Assembly: GCA_012329065.1 (NCBI GenBank)
Contig: JAAXPZ010000025.1
Location: forward strand, 1 to 46,095
Reading direction: 5' to 3'
DNA: 46,095 nucleotides
DNA from: Sulfurovum sp.
Lineage (GTDB): Bacteria > Campylobacterota > Campylobacteria > Campylobacterales > Sulfurovaceae
Below are positions 1 through 46,095 of the stretch, piece by piece (the first letter of the stretch is position 1; each line of letters begins with the position of its first letter). Made by a program: the position numbers and the translations under genes. Under the pieces are notes generated by a model. It had not been told where the DNA came from and did not search any database. It saw nothing but the letters and a program-made list of their open reading frames with translations.

Positions 1-171
1 ACTGAATTTAACAAGCCCCTATATACGGGGGTCTCTAAATACAAATTTAGTGTGTCAATAGATATGAGAATTACGCAACAAAGTCCGCAAGTAGGTATAC
101 TATGTAAGACTATTCATCATTTTAACGTGCGAAAGTTAAGAATATATTGTAAAAAGAAAAAAGACAGATAG
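1..171 (+). CDS. Partial open frame, possibly the 3' end of a type II toxin gene
   Basis: The first frame is open from the window edge to a TAG at 169-171, giving 56 codons with no start inside the window. The stretch around codons 5-24 (KPLYTGVSKYKF, then SIDMRIT) loosely resembles the C-terminal core of RelE/HigB-type toxins. It lies directly before, and slightly overlapping, a HigA-like antitoxin frame, which is the usual toxin-then-antitoxin order. A CCCC-TATATAC-GGGG hairpin at 17-31 sits inside it. The family assignment is a guess from context; it may also be chance open frame. Confidence 0.25.
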   Translation, partial: TEFNKPLYTGVSKYKFSVSIDMRITQQSPQVGILCKTIHHFNVRKLRIYCKKKKDR

Positions 172-223
172 TGCGTTCTCAGAGAACTTTGAAGGTGGAT
201 ATCAGGAGTTTAAAATAGGTGAG

Positions 224-445
224 ATGTTAAAGCAAGCTCGCAAAGAAACTGGTCTAACACAAGAAGAGATAGCCTTGGCTATGCATACTAAAAAATCAGC
301 AATTTCAAGAATTGAAAATCATGCACAAGACATAAAGCTTTCAACACTTCAAGCATTTGCACATATTATGGGGAAAGAGCTTAAGATACAACTGGTTTAT
401 AGGGAGCATTATAGTTTTCAAGCAAAGACTTTTTTTCAGGAGTAA
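224..445 (+). CDS. HigA-like Xre-family antitoxin, apparently 5'-truncated
   Basis: A 73-residue protein from the first ATG with a clear Xre/Cro helix-turn-helix (GLTQEEIALAMHTKKSAISR at about residues 10-29), followed by the NHAQDIKLSTL and GKEL segments typical of HigA-type antitoxins. The same frame stays open upstream to about position 140 and that part also reads like the family (FEGGYQEFKIGEM just before the ATG), but no ATG, GTG or TTG occurs there; an ATT at 146-148 is the only near-start codon. The annotated ATG therefore probably is not the ancestral start. Either a rare start codon is used or the gene has lost its 5' end. The preceding frame may be the cognate toxin tail. Confidence 0.6.
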   Translation: MLKQARKETGLTQEEIALAMHTKKSAISRIENHAQDIKLSTLQAFAHIMGKELKIQLVYREHYSFQAKTFFQE

Positions 446-569
446 TTCTTAAATATAATATCAAATTAACTCTAAATAAGAAATAATGCTTCAGAAACAC
501 TGCAACATTTGGTTGATTAAAACTATTTTGGAGTATACTGCTTTTATAAAACTCAATGAAGTTGTAAAA

Positions 570-2945
570 ATGCAAAATATCGATGATTATTTATTGGAGG
601 TTTGGGGGAAGGAGTTTTTACTTCTTGGTGAAATTCAGACAGAGGATAATTCCTTAACTTCTCTTTTGGAGCACAACCGTATACAGTTCTGCGACTATAT
701 GTCGATAGTGCTCTCTGTGGGTAAAACTAATGTATCAGACTCCCTAAGACTCATGATGTTGCAGGATGCATTGTGTTATTTTGATAATACTATTCACAGG
801 TCTTTAATAAAAAGTACAGATATTCTTCTTATACAGAAAAGACTTATGGTATTTTTGCTAAAGGGCTCAGATGGAAGATTGAAGCAGGAGATTTTTCATA
901 GAATAGCGAAGTTGAAGAGTGCCGAGATTATAGAAGAGGATATTGCTAAATTGTTGATTTTGGCAATTGAATCTTTTGAAAAAGAGAATCCTGAACAAAA
1001 AAGTATACCAGATAGCATTGAAGAGAAACTCGCATTTTCATATAGTGCCGAAATAGCATCAATGGAAAAATTAGTTTTAGACATTAGTTCACATTTGGAG
1101 GATAGTTTACTTCTGCAAAAGCTAGAGAAGGTGATGAAAAAGATTCAAGATCAACGCTTTGGCATAGGTATCACGGGAGTAATGAATGCAGGTAAATCAA
1201 CTATGCTCAATGCACTATTGGGCAGAGAGATTCTAGGGACTGCAGTTGTCCCAGAGACTGCCAATCTGACTATTATCAAATATGGTGATAAGCCAAGAGC
1301 AGTTGTGAACTTCTGGAGTCGTAGTGAGTGGGAGGGAATAGAAGAGAGTGCAGGTATTTTGGAGGGCATGAAAGAATTTGTAACCCATACTAAGGATTCA
1401 ATAGGTGCAGAATTTGATGCATATCTCTTGCCAGAAGGCAAAAGTCAAGAGATAAGAGTTGATGAGCTTCCTCTATTTACTTCTGTTGAGCATTCAGACA
1501 ATAAATGTAATTTAGTGAAAAGTGTTGAGCTATATAGTGATTTGGAGTTTGTAAAAAATGGCGTAGAGATCGTAGATACACCTGGTCTAGATGATCCAGT
1601 CATACAAAGAGAGGAGATAACAAAAGATTATTTACAAGAGTGTGATCTGCTTTGTCATCTCATGAATGTAAACCAGTCTGCTACTCACAAAGATATAGAA
1701 TTTATCATAGAGTCTCTGCTTTACCAGCATGTGGCACAACTGCTCATAGTGATAACTCGTATAGATACAGTGACAGAAGATGAACAAGAAGAGGTGATAG
1801 CCTACACTAAAAGCAGCATAAAGAGCAAACTGGATTCTCTAGGGAAAGGAGCTCAGTTTGATGCTTTGGTAAATCGCATAGAGTTTATCTCTATAGCTGG
1901 CAAAATGGCACTACTTCATAGAACAGGTAGAGAAGATGAGGCGATAAGTGCTGGCTACAGTCTAGACAAAAGTGGTATCTTACAGATAGAGCAGTATCTA
2001 AGAGATGTGCTTTTTGGGAATGATTCTGTTAAGGCACAACTTATTGTACAGGCAAGCAAAAAAGAGATAAATAACATCATTGATGTTCAGATGCAATCAT
2101 ATATACGGCAAAAAAGTTTACTTGGAAAAAGTGTAGTAGAAATAGAGGCAGAGTATATCTTGCATCAAAAGCAAAAAGAGAAGAGAGAGAAAGTTATTGC
2201 CAAACTATACAATGACATAATATCTAGTCGCAAAGATCTAGAAGAGTATCTTTCTATCTTGAGACACTTTGTAGTAAACAAGCTAAGTGATCTGCAATCT
2301 CAACTCAAGCGACGCATTATGGACGATGTCAGATATGAGTTGAAAAAAAATAAAAAGAAGCCCACAGCTGAGAGAATCTATATTATGCTCGATATTGGTA
2401 TCAGAGATGGCTTTATCGATCTTCTTCGTGATTATAGGCATCAATTTCAAAAGAGACTATCTGCTGCCCTAGATAAGATAGATAGGGATTTTGAGGCATT
2501 CTCTGTAGAGGAGGTGGATGGGAGTAGCAGTGCCAATGAGTTTTTTGGCAAATATTTTGACAAATTGCTATTGACAGATTCAAACAAGCTTTTGGCAGAG
2601 CAGCTAAATCAGGCGATAGCAGCAAGTAGCAAAAAACATCTCTCAAAACTCGACCAACAACTTCATGATTATATGGGAGTCGCTATGAAGAGGCTTGCAG
2701 AGAGATTCTGGGTCAAAGCTGATGTTCTAAATAAAGACTTAATAGAGAGTTTTGAGTTTAGATGTAGTAAACCACTTGAGAGTATTGAAGAACAATTGAG
2801 GCTAGAGGAGAGTATCTTAAAGTCAGCTATGACGCAGGCTAGAAACAGTGCAGGTGACACAAACAAGAGGCTGATGACACTAGAGGAGCATCATCTGCAT
2901 CTTTCAGAGTTCAAGGACATGTTGCTAAGTGAGAATGACAGATGA
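570..2945 (+). CDS. Dynamin-like GTPase, first of a tandem pair (DLP1-like)
   Basis: A large membrane-remodelling GTPase of the bacterial dynamin-like family. From the ATG at 570 it is 791 aa. The P-loop is GVMNAGKST at about residue 203, the switch II motif is DTPGLDD at about 336, and the base-recognition motif is TRID at about 396 in place of the usual T/NKxD. A long helical region follows, as expected for neck and trunk helices. The frame also has an ATG at 486, but a TATACT -10-like box at 534-539 lies between the two and GAAG sits 8 nt before 570, so 570 is preferred. Its stop overlaps the next GTPase by four bases (ATGA). Campylobacter jejuni carries a similar adjacent pair, DLP1/DLP2 (Cj0411/Cj0412), that forms a heterotypic membrane-tethering complex; an equivalent role here is inferred. 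Confidence 0.85.
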   Translation: MQNIDDYLLEVWGKEFLLLGEIQTEDNSLTSLLEHNRIQFCDYMSIVLSVGKTNVSDSLRLMMLQDALCYFDNTIHRSLIKSTDILLIQKRLMVFLLKGSDGRLKQEIFHRIAKLKSAEIIEEDIAKLLILAIESFEKENPEQKSIPDSIEEKLAFSYSAEIASMEKLVLDISSHLEDSLLLQKLEKVMKKIQDQRFGIGITGVMNAGKSTMLNALLGREILGTAVVPETANLTIIKYGDKPRAVVNFWSRSEWEGIEESAGILEGMKEFVTHTKDSIGAEFDAYLLPEGKSQEIRVDELPLFTSVEHSDNKCNLVKSVELYSDLEFVKNGVEIVDTPGLDDPVIQREEITKDYLQECDLLCHLMNVNQSATHKDIEFIIESLLYQHVAQLLIVITRIDTVTEDEQEEVIAYTKSSIKSKLDSLGKGAQFDALVNRIEFISIAGKMALLHRTGREDEAISAGYSLDKSGILQIEQYLRDVLFGNDSVKAQLIVQASKKEINNIIDVQMQSYIRQKSLLGKSVVEIEAEYILHQKQKEKREKVIAKLYNDIISSRKDLEEYLSILRHFVVNKLSDLQSQLKRRIMDDVRYELKKNKKKPTAERIYIMLDIGIRDGFIDLLRDYRHQFQKRLSAALDKIDRDFEAFSVEEVDGSSSANEFFGKYFDKLLLTDSNKLLAEQLNQAIAASSKKHLSKLDQQLHDYMGVAMKRLAERFWVKADVLNKDLIESFEFRCSKPLESIEEQLRLEESILKSAMTQARNSAGDTNKRLMTLEEHHLHLSEFKDMLLSENDR

Positions 2946-4963
2946 GCCTATTGGATCAGTATATTGAGTCATACAAGAAGCTATCTTTTAGTGTAGAGTA
3001 CAAATATGATGATAACATATTGGGATTGGTGGAGAAAAGCACAGCGTTGCTCTTGGATGAAGAGCTATTGCCGTCACTAGAGTTAGAGGAGGCGATGAAG
3101 CAACTGCATGTCAGAGCAAAAGAGCCTATGAAAGTTGCAATAACTGGACAGTTTTCCAGCGGAAAATCTACTTTTCTTAACGCTCTATTATCAAAAAATA
3201 TCCTCCCAACTGGTATTACCCCTGTTACATCCAAAGTCAACTATATACGCTATGGAAATGAGTTTAGGATACAGGTGCATTACAAAGACGGCAGAGACGA
3301 ATATCAGCAAATTGAGGATATAGCAAGATTCACAGATCAGAGATGTGCAGTAGAGGAGATCGAGTATTTGACGCTCTATGCACCGTTAGAGATGCTCAGA
3401 GAGATTACTTTTGTGGATACGCCAGGACTCAACTCTCAGGATGATACAGACACTATAACTACTCAAAGAGTGCTGAAAGATGTAGATGGTATCATCTGGC
3501 TGTCCTTGATTGATAATGCAGGAAAAATGAGTGAAGCACAGACCCTATCTCAGTATATGGAGCAATATCAAAACAAATCTCTCTGTGTACTAAACCAAAA
3601 AGATAAGTTTGAGCCAGAGCAAGTGGAGCAGAGTGTGTCTTATGTCAAGCAGAGTTTTTCAAAATATTTTTCTGAAGTTGTGCCTATTTCTGCTATAGAA
3701 GCGTTATTGTCTAGAAGCCGTGATAAAAATGTGATAGCAGAGGAAGGGCTCGATAATTTTCTGATGCAGATTTCTGAGAAGCTGAAGTCTGAGCAGGAAC
3801 TAGATATAGGGAAGATGTATCAGTCCTACAAAGATACTGTAAGTGAAGCCCACAATAGCAACTTCGTAGAAAATATAAAACTTCTCAAGTCTTCTAATAT
3901 CGAAACGGTTTTACAGTTTATTGAGACACAGATTAGACCTGCATCTCATAGCTCAAAAGCTTTTTCTATCACAAAAGATATCAGACAAACATGTGAATTG
4001 ATTATCAAACAGCATCAGTTTTTTATCTCTATTTATGATGAAATATCAGTGGAACTAAATCTTTTTGAAGAAGAGGCACAGAAGAAACTCACGCAACTAA
4101 AAGATAAGTTCGGCAAGGCATTGCAGGATGCATACAGAAAAATAGAGGATATTATCGAGGTGATTGCTGATGACATATACAAGCACATTACTCATGCAAT
4201 TCACATTAGATATATAGAGAAGAAATCTGGACTATTTAGGAAAAATATACTATATGAGCCAATAGAGTATAAGGGTGCAAAAATTGAATCAGATAAAATA
4301 TACAAGCATCTTTTTTATGAAGATGATATAGTCGGAAAGATGTTCAAAATCTATGTAAAAAATTTAAAAACCATACAGGACGAGGTCAACCAGCACAATG
4401 CAGAAGTATATAAGATACTAGAAGATCGCATACAAAAATGGCAAAATAGATACGAAATAATCCGCAAGCATGACCCGTTGCATTCAAATATGGAATTTGC
4501 TAATATTCGTAAATTTGCCTCCAAGGCCTACGAATATATGCTCAAACCTTTTTCAGATCAAATACACGCTTCTTATGCCAAGATAAGCTCCGAATTTAAC
4601 CATCTTAGTTCAGCGGTTAGCTTCAATTATCAGAATGCTACACAGGTGAGTATCGCTTTTCTAGAGCAAAAAATTGGGCAGTCGGTTGCACTGTATGAAA
4701 GTGATCCAGAAAGATTTTCGCTTTATACCCCTAAGCTTGATGAAATAAAAGACAGACTAAATAGTAGTTTTCATATATATGAATTGCAAAACATGATGAA
4801 TACTAAAAAAACTTTTCTAAGTAAAAACTATGATACACTCTTACGGGAATTTAAGTGCATCAAACAAGATAGAGAGATTTTCCTCCAGTCAAAAAAAGCT
4901 AGACATGAAAAGATTATTAAGATGTTGCAGGTGTATATTAAGGACATAGAGATAGATATTTAG
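2942..4963 (+). CDS. Dynamin-like GTPase, second of a tandem pair (DLP2-like)
   Basis: A 673-aa dynamin-like GTPase translationally coupled to the preceding one by a 4-nt overlap. The GTPase core is complete: P-loop GQFSSGKST at about residue 69, a threonine-containing switch I around TGITPVT, DTPGLNSQDD at about 159 and NQKD at 218-221. The G domain lies near the N-terminus, unlike in the first protein, which has about 200 residues before it. The remainder is charged and mostly helical. The two proteins differ enough to be a heteromeric pair, not a recent duplication. Ends convergently with the phosphagen kinase gene 72 nt away. Confidence 0.88.
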   Translation: MSLLDQYIESYKKLSFSVEYKYDDNILGLVEKSTALLLDEELLPSLELEEAMKQLHVRAKEPMKVAITGQFSSGKSTFLNALLSKNILPTGITPVTSKVNYIRYGNEFRIQVHYKDGRDEYQQIEDIARFTDQRCAVEEIEYLTLYAPLEMLREITFVDTPGLNSQDDTDTITTQRVLKDVDGIIWLSLIDNAGKMSEAQTLSQYMEQYQNKSLCVLNQKDKFEPEQVEQSVSYVKQSFSKYFSEVVPISAIEALLSRSRDKNVIAEEGLDNFLMQISEKLKSEQELDIGKMYQSYKDTVSEAHNSNFVENIKLLKSSNIETVLQFIETQIRPASHSSKAFSITKDIRQTCELIIKQHQFFISIYDEISVELNLFEEEAQKKLTQLKDKFGKALQDAYRKIEDIIEVIADDIYKHITHAIHIRYIEKKSGLFRKNILYEPIEYKGAKIESDKIYKHLFYEDDIVGKMFKIYVKNLKTIQDEVNQHNAEVYKILEDRIQKWQNRYEIIRKHDPLHSNMEFANIRKFASKAYEYMLKPFSDQIHASYAKISSEFNHLSSAVSFNYQNATQVSIAFLEQKIGQSVALYESDPERFSLYTPKLDEIKDRLNSSFHIYELQNMMNTKKTFLSKNYDTLLREFKCIKQDREIFLQSKKARHEKIIKMLQVYIKDIEIDI

Positions 4964-5035
4964 AGACTTTTCGTAATGTGATACTAGAGGTGCCCTTTAG
5001 CATTAAGAGTCCATCAAGTATATCTATAGCAATGT

Positions 5036-6067
5036 CTACAGCCCTTTTTCCACACTTATCAGTTCCGTCACCCCATCATACATATCTTGCACACATCGTA
5101 CCTCTGTCACACCTAGGCGGCGTTTGTTGCTGATGTCGTAGACTCCACCTTCACTTTCGGAGTGTTCACCATGGATGCCTCTGATTTGCAGATGGTATTT
5201 GTCACATATGGTTTGGAATTTATCCATATTTTTGGAGAGTTTGGGTAATTTGATGTGTACGCTAGCACGCATAGCTGTACCTAGATTTGTAGGGCAGCTG
5301 GTGATATAGCCTAGGTGATCACTGTATGCAAATGATACGCTTTTCTCGATCTGTGAGATAGCCACAGTGAGTCTAGTGAAGACCTCTAATATATCACCAC
5401 CCATTTGCATGGAGATGATACGAAGCTGATCCTCTTCATTGATCCATACTAAAAATGTCTTCTCGTCATTATGAAATATCCCTCTTCCAGTTGGCCAATC
5501 ACGGTTGAGTCCAGCAGATTCTAAGAATCTATCTCCCGCCTTGAAGAGAAAGTGATCCTCTATGAGCTTGGCTTTGACATCTTCACTCATTCCTTGCAGG
5601 GAATAATAGCTACCTGACAGCCAGCCATCCAGAGAGGATAGGGCACTTGATATATCTGCCTCTATCTTGTCTCTTTGAGCTTTGGTGATGGCTGGACCTA
5701 ATGGCATATCTTTGATGTTTCTGCCAACTCTGATACGAGTAGAGAGGATGAATTCGTCATTTGGGTCAGGGTTGGGAGCATTTAGGTGATTTGGGTCGAG
5801 ATCACTCTTGTGGCTGTCAATTTTACCAAAGCCATGATATTCCTCTATGATGGGATCAAGCAGAGGAGCAAAAAGGCTATATGACTCTAAGTCACCAGCA
5901 TAAACTCCTATACCACTATCAGGATTATCTACACCTGACCTAATCGCATCATAGAGGGTAAATCCGTTGGCGGTAGCTTTGTCTTTTAGGAGCTCAAATA
6001 TTTTGGGCGTTAGATGTTTGCAGAGTAGAGATTTGCAATTTTGTGGAAATGTTGGAAAGCTTGGCAT
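5036..6067 (-). CDS. Arginine kinase-type phosphagen kinase (ATP:guanido phosphotransferase)
   Basis: A 343-aa phosphagen kinase that reversibly transfers phosphate from ATP to a guanidino compound as a cytosolic energy buffer. All catalytic landmarks are present: STRIRVGR, NEEDQLRIISMQ, the reactive-cysteine motif CPTNLGT followed by RASVHIKLPKL, and the flexible loop GEHSESEGGVYDISNKRR. The guanidino-specificity region NPDSGIGVYAGD and the acidic LLDPIIEEYH segment look like arginine kinase instead of creatine kinase. The length is close to the roughly 355 aa of animal enzymes, so this is not the McsB protein-arginine kinase branch. The start has AAAGGA upstream and a TATACT-like -10. Such enzymes are common in animals and patchy in bacteria, which suggests horizontal transfer. 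Arginine as substrate is inferred. Confidence 0.93.
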   Translation of the reverse strand: MPSFPTFPQNCKSLLCKHLTPKIFELLKDKATANGFTLYDAIRSGVDNPDSGIGVYAGDLESYSLFAPLLDPIIEEYHGFGKIDSHKSDLDPNHLNAPNPDPNDEFILSTRIRVGRNIKDMPLGPAITKAQRDKIEADISSALSSLDGWLSGSYYSLQGMSEDVKAKLIEDHFLFKAGDRFLESAGLNRDWPTGRGIFHNDEKTFLVWINEEDQLRIISMQMGGDILEVFTRLTVAISQIEKSVSFAYSDHLGYITSCPTNLGTAMRASVHIKLPKLSKNMDKFQTICDKYHLQIRGIHGEHSESEGGVYDISNKRRLGVTEVRCVQDMYDGVTELISVEKGL

Positions 6068-6178
6068 CTTTAAATCCTTTTTATTCAGATAGTATATATT
6101 CTTTAGCTCTTGTTTGAGATTAAAAATGCAAGAATCAGCCTATTCAAAAAAGAATAATAATCATAGTCTTTAAGCAAA

Positions 6179-6520
6179 TTAAGTGGACTTATGTTTGAAT
6201 CGTAGCACCTCTAAAGTCTGTATAGTAACAAGACCTTCTTGAATAGCATCTTCATTGTTGTTTAGAAAATTTATTATTTTATCTTCATCATCGATAATTT
6301 CTATAACTATAGGCAATTGCTGGCTTAATGCCCATATTTCAAATGTGTGCATCTGTGAATTTGCTCCAATGCCAGCCACTCCTTTAAATACAGTTGCACC
6401 AGCCAATCCCTGTTCTTGAGTCTTATGCATTATGTATTGCCAGAGTGGTTCCCCGTCTATCATATCGGAGTCATTGATATAAATTCGGAGTATTTTTTGG
6501 TTTACTAGATATTGCTTCAT
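6179..6520 (-). CDS. DUF190 family protein (PII-like fold)
   Basis: A 113-aa protein matching the DUF190 family: N-terminal ILRIYINDSD, the GEPLWQYIM helix, GLAGATVFKGVAGIG and a C-terminal LVTIQTLEVLRF strand. DUF190 proteins have a PII/ferredoxin-like fold. In other genomes they often sit near crcB fluoride channel genes or transport genes, but no crcB is seen here. The gene lies 80 nt downstream of the hybrid histidine kinase on the same strand and 111 nt upstream of the phosphagen kinase. The start has a close GGATTGAGGT Shine-Dalgarno stretch. Biochemical role unknown. Confidence 0.85.
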   Translation of the reverse strand: MKQYLVNQKILRIYINDSDMIDGEPLWQYIMHKTQEQGLAGATVFKGVAGIGANSQMHTFEIWALSQQLPIVIEIIDDEDKIINFLNNNEDAIQEGLVTIQTLEVLRFKHKST

Positions 6521-6539
6521 ACCTCAATCCTTTTGTGTT

Positions 6540-6583
6540 GCCTCAAAGCAAACGGGGCGGACATAGTTGCCTGTCATTGAAGC
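6540..6583 (-). promoter_or_regulatory. GC-rich structured leader upstream of the DUF190 gene
   Basis: On the minus strand a 7-bp stem with one G-U pair (GCTTCAA at 6583-6577 with TTGAGGC at 6546-6540) encloses a 30-nt GC-rich loop containing GTCCGCCCCG. It stands out from the AT-rich surroundings, lies 20 nt before the DUF190 start and is not followed by a T-run, so it is not a plain terminator. I could not match it to a known riboswitch. An unsupported 17-codon frame also runs through it (6577-6524) but has no ribosome binding site. Confidence 0.3.
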
Positions 6584-6600
6584 AATAATAAGCTTATAAA

Positions 6601-8628
6601 TTATACCATATTGACTTTAGTTGCTTTTCTTACTGCCTCTGTGTTGAATGGTTTTTTGATAAAAAGATCATAGAGTATTTTCTCATCATCGTTTAGCTTC
6701 GGATCTCCCGTAATAGAGATAGCAAAAACAGGAGAGGCACCGTTGCTTTTTTCATAAGCTCTATATCCACGAATAACATCTGAACCGACCATAGAGGGCA
6801 TATACTCATCTATATAGATAATATCAAAAGGTGTATCATTCACAAGGGCACTCTTGAGCATATCGAGTGCCTCTGCACCATCTCTTGCAGAGAACAGTTC
6901 TACATGCTCTGTTTCTAATATAGATCTTAGTAGGGAGATATTGATTTTATCGTCATCAGCGAGGAGCACTCTCTTCTTCTTGCCAGAAAATATGGTGCTA
7001 TGAATAAGGTCACCATAATAAGTATTTAGCGAAGCAATATTGAACTTAGATGCATTTGAATCTTTAATCAGTGAAAAAAGTACTTCTTCTAAGATAAGAA
7101 ACTTTATCCCTCTTTTTTGTATTGTCATCAATGTATCTAATGAAAATTTATGCTGATAGCAGATGAGATGTGTAGTCTTGTCATCTAAGTCTTTTGATAT
7201 GATAATTTTCTCTTCTGGCATGCCTAATTTTGTGAGATACTCTTTGATAATGGCGATATTTTTGCAGGAGGCATTGTCTGTCTGGATAGTAATATATTTA
7301 TCTATATCTTTGAATGACTCAAAAGCAGGTTCGTCATTTGCTACTTCGATCGGAAGAGAAAAATAAAACTTACTTCCTTTGTCTATTTCACTTTTAAGCT
7401 TGAGCTTGCCACCAAGCTCTTTGATATATGTAGCAGATATAGAAAGGCCCAAGCCAGAACCTCCATATTTGTCAGCTGTGTCACCCTCAGCTTGTTCAAA
7501 TGCCTCAAAGATATCTTTTTGTCTGTTTGGTTCTATGCCTATGCCTTGGTCGGCAATGGATATTTTGAGTGAGCTGTCATCCTTGTTGTATTTGACCTTG
7601 AAATATATTTCTTTTCCTTTAGGAGTAAACTTGTAAGCATTGCCTATAAGGTTGGTCAGTATTCGTTCCAGCTTTAGGGAGTCTGTTTTTATCTCTTTTG
7701 GAATAGAGGGATCTATGGAAACAAGATAGTCTATCTTTTTATCATACATGTTTGCAGAAAAAGAGTTGGCAACTTGAGAGAAAAATTTAATGCTATGTAT
7801 TTTAGATAACTTGATACCCTTGTTTGTGTATGAGCCTTTTGCTTGATCCAAAATAGAGTCTGTTAATGCATTGATTAGCTTTGCACTCTCTTTTGCGTTG
7901 TCTATAAAGCCTTTGAGTCTACCATCTTCTAGGTTTTCTCCAATCAATTCTAGAAAACCATAAAGAGAGTTAGCGGGTGTGCGGATATCATGCACGGTGT
8001 TGGCAAGCTGGAGTGCTATATGATCTTTATCTACTTGCTCATTATCCTGTTCTATTTCAGACAGGTGCTTGCTTACATTTGATATGTTTATGACTCTGTT
8101 CATATTTTTACCAAGTGTCAAAATTTGTATAATCTTTACCATAAAGGTATTGATAGAGCTAATAAGATCAAGATCTTTTTCTCTGTATGGTTTGTTGTTC
8201 CGTATTGATTTGTAGATGCAGATCATGCCCATGAGACTATCATGGTCTACGATTGGAACAACCATAAGAGATTTGATTTTTAGGTTATCGGGATTGTCAA
8301 TGCTTGCCTCATAATGCTTCTCACTTACCACATGATTGCAATAAAAAGATTTTTTCGACAAAAATGCTTGACCAATGATTCCTTTTGGATCAATCATAGA
8401 TAGTGTCTGATCACAGCTTTTGCAGGATAGTGCTTGTTTGGCTTGGTCAAAGGAATAAATATCAACAGTATCTGAATCACTGAACTCCATGAGCATTGTA
8501 GTGATGATTTTTATGATTGTATTGTTGTCATCAGTCTTAGATATCTTATCCATAGATGATGTTAAAATCGAAATTAAATGAGATGGGCTATCTAGAACAT
8601 TCATATTTTTATTTAATCCTATAGACAT
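6601..8628 (-). CDS. Hybrid sensor histidine kinase: GAF, HisKA, HATPase, receiver
   Basis: A cytosolic hybrid kinase of about 675 aa with no membrane segment. A GAF-type sensor spans roughly residues 15-170. The dimerisation/phosphoacceptor helix has TVHDIRTPANS with the histidine at about 213, and the ATPase domain has N-box NLIGNAYKFTPKG, G1 DQGIGIEPN and G2 YGGSGLGLSIS. A degenerate receiver-like segment follows (about 430-535, no obvious acceptor aspartate). A genuine C-terminal receiver starts at RVLLADDDK, with acceptor Asp in IIYIDEYMPSM and the conserved Lys in FIKKPF. The frame has an upstream TTG at 8637, but AAAAGGA is well spaced only for the ATG at 8626-8628. It is divergent from the PAS protein gene. 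The final output protein is not evident. Confidence 0.9.
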   Translation of the reverse strand: MSIGLNKNMNVLDSPSHLISILTSSMDKISKTDDNNTIIKIITTMLMEFSDSDTVDIYSFDQAKQALSCKSCDQTLSMIDPKGIIGQAFLSKKSFYCNHVVSEKHYEASIDNPDNLKIKSLMVVPIVDHDSLMGMICIYKSIRNNKPYREKDLDLISSINTFMVKIIQILTLGKNMNRVINISNVSKHLSEIEQDNEQVDKDHIALQLANTVHDIRTPANSLYGFLELIGENLEDGRLKGFIDNAKESAKLINALTDSILDQAKGSYTNKGIKLSKIHSIKFFSQVANSFSANMYDKKIDYLVSIDPSIPKEIKTDSLKLERILTNLIGNAYKFTPKGKEIYFKVKYNKDDSSLKISIADQGIGIEPNRQKDIFEAFEQAEGDTADKYGGSGLGLSISATYIKELGGKLKLKSEIDKGSKFYFSLPIEVANDEPAFESFKDIDKYITIQTDNASCKNIAIIKEYLTKLGMPEEKIIISKDLDDKTTHLICYQHKFSLDTLMTIQKRGIKFLILEEVLFSLIKDSNASKFNIASLNTYYGDLIHSTIFSGKKKRVLLADDDKINISLLRSILETEHVELFSARDGAEALDMLKSALVNDTPFDIIYIDEYMPSMVGSDVIRGYRAYEKSNGASPVFAISITGDPKLNDDEKILYDLFIKKPFNTEAVRKATKVNMV

Positions 8629-8676
8629 ATTATACAAATCCTTTTAAAGCAATTGTACAATGATATCCTAATTTTT

Positions 8677-8708
8677 TTGACATTTTTTGACATTTTATCT
8701 GTTATAAT
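8677..8708 (+). promoter_or_regulatory. Probable sigma-70 promoter with 10-bp periodic T-rich upstream region
   Basis: A perfect TATAAT at 8703-8708 is preceded by two copies of TTTTTTGACAT exactly 10 bp apart (TTGACA at 8677-8682 and 8687-8692). Neither TTGACA is 16-18 nt from the -10 box (20 and 10 nt). The pattern fits the Campylobacter-type sigma-70 promoter, in which a periodic T-rich tract replaces a fixed -35 box. It would drive the CetB-like gene 43 nt downstream. Confidence 0.6.
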
Positions 8709-8751
8709 ACGATAAGTTTACTGAAAAGCAAAATCGAAGGAGGACAGATTA

Positions 8752-9246
8752 GTGGAACACGAAGTTACAAAAGTTGATATAATAGTATCAAAATCCAATG
8801 AAGCAGGTGATATAACATATGCAAATCCTATTTTTTGGAAATTATCTGGATATTCTCAGGGGGAACTGCTAGACAATCCCCATTCAATATTGCGACATCC
8901 AGATATGCCTAAAATAGTATTCAAATTTCTCTGGGACAACCTAAAGGCAGGTAGCGATGTTTTTGCTTTTGTTAAGAATCGGTCTAAAGATGGCGGCTTC
9001 TACTGGGTGTTGGCACATGTTAGAGTGGCTAAAAACCCTGATGGGTCTTTTAGGAATTATGTCTCTACAAGAAGAATGATGACAGAAGGTGCTAGAAAAA
9101 CAATAGAACCCCTTTATATAAAAATGCTAGAAGCAGAAAAAGAAGGCGGAATGAGTGCATCGCTCAAAGTTCTTGAAGACTCCTTGTCTGAATCGGGAGC
9201 TTCTCTAGCAACATTTAATGAAACAATGAAAAAGCTAAATAGCTAA
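8752..9246 (+). CDS. CetB/Aer-like single PAS domain protein
   Basis: A 164-aa protein made of one PAS domain (about residues 8-110) and a short helical tail. It carries the hallmark of Aer-type redox PAS domains: ITYANPIFWKLSGYS and ILRHPDMPK, then WDNLKAG and YWVLAHV. Such domains bind FAD in Aer. In Campylobacter, CetB is a stand-alone PAS protein of almost the same length (about 165 aa) that passes redox signals to the receptor CetA for energy taxis. No CetA-like receptor lies next to it here. The start is GTG at 8752, supported by AAGGAGG eight bases before; no ATG fits better. A redox or energy-taxis role is inferred from the family. Confidence 0.85.
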   Translation: MEHEVTKVDIIVSKSNEAGDITYANPIFWKLSGYSQGELLDNPHSILRHPDMPKIVFKFLWDNLKAGSDVFAFVKNRSKDGGFYWVLAHVRVAKNPDGSFRNYVSTRRMMTEGARKTIEPLYIKMLEAEKEGGMSASLKVLEDSLSESGASLATFNETMKKLNS

Positions 9247-9263
9247 TATAGGAGATATGAAAT

Positions 9264-9653
9264 ATGATAGATTTTGAACAGTCAATGAAAAAATTACGAT
9301 CGGTTAGCGGGTACTTAGGTTCTGCAGTGTTGAATTTTGCAGGAGAGACACTTTACTTGGATGAGGAGAATACAGGTGTAGATATTGCTTATTCGGCAAG
9401 TATCTTCAATGACTCTTTTAGGGCTATTTCAGAAGCATCGTTGGATGTGGGTTTTGCTGATGCTTCTTTTGTGGAGACCAAGACGCATGATGGTCATGTG
9501 TTCTTGATAAACTCAGCAGGTGATCAGACAGGTGATAACTTCTCTAAATTAAATGTATTTTCTATTTTTAGAGATGATGGAAATGTTGCACTTGCAAAAA
9601 TGATTATCGAACGCACATCTCAAAGAATGTCTAAAGAGATGAACGAAATATAA
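9264..9653 (+). CDS. Small roadblock/LC7-like protein, function unknown
   Basis: A 129-aa soluble protein starting 17 nt after the CetB-like gene with a GGAGATATGAAAT leader, so the two are probably co-transcribed. The order of elements (an N-terminal helix, SGYLGSAVLNFAGETLYLD, a central ASLDVGFADASFVETKTHDGH segment, then NVALAKMIIERTSQRM) resembles the roadblock/LC7 fold used by MglB-like regulators and small GTPase partners. This is a pattern judgement and not a firm family match. If right, it may modulate signalling from the PAS protein. No signal peptide, membrane segment or catalytic motif is visible. Confidence 0.55.
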   Translation: MIDFEQSMKKLRSVSGYLGSAVLNFAGETLYLDEENTGVDIAYSASIFNDSFRAISEASLDVGFADASFVETKTHDGHVFLINSAGDQTGDNFSKLNVFSIFRDDGNVALAKMIIERTSQRMSKEMNEI

Positions 9654-9663
9654 GTAATAAGAG

Positions 9664-10206
9664 CTATCTCTCCTCTCTTTTGTCCCATGTAGTTCTTATC
9701 TGCTTGGGCATATAGTATTTAAACTGTTTTGGATGTATGAAGAAATCTACTTTTCCACATTTTTCTTGAATATCTTCCCAGTTTTGTATTTTTAGATTTA
9801 TAGCGAGTATGCCAAGCGTGGGTAGCTTGGTAAAGTTTTCTTCAATCAGCAGATTTCCAAATTCAGTTAGTTCAGGATTATGCCCTATCAGAAAAATACT
9901 CCCAATACTATTATCTTGCAATGAGAGAGTACTCATAAGCGTTTCAGAGCGAGAGAGATACAACTCCTCCATATAATGAATACGCCCTTTATACTCGATC
10001 TTCTTGGCAAGCTTATCTGCGGTAAGTTGTGCACGGAGTGCTGAGCTAGATAGTATGAGGTTAGGCTTTACTTGCCGTAATGACAGATAGGAGCTCATGG
10101 TATCCAGATCTTTTTTGCCGCGTTTATTAAGTCCTCTCTCAAAATCACTAGCTCCAGCGTCATCCCAGTCGGATTTAGCATGTCGTATTAGATATAAAGT
10201 TTTGAT
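9664..10206 (-). CDS. SixA-type histidine phosphatase with ATC at the expected start
   Basis: A histidine phosphatase (phosphoglycerate mutase superfamily, SixA-like) of 180 aa that would dephosphorylate a phosphohistidine or small phosphoester. The catalytic motif LYLIRHAKSDW follows the third codon, and GHNPELTEFG carries the second histidine. The first ATG in the frame (10098) lies after the catalytic motif and would give an inactive protein. Reading upstream, the codon exactly where family members begin (M-K-T-L-Y-L-I-R-H) is ATC at 10206-10204, six bases after AGGTGG. No ATG, GTG or TTG exists between the upstream stop and the motif. The gene may use ATC, be start-less, or carry a sequence error. 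Only 10 nt separate its stop from the convergent roadblock-like gene. Confidence 0.8.
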   Translation of the reverse strand: MKTLYLIRHAKSDWDDAGASDFERGLNKRGKKDLDTMSSYLSLRQVKPNLILSSSALRAQLTADKLAKKIEYKGRIHYMEELYLSRSETLMSTLSLQDNSIGSIFLIGHNPELTEFGNLLIEENFTKLPTLGILAINLKIQNWEDIQEKCGKVDFFIHPKQFKYYMPKQIRTTWDKREER

Positions 10207-10254
10207 AGTACACCACCTATATTTTTTGCTTATTATATCGTTAAATAGTCAAAA

Positions 10255-11007
10255 CTAAATTATTTTCTCCTGCCCAAGTCTATATAATGCAAAGTCATAT
10301 TTGACAGGATCGTTTTTGTCAAATGTCCTGAGAGTTTGTGTAAGCTCTAAGGCAGCTTTCATATCATATGTTTTTCTGTTGAGTAGCCCTAGTTTTTGAG
10401 ATACTTTGAAGGTATGGGTATCAAGTGGCATGAGCAGGGCAGATGTTGGTATTTTCCCCCACAGACCCATATCTAAAGCATCTTTTCTTATCATCCACCT
10501 AAGAAACATGAGATATCTTTTATAAGTTCCTGTGGATGACAGACTTTTCGGTAAAGAACCAAGAAGAAAGTGATAACCTCTAGAGTCATATTTATTAATA
10601 TCTTTAATTTCTTTTATAAAATTCCATAAGCCATCCAGTAAATTCTCTTCTTTTTTGTAGCCAACATAAAAGATACTCTCGATACTATCAACTTCCTTTA
10701 GCCGTTTAAGTGTGATAAAAAGAGATGACACATCATCAGACTTTTGAAATCTATAGTAGTGCTTTGACAACGCTTTTGATATTTCCCTTTCACTTTCGTT
10801 AAGTAGCTCAAAATCTAAGCTGTCAAGAAACTTTACTATCTGCCTAGCATTCCCGTAAGCAAAAAGTGCACATATAAGTGCAATCGATTCGTCTTGATGT
10901 CTTTTGGCGACAAGTAGTGGGTCTGGTCGTTCGTATGATAGCTCCGTAGCAGTGTTTCTTGAAAGCAACTCAGCATCCAATCGCATTTTTATATTTTCTA
11001 GTATCAA
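10255..11007 (-). CDS. TIGR02757 (DUF2400) family protein
   Basis: A 250-aa protein of the TIGR02757 family, recognisable by DPLLVAKRHQDE, ALFAYGNARQI, PLDTHTFKVSQKLGLL and the C-terminal DPVKYDFALYRLGQ. Family members are distantly related to helix-hairpin-helix DNA glycosylases, but no activity is established. The frame begins with TTG at 11007, one base after the stop of the SDR gene; an ATG at 10986 is the alternative and neither has a strong ribosome binding site. It is probably co-transcribed with the SDR gene upstream. Confidence 0.85.
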   Translation of the reverse strand: MILENIKMRLDAELLSRNTATELSYERPDPLLVAKRHQDESIALICALFAYGNARQIVKFLDSLDFELLNESEREISKALSKHYYRFQKSDDVSSLFITLKRLKEVDSIESIFYVGYKKEENLLDGLWNFIKEIKDINKYDSRGYHFLLGSLPKSLSSTGTYKRYLMFLRWMIRKDALDMGLWGKIPTSALLMPLDTHTFKVSQKLGLLNRKTYDMKAALELTQTLRTFDKNDPVKYDFALYRLGQEKII

Positions 11008-11008
11008 A

Positions 11009-11782
11009 TTAATTTTCTCGGCACAGAAGGTATGGATTTCTCTGTGCGGTTGGCATGATATCTAGGTATTGTATGTTTACATGAGGAGGAGTATTGAGTG
11101 TTGATATAATTGCTGTGGATATGTCTTTCGCATAGAGTGGGGTATAACCATTGTAAACTGCATTGGCCTTGGAGTTATCCCCATCAAAACGAGTCTTTGA
11201 GAAGTTTGTGTCAACTGCACCTGGGGCAATAGTTGTTACTTTTATATTTGTTGATATCAAATCTGCATTCATTGCCTCACCCAGAGAGTGTACGGCTGCC
11301 TTGGTGGCACAATATACATTGCCACCAGGATAAGCAGTCTTGCCAGCAACAGAACCTATGTTGACAATATGACCTCTGTCTAGAGCTCGCATTTTGGCGA
11401 TTATAGGTTTGCAGATATATAGGAGTCCTTTGATATTGGTGTCAATCATTTGATCCCAATTGTCAACCTTGCCATCATCTATCTTTTCAACTCCTAGGGC
11501 AAGACCAGCACTATTGACAAGTATATTTATAGTATGCTTTTTTAGTAGTTTCTTCATTAGAGTATTTATTTTATTTTGATCTCTGACATCAGCGACATGA
11601 ATTGATACTTTACACTTAGAATTCTTCAGTAGCTTTTTTTGTAACTTATGAAGTTTTTTCTCATTTCTTCCGAGCAATATCAGATCTACTTTCATCTTGG
11701 CTAGATCTATAGCTATCTGCTCTCCTATGCCAGAAGTCGCTCCAGTGACGAGTGCCGTTTTGTTTTTTATATAATTTTTCAT
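11009..11782 (-). CDS. Short-chain dehydrogenase/reductase, YdfG-like
   Basis: A 257-aa classical SDR. The Rossmann cofactor motif is TGATSGIG near residue 15, NSAG replaces the usual NNAG, the catalytic serine lies in NIGSVAGKTAYPGG and the YxxxK motif is YCATK. The C-terminal pattern THVNI-like PPHVNIQYLDIMPT closely resembles E. coli YdfG, an NADP-dependent 3-hydroxy acid (serine/threonine) dehydrogenase. That substrate range is inferred from similarity. The next gene, TIGR02757, starts immediately after the stop, suggesting a two-gene operon. Confidence 0.9.
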   Translation of the reverse strand: MKNYIKNKTALVTGATSGIGEQIAIDLAKMKVDLILLGRNEKKLHKLQKKLLKNSKCKVSIHVADVRDQNKINTLMKKLLKKHTINILVNSAGLALGVEKIDDGKVDNWDQMIDTNIKGLLYICKPIIAKMRALDRGHIVNIGSVAGKTAYPGGNVYCATKAAVHSLGEAMNADLISTNIKVTTIAPGAVDTNFSKTRFDGDNSKANAVYNGYTPLYAKDISTAIISTLNTPPHVNIQYLDIMPTAQRNPYLLCREN

Positions 11783-11872
11783 ATTTAGCCTTTTTGCATT
11801 TATAGATTTAAATCAATACTAGATCTTAATATTATCGGTATAATTATATCAACAATATATACAGGACATGAT

Positions 11873-12289
11873 ATGACACTAATAATTGTAAAATATATAC
11901 ATCTTATGTCAGCATTTATATATGGTGGGTTTTTGATAGTCGATAATCTATTTTTGGTGCATATTAAGAAACAGTACGACCTAGAGGAGCATAAAGAGAT
12001 ACGAGAATCTTTTATGAAATATGTGCGTAAATTGGTGCCTCCTAGTCTGATAGTAGCAGTTTTGACAGGCTTATATCTGATAATGTATCTCTTTGGGGAT
12101 ATCGGAGAAGATGGGATGACAAGATTTCAAATATTACTCTCACTCAAAGCATTTTTGGGTATATGGCTTGGTCTAAGAGGATTCATGCAGGTGTATATGG
12201 GGATTCAGCCTCTGGTATTCAAGAGCCATATTTTGCCTTTTGCTTTTGTGTTGACTATTATCTTTTTGTCACAGTTTATGTATATTTAG
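11873..12289 (+). CDS. Four-helix integral membrane protein, possibly CopD/HemJ-like
   Basis: A 138-aa protein with four hydrophobic segments (about residues 3-25, 53-73, 85-105 and 118-136). A histidine in the first helix (KYIHLMSAFIYGG) and a lysine at the third (LLSLKAFLGIWLGLRG) are arranged as in the CopD/HemJ class of small membrane proteins, where the histidine can bind heme or copper. This is suggestive only. It stands alone on the plus strand between two minus-strand genes and ends 32 nt before the convergent M20 peptidase gene. An imperfect hairpin GCCCA/TTGGC followed by TATTTTTAT in the gap could end transcription. Confidence 0.6.
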   Translation: MTLIIVKYIHLMSAFIYGGFLIVDNLFLVHIKKQYDLEEHKEIRESFMKYVRKLVPPSLIVAVLTGLYLIMYLFGDIGEDGMTRFQILLSLKAFLGIWLGLRGFMQVYMGIQPLVFKSHILPFAFVLTIIFLSQFMYI

Positions 12290-12321
12290 ACATTAGAGGC
12301 GCCCATTATTATTGGCTATTT

Positions 12322-13437
12322 TTATAGCTTGCCTTCTGTGTGGTGTTCAAATATTTCTGTGACCAGTGCTATACGCTCATCAAAACTTTTTTTAGATGCT
12401 CTTTCATGTACGGTGTGATCTCCGTCTCCGAAAGGTCCCCAGCCGTCCGTGACGATGACGCCAACAGAGGCGATGATATTGGCATCACTGACTCCCCCTC
12501 TTTGTTCAGTAGGCATGGATGTGTTACAGAGGGTATTGATACGCTCGATCCATGCTAGTTGTGCTGAATTGGGTTGCATTACATCTCGTAGGATACCGCC
12601 AGATAGGGTAGATTTGGTACCTTTGATGTAGTCCTTGGATACAATCTTATCTATGGCTTTTAGGGCTCGTTCTTTTTCTATAGGCTCAGTGTATCTCAGA
12701 TCAAAAGCCAGCTTGGCATGAGGAGAGACGGTGTTGGCTCCTATGCCACCTTCCATTATGCCGACATTGACTGTGGTTTGCTTCCCTTTATCGGATATCC
12801 TGCTTAGGTCTATAAGTTTGCATGCTGCTTCTTGGTTGGCATCTGCTCCATCCCAGTAGTGATTGCCAGCATGTTTGGCGATACCTTCTATCTCTAGCGT
12901 GAACCATCCTATGCCTTTGCGACCTGTGACTATCTCTCCGTTTTGCCCTGCTGCCTCAAATACCATGCAGTAGTCATACTCTGGGGCCAGTTTGGCGGTT
13001 AGATGCCTGCTGTCGTCACTGCCAGTCTCTTCATCGCTGACAAGGAGAAGATCTATATTGAGTATCTCTCCATACTTATCGTATATCTTTCTCAGGGCTT
13101 GCAGTGCCACAAAATTACCACCTTTCATATCACATACTCCAGGCCCATAAATCCACTCTTCATCTTCTTTGTACTCCTCAAAAGTATCTGGAGCGAACAC
13201 AGTATCGGTATGTCCTAGAAGTAGTAGTTTTTTGCCATTTGTTTTACGAGATATGAAATGCAAGTGATCTCCTATAGATTCTCTCTCATATCTCTGGAGT
13301 CTCATTCCGATTTTTTCTACCCAGTTGGCAAACATCTTAGAACTTGTATCTACACCCTTTTTGTTTTCTGTCCAAGAGTTGATTTCAATGATTTTTCTTA
13401 GCTCATTATAGTATTTTGTATCCATTTTTGTATCCAT
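12322..13437 (-). CDS. M20-family metallopeptidase, CPG2-like carboxypeptidase
   Basis: A 371-aa zinc peptidase of the M20 family. Metal ligands and catalytic residues are visible: LLGHTDTVF, the bridging Asp in YGPGVCDMKGG, the base Glu in SDEETGS, a Glu in FEAAG, the dimerisation-domain KHAGNHY segment and the final ligand in DGDHTVHERAS. The layout matches glutamate carboxypeptidase (CPG2) and related enzymes that release C-terminal Glu or other amino acids. The N-terminus has a 12-bp tandem repeat (MDTKMDTK) with two possible starts, 13437 and 13425. It has no signal peptide. It is divergent from the ATP-grasp/M14 cluster with about 95 nt between, so a shared regulatory region and a related substrate are possible. 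Confidence 0.88.
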   Translation of the reverse strand: MDTKMDTKYYNELRKIIEINSWTENKKGVDTSSKMFANWVEKIGMRLQRYERESIGDHLHFISRKTNGKKLLLLGHTDTVFAPDTFEEYKEDEEWIYGPGVCDMKGGNFVALQALRKIYDKYGEILNIDLLLVSDEETGSDDSRHLTAKLAPEYDYCMVFEAAGQNGEIVTGRKGIGWFTLEIEGIAKHAGNHYWDGADANQEAACKLIDLSRISDKGKQTTVNVGIMEGGIGANTVSPHAKLAFDLRYTEPIEKERALKAIDKIVSKDYIKGTKSTLSGGILRDVMQPNSAQLAWIERINTLCNTSMPTEQRGGVSDANIIASVGVIVTDGWGPFGDGDHTVHERASKKSFDERIALVTEIFEHHTEGKL

Positions 13438-13533
13438 TTTTTAGTATTATTTCTTTCCTTTCCAATATATCTAAAGATATTTTAATAAAGTATAGTAGAA
13501 TATCTCATTAGTTCATCGCAAATGGAGGACAAT

Positions 13534-14433
13534 ATGTCGAGAAAAATCGGAATGTGGCTCTATAGTAACGGTGGGGGAGATAAAATACAGAAGAAGATTA
13601 TCAAAAAACTCAAGCAAAGAGATATAGAGGTGATCAAAGATATCAACTTGCGACACGCAATTGCAAAAAATGGTCATATTATTCATAATGGACTTGCAAT
13701 AGATAAGCTTGACCTTTTTTTCACCTATAATGCTGGAGAGCAAACGCAATATCAAATATTTCTTTATCAAGCACTAAATCGTGTGATACCTATGATTAAT
13801 ACTTTTGATTCTTTTATGCTAACTGAAGATAAATTTCAAACCTCTTTTTTGCTAAAGAATCACGGAGTTTCGACACCTAGTTTTAAGCTCTGTCATAGAG
13901 ATGATACCCACCATCTAAAAAATATAATTAAAAAATGGTCTAAAATGGTTTATAAGCCAACAGATGGCTGGGGTGGTGTAGGGCTTACTAAAATAGAGAG
14001 CCAAGCAACACTAGACATGCTTCTACCTTTTCTTAACCAGATGGACTTGAGGTTTTTCTATGTAGAGAAGTTTATTAAGTATGATAATACAGATTATCGT
14101 ATAGATATTGTTGATGGTGAGTATGTAGGATGTTATGGACGCAAGGCATCTGCTACAGACTGGCGTACAAATGTCACTTCAGGAGGTTCTGTCTTTTTGC
14201 GTGAACCAAATGATGAATTAGTGGCTTTAGCAAAAAAAGCATCAAAGGTATGTGGTGCTGATATAGCGGGGGTAGACATTGTATACGACATGGAAAGAGA
14301 AGAGTATGTAGTGCTTGAAGTAAATGGTATATCTGCTTTTGCAACACCAGAGCAGGAAAAATTAGGGCTAGACTTCAATAAGAAAAAGATAGATTTGATT
14401 GTCGATATGATAGACAGAAAGACAAAAAAGTAA
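13534..14433 (+). CDS. RimK-like ATP-grasp ligase
   Basis: A 299-aa ATP-grasp protein related to RimK and other carboxylate-amine ligases that join an amino acid to a carboxylate by way of an acyl phosphate. Visible parts are the pre-grasp domain (IGMWLYSNGGG), the ATP-binding lysine and glycine loop MVYKPTDGWGGVGL, FYVEKFI, DYRIDIVDG, TSGGSVF, and the metal-binding pair D...EVN (VLEVNGISAF, Glu262 and Asn264). The frame opens at 13522, but GGAGG at 13524-13528 is spaced five bases from the ATG at 13534, which decides the start. It is followed 31 nt later by a second ATP-grasp gene and then an M14 carboxypeptidase. The substrate is unknown. Confidence 0.88.
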   Translation: MSRKIGMWLYSNGGGDKIQKKIIKKLKQRDIEVIKDINLRHAIAKNGHIIHNGLAIDKLDLFFTYNAGEQTQYQIFLYQALNRVIPMINTFDSFMLTEDKFQTSFLLKNHGVSTPSFKLCHRDDTHHLKNIIKKWSKMVYKPTDGWGGVGLTKIESQATLDMLLPFLNQMDLRFFYVEKFIKYDNTDYRIDIVDGEYVGCYGRKASATDWRTNVTSGGSVFLREPNDELVALAKKASKVCGADIAGVDIVYDMEREEYVVLEVNGISAFATPEQEKLGLDFNKKKIDLIVDMIDRKTKK

Positions 14434-14464
14434 TATTGTGTTTAAAATACAAGAAGGGAAGTAA

Positions 14465-15886
14465 ATGGAAAAGAAAAAAAACAATAAAAAACTACCAAAA
14501 ATCGGGCTACTCTATCTGGACTATGTATTGAGGTTTTTTGATAAATCTAACTTCAAAGGATGGCCGAACAAGATAGAAACAGTAACTTATCACTGGAAAA
14601 ATGATAAAAATCGTTTTATCAAAGAAGTAAAACGAAAAAAAATTGATGTACTTATAGGAAATATACCAGCAACGGCATATGAAACATTTAGAGAAATCGC
14701 ACGAGCACTTCCAAATGTTCAGTTTATACCTTCACTTGATGCACAGTTTTCAAATAAATCAAAAGAAAATGTGACCCGCTTTGCATGGAAGTATGATATT
14801 CCTATCCCAGGAACTTATATTTTTTATGATAAAAGTAAAGCTGATAGATTTATAGGGAAAATAAAATTCCCTAAAATTATCAAGAAATCATACGGTCCAT
14901 CTAATTACGGCGGATATTTTGTGCATAAAGTAGACTCCAAGAGAGAAGCTAGAAATCTTTTAGCTCAGAAAAAATATCATCCAGCATACTTCCAAGATTT
15001 TGTACCAATGGAAGCAGATGTAAGGGTAATGCTCATAGGACATAAGCCTGTTTGTGCATTTTGGAGAAGAGCTCCTGAGGGAGAATGGCTAACAAATACT
15101 TCTCAAGGTGGAAGCATGGATTATATGAATGTGCCTAAAGAATTATTAGATCTTGCAGTAAAAGTTTCCAAAGATGCCAATGCTGAGTATTGGTCTTGTG
15201 ATGTAGCAGTATGTCAAGACGGAAAGTATCATATTTTAGAATGTGCTACTGCCTTTGCCGCTTTTCCTTACATAAGAGATTGGATAGGTCAATATATTAT
15301 ATGGAAGTTTTCTAATGGAAGATTCCCTAAGCCAAACATTCCATTGTTCAATTGGGAAGAGTTGGGGAAAATGGATTCATTAGTGTTGCGTACACTGCGA
15401 CATATTACTTTTGGAAAGTACACACCCTCTTATGATGGTGCATATTTCTTAGATACCAAGGTAAGAGAAGCTGAAGAAGGTGATATGCATCTACATGAAA
15501 TGGACTCTCATTACCCTATGTTTCTTACAGAAAACAGAAAGCATGAAGAATGGCCAAGTGAAAAGTGGAACTTTCAAGACAATTATGGAAAAACCATACG
15601 AAAAGTACATGTCAAGAGTAATCCAAAAATCTCTGTAGACGAAAGTATAGAAAGCGAAAAGAACAGTATAATTTTAACTGAAAAGAAAATGAAAAAACTA
15701 TTAATGTCTATAGAGGGTATTGGCAAGAAGAAAGCTGAACAGATTATGAATATATTTGATACAGTAGAGCTTGTGCATACATTGGAAACAGAACCTTATA
15801 AGATAATGGAAGAAATTTCATGGTTTAAGAAGAAATTTCTTACAAAACTTATGAAAGAATGGGAAGATTTCAAAAATAAACTGTAA
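14465..15886 (+). CDS. Second ATP-grasp protein with C-terminal helix-hairpin-helix
   Basis: A 473-aa protein. Residues about 10-330 read as an ATP-grasp domain: VTRFAWKYDIPIPGTY, the lysine/glycine loop PKIIKKSYGPSNYGG, FQDFVPMEADVRVMLIG, TSQGGSMDY, and the metal-site region SCDVAV...ILECATAF. Here the usual Glu-x-Asn is Glu259-Cys-Ala261, so the metal-binding asparagine is missing. The last 65 residues contain a helix-hairpin-helix (SIEGIGKKKAEQIMNIF), a fold usually used for DNA or protein contacts and unusual on a ligase. A GAAGGGAAG ribosome binding site precedes the ATG. It sits between the RimK-like ligase and the M14 peptidase in an apparent operon and may be a divergent ligase or a partner subunit. 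Confidence 0.82.
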   Translation: MEKKKNNKKLPKIGLLYLDYVLRFFDKSNFKGWPNKIETVTYHWKNDKNRFIKEVKRKKIDVLIGNIPATAYETFREIARALPNVQFIPSLDAQFSNKSKENVTRFAWKYDIPIPGTYIFYDKSKADRFIGKIKFPKIIKKSYGPSNYGGYFVHKVDSKREARNLLAQKKYHPAYFQDFVPMEADVRVMLIGHKPVCAFWRRAPEGEWLTNTSQGGSMDYMNVPKELLDLAVKVSKDANAEYWSCDVAVCQDGKYHILECATAFAAFPYIRDWIGQYIIWKFSNGRFPKPNIPLFNWEELGKMDSLVLRTLRHITFGKYTPSYDGAYFLDTKVREAEEGDMHLHEMDSHYPMFLTENRKHEEWPSEKWNFQDNYGKTIRKVHVKSNPKISVDESIESEKNSIILTEKKMKKLLMSIEGIGKKKAEQIMNIFDTVELVHTLETEPYKIMEEISWFKKKFLTKLMKEWEDFKNKL

Positions 15887-15947
15887 AATTCCATAAACTT
15901 AGAGCCTCTTCATGGGTCATAGAAAATAATGCAAAAAGAAAACATTA

Positions 15948-18524
15948 ATGAAAAAACAATATATATCATATAAAGAGAGTTTAGAGTTTCTTTATAAAAT
16001 GGAAAAAATATATCCAGATTTAATTGATATTATTAAAATTGGTAGCACCTATGAAGGACGAGATATCGTTCTTGCTAAAATATCTAAAAATGTAAAAAGA
16101 GCTGACGAAAAACCAGCCATGCTTTTTACAGGTTCAGTGCATGCTCGTGAATGGATAGGGCATGAGCTTGCATTAAAATTTATAGAGTATGTGGTTGAAA
16201 ATCAAGATATAGATCCAGAACTTGAAAAAGCTTTAATTGAATCAACAATATACATGGTTCCATGCCTCAATCCAGACGGATATGAGTACTCTAGAAAACA
16301 TTTCTCTTTTTGGCGTAAAAATCGCAGAGTCAATCATGATGGCACAATAGGTGTAGATCTCAATAGAAACTTCTCTATAGGGTTTGTAAAAAATAGCAAT
16401 ACAGGCTCTAATGTTTATGGAGGAGAGGAGCCTTTTTCAGAAGCTGAGACAAGAGCTATCAAAGAGTTTGTTGATGCTCATGAGAATATCACCATAGCTC
16501 TTGATTACCATTCGCAAGGAAATGTCTTTTTCCCTGCACATAAGTTTATGCACGAAGCGGAAATAGATGGAACTGACATGAATGTTTTGTGTGCAAATAT
16601 GAATGATGAAATATCCAAGGTCACAGGAAGAAAATATGGTATACATAGAGGAAAACCACCCGCATCTCTGATAGCAGGGTCTGGCAGAGAGTATTATTAT
16701 TCTAAAGGCATGCTTGCTGTGGTTGTTGAAGTAGGGACTAAAAATATTCCCGACTATATGAAAAGTATGACAGGAAGTATCAATGAAAATATACCAGCAT
16801 TAAAAAAAGCATTTACCGAAGTAGTGAATTATTCCCCATTGTCACCTAGTAGAGTAGATGAATTTACTATAGAATCCAGAGATGCTTCATCAGTGACTTT
16901 GGTATGGCAGTATGAAAAAAGAGCTGACATATTTTTTGAGGTTTATCGGAGTACAAAAGATAAAGATGCCTGCAATGAACGTACAAAAGTAGGAATTGTA
17001 GGAGGGAACTGCTTTGTCGATACAGACCTAGTCTCTTCTACAAATTATCACTATACGATACGAGCGGTTAATAAAACAACAGGTTACAAGTCACCTTTTG
17101 CACCTATTGTGAAAGTAAGAACTTGGCTAGAAGATGATGAGTTTTTCAAGCTTATCTTTGCCAATAAGTCTGGTACAGGTTATGTCGGAGAGTATATGCA
17201 AGAGCAGAATCGTTCACATTTTGGATTAAATTCACTTTTTGTAGGGATAAATAAATCAAAAGGAATATGTAGTTCTGTGATGAGCTTTAATCTTGATAGC
17301 ATTCCTGAAAATGCTATTGTTAAATCAGCTCGTTTTTATATTTATCCTATGAATCGTGTCGCAGCTAAAATAGAAAAATTTGGAGAGTGGAATCTATCTT
17401 TGTTAAATCAAGAAAGTTTTAGCGAAATCACCGATTTTGATGAAATGGAAAATGCAAAACCTCATGGTGTTATAGGACGCGCAATACAATCAAGTAATCT
17501 AACTCAAGGCATTTGGAATCATTGGAGTTTTTCTAAGCACGAGTGTAGACTATTGCAACAAGAATTTAACAGCAAACAAGCCGTCTTTAGACTAGATGGG
17601 CCAAAAACACTTCCTGACGGAGAAAGCTCTCAGATGATGCAGTTTGATATAGGTTATGGAAAATTTGGTGGAGGAATACAGTATAGACCTATACTTGATA
17701 TTAAATATACACTTGAGAACAAAAAGATTAAACTTCCGGCGGTAACGCTTTCTACTATCTGTATAGACAAAACACAAAATGGATTGAAAAGTGGATTTGA
17801 TGCTGATGGTCATCGTGTATATGGGTATTTGGAATTTGATTTGACTCAGCTTCCTGACCCAGAAAATACCATGATAACACAATGCTCTTTGAAAATACGC
17901 AATAAAAATACTTTCAATAAAAAGTCTGATGTACGATATTATGTGGAATTAGTGAAGCTTGAGGAGGCAAAAGATTATAACGATATGAGAAATCGTGAAA
18001 AGATAGAATATATAGGATATGAAGTAGCTGAATCAGATTTGAATGGAAGGGATTGTCAATATTTTAAGTTTGATACACTTTCTAAGAATGTTTTAGATCA
18101 CATACATCAAGAAGGTGATAGGCTCAAGCTAGTAATCAAGCCTACATCTTCACTCGGTAGCAAAAATAGAATCATAGAGTGGGATTCTAGTGTTCAATTA
18201 GTGGTCAAGTATATTGATAAGCGTCGTAGAGCCTTGTCTTCTTCAAATAATCTAAAAATTTCAAAAGAAAATAAAATGATTAAACTTACTTGGGATAAAG
18301 TAGAAAGCGATGCACTAAAAGGCTACTATGTAGTTAGAAACAGCTTTCACCCACCAAGGCACTTTATGGATGGCGTCAAGTTGTATGGAGGTAAAGACAC
18401 TTGGACATATGATAACTTTGCCTCGCTTGACAAAGAAAAGTATTATTCGGTATTTTCATATGATGATGTACCAAACTTCTCCGAGCCCACGAGTATCAAG
18501 TATAATCCTTTGGAGAAATATTAA
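15948..18524 (+). CDS. M14 zinc carboxypeptidase with FN3 and DNRLRE-like domains
   Basis: An 858-aa multidomain protein. Residues 1-300 are an M14 carboxypeptidase with every key residue: zinc ligands His65 and Glu68 (GSVHAREW) and His188 (DYHSQGN), substrate-binding Arg in FWRKNRR, Asn139-Arg140 (VDLNRNFS) and catalytic Glu261 (VVVEVGT). A fibronectin type III-like domain follows (about 302-392), then two DNRLRE-like beta domains (about 400-600 and 600-765) and a second FN3-like domain at the C-terminus. No signal peptide or membrane segment is seen, although such accessory domains are usually extracellular. The gene is third in the ATP-grasp cluster, 61 nt after the HhH protein. A role in removing C-terminal residues that the ligases add is inferred. 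Confidence 0.88.
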   Translation: MKKQYISYKESLEFLYKMEKIYPDLIDIIKIGSTYEGRDIVLAKISKNVKRADEKPAMLFTGSVHAREWIGHELALKFIEYVVENQDIDPELEKALIESTIYMVPCLNPDGYEYSRKHFSFWRKNRRVNHDGTIGVDLNRNFSIGFVKNSNTGSNVYGGEEPFSEAETRAIKEFVDAHENITIALDYHSQGNVFFPAHKFMHEAEIDGTDMNVLCANMNDEISKVTGRKYGIHRGKPPASLIAGSGREYYYSKGMLAVVVEVGTKNIPDYMKSMTGSINENIPALKKAFTEVVNYSPLSPSRVDEFTIESRDASSVTLVWQYEKRADIFFEVYRSTKDKDACNERTKVGIVGGNCFVDTDLVSSTNYHYTIRAVNKTTGYKSPFAPIVKVRTWLEDDEFFKLIFANKSGTGYVGEYMQEQNRSHFGLNSLFVGINKSKGICSSVMSFNLDSIPENAIVKSARFYIYPMNRVAAKIEKFGEWNLSLLNQESFSEITDFDEMENAKPHGVIGRAIQSSNLTQGIWNHWSFSKHECRLLQQEFNSKQAVFRLDGPKTLPDGESSQMMQFDIGYGKFGGGIQYRPILDIKYTLENKKIKLPAVTLSTICIDKTQNGLKSGFDADGHRVYGYLEFDLTQLPDPENTMITQCSLKIRNKNTFNKKSDVRYYVELVKLEEAKDYNDMRNREKIEYIGYEVAESDLNGRDCQYFKFDTLSKNVLDHIHQEGDRLKLVIKPTSSLGSKNRIIEWDSSVQLVVKYIDKRRRALSSSNNLKISKENKMIKLTWDKVESDALKGYYVVRNSFHPPRHFMDGVKLYGGKDTWTYDNFASLDKEKYYSVFSYDDVPNFSEPTSIKYNPLEKY

Positions 18525-18555
18525 ATTTGGATATACTCTCACAATAGGAGTAAGT

Positions 18556-19146
18556 ATGCTAGTAGATTTTAAAGAAAAAACTATATCTGAAAGATACCAT
18601 CTGATGAGTAGCGTTATTGTCCCTAGGCCTATAGCATGGATAGCGACTGAGGGTGAGGTGAGCAATATTGCACCTTTTTCTTATTTTATGGCATTATCTT
18701 CTGATCCTGCAACTGTAATCGTTGCTATAGGGCATAGGGCAGACGGCAGTCCCAAGGATACGCTTAGAAACCTAAGGGAGTCAAAGAAGTGTGCCATCTG
18801 TGTTGTAGATGAAAATCACTTTGAGGATATGCATTTTAGCTCTAAAGGGCTGGAGGCAAACGAAAGTGAGCTAGATATATTTGATATATCTACTCAAAAG
18901 ATACTAGAGGAATACCCTGCTGTACCTACTGGTATCAAAGCTGTGCTCTTTGGCGAGTATCTTCAAGAAGTTGATCTAAAAGGAAGTAAAACTATCCCTG
19001 TTATTATTGAGATAAAGCAGCTGTATGTAGATGAGTCCATAGTAACTGATCCCGCTAAGATAAAAATAGAAATTGACACAATAGCTAGAATGGGCAATAG
19101 CTATCGGATACTTGGCGATATGCTAGATGCTCCAAAAATTAAGTAG
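18556..19146 (+). CDS. Flavin reductase-like (flavoredoxin/DIM6-NTAB) protein
   Basis: A 196-aa FMN-binding split-barrel protein of the flavin reductase-like family. Typical segments are LMSSVIVPRPIAWIAT, NIAPFSYFMALSSDPATVIVAIG and KDTLRNLRESK. Family members bind FMN and act as flavoredoxins or flavin reductases. The frame is open far upstream into the M14 gene, but AGGAG at 18546-18550, five bases before the ATG at 18556, and a TATACT -10-like box just before it, fix the start. It ends five bases from the convergent histidine kinase gene. The electron donor and acceptor are unknown. Confidence 0.88.
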   Translation: MLVDFKEKTISERYHLMSSVIVPRPIAWIATEGEVSNIAPFSYFMALSSDPATVIVAIGHRADGSPKDTLRNLRESKKCAICVVDENHFEDMHFSSKGLEANESELDIFDISTQKILEEYPAVPTGIKAVLFGEYLQEVDLKGSKTIPVIIEIKQLYVDESIVTDPAKIKIEIDTIARMGNSYRILGDMLDAPKIK

Positions 19147-19151
19147 AGCTA

Positions 19152-20387
19152 CTATGAAGAAGATATGACAAAACTACTTTTATCATCTTTATGGTAGTAT
19201 TTTATATCTAGAGATAACATTCTGATAATACTTTGGACGATATATAGCCCTAGCCCTAATCCATGGTTTTGATTATGAAATGGTTTCAAATATGGCTCTA
19301 GAGAATCAGTAAATTTAGCTCCAGTGTTAGATATAGTGATCCCCGCTGTATCTATAGTGATGATGGCATAGTGATTTGGCGAATATTTAATGGCATTGTC
19401 AATAAGATTTTTGATTGCTAGCGAAAGTAGATCAAAGTCTGTATTGATGATATACTCACCTTTTGCCTCTAGTTTTATTTTTTGCTTCATCTCTTCATCG
19501 CTTAATATCATAAGTTCAAGTGCTTGCTCTACGATATCCACAGCATTATAGTTTGCCAGCTTTAGCTCATAGCTTGAGGATAACATCTGCTCTATCTTGG
19601 AAAATTCACTGATTAGTAGCTCTAGTCTTTCAAATATGGCATTGTATCCTTCTTGGTGTTTATTGTTTTCTAGAAATTCATTCAGAAGTCTGCCTTTTGC
19701 GATAGGAGTTTTGAGTTCGTGCATGATGGAGCGTAAAAACAGCTGCCTTGAGTTGATAAGAGATTCTAGTTTACGAAGTGCATCATCAAAGCTATTTGCC
19801 ACTTGTGCTATCTCATCATTTTTGTTGCTTTTTACACTGACACTCAAGTCACCTTGTACAACTTCTTGGATTTGCATGTGAAGCTTTTTAAGTGGCATTA
19901 GACTTCTTGTTAACCATAGATACAGGAGTGACAGTAGCATCAGGGCAGCTATGTACCAAAATAGTACTTTCCATGGCATGTGCATGTGATGAGCATCTTT
20001 GAGTAATATTTCATACTTAGGATTTTTTATATATAAAAAAATGTTTCCTTTTGATCTCAATATCTTTGTTATATGAGCTCTTTTTTTTCGTTTAAATACA
20101 ACTTTTGCATTTTTAAGAATATTCTTGATTCTCTTTCGTTTTTTTACTACTGCGAGATCACTCTCATCAAGAAATAGCTTTAGATTAGGGTCATTGAGTG
20201 TTTCTTGTGTGCTTTGCTGTCTACTTTGTCCAAAATGCCTATTAACATATAGAGCTGTTCGCATATGTTTTTTGCGTAAGAGCTGAAAATTTTCATTTTT
20301 TTGTACATAGAAAAATAGCCCAAAAAATGCAGTAGTAAAAAGAGCAGTGACTAAGAATATAATCCGTATTTTGTTATATATACTCAT
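19152..20387 (-). CDS. Membrane sensor histidine kinase, ArsS/CpxA-like
   Basis: A 411-aa two-TM sensor kinase. TM1 lies at about residues 8-27, followed by a very basic periplasmic loop of about 110 residues, TM2 at about 140-160, a HAMP segment, and the HisKA motif SIMHELKTPIAKGRLL. The ATPase domain has IKNLIDNAIKYSP and GLGLGLYIV but a shortened, degenerate G1 region (ISNTGAKF), as seen in epsilonproteobacterial kinases of the ArsS type. Its start overlaps the response regulator stop by four bases. With the Spy/CpxP-like gene upstream, it is probably an envelope-stress, acid or metal sensor; the signal itself is not evident. Confidence 0.9.
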   Translation of the reverse strand: MSIYNKIRIIFLVTALFTTAFFGLFFYVQKNENFQLLRKKHMRTALYVNRHFGQSRQQSTQETLNDPNLKLFLDESDLAVVKKRKRIKNILKNAKVVFKRKKRAHITKILRSKGNIFLYIKNPKYEILLKDAHHMHMPWKVLFWYIAALMLLSLLYLWLTRSLMPLKKLHMQIQEVVQGDLSVSVKSNKNDEIAQVANSFDDALRKLESLINSRQLFLRSIMHELKTPIAKGRLLNEFLENNKHQEGYNAIFERLELLISEFSKIEQMLSSSYELKLANYNAVDIVEQALELMILSDEEMKQKIKLEAKGEYIINTDFDLLSLAIKNLIDNAIKYSPNHYAIITIDTAGITISNTGAKFTDSLEPYLKPFHNQNHGLGLGLYIVQSIIRMLSLDIKYYHKDDKSSFVISSS

Positions 20388-21043
20388 GTCAGAAGTTTGT
20401 ATCCTATGCCACGGACTGTTTTTATAGAGATACTCTCGGGAAGTTTTTTACGAAGGCGACTGAGAATAACTGACAGTGATCCATTACTCCCGCACTCAAA
20501 CACCTCAGAATCATAAAGTATCTGCTCCTTGGAGACTGTAGAGCCTATGTTTTTAACCAAAAGTCTCATAACAACATACTCTGCTGGTGTCAGGTCAAGC
20601 TCTCTGTTTTCTACAATGATAGAGTCATGTTTTTCGTGTAGCTCTATTTTGTTTTGATGATTATTTTGATCTGAATCTTTAATTTTCTTATATCTCCTAA
20701 GCAAAGATATGATACGGGCATACATTTCTTGTGGGTCATAAGGTTTTGGAAGATAGTCATCAGCACCTATCTGAAGCCCTATGACTTTGTCACTTAGGTC
20801 AGATCTGGCAGAGGAGATAATGATAGGTATATCATATTTGGCGACTACTTCTCTGCATACTTCTAGACCATCAATTCCAGGCAGAGTGAGGTCTAGTATT
20901 AGGAGATCGTATTTTTCTATGCCAGCACTTAAGCCCAAGAACGGATCTGTAAAGTTCGTAACCTTGAGATTGTATTTAGCTAGATAATCACTCAGTAGCG
21001 ATGCAAACTGAGGATCATCCTCTATCATTAGTATATTTGCCAT
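20384..21043 (-). CDS. OmpR-family response regulator
   Basis: A 219-aa response regulator with an N-terminal receiver (ILMIEDDPQ, acceptor Asp in YDLLILDLTLPG, IISSAR, Lys in DDYLPKPYD) and a C-terminal winged-helix DNA-binding domain (LTPAEYVVMRLLVKN, then VILSRLRKKL and TVRGIGYKL). It is the partner of the overlapping histidine kinase. It starts 13 nt after the Spy-like gene, so all three form one operon. Direct GTTAA repeats upstream of the operon are a plausible autoregulatory binding site. Confidence 0.95.
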   Translation of the reverse strand: MANILMIEDDPQFASLLSDYLAKYNLKVTNFTDPFLGLSAGIEKYDLLILDLTLPGIDGLEVCREVVAKYDIPIIISSARSDLSDKVIGLQIGADDYLPKPYDPQEMYARIISLLRRYKKIKDSDQNNHQNKIELHEKHDSIIVENRELDLTPAEYVVMRLLVKNIGSTVSKEQILYDSEVFECGSNGSLSVILSRLRKKLPESISIKTVRGIGYKLLT

Positions 21044-21056
21044 AGAATATTATAAC

Positions 21057-21572
21057 TTATTTTTTGTGCTGCTTTCTTCTTTCATCTTTTTTCTTTATAT
21101 TATCAACCAGCTTTAGTCTCTGCTCGGGAGTCAAAATAGCTATGGCTTTTTCTATCATGTTCGCCTTTACTTTCGCCATCTCTGTTGCTTTGTTTTCTGC
21201 TGCGGCTATAAATTCGTCTTTTTTAAAGCCATCAGTAGTGATGAATTCTTTAATATTCATAAATCCCTTGTGTTCTTTCCTTTTTTGTTTGTATGACTTT
21301 TTCATGGATTTTCTGATATCTTTTAGTTCACTTTTTTGTTCATCTGTGAGATCCAGTTTTTTAAATGCACGATATATCATTTTGTTTGAGTTTTTACGGT
21401 TGTGCTTTTTATGCATCTTGTCTCTATCTTTTGTGCCTCTATGTTCTTTGCACTCTTGCCTATTTATCTGATCTTCACAGCCTTTTCCATGCTTCATGCC
21501 CTGTGCTGATACACTTGTACTTGCTATGGCTCCCGATATGGCTATAATCGCCAAAGTTTTAATTGCTTTCAT
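21057..21572 (-). CDS. Spy/CpxP-like periplasmic protein with LTxxQ motif
   Basis: A 171-aa protein with a Sec signal peptide (about residues 1-23, cleavage after SVSA), a highly basic histidine- and lysine-rich stretch, and two LTxxQ-type motifs (DLTDEQKSELKDI and ILTPEQRLKL), the signature of the Spy/CpxP family. Those proteins are helical periplasmic chaperones and feedback inhibitors of envelope-stress kinases. It is the first gene of an operon with the response regulator and kinase, exactly the logic of cpxP-cpxRA. The basic histidine-rich region might bind metal. The start has AAAGGA nine bases upstream. Confidence 0.88.
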   Translation of the reverse strand: MKAIKTLAIIAISGAIASTSVSAQGMKHGKGCEDQINRQECKEHRGTKDRDKMHKKHNRKNSNKMIYRAFKKLDLTDEQKSELKDIRKSMKKSYKQKRKEHKGFMNIKEFITTDGFKKDEFIAAAENKATEMAKVKANMIEKAIAILTPEQRLKLVDNIKKKDERRKQHKK

Positions 21573-21653
21573 TGTTTTGTTCCTTTGTTGTTTGTTTTAT
21601 CTTTCGACACTGGCATTATGAGGTATGAGTATGAACGGAATGCTACAGGTTTA

Positions 21654-21668
21654 TTAACGAACTTTAAC
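21654..21668 (-). promoter_or_regulatory. GTTAA-N5-GTTAA direct repeat, candidate response-regulator box
   Basis: On the minus strand GTTAA occurs twice at a 10-bp period (21668-21664 and 21658-21654), about 82 nt upstream of the Spy-like gene and upstream of a CATAAT -10-like box. OmpR-family regulators bind such direct repeats; the enterobacterial CpxR box has the form GTAAA-N5-GTAAA. Use by the adjacent regulator is inferred. Confidence 0.4.
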
Positions 21669-21701
21669 CGTAAGTCAAATCATGTTTTGTTATAGAGCCA
21701 G

Positions 21702-22436
21702 CTACAGTAATTCTGGTCTGTATTCGAAATGCATTGTATCGTAGTGGTACCATTTGCCACCCCAGATGAAGCCGTGCTTTTCGAAAATCTTGACTATTTC
21801 TATAGGAATTTGATTGCGATACTTGTATTCACCTTTGCTCCATCTCCAGTAGGCTGAGTATTTGACATTGATATCGATAGCAGCTCCAAAAGAGTGGACG
21901 CTAAGCCTTTTTGTGCCTGCTATAACTCGCCACTTGAATGTGCCACTTGTAGGTGTGAGAAATTTTTTCAGTTTAGGCTTTTTTACTACAAGTCTCTTGA
22001 GATCCCCTTCAACTTTCTTTAGTTTCTTGTGTACATCGTTTACTGTTGTGACCTGAATCTTTTGTCCAAACCAGCTAATAGTTGTGAGCTTTTTCTTGAC
22101 TTCAGACGCTGAGTTGCCATACATTTTTCGGAAGAACTTATCGTTACGGTATCTGCCTGGATCATAGTTTTTGGGCGGATGTGAATATTTGCCTTTTGTG
22201 TATGAGTGGTGAAAAGAATCTTCGATATCAGCTTGCTTGAGCACTTTCTCAAAAGTCTCTTTTTTGCCATCATCATATATCATACTTGTGCCGTCTTGCC
22301 AGATTATTTTGTTGTTTCGGCATTTTTTTATTTGAGAATATGCCTTTACGAGTTTTTTGGCATTATGGTCACATTTTGCATATACCATTGTAGAAGCTGA
22401 GATGAGAAGCATCATAGGGAGAAATAGTTTTTTCAT
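21702..22436 (-). CDS. M15-family peptidase (VanY-like D,D-carboxypeptidase)
   Basis: A 244-aa secreted peptidase with a signal peptide (about 1-20, ending MVYA). The LAS/M15 zinc motifs are present: SVHSFGAAIDIN supplies the first His and the Asp, and WYHYDTMHFEYRPEL supplies the later His. Such enzymes cut D-Ala-D-Ala or L-Ala-D-Glu bonds in peptidoglycan. The N-terminal 120 residues (FHHSYTKGK, NYDPGRYRNDKFF) form a conserved lead-in. It is separate from the envelope-stress operon downstream (129-nt gap) but could be under related control. The exact bond cleaved cannot be told from sequence. Confidence 0.88.
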   Translation of the reverse strand: MKKLFLPMMLLISASTMVYAKCDHNAKKLVKAYSQIKKCRNNKIIWQDGTSMIYDDGKKETFEKVLKQADIEDSFHHSYTKGKYSHPPKNYDPGRYRNDKFFRKMYGNSASEVKKKLTTISWFGQKIQVTTVNDVHKKLKKVEGDLKRLVVKKPKLKKFLTPTSGTFKWRVIAGTKRLSVHSFGAAIDINVKYSAYWRWSKGEYKYRNQIPIEIVKIFEKHGFIWGGKWYHYDTMHFEYRPELL

Positions 22437-22494
22437 TTAAGTAGCCTTTTTGTGTGTTAGAATTACATAACAGAATATCGAAAACTTCTTTAAG

Positions 22495-23151
22495 TCAAGC
22501 TCTTGGATCTACATAGCCTAAACTAAGACTTTTTTTGATCAATTGTACAATATCTTCTTTGGAATCGATATATTGTGGGCATACATCCGTACAGGCAGAG
22601 CAGAGTACACAGTCCCAGATGCCATTTTTCTGTATGGTGTCCATCATAGTTTTTGACGCTTCAGCTCTATTGTCATTTGCGTACCGAAGCACTCTAGTCA
22701 AGACAAAAGGACCCAAGAAGTCCTCCTTTTCATCCAAGGCTGGGCAGGCAGAATAACAACTACAGCACAAGATGCAGTTGCTTTGTTCTATAGTTTTTGT
22801 TTCATCGCCAGCATCTAATGTCACAGAAGAGTGATTGTCTATAGAAATTTTTGCTTTTTTGATAAGCTCCGTAGATAGGTTTTTATCAACAATAAGGTCT
22901 TTTATGATATCAAAATTTCTTAGAGGCTCTATGCTGTCTCCGCTTCTTGCATCATATTGGCAGGCGAGTAGCTCTTCTCCGTTGACTCTGACGGCACAGG
23001 CACCGCACACACCACTTTTGCAAGCATAGTCAAAGCCTAGACTTGGGTCAATATTTTCTCTTATCTCTATGAATGCCTGAAGAAGAGTGGGGTGTCTAAG
23101 CTGAATCTCATAGGCTTGGCTGTCATCCCCTCTATCTATGTTAAGCTTCAC
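22495..23151 (-). CDS. Orphan fumarate reductase/succinate dehydrogenase-like iron-sulfur subunit
   Basis: A 218-aa FrdB/SdhB-type protein. An N-terminal plant-type 2Fe-2S domain has CKSGVCGACAV with the distant ligand in LLAC, and the C-terminal part has two cysteine clusters, CILCCSCYSACP and CVLCSACTDVCP, for the 4Fe-4S and 3Fe-4S/4Fe-4S centres. It would carry electrons between a flavoprotein and a quinone-reactive membrane subunit, but neither partner is adjacent. It starts with GTG at 23151, supported by GGAG five bases before. Partners elsewhere in the genome, or a different flavoprotein partner, are possible. Confidence 0.88.
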   Translation of the reverse strand: MKLNIDRGDDSQAYEIQLRHPTLLQAFIEIRENIDPSLGFDYACKSGVCGACAVRVNGEELLACQYDARSGDSIEPLRNFDIIKDLIVDKNLSTELIKKAKISIDNHSSVTLDAGDETKTIEQSNCILCCSCYSACPALDEKEDFLGPFVLTRVLRYANDNRAEASKTMMDTIQKNGIWDCVLCSACTDVCPQYIDSKEDIVQLIKKSLSLGYVDPRA

Positions 23152-23301
23152 GGCATCTCCACTATTCCATTTTTGTACATTGTCTCGAACTCTATGATAA
23201 GCTTACAATAATACTTCTTATAAATTTATTTCAGCCAACTGTAGTCAAAGATTTGAGATAATAAACAAAGACTATTTATACAATTATCAAAAGGTTTAAC
23301 A

Positions 23302-23601
23302 ATGGATATTAAAAAGTGCAACTCACTTCAAGAGACAAGAGAAGAGATAGATAAACTTGATGACAAGATTGTAGAGTTGATAGCAGCACGAAATGCCTAT
23401 GTCAAGCAGTTGGCGTATTTTAAAGACAGTATAGAGGAGATCAAGGCAGAAGATCGTATATCGGATGTGGTAAATCGTGTTAGAGCCAAAGCAATAGAGC
23501 TCGATCTTTCCCCAAATCTTATAAATGAACTATATGTTCGTATGATAAATGATATGGTAGATAGTGAAGTGGCAGAATTTAAAAATGCCAAGAATTTCTA
23601 A
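23302..23601 (+). CDS. AroQ-type chorismate mutase (PchB-like)
   Basis: A 99-aa all-helical AroQ-class protein. Helix 1 contains TREEIDKLDDKIVELIAARNAYVKQ, with catalytic Arg and Lys positions in the expected order, and a later DRISDVVNRVRAKA segment forms the second active-site helix. The size and the AYVKQLAYFK pattern resemble small monofunctional chorismate mutases and the isochorismate-pyruvate lyase PchB. Chorismate to prephenate conversion for aromatic amino acids is most likely. AAAAGG lies eight bases before the ATG. It is separated from the suf operon by a promoter region. Confidence 0.85.
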   Translation: MDIKKCNSLQETREEIDKLDDKIVELIAARNAYVKQLAYFKDSIEEIKAEDRISDVVNRVRAKAIELDLSPNLINELYVRMINDMVDSEVAEFKNAKNF

Positions 23602-23633
23602 TAAATGTGTATAGATAGCTAAAATTGTATAGA

Positions 23634-23712
23634 ATACCTCCTGTTTAGCCCATTTTGGTTGAAATCCCTTGACAAGAAAACCGTTTTGTGTTATAAAGGA
23701 CAAAATACCTCC
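23634..23712 (+). repeat. Two ATACCTCC direct repeats flanking the suf promoter
   Basis: The octamer ATACCTCC occurs at 23634-23641 and again at 23705-23712, 71 bp apart. The first copy is upstream of the -35 box and the second overlaps the expected transcription start. The arrangement suggests an operator for a suf regulator such as an Rrf2/IscR-type protein, but the sequence is not a recognised consensus. Confidence 0.35.
23669..23697 (+). promoter_or_regulatory. Sigma-70 promoter of the suf operon
   Basis: TTGACA at 23669-23674 and TATAAA at 23692-23697 are separated by exactly 17 nt, a near-consensus promoter and unusually complete for this lineage. Transcription should start near 23704, 25 nt before the sufB ATG, which has AAGGA six bases upstream. 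Confidence 0.75.
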
Positions 23713-23728
23713 GAATTAAGGAAAATAT

Positions 23729-25159
23729 ATGTCTCAAAAAGAGCTAGACAAAGCGGTCTCAGGTGAGTATGCACTCGGCTTTGAGATAGATATTGAGCAG
23801 GATACAGTACCTACTGGTCTTGACCAAAACACAATTAGGTTCATCTCAGCCAAGAAAGAAGAGCCCGAGTGGATGCTGGAGTTGCGACTTAAGGCTTTTG
23901 AAAAATGGAAAAAGATGACGGAGCCCACTTGGGGTCATTTGGTATACGAGCCTATAGATTATCAATCTATCTCATATTTTTCTGCTCCCAAGCAAGCACC
24001 TGACAGCTTGGACGAAGTCGATCCCAAGATACTAGATGCCTACAAAAAGCTAGGCATCCCCCTAGAAGAGCAGAAGCAATTGCAGGGTATCGCAGTAGAT
24101 TTGGTTGTAGATTCTGTCTCTGTCAAAACAACATATAGTGACGAGCTTAGTAAACATGGTATTATCTTTTGCTCCATTTCTGAAGCCATAAAAGATCATC
24201 CTGAGCTTGTTAAAAAATATATGTTTTCTGTAGTTCCAATGACTGATAATTTTTTTGCCACACTTAACTCAGCAGTCTTTACTGATGGTACTTTTGTGTA
24301 TATTCCAAAGGGCGTACGCTGTCCAATGGAACTCAGTACATACTTTAGGATAAATGCCTTAAATACAGGACAGTTTGAGCGAACACTGGTTATCGCTGAT
24401 GAGGGCAGTTTTGTAAGCTACAATGAGGGCTGTTCAGCACCTACTAGAGATGAGAATCAATTGCACGCCGCAGTTGTCGAGCTTGTGGCACTAAAAGATG
24501 CAGAGATTAGGTATGCCACTATTCAAAACTGGTATCCAGGTGACGAGACGGGCAAAGGAGGCATATATAATTTTGTTACCAAAAGAGGTATATGTGAAGA
24601 AAATGCCAAGATTTCATGGACACAAGTGGAGACTGGCTCAGCTATCACATGGAAATATCCAAGCTGTATCCTAAAAGGAGACAACTCAGTTGGAGAGTTC
24701 TATTCTGTAGCAGTAACCACGCTAGCCCAACAGGCAGATACTGGAACCAAAATGATTCATATAGGCAAAAATACAAAATCCACCATCATATCCAAAGGTA
24801 TCTCTGCTATGAAAGGGCAAAATACATATAGAGGCATGGTCAAGATGGGTGCAGGTGCTACAGGTGCCAGAAACTTCTCTGAGTGCGACTCTTTGCTTAT
24901 AGGTGATAGCTGTGGGGCACATACATTCCCGTATCTTGAATCCAAAGACTCAGTAGGACAAGTAGAGCATGAAGCGACTACCTCCAAGATCTCTGATGAG
25001 CAACTCTTTTATCTGAGGCAAAGAGGAATCAATGAGGAGGATGCAGTATCCATGATAGTTCATGGATTTTGTAAAGATGTATTTAAAATGCTCCCGATGG
25101 AGTACGCTGTAGAGGCAAAAGCACTATTGAATTTGACATTAGAAGGAAGCGTAGGATGA
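23729..25159 (+). CDS. sufB: Fe-S cluster assembly scaffold SufB
   Basis: A 476-aa SufB, the scaffold of the SufBCD complex on which iron-sulfur clusters form in the cytosol. Characteristic parts include [50 protein letters not shown] and the C-terminal core [18 protein letters not shown] with its conserved cysteine, then [20 protein letters not shown]. The length is normal for the family. It is the first gene of sufBCDE plus sufT and its stop overlaps the sufC start by four bases. Confidence 0.97.
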
Positions 25160-25926
25160 GCGAAAAAAGAAATATAAGTAGAATGATGGATATAAGAGAG
25201 CTCAAGGTAAAAATTGGAGATAAAACTATATTAAAGGGTCTAACTCTCGAGCTGGAAAAAGGTAAAGTGCATGCGATTATGGGACCAAATGGTTCTGGTA
25301 AATCAACACTTTCCAAAGCGATAGTTGGTCATTATGATACGGAGGTACTCGATGGTGAGATCATCTACAGAGGCGAAAATATAGTAGATAAAGAGCCAGA
25401 AGAGAGAGCGTTGGATGGTATCTTTTTGAGCTTTCAGCATCCAGTAGAGGTAGCTGGGGTAAATAATGCCTATTTCCTAAGAAGTGCTGTTAATGCCAAA
25501 AGACGACATGAGGGCAAGGATGAGCTCAATGCCGCTGTATTTCTTAGAGAGATGAAAAAATATGTTGAAGAGTTGGGTATGCAGCCAGATATGATTAGTA
25601 GGTCTCTCAATGAAGGTTTCTCTGGTGGAGAAAAGAAGAGAAATGAGATACTACAGATGCAGATGTTGAGTCCTGATATGATAATTTTGGACGAAATTGA
25701 TTCTGGACTGGACATAGATGCACTAAGAGCTGTATCAGAGGGTATTAACAGCATGAAAAATGGAGATAGAAGCTTCTTGGTCATCACGCACTATAGTCGT
25801 ATCCTCGACTATATCAAGCCAGACTATATTCATGTTCTAAAAGATGGTAAGATTGTTCATACAGGTGGCCCAGAGCTGGTAGCACAACTTGAAGAAGAGG
25901 GATATGAATCTCTAGGGGAGGCATAA
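25156..25926 (+). CDS. sufC: Fe-S cluster assembly ATPase SufC
   Basis: A 256-aa ABC-type ATPase that powers the SufBCD complex. Walker A is GPNGSGKST, the signature is [10 protein letters not shown], Walker B is [12 protein letters not shown] and the switch histidine is in VITHYSR. The Gly-Glu-Lys-Lys-Arg signature and the DEIDSGLD form distinguish SufC from transporter ATPases. It overlaps sufB at the start, and its stop codon overlaps the ATG of sufD, so the three genes are translationally coupled. Confidence 0.97.
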
Positions 25927-27197
25927 TGAAGCTGTCTGAACTACGACAGAGTACAGCCTCTGAAATTCTTGATTTGTTTGGAGCTGATGAATCTAAAATA
26001 AGTCTAGCAGAAGAGCTTGTAAAGAAAGGTCTGCCTAGCAAAAAGAGCGAAGAGTATAGATATGCTGACATAGAATCTGCACTGAGCTTAGAACTTGAGT
26101 TTTTAAAGCAGTCTATGGATGATATTGAGCCTTGCGATAAGTTGATTATCACAGATGGTGTAGTGACGCATGCTCCAGAGTCTGTATCTGTCAGGTATAC
26201 TTCCGCGATAGATAGAGATATGAAGCATTTTGATCCTTTGTACTATCTGGGGCATATTGCTAGTGAATTTGTGCTAGCTCTAGAACCTAGAGGTGATGAA
26301 AGCTTAAAAATTGTTCACAGATTAACAAAAATAAAGACACTTATTGCCTATAGAGTAGCACTGTTTATAGCTCCCAATACCCAAGTAAATATTTACGAGA
26401 GTTTTGATGATTGTTCTGCTGATGGCTCGCTGGTACTTTGTGGTTATGATGCTTTTGTGGATAGAGATGCTACCCTAAAGTTAATCAAAAATCAAACACT
26501 TGATAGTCAAAACTACCGTATGATCGCATCTCATAGGTTCAAAATAGAAAAGAGTGCCACTATCGATCTGGCTACTTTTGATTTCGGCTCTGCATCGAGC
26601 TTGCAGACTATGAAGGTGGAGCTAGGAGAAAGAGCACATTTAGAAGCTTCTCACCTTCTGTATGCAAGTGGTAGTGCCAAGAGAGGTACTGTATCCAAGA
26701 TACTGCATATAGGAGAGCACTCTACAAGTAATCAGCAGGCAAAATCCATATTGGCTGACAAGGCAAGGGGTATATTTGATGCACTAATCAAGGTTGAGCA
26801 TTCTGCAAAATATACCAAAGCACATCAGGGATCCAAGGCTATTTTGCTTGAGATGGGACCATATATGGCGAGTAAGCCACAACTAGAAATATACATAGAT
26901 GAGCTTGAGGCCAGTCATGGCTCTACTACGGGTCAACTCGATAGCAAACAACTCTTTTATCTCCGATCTAGGGGTATATCTGAAGTAGAGGCTAAAAAGA
27001 TGCTTATACAGGCATTTGCCAATGAACTTATAGACAAAGTAGCCGGCCGTAGTATTCAAGAACAACTTCATATAAGTTTTGATAAGGCATTTTATGGAGA
27101 AGCCAGAATGGAGTGCATAGATACATGTGACGGTTGTGAAGATGCACTTGTTGGTGATACAGAAGAGATAAATAGGTTATTTGGCTTTAGCCAATAG
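25926..27197 (+). CDS. sufD: Fe-S cluster assembly protein SufD
   Basis: A 423-aa SufD, the SufB paralogue in the SufBC2D complex. The N-terminal domain is divergent, and the conserved beta-helix end shows KAILLEMGPYMASKPQLEIY, ASHGSTTGQLDSKQLFYLRS and a conserved histidine in the HGSTTGQ motif. The C-terminal CIDTCDGCEDALVG segment has three extra cysteines that are not usual for SufD and may be lineage-specific. Its position between sufC and sufE supports the call. Confidence 0.95.
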   Translation: MKLSELRQSTASEILDLFGADESKISLAEELVKKGLPSKKSEEYRYADIESALSLELEFLKQSMDDIEPCDKLIITDGVVTHAPESVSVRYTSAIDRDMKHFDPLYYLGHIASEFVLALEPRGDESLKIVHRLTKIKTLIAYRVALFIAPNTQVNIYESFDDCSADGSLVLCGYDAFVDRDATLKLIKNQTLDSQNYRMIASHRFKIEKSATIDLATFDFGSASSLQTMKVELGERAHLEASHLLYASGSAKRGTVSKILHIGEHSTSNQQAKSILADKARGIFDALIKVEHSAKYTKAHQGSKAILLEMGPYMASKPQLEIYIDELEASHGSTTGQLDSKQLFYLRSRGISEVEAKKMLIQAFANELIDKVAGRSIQEQLHISFDKAFYGEARMECIDTCDGCEDALVGDTEEINRLFGFSQ

Positions 27198-27224
27198 AGG
27201 ATTAACAATAAAAAGGAGAATAAG

Positions 27225-27650
27225 ATGGCAATACAAGATACAGTAGATGGATTGAAAAGTGATTTTGAGCTACTTCAAGAGCCTGATGCGATAATGGAGT
27301 ATATCTTTGATATGGGCAAAGAGCACGAAGGTCTGCCAGAAGAAGAGAGAACTGATGAGACTTATGTGGATGGCTGTGCTTCTGAGGCATGGCTTGTATG
27401 CGATTTCGAAGACGGGGTTATGAAATTTAGAGGTCATGGAACGAGTGAGATGGCTAAGGGCATGATGGAGATGCTTCTAAAAATCTTTAGTAATCGCACT
27501 CCAGATGAGATACTCTCTTTCAATCCTGAAGAGCTTCATAAAATGGGTATCGTAGAGCTACTGTCTCCAGTTAGACAACAGAGCTTAGAAGCATTTTTGA
27601 AGATGGTGTATGGATATGCACAAAAATGTAAAGTACAGCAAGAGGGATAA
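27225..27650 (+). CDS. sufE: Cysteine desulfuration protein SufE
   Basis: A 141-aa SufE, which takes sulfane sulfur from a cysteine desulfurase and passes it to SufB. The active-site cysteine lies in YVDGCASEAWL, aligning with the GCQSQVW motif of E. coli SufE, and the FRGHGTSEMAKGM and GIVELLSPVRQQSLEAFLKM segments match the family. An AAGGAGAATAAG leader precedes the ATG. No sufS desulfurase gene is adjacent, so the sulfur donor must be encoded elsewhere. Confidence 0.93.
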   Translation: MAIQDTVDGLKSDFELLQEPDAIMEYIFDMGKEHEGLPEEERTDETYVDGCASEAWLVCDFEDGVMKFRGHGTSEMAKGMMEMLLKIFSNRTPDEILSFNPEELHKMGIVELLSPVRQQSLEAFLKMVYGYAQKCKVQQEG

Positions 27651-27653
27651 TCT

Positions 27654-28055
27654 ATGCCTGAAATCAGTAAAGCAGAGTTAGTCAAGCAGAAGATGCAAGA
27701 GCAAAAAGAAGCATTTTTGGCAGCTCAACCTAGTGACAGCGAAATGGAAGATTTGGTCAGAGGTCATCTTGGGCAAATTTATGACCCTGAGCTTCCAGTA
27801 GATATCTATAATCTAGGTCTCATATACGAGGTCAACTGCCACACAGATGAGGTCAGTGGTATGAAAAAGTGCAAGATAGTCATGACTCTCACCTCTGCAA
27901 CCTGCTCTATGTCTGAGATTATCGTTGATCTCATCAAGTCTATTGCTAATCGCCAAGAGGGACTAGAGGAGGTAGAAGTAGAAATAGTATTCGATCCTCC
28001 ATGGACACAGGACAGTATGACAGATGAGGCAAAGCTTGCTATGGGGTTGTTGTAG
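27654..28055 (+). CDS. SufT-like DUF59/MIP18 family protein
   Basis: A 133-aa protein of the DUF59 (MIP18) family. A charged N-terminal helix of about 30 residues precedes the domain with YDPELPVDIYNLGLIYE, TLTSATCSMSEIIVDLI (conserved Cys) and FDPPWTQDSMTDEAKLAMGLL. In suf operons this is SufT, an accessory factor for Fe-S protein maturation. It begins three bases after the sufE stop, so it is the last gene of the operon. Confidence 0.92.
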   Translation: MPEISKAELVKQKMQEQKEAFLAAQPSDSEMEDLVRGHLGQIYDPELPVDIYNLGLIYEVNCHTDEVSGMKKCKIVMTLTSATCSMSEIIVDLIKSIANRQEGLEEVEVEIVFDPPWTQDSMTDEAKLAMGLL

Positions 28056-28128
28056 CCGTATATAACCATTAATTTACTAACATTTGGATAAAATCCTATA
28101 GAAAATATCTTCTATTAGGATAATCCAT

Positions 28129-30177
28129 ATGACCCAACCACTACTTATCGAAATCGGCATAGAGGAGCTTCCTGCTATACCACTTCTAAAAATTATCAAA
28201 AATATTGAAAACTCATGGCATAAGATACTCAAAGAGCACAGGCTAGAGTGTGACTTTGACTTTTTCTATACCCCTAGAAGGCTTGTGCTAGTGCATGAAA
28301 GTATACCTATAAAGCAAGATGATACGACTATGGAACTCTTTGGACCACCTGTACAGGTAGCATTTAAGGATGGTGAGTCAACTCCAGCGGCTATTGGGTT
28401 TGCCAAGAAGTGTGGTGTGGAGATAGCTGAACTTGGCAGGTCAGAGAAAAATACTCAAGAGATACTCTATTTCAAAAAAGAAGAGAAAGGCTCTGACACG
28501 GTCAACCTACTCCAAGAGATGCTAGAAAAATGGATCTCCTCTATGGCATTTGCTAAGATGATGCGTTGGGGGTCTAGATATGATGAATTTATTCGTCCCA
28601 TTCGTTGGCTGCAAGTAAGACAAGGTGATAGTTCTGTGCCTGTAGAGTTATTCGGTGTAGAGTCAGGTATGCAAACTTATGTGCATCGCATGATTGATTA
28701 TGACGGAGTGGATGTGCCAAATATAAATGCTTATGAGGGGATTTTGAAGGAGGGTGCAGTAATACTGCGTTCACAAGAGCGTGAAAGCAAGATACTTGCA
28801 GAGTTTGATGTGTTAGAGTCTGAGTATGATATCGTCATAGAAAGAGACAAGTCTCTACTTACCGAAATAGTGGCTATCACAGAAAACCCTAAAGCATTAT
28901 TAGGTACTTTTGATGAAGACTTCTTAGAACTCCCTCCTGAAGTCATCATTACTTCTATGAAGGAGCATCAGCGTTACTTTCCTGTCTTTGAAAATGGAAA
29001 AATAGCCAATAAATTTGTAGTAGTATCTAATGCCTATACGCAGGACTACTCTAAAGTTGTAGCAGGAAACGAGCGTGTGCTTAAGCCTCGTCTAGCAGAT
29101 GGACTTTTCTTTTACAAAAATGATTTGAAAAATGGACTCTCTACAGATGGGCTTGAAAAAGTACAGTTCATAGATGGACTAGGAACACTAGCAGATAAAA
29201 TAGCAAGAGAAAATAAAATAGCCATAAGACTACTTGCCCTTTACATGGAAAAGGTAAAATCAAGTACAGGCAAAAGTGTAGCAGAGCTAGAGCAAAGCAT
29301 GGGCAAAGCCATCAACCTAGCAAAAGCAGACCTTATGTCTGAGATGGTCTATGAGTTCACAGAACTTCAAGGGCTTATGGGTTACTACTATGCCAAAGCA
29401 CTTGGAGAAGAAGAACTAGTCTACACTGCCATCAAAGAACAGTATATGCCAGTGGGAGAGGGTGCAGGGTTACCATCTTCGGTGTTTTCTTCCATAGTAG
29501 CGATGTCTGCTAAACTAGACACACTCTTTGGACTCTTTTCTGTGGGGCGTATACCTACAGGAAGTAAAGACCCATTTGCATTGCGTCGTGCAGTCAACGG
29601 CATAGTCCGCATAGTTACACACTATGACTTGGCATTTGACATAGATGACATCATCACACTTCTCAAAGGAAGCTATGATGACTTTGATACAAAGTTACTA
29701 AGTGACTTCATCATAGAACGCATAAACAAATCACTCGATGCCAATCCATCGGTAATAGGAGCAGTATTGGCATCTGGAGAAAAAGACATCAATGAGATAG
29801 CAAAAAAGGTCTCTGCTTTGAATGACATAGTAAGTGCAGATACTTTTAAAGAACAGTTTTCTACCTTTAAACGAGTGGCAAACATCTCAAAAGATGTAGA
29901 CTTGGACTCTGATTTGTTTATAGATATATCACTCTTCAAAGAAGATGCAGAAGTGACACTTTACAATGCTTACGAAAAAGTAATCAACCAAGACTACACA
30001 GACTACAAAGCAGAGTTTGAAGCACTATTTGGGCTTAAGCGTGAGCTTGATGGGTATTTTGATGATGTGATGGTAAATGCTGAGGATGAGGCGTTAAAAA
30101 TGAATAGATTGAATACGATTGGGTCTGTGTATAAGACATTTAAAGCGATTGCGGATATTAAGGAGATTACGGTTTAG
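28129..30177 (+). CDS. glyS: Glycyl-tRNA synthetase beta subunit
   Basis: A 682-aa GlyS, the beta subunit of the bacterial alpha2beta2 glycyl-tRNA synthetase. Family landmarks are LLIEIGIEELPA at the N-terminus, YTPRRLVL, MAFAKMMRWG, PIRWLQ, the HD-like GLMGYYYAK and VYTAIKEQYMPVG segments, and DPFALRRAVNGIVRI. It functions with the alpha subunit GlyQ, which is not in the window. An AGGATAATCC element lies just before the ATG and a similar GGATAAAATCC is 31 nt further upstream; these small palindromes are probably promoter-region sequence. The 3' end overlaps the remnant of an antisense antitoxin gene by about 11 bases. Confidence 0.97.
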   Translation: MTQPLLIEIGIEELPAIPLLKIIKNIENSWHKILKEHRLECDFDFFYTPRRLVLVHESIPIKQDDTTMELFGPPVQVAFKDGESTPAAIGFAKKCGVEIAELGRSEKNTQEILYFKKEEKGSDTVNLLQEMLEKWISSMAFAKMMRWGSRYDEFIRPIRWLQVRQGDSSVPVELFGVESGMQTYVHRMIDYDGVDVPNINAYEGILKEGAVILRSQERESKILAEFDVLESEYDIVIERDKSLLTEIVAITENPKALLGTFDEDFLELPPEVIITSMKEHQRYFPVFENGKIANKFVVVSNAYTQDYSKVVAGNERVLKPRLADGLFFYKNDLKNGLSTDGLEKVQFIDGLGTLADKIARENKIAIRLLALYMEKVKSSTGKSVAELEQSMGKAINLAKADLMSEMVYEFTELQGLMGYYYAKALGEEELVYTAIKEQYMPVGEGAGLPSSVFSSIVAMSAKLDTLFGLFSVGRIPTGSKDPFALRRAVNGIVRIVTHYDLAFDIDDIITLLKGSYDDFDTKLLSDFIIERINKSLDANPSVIGAVLASGEKDINEIAKKVSALNDIVSADTFKEQFSTFKRVANISKDVDLDSDLFIDISLFKEDAEVTLYNAYEKVINQDYTDYKAEFEALFGLKRELDGYFDDVMVNAEDEALKMNRLNTIGSVYKTFKAIADIKEITV

Positions 30178-30450
30178 ATGAAGCATTATGTATAAATGTA
30201 TCTAACTCATCAAAACCTTCATCCTATGGTGTACAAGTAGTTTTTCCAGACTCTATATCTGCTAGTCTTTGGCGTAACATTTTTTTGTCTTTTTGAAACT
30301 GTGGTGTTTTCATGTAGGTTATGGTTTCTTCATTTAGCTTGTTGTCATTAGAGACTGTAAGATTTTAATCATCCTATCTTTTAGATTTTTTATGAGTGTC
30401 AAAAATGTATTTAATTCACTGTCTTCAATGTCAAACTGAATGGTTTGCAT
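30167..30450 (-). pseudogene. Decayed antitoxin gene (frameshift plus internal stop)
   Basis: Reading the minus strand from an ATG at 30450, the frame gives MQTIQFDIEDSELNTFLTL then LKDRMIK. Near 30357 the reading must shift by one base to continue as NEETITYMKTPQFQKDKKML and RQRLADIESGKTTCTP. A TAG follows, and the same frame continues as DEGFDELDTFIHNAS to a stop at 30167. The pieces together resemble a RelB/StbD-like antitoxin of about 90 residues with the typical SGK-P-DEGFDELD tail. Two separate lesions make this a true remnant and not a single sequence error. No toxin gene accompanies it. It lies next to, and opposite, an intact toxin-antitoxin pair with which it shares an N-terminal motif style (MQxIxxDIE versus MQLNIDIE). 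Confidence 0.75.
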
Positions 30451-30465
30451 ACTCAATTCTTTTTT

Positions 30466-30495
30466 GGGTATTATTGGGTATTATTTGGTATTATA
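30466..30495 (+). repeat. Three tandem 10-bp repeats, probable toxin-antitoxin operator
   Basis: GGGTATTATT at 30466-30475 is repeated exactly at 30476-30485, and a third degenerate copy, TGGTATTATA, lies at 30486-30495. The 10-bp period places every copy on the same face of the helix. A TATAAT at 30508-30513 follows 12 bp later, then GAGGAG and the antitoxin ATG. The block sits between the decayed minus-strand antitoxin and the intact plus-strand pair, the usual place for antitoxin autorepression. Confidence 0.6.
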
Positions 30496-30535
30496 GCTAA
30501 AATAATGTATAATAATTCACATAGAGGAGCATAAA

Positions 30536-30763
30536 ATGCAATTAAATATAGATATAGAACAACATAAGTCTACACTCTTTTTAGACTTTTTGAAACTTCT
30601 AAAAAAAGACCAGATGATAAATGACTTTGAAGTGATAGACGGTAAACCAAACTTATCAAAATACGAACAAGAAGTTCTAAATGATATTTCAAATATATCT
30701 TCTGCTATTAATGATGCAGATAATGGCATAGGTCATAAAAAAGCGTTAAAGATTAATCTATAA
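30536..30763 (+). CDS. Antitoxin of a RelBE-type pair
   Basis: A 75-aa acidic protein (MQLNIDIEQHKSTLFLDFLK, then SKYEQEVLNDISNISSAIND) directly before a RelE/ParE-type toxin, with one base between the genes. Size, order and acidic helical composition fit a type II antitoxin that wraps and neutralises the toxin. The N-terminal beta-strand-like start is probably the DNA-binding half that contacts the 10-bp repeats upstream. GAGGAG lies six bases before the ATG. I do not recognise an exact antitoxin family. Confidence 0.75.
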   Translation: MQLNIDIEQHKSTLFLDFLKLLKKDQMINDFEVIDGKPNLSKYEQEVLNDISNISSAINDADNGIGHKKALKINL

Positions 30764-30764
30764 T

Positions 30765-31091
30765 ATGTCATATACGGTCATAGAGCAAGACCTCTACCTC
30801 AAAGCACTCAAAAAACTTTCTAAAAAATATAAAAATATAGAATCAGATATAGAAAACTTTTTATTGAGTATCAATTCCATAAAAGACTTAGGTGTTGAAT
30901 TGAAACATAATGTGTATAAAGTTAGGATAGCTAATAGCGATAAGAATAAAGGGAAAAGTGCAGGCTATAGATTAATAAGCTATGTGAAAATTGTAGATAA
31001 TGAATTGCATTTAATTTATATATATGATAAAAGTTCTTTAGCAAATATTAGCGAAAAAGAATTAGATACATTACTTATTAAACAACTTTAA
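30765..31091 (+). CDS. RelE/ParE-family toxin
   Basis: A 108-aa protein with the RelE/ParE fold pattern: two N-terminal helices (LYLKALKKLSKKYKNIESDI), then VYKVRIANSDKNKGKSAGYRLISYV with its basic cluster, and a final strand LHLIYIYDKSS followed by ISEKELDTLL. RelE-type toxins cut mRNA on the ribosome, whereas ParE-type poison gyrase; the sequence alone does not decide. It forms a two-gene unit with the antitoxin and is followed after four bases by the MnmC-like gene, so the oxidoreductase may be partly transcribed from the toxin-antitoxin promoter. Confidence 0.85.
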   Translation: MSYTVIEQDLYLKALKKLSKKYKNIESDIENFLLSINSIKDLGVELKHNVYKVRIANSDKNKGKSAGYRLISYVKIVDNELHLIYIYDKSSLANISEKELDTLLIKQL

Positions 31092-31095
31092 TACT

Positions 31096-32220
31096 ATGAC
31101 ACATATATATGACAGCATCATCATCGGAGCAGGTATAGCAGGGGCTACTCTTGCTCACACTCTCACAAAAAAAAATCAAAAAGTACTGGTACTAGATAAA
31201 AATGGCATAGCTTCTGGTGGTTCTGGGGCTGCGGGGGCTTTTGTTTCTCCTAAGATTGGGAAGGGGTCTGCTCTTCAGGTGCTTACTAATGAAGCTTTTG
31301 AATTTACTAAAGACTTTTATCTTTCTACTTGCCCTGAGTACTTTCATCAGACAGGGGTAATACGCATACCTAAAGACGAAGTGGATGCCAAGAAGTTTAC
31401 TGAATATAAAGCCTTTAATGACAATAAATATGAATGGTATAGTAAAGAAAAGCTCCAATCACTTGGCATCAATACTGAGTCTGAAAGTTTTTATTTTCCT
31501 GAAGCTGGGGTTTGCGATGCAATAGATATTTGCATATATTTGCTAAAAGATATAGAAGTTAAAACAGAAGAAGTTGTTTCATTGGATAGGACAGATGGAC
31601 AATGGAATCTTCTCACTCCTCACTCCTCACTCCTCACTAAAAATGTAGTATTGGCTACAGGATTTGAGAGCAAGCTTGTGGATCTTAGGTATATGGGCAT
31701 ACGAGGCACTTGGGGAACTAGAGGTGATTTTAGCTCTAACTTAGATTTAAAAGCTAGTATGCATCAGTCAATGTCTATAGGAGCCAATATGAATGGCATC
31801 ATACGGCTTGGTGCTACACATGAAAAAGAGATTACAGATCCACTGCCGTGCAGTGATATGCAAGCATTAAGTCTTGAGAAAAAAGCTTCTGCTATGATAG
31901 ATACATCTGACTTCAAGCTCTTGGAAGCTTACTGTGGGATGAGAGCAGGGTCAAAAGACTATTTTCCTTTGGCGGGAGAGATAATCGATGTGCCTCGGAT
32001 GCTAGAGGAGTATCCCGCTCTACTCAGTGGGGCAAAGCCAGAGTTTAAATATGTGGAAAATCTGTATATTTGCAATGGAATGGGTGGAAGAGGCTTTGTT
32101 TTTGCACCATTAATAGCAAAAATGTTGGCTGAGCTTATTGTGGATGATAAAAAAGTCGATGATAGAGTAAGCCCAGATAGACTTTTTTTAAAGTGGTGCA
32201 GAAAACTACATTCACCTTAA
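31096..32220 (+). CDS. FAD-dependent oxidoreductase, MnmC C-terminal (DAO) type
   Basis: A 374-aa DAO-family flavoprotein. The FAD-binding motif GAGIAGATLAHTL is at about residue 11, GGSGAAGAF follows, and the C-terminal ICNGMGGRGFVFAPLIAKMLAEL plus SPDRLFLKW match the oxidoreductase half of MnmC, which converts cmnm5 to nm5 in wobble uridine 34 of tRNA. The methyltransferase half of the bifunctional MnmC is absent, as in other stand-alone versions. A 7-bp repeat tract inside the gene encodes the odd TPHSSLLT stretch near residue 177. It overlaps the 3' end of the convergent Sua5-like gene by nine bases. Confidence 0.85.
   Translation: MTHIYDSIIIGAGIAGATLAHTLTKKNQKVLVLDKNGIASGGSGAAGAFVSPKIGKGSALQVLTNEAFEFTKDFYLSTCPEYFHQTGVIRIPKDEVDAKKFTEYKAFNDNKYEWYSKEKLQSLGINTESESFYFPEAGVCDAIDICIYLLKDIEVKTEEVVSLDRTDGQWNLLTPHSSLLTKNVVLATGFESKLVDLRYMGIRGTWGTRGDFSSNLDLKASMHQSMSIGANMNGIIRLGATHEKEITDPLPCSDMQALSLEKKASAMIDTSDFKLLEAYCGMRAGSKDYFPLAGEIIDVPRMLEEYPALLSGAKPEFKYVENLYICNGMGGRGFVFAPLIAKMLAELIVDDKKVDDRVSPDRLFLKWCRKLHSP
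31613..31638 (+). repeat. Heptanucleotide tandem repeat inside the MnmC-like gene
   Basis: TCACTCC is repeated three times (31613-31633) followed by a partial fourth copy TCACT. The unit is not a multiple of three, so gain or loss of one copy would shift the reading frame; three copies together make exactly seven codons. Confidence 0.8.
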
Positions 32221-32661
32221 TTTCTTAATAGTCTTATTGTTTATTATATATATTTCTGATGGGGCATTATCGTTTTGCCCTAGTGGTTCTATCGTATTGT
32301 CTGCGATATTTCTTGCCCACTTTTCATCATATCCTTCTCCACTTAGATTGGCAGAAGTAGTATATGCCCATTTAAGTTTGCTGATAAGCTCTAGATGATG
32401 CATATCTTTAATAACACGATAAGAGTACCCAGAGGGTAAAATAAAAGTACTTTTAATAGCTCTACGGATTCTATTTTTGTGTTTTGTTGGGACTCTGTCA
32501 AGTCTTTTAAGTGTACTTAGGCTGTCTACTGCTTTTATATAATACTTATGGGCTGGTCGTTTTTTTATAGCATCAAGTTTCTGTCTATTTTGGGACACAA
32601 AACCGATAGTGGTATCGGTTTGTGTTAAAAAAACAAGATCTACCAGTTTTTTCTTTACCAT
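32212..32661 (-). CDS. Short Sua5/YciO/YrdC-family protein
   Basis: A 149-aa member of the Sua5/YrdC family, shorter than the usual 190-200 residues. Visible features are LVFLTQTDTTIGFVSQ at the N-terminus, the KKRPAHKYYIKAV lysine/arginine stretch, FILPSGYSYRV and the conserved YTTSANLSGEG near the C-terminus. Full-length relatives make threonylcarbamoyl-AMP for t6A37 tRNA modification. Short forms of this kind occur in other Campylobacterota, so it is probably intact; whether it is the cell's t6A enzyme is uncertain. It starts 13 nt after carB and is likely the last gene of that transcript. Confidence 0.82.
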   Translation of the reverse strand: MVKKKLVDLVFLTQTDTTIGFVSQNRQKLDAIKKRPAHKYYIKAVDSLSTLKRLDRVPTKHKNRIRRAIKSTFILPSGYSYRVIKDMHHLELISKLKWAYTTSANLSGEGYDEKWARNIADNTIEPLGQNDNAPSEIYIINNKTIKKLR

Positions 32662-32674
32662 TATTCACTCTTTG

Positions 32675-35600
32675 CTAAGAGAGATAGTCTTGTAGTGCTT
32701 TTGGCTCGATCTCACCTTTTTGCTTTTTTAGTTCTTTTATAGCAAGTGCTGTTGCCTTGGCAGCAGCGATAGTGGTGAAATATGCAACATGGTTGGATAG
32801 TACAGATTGTCTAATGGTCTTGGCATCATTCTTGCTTGATTTGTTGTCAGAGGTATTGATAGCCAATGCTATTTCTTCATTTTTGATCATATCATCTATA
32901 TTTGGGCGACCTTCAGAGATCTTCAATACTTTAGTTGATGCAACTCCTGCCGCTTGCAGTGCAGTGTGTGTGCCTGCTGTGGCAACTATATCAAAACCAA
33001 TATCTGCAAACATTTTACCGATCTCGCCTGCATAGGGCTTATCATTTTCAGTCAAAGAAATAAATAGCTTACCCTCCAAAGGGATGTTGTTTTTTGATGC
33101 AAATTGGCTTTTTGCAAAACTCATTCCAAAACTCTCAGAAATACCCATAACCTCACCTGTAGACTTCATCTCTGGCCCAAGAATCAGATCAGATCCAGGA
33201 AGTTTATTGAATGGGAAAACAGCTTCTTTGACTGCCACAAGATTTTTAAGATTTGGCTCCATAATCTCTTTGTCAAAATTGACAACATTGAATGTATCAT
33301 AAAACTTAAGTGCTTCTCTGAGATCACCTTGGATCATAACTCTAGTAGCAACTTTTGCCAACGGCACACCCGTTGCTTTGGATACAAAAGGTACTGTTCT
33401 AGATGCTCTGGGGTTAACCTCTATTAGGCAAATCTCACCTTTGTGAATGGCATACTGAATATTGAGCAAACCTATAACATTTAAGCCCAGTGCTATTTGT
33501 GCAGTTTGGCTTTTGATCTCTTCTTGAAGATCTTGTGACAAAGATAGAGGAGGTAATGAGCAGGCTGAATCACCAGAGTGTATACCCGCCTCTTCGATAT
33601 GCTGCATCACAGACCCTATATAGACTTCTTTCCCGTCACATATGGCGTCAACATCTAGTTCAATGGCATTGTCAAGGAATTTATCGATGAGAACTGGTGC
33701 ATCATTGGAGACAGAAACTGCTTCATCCATATACTTGCGAAGTTCGTTGTCGCTATATACAGTACGCATACCTCTACCGCCTAGCACAAAGCTGGGTCTC
33801 ACAAGCACAGGATAGCCTATACGGTTGGCAATGCCCATTGCCTCGTCTTTGGCAAAAGCTGTACCGTTATCTGGTTGTTTAAGTCCAAGCTCTTCTATAA
33901 AGTTTGAGAAGAGTTCTCTATCTTCTGCCAAGTCTATTACTTTTGCTGTTGTACCTGATATATGGGCACCGATGGCAGTGAGCCCTTTGGCAAGCTTGAG
34001 AGGGGTTTGACCGCCAAAGTGTACTATGACTCCATCTGGCTTCTCGACCTCTATCACATTTCGTACTCGTTCGAAATCGATGGGCTCAAAATATAGAATA
34101 GCAGAGGTATCATAGTCAGTAGAGACGGTTTCTGGGTTACAGTTGTACATGATGGACATTATGCCCATGTCTTTTAGAGCAAAAGCAGCATGTACACAGC
34201 AGTAGTCAAACTCGATTCCTTGACCGATGCGGTTTGGTCCTCCACCTATCACAAGCACCTTTTTGTCACTCTTTTTGTTTGCTGAACTTGCCGAAGTCTT
34301 TGTAGGGAAGTTTCTAATATTGATCGTAGAGTACAGGTATGGGGTGAGAGCTTTAAACTCAGCTGCACATGTATCTACTTCATTATACTCTATCGCAACT
34401 CCCAGTTTTTCTCTTGCAGAGTATATGTCGTTTTCAGCAAGACTCAAGCCTTCTTTGAGGTTAAGTGTGGCTGCGATCATGGCGTCAGAGAAGCCCTCGC
34501 TTTTTAGCTCTCTGAGCCTAGTCGCATTTGTCAGCAGTGCAATATCTATACTTTTTTCACTTTCTACCAATGCCTCTAGCTGGTACAGGAACCATCTGTC
34601 TATCTTGCATAAATCAAAAATAGCATCCACGCTCATGCCTCGTCTGAGGGCTTCAAAAACATAAAGTATTCTATTTTCATTAGGACGGCGTATCTCACGG
34701 ACAAGCTCTTCGCCATCACAAGCAATAGGGTTAAAACCTATTAGATCCGTCTCTAGAGAGCATAGTGCTTTTTGGAAAGATTCTTTAAAAGTGCATCCAA
34801 TACTCATCGCTTCGCCGACTGATTTCATAGCAGTAGTTAGAGTAGAATTTGCCATAGGGAATTTTTCAAATGTAAACCGTGGTAACTTGGTGACAATATA
34901 GTCAATCACAGGTTCAAAGCTGGCAGGGGTTCCAGTAATGTCATTTGTTACTTCATCAAGTGTATATCCGACTGCAAGCAGGGTAGCTACCTTGGCGATC
35001 GGGTATCCCGTAGCTTTGGAGGCAAGTGCTGATGAGCGGCTGACTCTTGGGTTCATCTCTATGACTATCATTCGACCTGTATCTGGATTAATAGAAAACT
35101 GTACATTTGATCCACCTGTATCCACTCCTATCTCACGAAGTATGGCAAAAGAGGCATCTCTCATATGCTGATACTCTTTATCAGTCAGCGTAAGTGCTGG
35201 GGCGATAGTGATAGAGTCTCCAGTGTGCACACCCATAGGGTCAAGGTTTTCAATGGCACAGATGATAATACAGTTGTCAGCCTTGTCACGGATGACCTCC
35301 ATTTCATACTCTTTCCATCCAAGCATAGACTCTATAATCTCTATTTCATTTATTGGACTTGCTTCTACGCCAATTTGTGCTAGTTCTTTGAGCTCATCCA
35401 TATTGTATGCAACGCCACTTCCAGTGCCTCCAAGTGTGTAGGAAGCTCTACTGATAACAGGAAAACCGATTTTTTTTGCTACCTTCAGTGCCTCGTCAAC
35501 ACTATAAGCATAATCACTTTTTGGGAGATCGATACCAATCTTTACCATAGCTTCTTTAAAAGCTCTTCGATCTTCACCTTTTGTGATTGCCTCAGGATTG

Positions 35601-35947
35601 GCTCCAAGAAACTCAATGCCTTTAAGCATTCCTTTTTCATGCATACTCATAGCTACATTTAGGGCAGTTTGACCACCCATAGTAGGCAGAATGGCATCCA
35701 CTTTTTCTTTCTTGATAATTTTAGCAATTATATCTTCGGTGATTGGCTCAATGTAAGTACGATGAGCAAACTCTGGATCAGTCATGATAGTTGCTGGGTT
35801 TGAGTTTATCAGTACAACTTTGTATCCAAGCTCTTTGAGCGTCTTGGCCGCTTGTGTGCCTGAATAGTCAAACTCACAAGCTTGTCCAATGACAATCGGT
35901 CCTGATCCTATTAATAAAATTGTCTTGATATCTTCTCGTTTTGGCAT
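32675..35947 (-). CDS. carB: Carbamoyl-phosphate synthase large subunit
   Basis: A 1090-aa CarB of normal length, which makes carbamoyl phosphate from bicarbonate, ammonia and two ATP for arginine and pyrimidine synthesis. The duplicated synthetase halves are clear: the first begins [23 protein letters not shown], with [22 protein letters not shown]-type metal-site sequence in the middle, and the second begins [20 protein letters not shown], with [20 protein letters not shown]. The C-terminal MGS-like allosteric domain follows ([18 protein letters not shown] onwards). It is downstream of mreC with a 73-nt gap. carA is not in the window. Confidence 0.98.
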
Positions 35948-36020
35948 ATGGGGAGTACCTCTGATTTTAGTTTTGGATTATACACTAATCTTGTATAGAG
36001 AGCTCTTATTTCACTCGAGA

Positions 36021-37139
36021 TTACCTAAAGATATCTAGAGGATTTCTTCTCTTCTCCTCTTTTTGTGGAACAGATGCTTGAGTTTCTGTCGTAGCTTCTC
36101 TTTGTTGTCTTGAAACTCTATTTTTAGGTTCTCTTTTTACTCTTTTTGTTTTCTTTCTCTCTCTTTGTTGTGTGATCGTTACGGGTTCGACACTTACTCT
36201 CTCTTTTGGTATCTCAAATTCGCTTAAATCTACTTCAGACTCTTTGGTTTGTAATGTTTTTGGGATACTGCTTAGATTTTGTTCGTTTGACTTGTCTTTA
36301 GTTTCGCTATGGGAATAGTTATTATCCGCAAATGAATCATTTTTATCATAGTAGGAGACAAGGCGAGGCGTAGTATCGGTAACAAGAAAGAAAAAACCAG
36401 GACGCTGTGTATCTGCAAGAGACTTGATATATGCGGTTTTGTAGCTGTTTTCTACTTTGACACTTTCAACAACACCTACAGGTATATTGGCAAAAAATAT
36501 ACCATCTAAGCCACTGGTTTCTACCCTATCCCCAACTTTTATATTGGCCCATTTTGGTATGTATTTAATCAACATGCTATTTTTATCAACACCTTGTACT
36601 ATGCCAGGAGTTTGATTTTCTCCTACAAATACAGAAAATTTACATCTTTCGTTTGAGCTTAGATATCCATATAAGTTCCCGCCTTTAACTACAGCTGTTC
36701 CGCCTACGGTATTGTTCTGTATAAGCCCATAGACTTTTTGCTCGATAAGTTTGTTTTTTTTAGGAAAAGTAAGGAGTACTTCGTCAAAACTATTGAGATT
36801 GACATAGGAGATTGTGTCCACTATAGTGACACTTTTGTATGGGAGCTTTTCTAAAGAGGGAAGTTTTTTGAAAAGACTGTTAACTTGCTGGAGATACATC
36901 GTTTGATCAAGAAGGTACCTTTTTAGTACTTTATTTTCTTTTGTTAATTTTTCTATACTCTCTTTTTGAAAAATATAACTCTCACTCCTATTTTCCACTT
37001 CTTGGGTGACTTGCTTGTATACTTGTTTGATAGGATTGATGACTTTCAGGATGGCATTGTGCACCGTTTGGTTTTTTTGAGATATGATAACAAATAGTGC
37101 CACGAGTAAAAGCAGTACAAATATAACTCGTGACTTCAT
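36021..37139 (-). CDS. mreC: Rod shape-determining protein MreC
   Basis: A 372-aa MreC with one N-terminal membrane anchor (about residues 4-22), a coiled-coil (ENRSESYIFQKESIEKLTKE), and the periplasmic beta-barrel domain with VVKGGNLYGYLS, GDRVETSGLDGIFFANIPVG and VESVKV. A long, very charged C-terminal tail of about 100 residues (rich in Lys, Arg, Glu and Ser) extends beyond the typical end. It links cytoplasmic MreB filaments to the peptidoglycan elongation machinery. It starts 8 nt after mreB on the same strand; mreD is not adjacent. Confidence 0.95.
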   Translation of the reverse strand: MKSRVIFVLLLLVALFVIISQKNQTVHNAILKVINPIKQVYKQVTQEVENRSESYIFQKESIEKLTKENKVLKRYLLDQTMYLQQVNSLFKKLPSLEKLPYKSVTIVDTISYVNLNSFDEVLLTFPKKNKLIEQKVYGLIQNNTVGGTAVVKGGNLYGYLSSNERCKFSVFVGENQTPGIVQGVDKNSMLIKYIPKWANIKVGDRVETSGLDGIFFANIPVGVVESVKVENSYKTAYIKSLADTQRPGFFFLVTDTTPRLVSYYDKNDSFADNNYSHSETKDKSNEQNLSSIPKTLQTKESEVDLSEFEIPKERVSVEPVTITQQRERKKTKRVKREPKNRVSRQQREATTETQASVPQKEEKRRNPLDIFR

Positions 37140-37147
37140 ACTATAGA

Positions 37148-38185
37148 CTATTCTTCAAATGCAGTCTGTTGCAAAAGATCCAGTTCATCAAGTACTTTTC
37201 CTGTACCTTTGGCAACGGCGAGAAGAGGATCTTCTGCTATATATACAGGCAACTTAACAGCATCAGATAGATACTTGTCTAGTCCCCTAATCAGGGCACC
37301 TCCTCCAGTCAAGACGATACCGTTTTCTACGATATCACCAGCTAGATCAGGAGGGGTCTCTTCAAGTACGGATTTTAGCGCTTCTGCTATTTGTCTCAAA
37401 GGCTCTGACATCGCTTCACGAATATGTTCGCTTGTAATCTCCATGGAAGTAAGGATGCCTTCAACTTGGTCTCGTCCGCGAACAATAGTGGTTAGATTTT
37501 CTTCCAGTTTTGTTGCCGTGCCTATTTTGATCTTTAGCTCTTCTGCTACTCTGTCTCCAATCAGAAGGTTGAATTTTCTCTTGATATAGTCAGTAATCGC
37601 AATATCAAGCTTATCACCCGCCACTCTAATTGATTTACTTATTACTAGACCGCCTAGCGAAATAACACCTATTTCTGTGGTTCCTCCTCCAATATCAACA
37701 ACAAGGTTTCCATTTGGTTCTTTGACAGGCAAGCCCGCACCTATAGCAGCAGCCATTGGTTCTTCAATGAGATAAACAAATCTTGCCCCAGCGTTCATGG
37801 CGGAGTCTCTTACTGCCTTTCTCTCAACTTGCGTTAATCCATAAGGGACACAAATGATGATTCTAGGTGCTGAAATACCTCTTCCATGTACCTTTTTTAT
37901 AAAGTACTCTATCATCATTTCTGTAGTTTTAAAATCAGCAATAACGCCATCTTTCATGGGTCTGATAGCCTTGATGTTTCCTGGTGTTTTACCTACCATA
38001 TCTTTAGCTTCTTGCCCAACAGCTAGAATCGTTTCTTGCCCGTGCTTGTTGACCTGTATAGCAACTACAGATGGTTCATTGATACTTATACCTTGTCCTT
38101 TGATCAGTACAAGTGTATTGGCAGTTCCTAGATCTATTGCTAAATCTTTAGAGAAGGATCCGAATAGTCTTTTTAGTAATCCCAT
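37148..38185 (-). CDS. mreB: Rod shape-determining actin homologue MreB
   Basis: A 345-aa MreB of normal length. The actin-family ATP motifs are present: phosphate 1 IDLGTANTLVLIKG, connect 1 around EEPMAAAIGAGLP, phosphate 2 VVDIGGGTTEIGVISLGG and the adenosine motif GIVLTGGGALIRGLDKYL. It polymerises under the inner membrane and directs lateral wall synthesis with MreC. Placed between clpX (17 nt upstream) and mreC (8 nt downstream), the order normal for Campylobacterota. Confidence 0.98.
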   Translation of the reverse strand: MGLLKRLFGSFSKDLAIDLGTANTLVLIKGQGISINEPSVVAIQVNKHGQETILAVGQEAKDMVGKTPGNIKAIRPMKDGVIADFKTTEMMIEYFIKKVHGRGISAPRIIICVPYGLTQVERKAVRDSAMNAGARFVYLIEEPMAAAIGAGLPVKEPNGNLVVDIGGGTTEIGVISLGGLVISKSIRVAGDKLDIAITDYIKRKFNLLIGDRVAEELKIKIGTATKLEENLTTIVRGRDQVEGILTSMEITSEHIREAMSEPLRQIAEALKSVLEETPPDLAGDIVENGIVLTGGGALIRGLDKYLSDAVKLPVYIAEDPLLAVAKGTGKVLDELDLLQQTAFEE

Positions 38186-38202
38186 ATTTGTGCTTCCTTT
38201 AA

Positions 38203-39417
38203 TTATGCGCTTTTTTTATTTTTTAAGTAGAGAGGTTCTGCACCCTTGCTGACTACATCTGCTGTGATGACTACTTCATATCCATCTAGTTCAGGCAAGG
38301 AGTACATTATATCTAAAAGTATCTCTTCCATAATTGAACGCAGACCCCTAGCACCCGTTTTTCTATCAATTGCTTTTTGTGCGATCAGGCTAAGTGCTTT
38401 CTCTTCAAAAGATAAGGTAGCTTCATCAAGTTCAAAAAGTTTTTGATATTGTTTGAGAATAGAGTTTTTAGGTTCTGTCAATATGCGTACCATATCTTCT
38501 TTTGTGATTTGGCTTAGCGTAGCAAAAACATGCAGTCTGCCTATAAGTTCAGGAATCAGTCCAAAATGTACAAGATCATCTGGCTCAACTCTATGTATTA
38601 TATTTTGTTCCTCTTGTTTACTTCTCTTTTTCTGCTCAAAACCCATGGTATTGTCGCCTAGTCTTCTCTTGATGATATCTTCTAGTCCGTCAAAAGCACC
38701 GCCACAGATAAACAGTATATTGGTAGTATCAATCTGTATAAATTCTTGATTCGGGTGCTTTCTGCCACCTTTTGGAGGTATATTAACAATTGAGCCCTCT
38801 ATGAGTTTTAATAGTGCCTGCTGAACGCCCTCACCAGACACATCTCTGGTGATAGAACGGTTTTCACCCATTCTTGCCACCTTGTCTACCTCGTCAATAA
38901 ATACAATCCCTTTTTCTGCTTTTTCAATATCTCCATCAGCTGCTTGGAGAAGCTTTGTGAGGATATTCTCTACATCCTCACCTACATATCCAGCTTCAGT
39001 GAGATTGGTAGCATCTGCAATAGCAATAGGTACATCGAGAAATCTAGCTATAGTCTGAGCTAACAGTGTTTTTCCACTCCCTGTGGGCCCTATGAGCAGA
39101 ATATTTGATTTGGATATCTCAACATCATTCCCATTCTCATTTTTGAAGAGCCTTTTATAGTGATTATAAACTGCGACAGAGAGTGTTTTTTTAGCATTTT
39201 CCTGTCCTATTACATACTGGTTTAGTTTTTCATTAATCTCTTTTGGGAACAACAATTCTGGATTAAAATTTCCATGTATTTCTTGCTCTTCTTCACCAAA
39301 AAGTATTTTATAGGCAGAGACAACACAATTGGAACAGATATAAGAATCTGTTCCAGCTATAAGAGGATTGTCTTTGTTTTCTGGGCTTTCACAAAAGCTA
39401 CATTTTTTAGTTGACAT
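38203..39417 (-). CDS. clpX: ATP-dependent Clp protease ATP-binding subunit ClpX
   Basis: A 404-aa AAA+ unfoldase that feeds substrates to ClpP. The N-terminal zinc finger CSFCES...CSNC is complete, Walker A is GPTGSGKT, Walker B is IVFIDEVDK, and later motifs include [26 protein letters not shown] and [11 protein letters not shown]. The open frame extends 14 codons upstream to 39459, but AAGGA six bases before the ATG at 39415-39417 and the family N-terminus (MSTKKCSFC) show the real start. It overlaps the 3' end of lpxA by 11 bases. Confidence 0.97.
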
Positions 39418-40198
39418 TTTCTTTCCTTGTAAATGGAATTCCGCGTTTAGAGTCTGCAATTGAACTATAGAATTTTTTTAATACTTCCACTTGTCGTTCA
39501 TTTAGTGCCTTAACAGCTTTCTCTTTCGGAGATATTGAGGTTTCAAAGAGCCAATGGTAGGCATCGGTAATATCTGAGACCTCACTTTTTGAGAAGTGTT
39601 GATTTAGTATATCTATATTTAGACCTATTATCTTTGCACGATTTCCTTGTGCTACACAGTAAGGAGGGACATCCTGTGTGAGTGCAGCATTGTTGCTGAC
39701 AACAGCATACTCTCCGATGTTTACAAATTGATGAACTGCGGAAGATTTGCCAAAGGTGACATAGTTATCTACAGTCACATGCCCTCCTAGAGCAGAATTT
39801 TCCTCCATGAGACAGTGGCTTCCCATCTGCACATCATGACCTATGTGAATTCTATCCATAAGTGTATTATGATTTTTGATCACTGTAAGCTTTCCACCAT
39901 GAGTTGTTCCTACACTGATAAATACAGCAGTCCCAATATCGTTATAGTTTCCTATTTTTAATCCTACGCTATCAGTGTCACTTCTAATATCTTGTGCTGT
40001 AGTACCTAAAACTGTACGAGTAGCAATATGATTATTATCGCCTATAGTAGTGTTTCCGTCAATTACGACAAGAGAATCTATCATATTATTTTTTCCTATT
40101 ACTACATTTTTACCTATAAAGCAGGCATTTCCTATCTTTGTTCCTTCGCCTACGAGAGCCCCAGCCTCTATGATGCTTGTTTGATATTTTTTATTCAA
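39407..40198 (-). CDS. lpxA: UDP-N-acetylglucosamine acyltransferase LpxA
   Basis: A 263-aa LpxA, which transfers a 3-hydroxyacyl chain from ACP to UDP-GlcNAc as the first step of lipid A synthesis. The left-handed beta helix shows as hexapeptide repeats ([19 protein letters not shown], then [19 protein letters not shown]). The catalytic histidine lies in the [14 protein letters not shown] region and the helical C-terminal domain ends the protein. It follows fabZ by 21 nt and overlaps clpX. Confidence 0.97.
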
Positions 40199-40219
40199 AT
40201 GATCTCTGTTGTGTAGAGT

Positions 40220-40669
40220 CTACTTATCTACAATCATAGCTTTAAGTTCAGCCTGTGCCACTAACTTGTCTTCTACAAACGCTTTGGCATCAAACTGCCA
40301 TACTGCTCCTCTGTGCTTCATTACAGTAATGCGGTAGATTAATTTATCACCTGGTGTGACTGGTGATCTGAATTTGGCTTTGTCTATGCTCATAAAATAA
40401 ACTACTTTATTGTCTGCGTCAATAGCATCCTCTTCGCTAAGGCTTTTGAATGCCAATATGCCACCAGCCTGTGCCATGCCTTCAATGATCATAACGCCTG
40501 GATAGATAGGGTGATCTGGAAAGTGCCCTTGAAAAATAGGTTCAGAAATAGATATATTTTTGTACCCTTCTATAAAAGCACCTTTGTCTATCTTGGTGAC
40601 TCTATCCACTAGTAGAAAGGGGTACCTGTGAGGAAGAATTTTTTGAATATCCATTACATTTAGAAGCAT
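40220..40669 (-). CDS. fabZ: 3-hydroxyacyl-ACP dehydratase FabZ
   Basis: A 149-aa hotdog-fold dehydratase for the fatty acid elongation cycle. The catalytic histidine is in [14 protein letters not shown] and the catalytic glutamate in [26 protein letters not shown] is the family motif between them. The frame opens with a GTG at 40678, but that GTG is part of the AAAGGTG ribosome binding site for the ATG at 40669, which gives the family N-terminus. It is first in the fabZ-lpxA-clpX-mreBC-carB run. An AT-rich gap of 92 nt separates it from queH. Confidence 0.96.
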
Positions 40670-40761
40670 AGTTATCACCTTTTGTTTCAGGGCTGTTTAA
40701 TTTAGTCGGATTGTTATTTTATCTAAAAGTTTGTAAATATATGGTTATTTATAGTGTTCTA

Positions 40762-41841
40762 CTATAGAGGAATCAATTTTTCTATCATATCGTTATAAGT
40801 TTCGGTTTTGAGAAAAAGCTCTATTTTGGTTTCTGGAATAACATCAATCACTACTATGACACTCAGGTTGTATGGCATCTGCATAAGGGATCCTCTGAGG
40901 GTTGATTCTTTATCAAATGACGGTGGATTAAAAATGAGATCTCTTGTATTTTTGTAGGTATTATTTGTGAGTTTATTATAGTAGTCCAGTGATATAAATT
41001 TGATTTCGTCTCTACTCATGTGGTGCAGGTTGTTGATGGTGTATTCTATTCTGCCCCTACTGTACTCTTTTTTAAGTGTAGAATATGGAAGAAAGTGAGC
41101 TGGGATTATCTCTTTTCGTATCTTAACCCACCCAGATATAAGTCTCCAATTAAGGAATCTTTCTTTGATGATTTTATACGGGATACATTCTTTCTCAAGC
41201 TTCATTCTCTGCTCATAAATATTTATGCGACACTCTATAGATTCGGGTTGTATTTGTTTGGATATTGGAGAGAATAGTTCATCTGCAAGTTTTTGTTGTT
41301 CCTCTCTCTGCATAGCTAGCCCATAAATACATCCACAGTAGTCTTGCCTATAGAGTTGTGATTCTTTTGCCATAATATTTTGTTCTTGAGCTCCAGAGGC
41401 TTTGCGGTAATCAGGAGCGATGAACTCTAGAGAGTATAATTTTGCTAGTGTGTCTCCAGATGCTTTGAGTTGTTTTAAAGATTTTTTTGGAGATGTGAGC
41501 AGTGTGGATGTAAAGCTTTTTTCTTTTAGCGAGGCTGCTTTTTGTGCAGATACCTCAAAACGCCTATCGAAACATACACTACACCTGCTTCCTTTTTCTG
41601 CTTCACCTTCCAGACCCTTGACAGCTTCTAGCCATCTGTCAATATCATATTCACCCTCTATAAGCTCTATACCCAAAAGCCCGCAACTTCGCTTGACATC
41701 CAACAGCCTGAGTTGATATTCACTGTATGGATGAATATTGGGATCATAAAAAAAGCCTATTAACTTTTCATCAGGATAGTCACTTCTGAGTTTTTGTAAA
41801 AAGTAGTGACTGTCAACAACACAACAGATATGTACTAGCAT
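40762..41841 (-). CDS. queH: Epoxyqueuosine reductase QueH
   Basis: A 359-aa QueH (DUF208), the non-cobalamin enzyme that reduces epoxyqueuosine to queuosine in tRNA. The iron and Fe-S ligands are visible as the HICC pair at the N-terminus, RCSVCFDRR and YCGCIYG; GFFYDPNIHPYSEY is another hallmark. After about residue 195 comes a C-terminal extension of about 165 residues, present in other Campylobacterota QueH proteins and of unknown role. The frame runs on to 41883, but GGAGA at 41851-41847 positions the ATG at 41841, giving MLVHICC as in relatives. tgt, the transglycosylase of the same pathway, lies 4 kb away at the window edge. Confidence 0.93.
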   Translation of the reverse strand: MLVHICCVVDSHYFLQKLRSDYPDEKLIGFFYDPNIHPYSEYQLRLLDVKRSCGLLGIELIEGEYDIDRWLEAVKGLEGEAEKGSRCSVCFDRRFEVSAQKAASLKEKSFTSTLLTSPKKSLKQLKASGDTLAKLYSLEFIAPDYRKASGAQEQNIMAKESQLYRQDYCGCIYGLAMQREEQQKLADELFSPISKQIQPESIECRINIYEQRMKLEKECIPYKIIKERFLNWRLISGWVKIRKEIIPAHFLPYSTLKKEYSRGRIEYTINNLHHMSRDEIKFISLDYYNKLTNNTYKNTRDLIFNPPSFDKESTLRGSLMQMPYNLSVIVVIDVIPETKIELFLKTETYNDMIEKLIPL

Positions 41842-41862
41842 GCTTGTCTCCATCGGAGACAA

Positions 41863-41897
41863 AGTAAATAGTAAATAGTGCATAGTGTATAGTTGAG
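41863..41897 (-). repeat. Degenerate 7-bp tandem repeat upstream of queH
   Basis: Read on the plus strand, AGTAAAT occurs twice (41863-41876), followed by AGTGCAT, AGTGTAT and AGTTGAG, five heptamer units in register. The tract covers the leader of queH. Copy-number change would alter spacing in the promoter or leader region. Confidence 0.65.
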
Positions 41898-41929
41898 AGA
41901 CTGGTATGGAAAGACAAACAGTGTAGCTC

Positions 41930-42259
41930 TTAACCCCATTTTAGTCCTACTAAAAAACCAGCCACTGCACTACCTCCACCAGCAATAGTGAATTGACCCA
42001 AGCGTTCTTTGATGAAGTTGACAAAAACTTTGAAAGTATTTGCCCCTGCTGTTACAGTTTGGTCAAGACTTGACTCGTTTATGGTTATGACTCCTCTGTT
42101 TTCCAATACAAACATAGCTACCACAATCAGCCCCATAAGAATTAAAATAACTTTGAAACTTTTTTTTATAAAATATCCAACAGAAAGCCCTATGAGAAAG
42201 CCAGACCCCATCTCTAGATATGGTAATTCAAGGTTCATATTTTTTAATGACTCTTCCAT
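41930..42259 (-). CDS. FUN14 family membrane protein
   Basis: A 109-aa small membrane protein of the FUN14 family. It has GSGFLIGLSVGYFIKKSFKV followed by a hydrophobic helix (about 36-54) and ends with GFLVGLKWG, the family's diagnostic glycine-rich tail. In eukaryotes FUNDC1 is a mitophagy receptor; the bacterial function is not known. It lies between queH and the exonuclease gene on the same strand. Confidence 0.88.
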   Translation of the reverse strand: MEESLKNMNLELPYLEMGSGFLIGLSVGYFIKKSFKVILILMGLIVVAMFVLENRGVITINESSLDQTVTAGANTFKVFVNFIKERLGQFTIAGGGSAVAGFLVGLKWG

Positions 42260-42301
42260 GCTTATCTCACTTGATATTTTTTCATATTATACATAGTAAA
42301 A

Positions 42302-43042
42302 CTAAAATTGTTCTAAATGATGATCTAGTGTATAAAGCATATCTTCATCTAAATCAAGATTTTTTCTCATCCATTTGATGTAGCCCATATCCTCTTGAGC
42401 TATCTCTTTAATCTCTCTACCTTTGTATTTTCCAAACTTAAAGGTTTGCATTAGTACTGGCGTTTTTGTCAACTCTACAAGTTTATTCATTATTTTCTCA
42501 TCTGGAAAGAGCTCTTTGCATTTTTGTGTAAGTTTAGTCAATAATAATTTGAGCATGAGTACATCTCCTATGGCATCGTGAGCTTTGAGTGTTATATTTA
42601 TCTTTTTGGCCTCTTCTTGCTCATTTTCATATAGTCCTAGTGCGTATCTTATGTATTGGAGTCTATGGTATGGTAACTCAGGATAGAGATGCTTTGAGCA
42701 ACGAACAGTATCAATGAGTTTACAGTGATTGACAAACCCTTCTTTTTCAATCATTCCCAAGTCAAAGGAGATATTGTGGGCTATAAGATAATTTTCTGGA
42801 CAGTTAAGCTCTTCTAGTCGTTTGGCGAAGTTACTATCGTTATATACTGGCTTGTCCTTGATTTGATCAGGTGTGATATTATGTACTTCCATTGCTTCTA
42901 TGGACATTTCTTGAGTGCTGCTGCATAGTTCATCATATATTTCTGTATTTTTGCCATGAAAGATTATAGCCCCTACTTGTATGATGCGGTCTTGTGCTTG
43001 ATTCCCTGTAGTCTCTGTGTCAAAGAGTATATATTTCGCCAT
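42302..43042 (-). CDS. DnaQ-like 3'-5' exonuclease (ExoX-like)
   Basis: A 246-aa DEDDh exonuclease. Exo I is LFDTETTG near the N-terminus, Exo II lies in YLIAHNISFDLGMIEKEG, and Exo III is KAHDAIGDVLML. The C-terminal 60 residues carry FKFGKYKGREIKEIAQEDMGYIKWM, a small extension found in ExoX-type nucleases. The open frame extends to 43066, but AAGG six bases before the ATG at 43040-43042 and the family start MAKYILFDTE favour the shorter form. Likely a DNA repair or single-strand exonuclease, not the polymerase III epsilon subunit, though that is not proven. Confidence 0.88.
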   Translation of the reverse strand: MAKYILFDTETTGNQAQDRIIQVGAIIFHGKNTEIYDELCSSTQEMSIEAMEVHNITPDQIKDKPVYNDSNFAKRLEELNCPENYLIAHNISFDLGMIEKEGFVNHCKLIDTVRCSKHLYPELPYHRLQYIRYALGLYENEQEEAKKINITLKAHDAIGDVLMLKLLLTKLTQKCKELFPDEKIMNKLVELTKTPVLMQTFKFGKYKGREIKEIAQEDMGYIKWMRKNLDLDEDMLYTLDHHLEQF

Positions 43043-43132
43043 TATTTGCCTTAGTTTATAGCTCATTTTGCATAATCATAGCTAAACTTGACTTTTTTTA
43101 GGTATAATTGACATACATAAATATAAGTGACA

Positions 43133-43215
43133 ATGAAAAAGCCAAACTCGTTGCGAAGCGAGGACGGAAAGCCATGGGACTCAAATTTTTGAGTTCGCCA
43201 GGTTACCAAGTAGGT
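43133..43215 (+). ncRNA. Cyclic di-GMP-I (GEMM-I) riboswitch aptamer
   Basis: The sequence has the GEMM-I layout: GCCAAA, a 6-bp hairpin CTCGTT-GCGA-AGCGAG with a GNRA tetraloop (43147-43162), GGACGGAAAGCC, a second hairpin GACTC/GAGTT (43178-43195) and the terminal GCCAGGTTACC. The canonical core is GGACGCAAAGCC, so one C is G here. A TATAAT box at 43103-43108 lies about 25 nt upstream. The next gene, a broken secreted protein starting at 43289, is the evident target. The ligand is inferred from the motif; a cGAMP-sensing variant is less likely but not excluded. Confidence 0.85.
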
Positions 43216-43288
43216 ATGTTTCTGCTAATTTTTCGTTTTTCTTCAGTTTGATTTTTTGTTGCATATTTTCATTTAATAGGAGACTGTA

Positions 43289-44064
43289 ATGATATGTAAA
43301 AAAATGTTTAAAATATTTGTATTGATGAGCCTCAGCATATCTGCTGTGTGGGCCATAGAGATTAAAATCTTTCGCAAGCTGTTGATGTAGCAGGCAAGCA
43401 GAGAATGTTTACGCAATGAATGCTTAAAAACTATATTATGATAGGCATGAATAATAAGTTTGGCAAGCCCTCTGAGGACCTTAAAAATATTATGGAGAGC
43501 TTTGAAAGTCATATGCAGAAGCTGTATGATTTTACAAAAGATGCAGAGGTAAAGAAAAGTATAGAAGTATCTCAAAAACTTTGGGTTCCTACCAACAAGA
43601 TGCTTGAAGCAACACCAACAAAAGAAAACGCCAGAAATTTACAGATTAAATTAGAAGAGCTTCTTAAAGCAGCAGACAAGACCACAAAACTTTTTGCAAA
43701 ACTCACGGGAAAACAATCTGGTGAGATTATTAATATTTCTGGAAGACAAAGAATGCTTTCACAGAGAATAGCTGGTCTATATATGATGAAGTCTTGGGGT
43801 ATTGATGATCCAGAGTTTAAGAACAAGATGAGTGCATCAATGAAGTTGTTTAAGGACTCGCTCAATAAGCTAATCGCCTATGAAAAGAATACACTTGAGA
43901 CAGCATCTCTCCTTGGGAAAGAGAGAAAGAATTTTATGTTTTTTGATGTTATGGCTGACTCAGATGTTTTTATACCTTCATTGCTATTTAGAAAGTCTAT
44001 GCTCATACTTAAAGACATGAATATAGCTACTGGATTGTATGCCAAAATAGGTGTAGCACAATAA
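43289..44064 (+). pseudogene. Secreted PilJ N-terminal-like sensor protein, broken by frameshift and stop
   Basis: From an ATG at 43289 with AGGAGA five bases upstream, the frame encodes a signal peptide (MICKKMFKIFVLMSLSISAV, then WA). Near 43370, in a run of four A residues, the reading must slip by one base to continue as NLSQAVDVAGKQRMFTQ; a fifth A would restore the frame. A TGA at 43417-43419 then stands where relatives have Arg (TQRML), a single-base change. The rest is intact and includes a second motif of the same type, ISGRQRMLSQRIAGLYMMK. These repeated GRQRMLSQR motifs are typical of the type IV pili methyl-accepting chemotaxis transducer N-terminal domain. An internal ATG at 43420 could give a 214-aa product without a signal peptide. 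Confidence 0.82.
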
Positions 44065-44208
44065 TGTCAGTAGTGTGAATAAAAAAGCAGGATGGTTGGT
44101 TCTATAGCTTGTGTATCTTCTAATTCATTGACTGCTCTAAATAGTTTATCATATAGCTATAAGCACTTAGACATGATATAATGGCATTAGAAAATCAAAA
44201 GGATATAT

Positions 44209-44523
44209 ATGCTAATAACAAATATTGAATATCTTCCGAATAAAGAGATTTTAGAGCATTTTGGTGTTGTGTCTGGTTCGTCTGTCAGAGCCAAGCATGT
44301 GGGGCGTGATATCGCAGCTAGTTTGAAAAATATCTTTGGCGGTGAGTTAAAAGGCTATACTGAACTATTGACTGACTCTAGGGATGAGGCTATGCATCGG
44401 ATGACCTCCCAAGCTGAGTCCATGGGAGCCAACGCTATTCTCAATGTCAGATTTTCTACATCATCTGTTGCGGCTGGAGCGGCAGAGCTATATGTTTATG
44501 GGACTGCGGTGAGGGTAGAGTAA
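44209..44523 (+). CDS. YbjQ (UPF0145) family protein
   Basis: A 104-aa YbjQ-family protein with LPNKEILEHFGVVSGSSVRA, the GRDIAASLKNIFGGELKGY central region, TDSRDEAMHRMTSQAESMGANAIL and the closing VYGTAVRVE strand. YbjQ proteins are small pentamer-forming proteins, sometimes labelled heavy-metal binding without firm evidence. A TATAAT box lies in the 144-nt gap upstream, and AAAAGG precedes the ATG. The stop codon overlaps the next gene's ATG (TAATG), and that gene carries the same domain, so the two products may co-assemble. Confidence 0.9.
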   Translation: MLITNIEYLPNKEILEHFGVVSGSSVRAKHVGRDIAASLKNIFGGELKGYTELLTDSRDEAMHRMTSQAESMGANAILNVRFSTSSVAAGAAELYVYGTAVRVE

Positions 44524-44960
44524 TGGAGCAACTTATACTGTTTGTTCTATTGGTGTTGCTTGGGTACTTTTTTGGCAAGATGGCAGAGAGAAAACACTTA
44601 GAATCTCTTAGAGAAAGAGAAAAAGAGTTTAGGGGTCTACCGACCATTATGCTAAGAAGACCGCTTAATCCAAATGATATATCTAACTATAGGTTGGTCA
44701 ATGGTAGTGTAGTGATATCTATAGACTATTTCAAAAAATTCTTAGCATCTTTGATCAATCTATTTGGCGGCAATATGACGAGTTATGAAAGCTTGGTAGA
44801 TCGTGCTAGAAGAGAGGCTATACTTCGCATGAAAGAGGATGCAGCAGATGCTAGTGAGGTTATCAATATTCGTATAGAGACCAGCTCCATATCAAAAAGT
44901 GCACAGCAGAGTGTAGGTGCTGTGGAGGTACTGGCATATGGTACCGCAATATATAGGTAG
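44523..44960 (+). CDS. Membrane-anchored YbjQ-family protein
   Basis: A 145-aa protein with an N-terminal membrane helix (about residues 4-18, LILFVLLVLLGYFFG) joined by a charged linker to a YbjQ-like domain (VVISIDYFKKFLASLINLFGG, SLVDRARREAILRMKEDA, EVLAYGTAIYR). It overlaps the soluble YbjQ gene by one base and precedes the M48 protease by 21 nt. The anchor would hold the YbjQ assembly at the membrane where the protease sits. Confidence 0.85.
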   Translation: MEQLILFVLLVLLGYFFGKMAERKHLESLREREKEFRGLPTIMLRRPLNPNDISNYRLVNGSVVISIDYFKKFLASLINLFGGNMTSYESLVDRARREAILRMKEDAADASEVINIRIETSSISKSAQQSVGAVEVLAYGTAIYR

Positions 44961-44981
44961 CCACTAGAGGAGACTACAAGT

Positions 44982-45764
44982 TTGAAATATACAGCAAAGC
45001 TACCCGATGATAGCGTGAATATAAGTAGAGAAAATCCCCTAAAGTCTGTATTTAAGTTGAGTATTGCCTTGGCTGTGATAGCTTTTGCAGCCTATTTTGT
45101 TATGGGTTTTGTGATTAATGCGGCTGTCTCTTCTGTTACTCCAGAGCAAGAAGCAAAGCTTGAAAAGCTTTTGTCATTTAATGTAAATATATCTGAAACA
45201 AACAGTAGCTATCTTGTCGCTGTTACACAAAAGCTAGCAAAATGTGCCGATCTTCCATACAATATACGCATCAGAATCATGGAAGATAAAGAGCCAAATG
45301 CTTTTGCTGTTCCTGGCGGATGGATATACATTACCAGAGGAATACTTGATAAGATGGAAAGCGAAAACGAGCTAGCGTTTATCATAGGACATGAGCTGGG
45401 ACATTTTAAAAATAGAGATCATCTTAGGGCATTGGGCTATAAATTGGTTTTCGGTATGATCGGTTTAATGATTGGCAGTGATTATGGTGCGACAGCCAGT
45501 ATGACTTTGAATATTGGCTCTTCAAGACACTCTCAGTCTGCGGAGCTGGAAGCAGATGCATTTGGCTTGGAGGTCATGCATTGTGCATACGGCACTGTTA
45601 CAGGTGCAACAAAATTATTTGAAAAAATGGATAAAGGTGGAGAGTGGAAATATTTTATGGCTACTCATCCTGGCTTCAAAGAAAGAGTAAAAAAAATGAA
45701 GAAGAAAAGCATAGAAGAGGGCTATGATGCCTCTAGTAAGCCCATACCATTAGGGAAGATATAG
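44982..45764 (+). CDS. M48-family membrane metalloprotease
   Basis: A 260-aa M48 (HtpX/Ste24/BepA-like) zinc protease. A membrane helix at about residues 27-47 is followed by the catalytic domain with ITRGILDKMESENELAFIIG, the zinc motif HELGHF and the third-ligand segment SAELEADAFG. The C-terminal ATHPGFKERVKKM matches the conserved HP...R element. Start is TTG at 44982 with GAGGAG nine bases upstream. The two YbjQ genes directly upstream are probably in the same operon. Substrate unknown; envelope quality control is typical for the family. Confidence 0.9.
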   Translation: MKYTAKLPDDSVNISRENPLKSVFKLSIALAVIAFAAYFVMGFVINAAVSSVTPEQEAKLEKLLSFNVNISETNSSYLVAVTQKLAKCADLPYNIRIRIMEDKEPNAFAVPGGWIYITRGILDKMESENELAFIIGHELGHFKNRDHLRALGYKLVFGMIGLMIGSDYGATASMTLNIGSSRHSQSAELEADAFGLEVMHCAYGTVTGATKLFEKMDKGGEWKYFMATHPGFKERVKKMKKKSIEEGYDASSKPIPLGKI

Positions 45765-45776
45765 GTTTAACCCGAA

Positions 45777-46095
45777 TTATGCAACCCTTTTTCTGTAAAA
45801 CTCTTTTTTAAATAGTTCAAATCTATTTTCCAATATCGCTTCTCTCATTTGCTTCATGAGCTCTAGATAATAATATAGATTATGTATAGTTCCTAATCTA
45901 AAATATGTTAGTTCTCTGGCTCTATAGAGGTGACAAAGGTAAGCTCTAGAGTAGGCTTGGCAAACCATACATTTGCACTCAGGATCTACAGGTAACTCAT
46001 CTTCTTTGAATCTAGCTGCCTTGATATTGATTTTTCCAAATGAGGTGAACAGTGTTCCGTTTCGGGCGTTTCTAGTAGGCATGACACAATCAAAC
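45777..46095 (-). CDS. tgt: Queuine tRNA-ribosyltransferase Tgt, C-terminal part (cut by window edge)
   Basis: The last 106 codons of tgt; the gene continues past the window end (FDCV precedes MPTRNARNG at the edge). The loop [17 protein letters not shown], the zinc ligands CKCMVC and the downstream His in [16 protein letters not shown] are diagnostic of the tRNA-guanine transglycosylase that inserts the queuosine precursor at position 34. It converges with the M48 protease gene, 12 nt away. queH in the same window acts in the same pathway. Confidence 0.95.

Follow-up and report, generated by a model that had tools for sequence, protein, structure and literature searches.

What would two ATP-grasp proteins and two carboxypeptidases do together in a single bacterial locus? 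The question arises from a stretch of 46,095 nucleotides of Sulfurovum sp. DNA (contig JAAXPZ010000025.1; hereafter the window), in which a sequence-only reading had pointed to a RimK-like ligase, a second ATP-grasp protein and an M14 carboxypeptidase in one apparent operon, with an M20 peptidase divergent from it. All four genes were recovered, each with Pfam support. The M20 gene (12322-13437, minus strand) encodes a carboxypeptidase G2-like protein that matches M20 (E 2.7e-19) and M20_dimer. The other three genes lie on the plus strand. G1, the RimK-like ATP-grasp (Pfam RimK, E 1.1e-18), has an open reading frame that begins with an ATG at 13522, has its conserved start at 13534 and ends at 14433. 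G2, the second ATP-grasp (14465-15886), matches RimK (E 5e-15) and has weak helix-hairpin-helix (HhH) matches, and M14 (15948-18524) matches Peptidase_M14 above the Pfam cut-off (E 4e-54) and contains fn3 and DNRLRE regions.

The divergent region between M20 and G1 (13438-13533) is presumably the site of both promoters, and it contains no precursor ORF, either in the sequence itself or in a gap analysis of ~118 loci. Since only 31 bp separate G1 from G2 and 61 bp separate G2 from M14, a single transcription unit is plausible. The window's genome has one M14 gene, and its top two RimK-type ATP-grasps are G1 and G2.

Conservation and co-occurrence of the four genes

Using G2 as the marker for locus searches, we found it in 82 of 150 genomes of the window's family and in 53 of 397 genomes sampled across the phylum. 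The order M20-G1-G2-M14 was complete in 34 of 40 Campylobacterota loci (from 40 genomes), with M20 either divergent as in the window or leading the set on the same strand. A scan that took one genome per species returned 331 relatives of G2; the patterns used were strict and may miss distant relatives in other phyla. Among the best 80 of these 331 loci, 73 carried the four genes in the same order and several of the remaining 7 were interrupted by contig ends. In several other lineages the operon starts with M20. Named carriers include Photobacterium, Vibrio, Veronia, Shewanella, Pseudoalteromonas, Alteromonas, Colwellia, Endozoicomonas and Halomonas as well as Campylobacterota, and marine or vent bacteria make up the majority of those named in the species scan. 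The complete four-gene set is also present in Photobacterium sp. DA100. Thus the suggestion that these genes belong together held up in Campylobacterota and beyond, where they are almost always adjacent.

Profile searches of the 397 phylum genomes detected G2 in 53, M14 in 54, G1 in 53 and M20 in 54. We found that 51 genomes contained all four genes, 340 contained none and 6 contained part of the set. Pairwise co-occurrence gave Fisher p values of ~1e-58 to 1e-65, which are inflated because kinship is ignored. The co-occurrence extends over many genera, with the four genes gained and lost jointly. G2 sits apart from the other three genes in genome G157 and further genomes of that genus (~840 kb from M20, G1 and M14 in G157), and all four are still present. 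Each of the four gene trees splits Gammaproteobacteria from Campylobacterota with 0 misplaced rows, which is consistent with the genes having travelled together as a unit; correlations of inter-gene distance were r 0.65-0.84 overall. Since the arrangement is conserved in both Campylobacterota and Gammaproteobacteria, and the genes co-occur over 397 genomes, it is far beyond chance. M20, G1, G2 and M14 are one unit.

Clustering of neighbouring genes revealed no fifth family common to the module in both phyla; the clusters consisted of lineage housekeeping genes or common families. A phage or viral origin was rejected, as no match was found among phage records or viral contigs. A role in anti-phage defence was likewise rejected, with 0 of the 4 proteins matching a PADLOC-DB model.

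Residues and predicted activities of the four proteins

The best PDB profile matches of G1 are RimK S6-glutamate ligases. Residues K141, R189, R203, N213, D248, E262 and N264 are invariant in 53 of 53 sequences, and these include all three of the ATP-grasp Asp/Glu/Asn metal ligands (D248, E262 and N264). G1 scores below the RimK family cut-off (TIGR00768, 122 bits vs 143.4) and below that of the S6 ligase PRK10446 (47.5 vs 331); its best NCBIfam score, to MptN, is also far below cut-off (131 vs 350 bits). Family and residues suggest that G1 is probably an ATP-dependent writer.

G2 consists of an ATP-grasp fold (residues 13-283) and a helical HhH-like C-terminal tail (~405-472) whose helix-hairpin-helix score is weak. 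The best Foldseek matches of its AlphaFold model (pLDDT 81.8) were ArgX/LysX and RimK, and its TIGR00768 score of 78 is below the cut-off of 143.4. Metal ligands D246 and E259 are kept. In each of 61 sequences, however, A261 stands in place of the ligand Asn; the Asp/Glu/Asn set is therefore incomplete, and G2 could be a non-catalytic or altered partner. Judged by this residue, G2 may not be a ligase at all.

M14 begins with a catalytic domain of the CPA/CPT type (~residues 1-295), followed by fn3, two DNRLRE-like beta domains and a second fn3. Its AlphaFold model (pLDDT 86.9, pTM 0.86) matched CPA4 (TM 0.85) and CPO (TM 0.83, both normalised by target) in Foldseek. We found that H65, E68, R123, N139, R140, H188, R247 and E261 are invariant in 54 of 54 sequences. 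These comprise the zinc ligands HxxE plus His (H65, E68 and H188), the catalytic Glu (E261), the carboxylate-binding Asn-Arg pair (N139-R140), the equivalent of Arg127 (R123) and a basic residue, R247, at CPA position 255 as in CPO. Position 255 governs specificity in the vertebrate enzymes, being hydrophobic in CPA, Asp in CPB and Arg in CPO, and Xenopus CPO with Arg255 cleaves FA-Glu-Glu but not hydrophobic substrates (PMC9925722). Since Arg at this position gives CPO its acidic specificity, R247 predicts that M14 is a putative remover of acidic C-terminal residues. R247 pairs with the CPA4 Ile at position 255 in an alignment of ~24% identity, and stretches near it, including the neighbouring pocket loop, are of low confidence in the model; the assignment of R247 as the specificity residue is to be read with these two limits. 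A profile of the pocket only, built around the specificity residue, matched no M14 structure.

DNRLRE and fn3 domains are usual in exported proteins, and their presence in M14 counts against a cytosolic writer/eraser. However, M14 has neither a prodomain nor a signal peptide, its conserved N-terminus is hydrophilic and a median of 4 open codons lies upstream of its start. Thus the possibility raised with the original proposal, that M14 is exported and has no link to the ligases, found no support.

The nearest solved structure to M20 is carboxypeptidase G2 (1CG2, profile match E 4e-43). Metal ligands H76, D103, E136/E137, E161 and H341 are invariant in 44 of 44 sequences and, together with the dimerisation domain (M20_dimer), mark it as CPG2-like. 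At the site that binds the Glu side chain in CPG2, a lysine in that enzyme, M20 has an acidic residue, and so may not be specific for Glu.

A proposed writer/eraser function and its alternatives

We tentatively propose, with a little less than even confidence, that this cytosolic module attaches an acidic amino acid, most likely L-glutamate, to a carboxyl group of a cellular protein, a peptide or a small acceptor, and also removes it. Glutamate is suggested by the M14 pocket and by the nearest ligases, and reversibility we infer from the gene set. Since no recognisable signal peptide was found in any of the four proteins, writers and erasers would meet in the cytosol. In this scheme G1 would activate a carboxylate as an acyl phosphate and link this to the amino group of the amino acid being added, in the manner of RimK. 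G2 would use its HhH tail to present or select the acceptor; alternatively, it would be another ligase, one whose metal binding is altered. M14 would be the eraser, removing C-terminal acidic residues singly, and M20 would trim the remainder that resists M14, be it the first linkage, an isopeptide or a released dipeptide. The module is strongly conserved and functionally coherent; the function itself is what we infer. Of the original writer/eraser proposal, the pairing stands, as the ligases and carboxypeptidases are nearly always adjacent in other genomes and M14 is not exported. The count of two writers and two erasers may, however, not hold in detail, since one of the canonical metal ligands is missing from G2 and the role of M20 is uncertain.

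The same enzymes could instead work without a macromolecular acceptor. Starting from free amino acids, G1 and G2 might build an acidic oligopeptide non-ribosomally, for example poly-alpha-glutamate, that would serve for storage, as an osmolyte or as a metal ligand, and M14 and M20 would then recycle it. We consider this unlikely, although it is the alternative that we take most seriously. RimK makes poly-alpha-L-glutamate and is stimulated in this by RimB (PMC11957791). An acid-specific exopeptidase and an M20 dipeptidase would suit recycling, and a poly(aspartic acid) hydrolase of the M20 family is among the profile matches of M20. No gene for a protein substrate lies nearby, and the mostly marine and vent habitats of the named carriers would also fit. 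In contrast, both ATP-grasps differ from the architecture of cyanophycin synthetase, and the extra HhH tail of G2, like the large beta domains in M14, points to a macromolecule being recognised.

A second alternative is that the ligases load an amino acid onto a small carrier protein or a cofactor, with M20 releasing the product. LysX and ArgX act on LysW, MptN on tetrahydromethanopterin and CofF on F420, and the [LysW]-hydrolases release the product, so that the LysW pathway also couples an ATP-grasp of the RimK family with an M20 hydrolase. The module resembles this pathway in that pairing. Moreover, G2 is structurally nearest to ArgX/LysX, MptN is the best NCBIfam model for G1 albeit far below its cut-off, and a LysW-lysine hydrolase model is matched. 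However, a search of the window's genome for LysW (TIGR01206) found no homologue, while five control genomes were positive. The module also lacks the enzymes of the biosynthetic pathway, and this reading would leave its additional M14, with the large beta domains, unexplained. We regard a carrier of this kind as improbable.

Graspetide or other RiPP-type maturation, in which the ATP-grasps would act on a ribosomal peptide whose gene lies elsewhere and the carboxypeptidases would trim it, is very unlikely. In its favour, certain branches of the ATP-grasp family are associated with peptidases from unrelated families, and no precursor is detectable there (PMC8939145). Against this, the ~118 loci showed no conserved small ORF within the module or next to it, in agreement with the earlier remark that no precursor peptide lies between the genes. 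Most of the inter-gene gaps were below 200 bp, and G1 and G2 frequently overlapped or were <=30 bp apart. Thus, the divergent promoter region excepted, the genes are mostly too close to leave room for a precursor. There was also no exporter and no C39 peptidase, and models of ribosomal peptide maturases scored far below cut-off.

We give almost no credence to general peptide catabolism, with unrelated peptidases and ligases merely sharing an operon: enzymes of the M14 and M20 families commonly serve in digestion and a plasmid search found M14 enzymes in many unrelated bacteria, but here they co-occur near-perfectly with two ligases even in genomes where some of the genes lie apart, and M14 is cytosolic with no prodomain or signal peptide.

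Candidate substrates and known systems

If the module does tail an acceptor by the proposed writer/eraser route, its neighbourhood in one genus of the window's family (g9) provides a lead. Ribosomal protein bS6 is the known RimK target and EF-P is a known target of modification. In two loci of this genus M14 is followed by an ABM-domain ORF that overlaps it by 4 bp, and the pair is immediately upstream of rpsF-ssb-rpsR, all on one strand. A third locus has the same M14-ABM-rpsF-ssb-rpsR arrangement with a short gap in place of the overlap, and in a fourth M14 adjoins rpsF. Three more loci have efp directly upstream of M20-G1-G2, with rpsF-ssb-rpsR ~2.4 kb further upstream. The link to rpsF or efp was absent in ~100 loci outside this genus and, being confined to it, could reflect a single chance insertion. 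We also found that most bS6 C-termini end in Glu-Ala in carriers and non-carriers alike; since the two groups do not differ, S6 gains no support as the target. It is a rather doubtful possibility that the module is a dedicated, reversible bacterial counterpart of the tubulin glutamylation code, in which the ATP-grasp pair would write acidic tails on a component of translation, bS6 or EF-P, and an acid-specific M14 together with M20 would erase them, and which would have evolved independently of RimK-RimB and TTLL-CCP. With its four clean marker genes and hosts that are tractable marine bacteria, the module lends itself to a search for the substrate.

The closest bacterial comparison is RimK-RimB (RimABK in Pseudomonas), in which a cytosolic RimK-like ATP-grasp is likewise paired with a dedicated peptidase. 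RimB is a retropepsin that strips RimK-added glutamates from S6 (PMC11957791). In contrast, the module has M14 and M20 metallo-carboxypeptidases and two ATP-grasps, both below the RimK cut-offs. The window's genome contained no RimB homologue (no match to PF05618, with a control search positive in 2 archaea). If its modification is real and reversible, the module would be a second bacterial system for glutamylation or amino-acid tailing besides RimK-RimB.

The eukaryotic TTLL/CCP system resembles the module in combining a writer of the ATP-grasp fold with an M14 eraser of C-terminal glutamate. However, M14 of the module is nearest to CPA, CPB and CPT types with fn3 and DNRLRE domains, and it has no tubulin substrate; no CCP (M14D) was among the sequence and fold matches listed, which were of the CPA, CPB, CPT and CPO types. 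The two probably have independent origins, and the module allows the independent origin of bacterial and eukaryotic ATP-grasp/M14 writer/eraser pairs to be tested. The CCP of Burkholderia cenocepacia is also a cytosolic bacterial M14 enzyme for which a basic S1' residue has been proposed (Lys there, Arg in the module), but no CCP chain was among the structure matches listed for M14. That enzyme cleaved a glutamate test substrate at a low level only (PMC3940198).

By analogy, the module would work most like RimK-RimB and TTLL-CCP while belonging to neither. We did not find the four-gene set described in the open literature searched, a body that lies apart from the amidoligase survey of Iyer et al. 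2009. A further operon that joins a rim-like ATP-grasp to peptidases is RloABC of Pseudomonas aeruginosa; unlike the module, it has secreted retropepsins and an inactive transglutaminase (PMC12239564).

Neighbours of the module and the S6 tail

We found that in one genus of the Sulfurovaceae the M14 carboxypeptidase gene adjoins rpsF-ssb-rpsR (loci L038, L187, L188 and L213), with an ORF encoding an ABM domain separating the two in three of these loci. In other genomes efp lies immediately upstream of M20-G1-G2 (loci L199, L206 and L207). Adjacency to rpsF-ssb-rpsR or efp is possibly a lead to the substrate, or possibly a chance insertion site.

The ribosomal protein S6 encoded at locus L156 (1294-1776, minus strand) has an extended C-terminal tail that is rich in Glu, of low complexity and terminates in Glu-Ala. 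Most genomes of the family encode S6 tails of this kind, whether the module is present or absent.

Separation of G2

In one genus (genomes G157, G275, G447, G461 and G470) G2 is located far from the cluster while M20-G1-M14 remain together. Despite this separation, all four module genes are retained in these genomes.

Other genes in the window

Two dynamin-like GTPase genes lie in tandem at 486-4963 (plus strand), and paired tandem genes are a known arrangement for bacterial dynamins. An arginine-kinase type ATP:guanido phosphotransferase with both domains is encoded at 5036-6067 (minus strand); this family is rare among bacteria.
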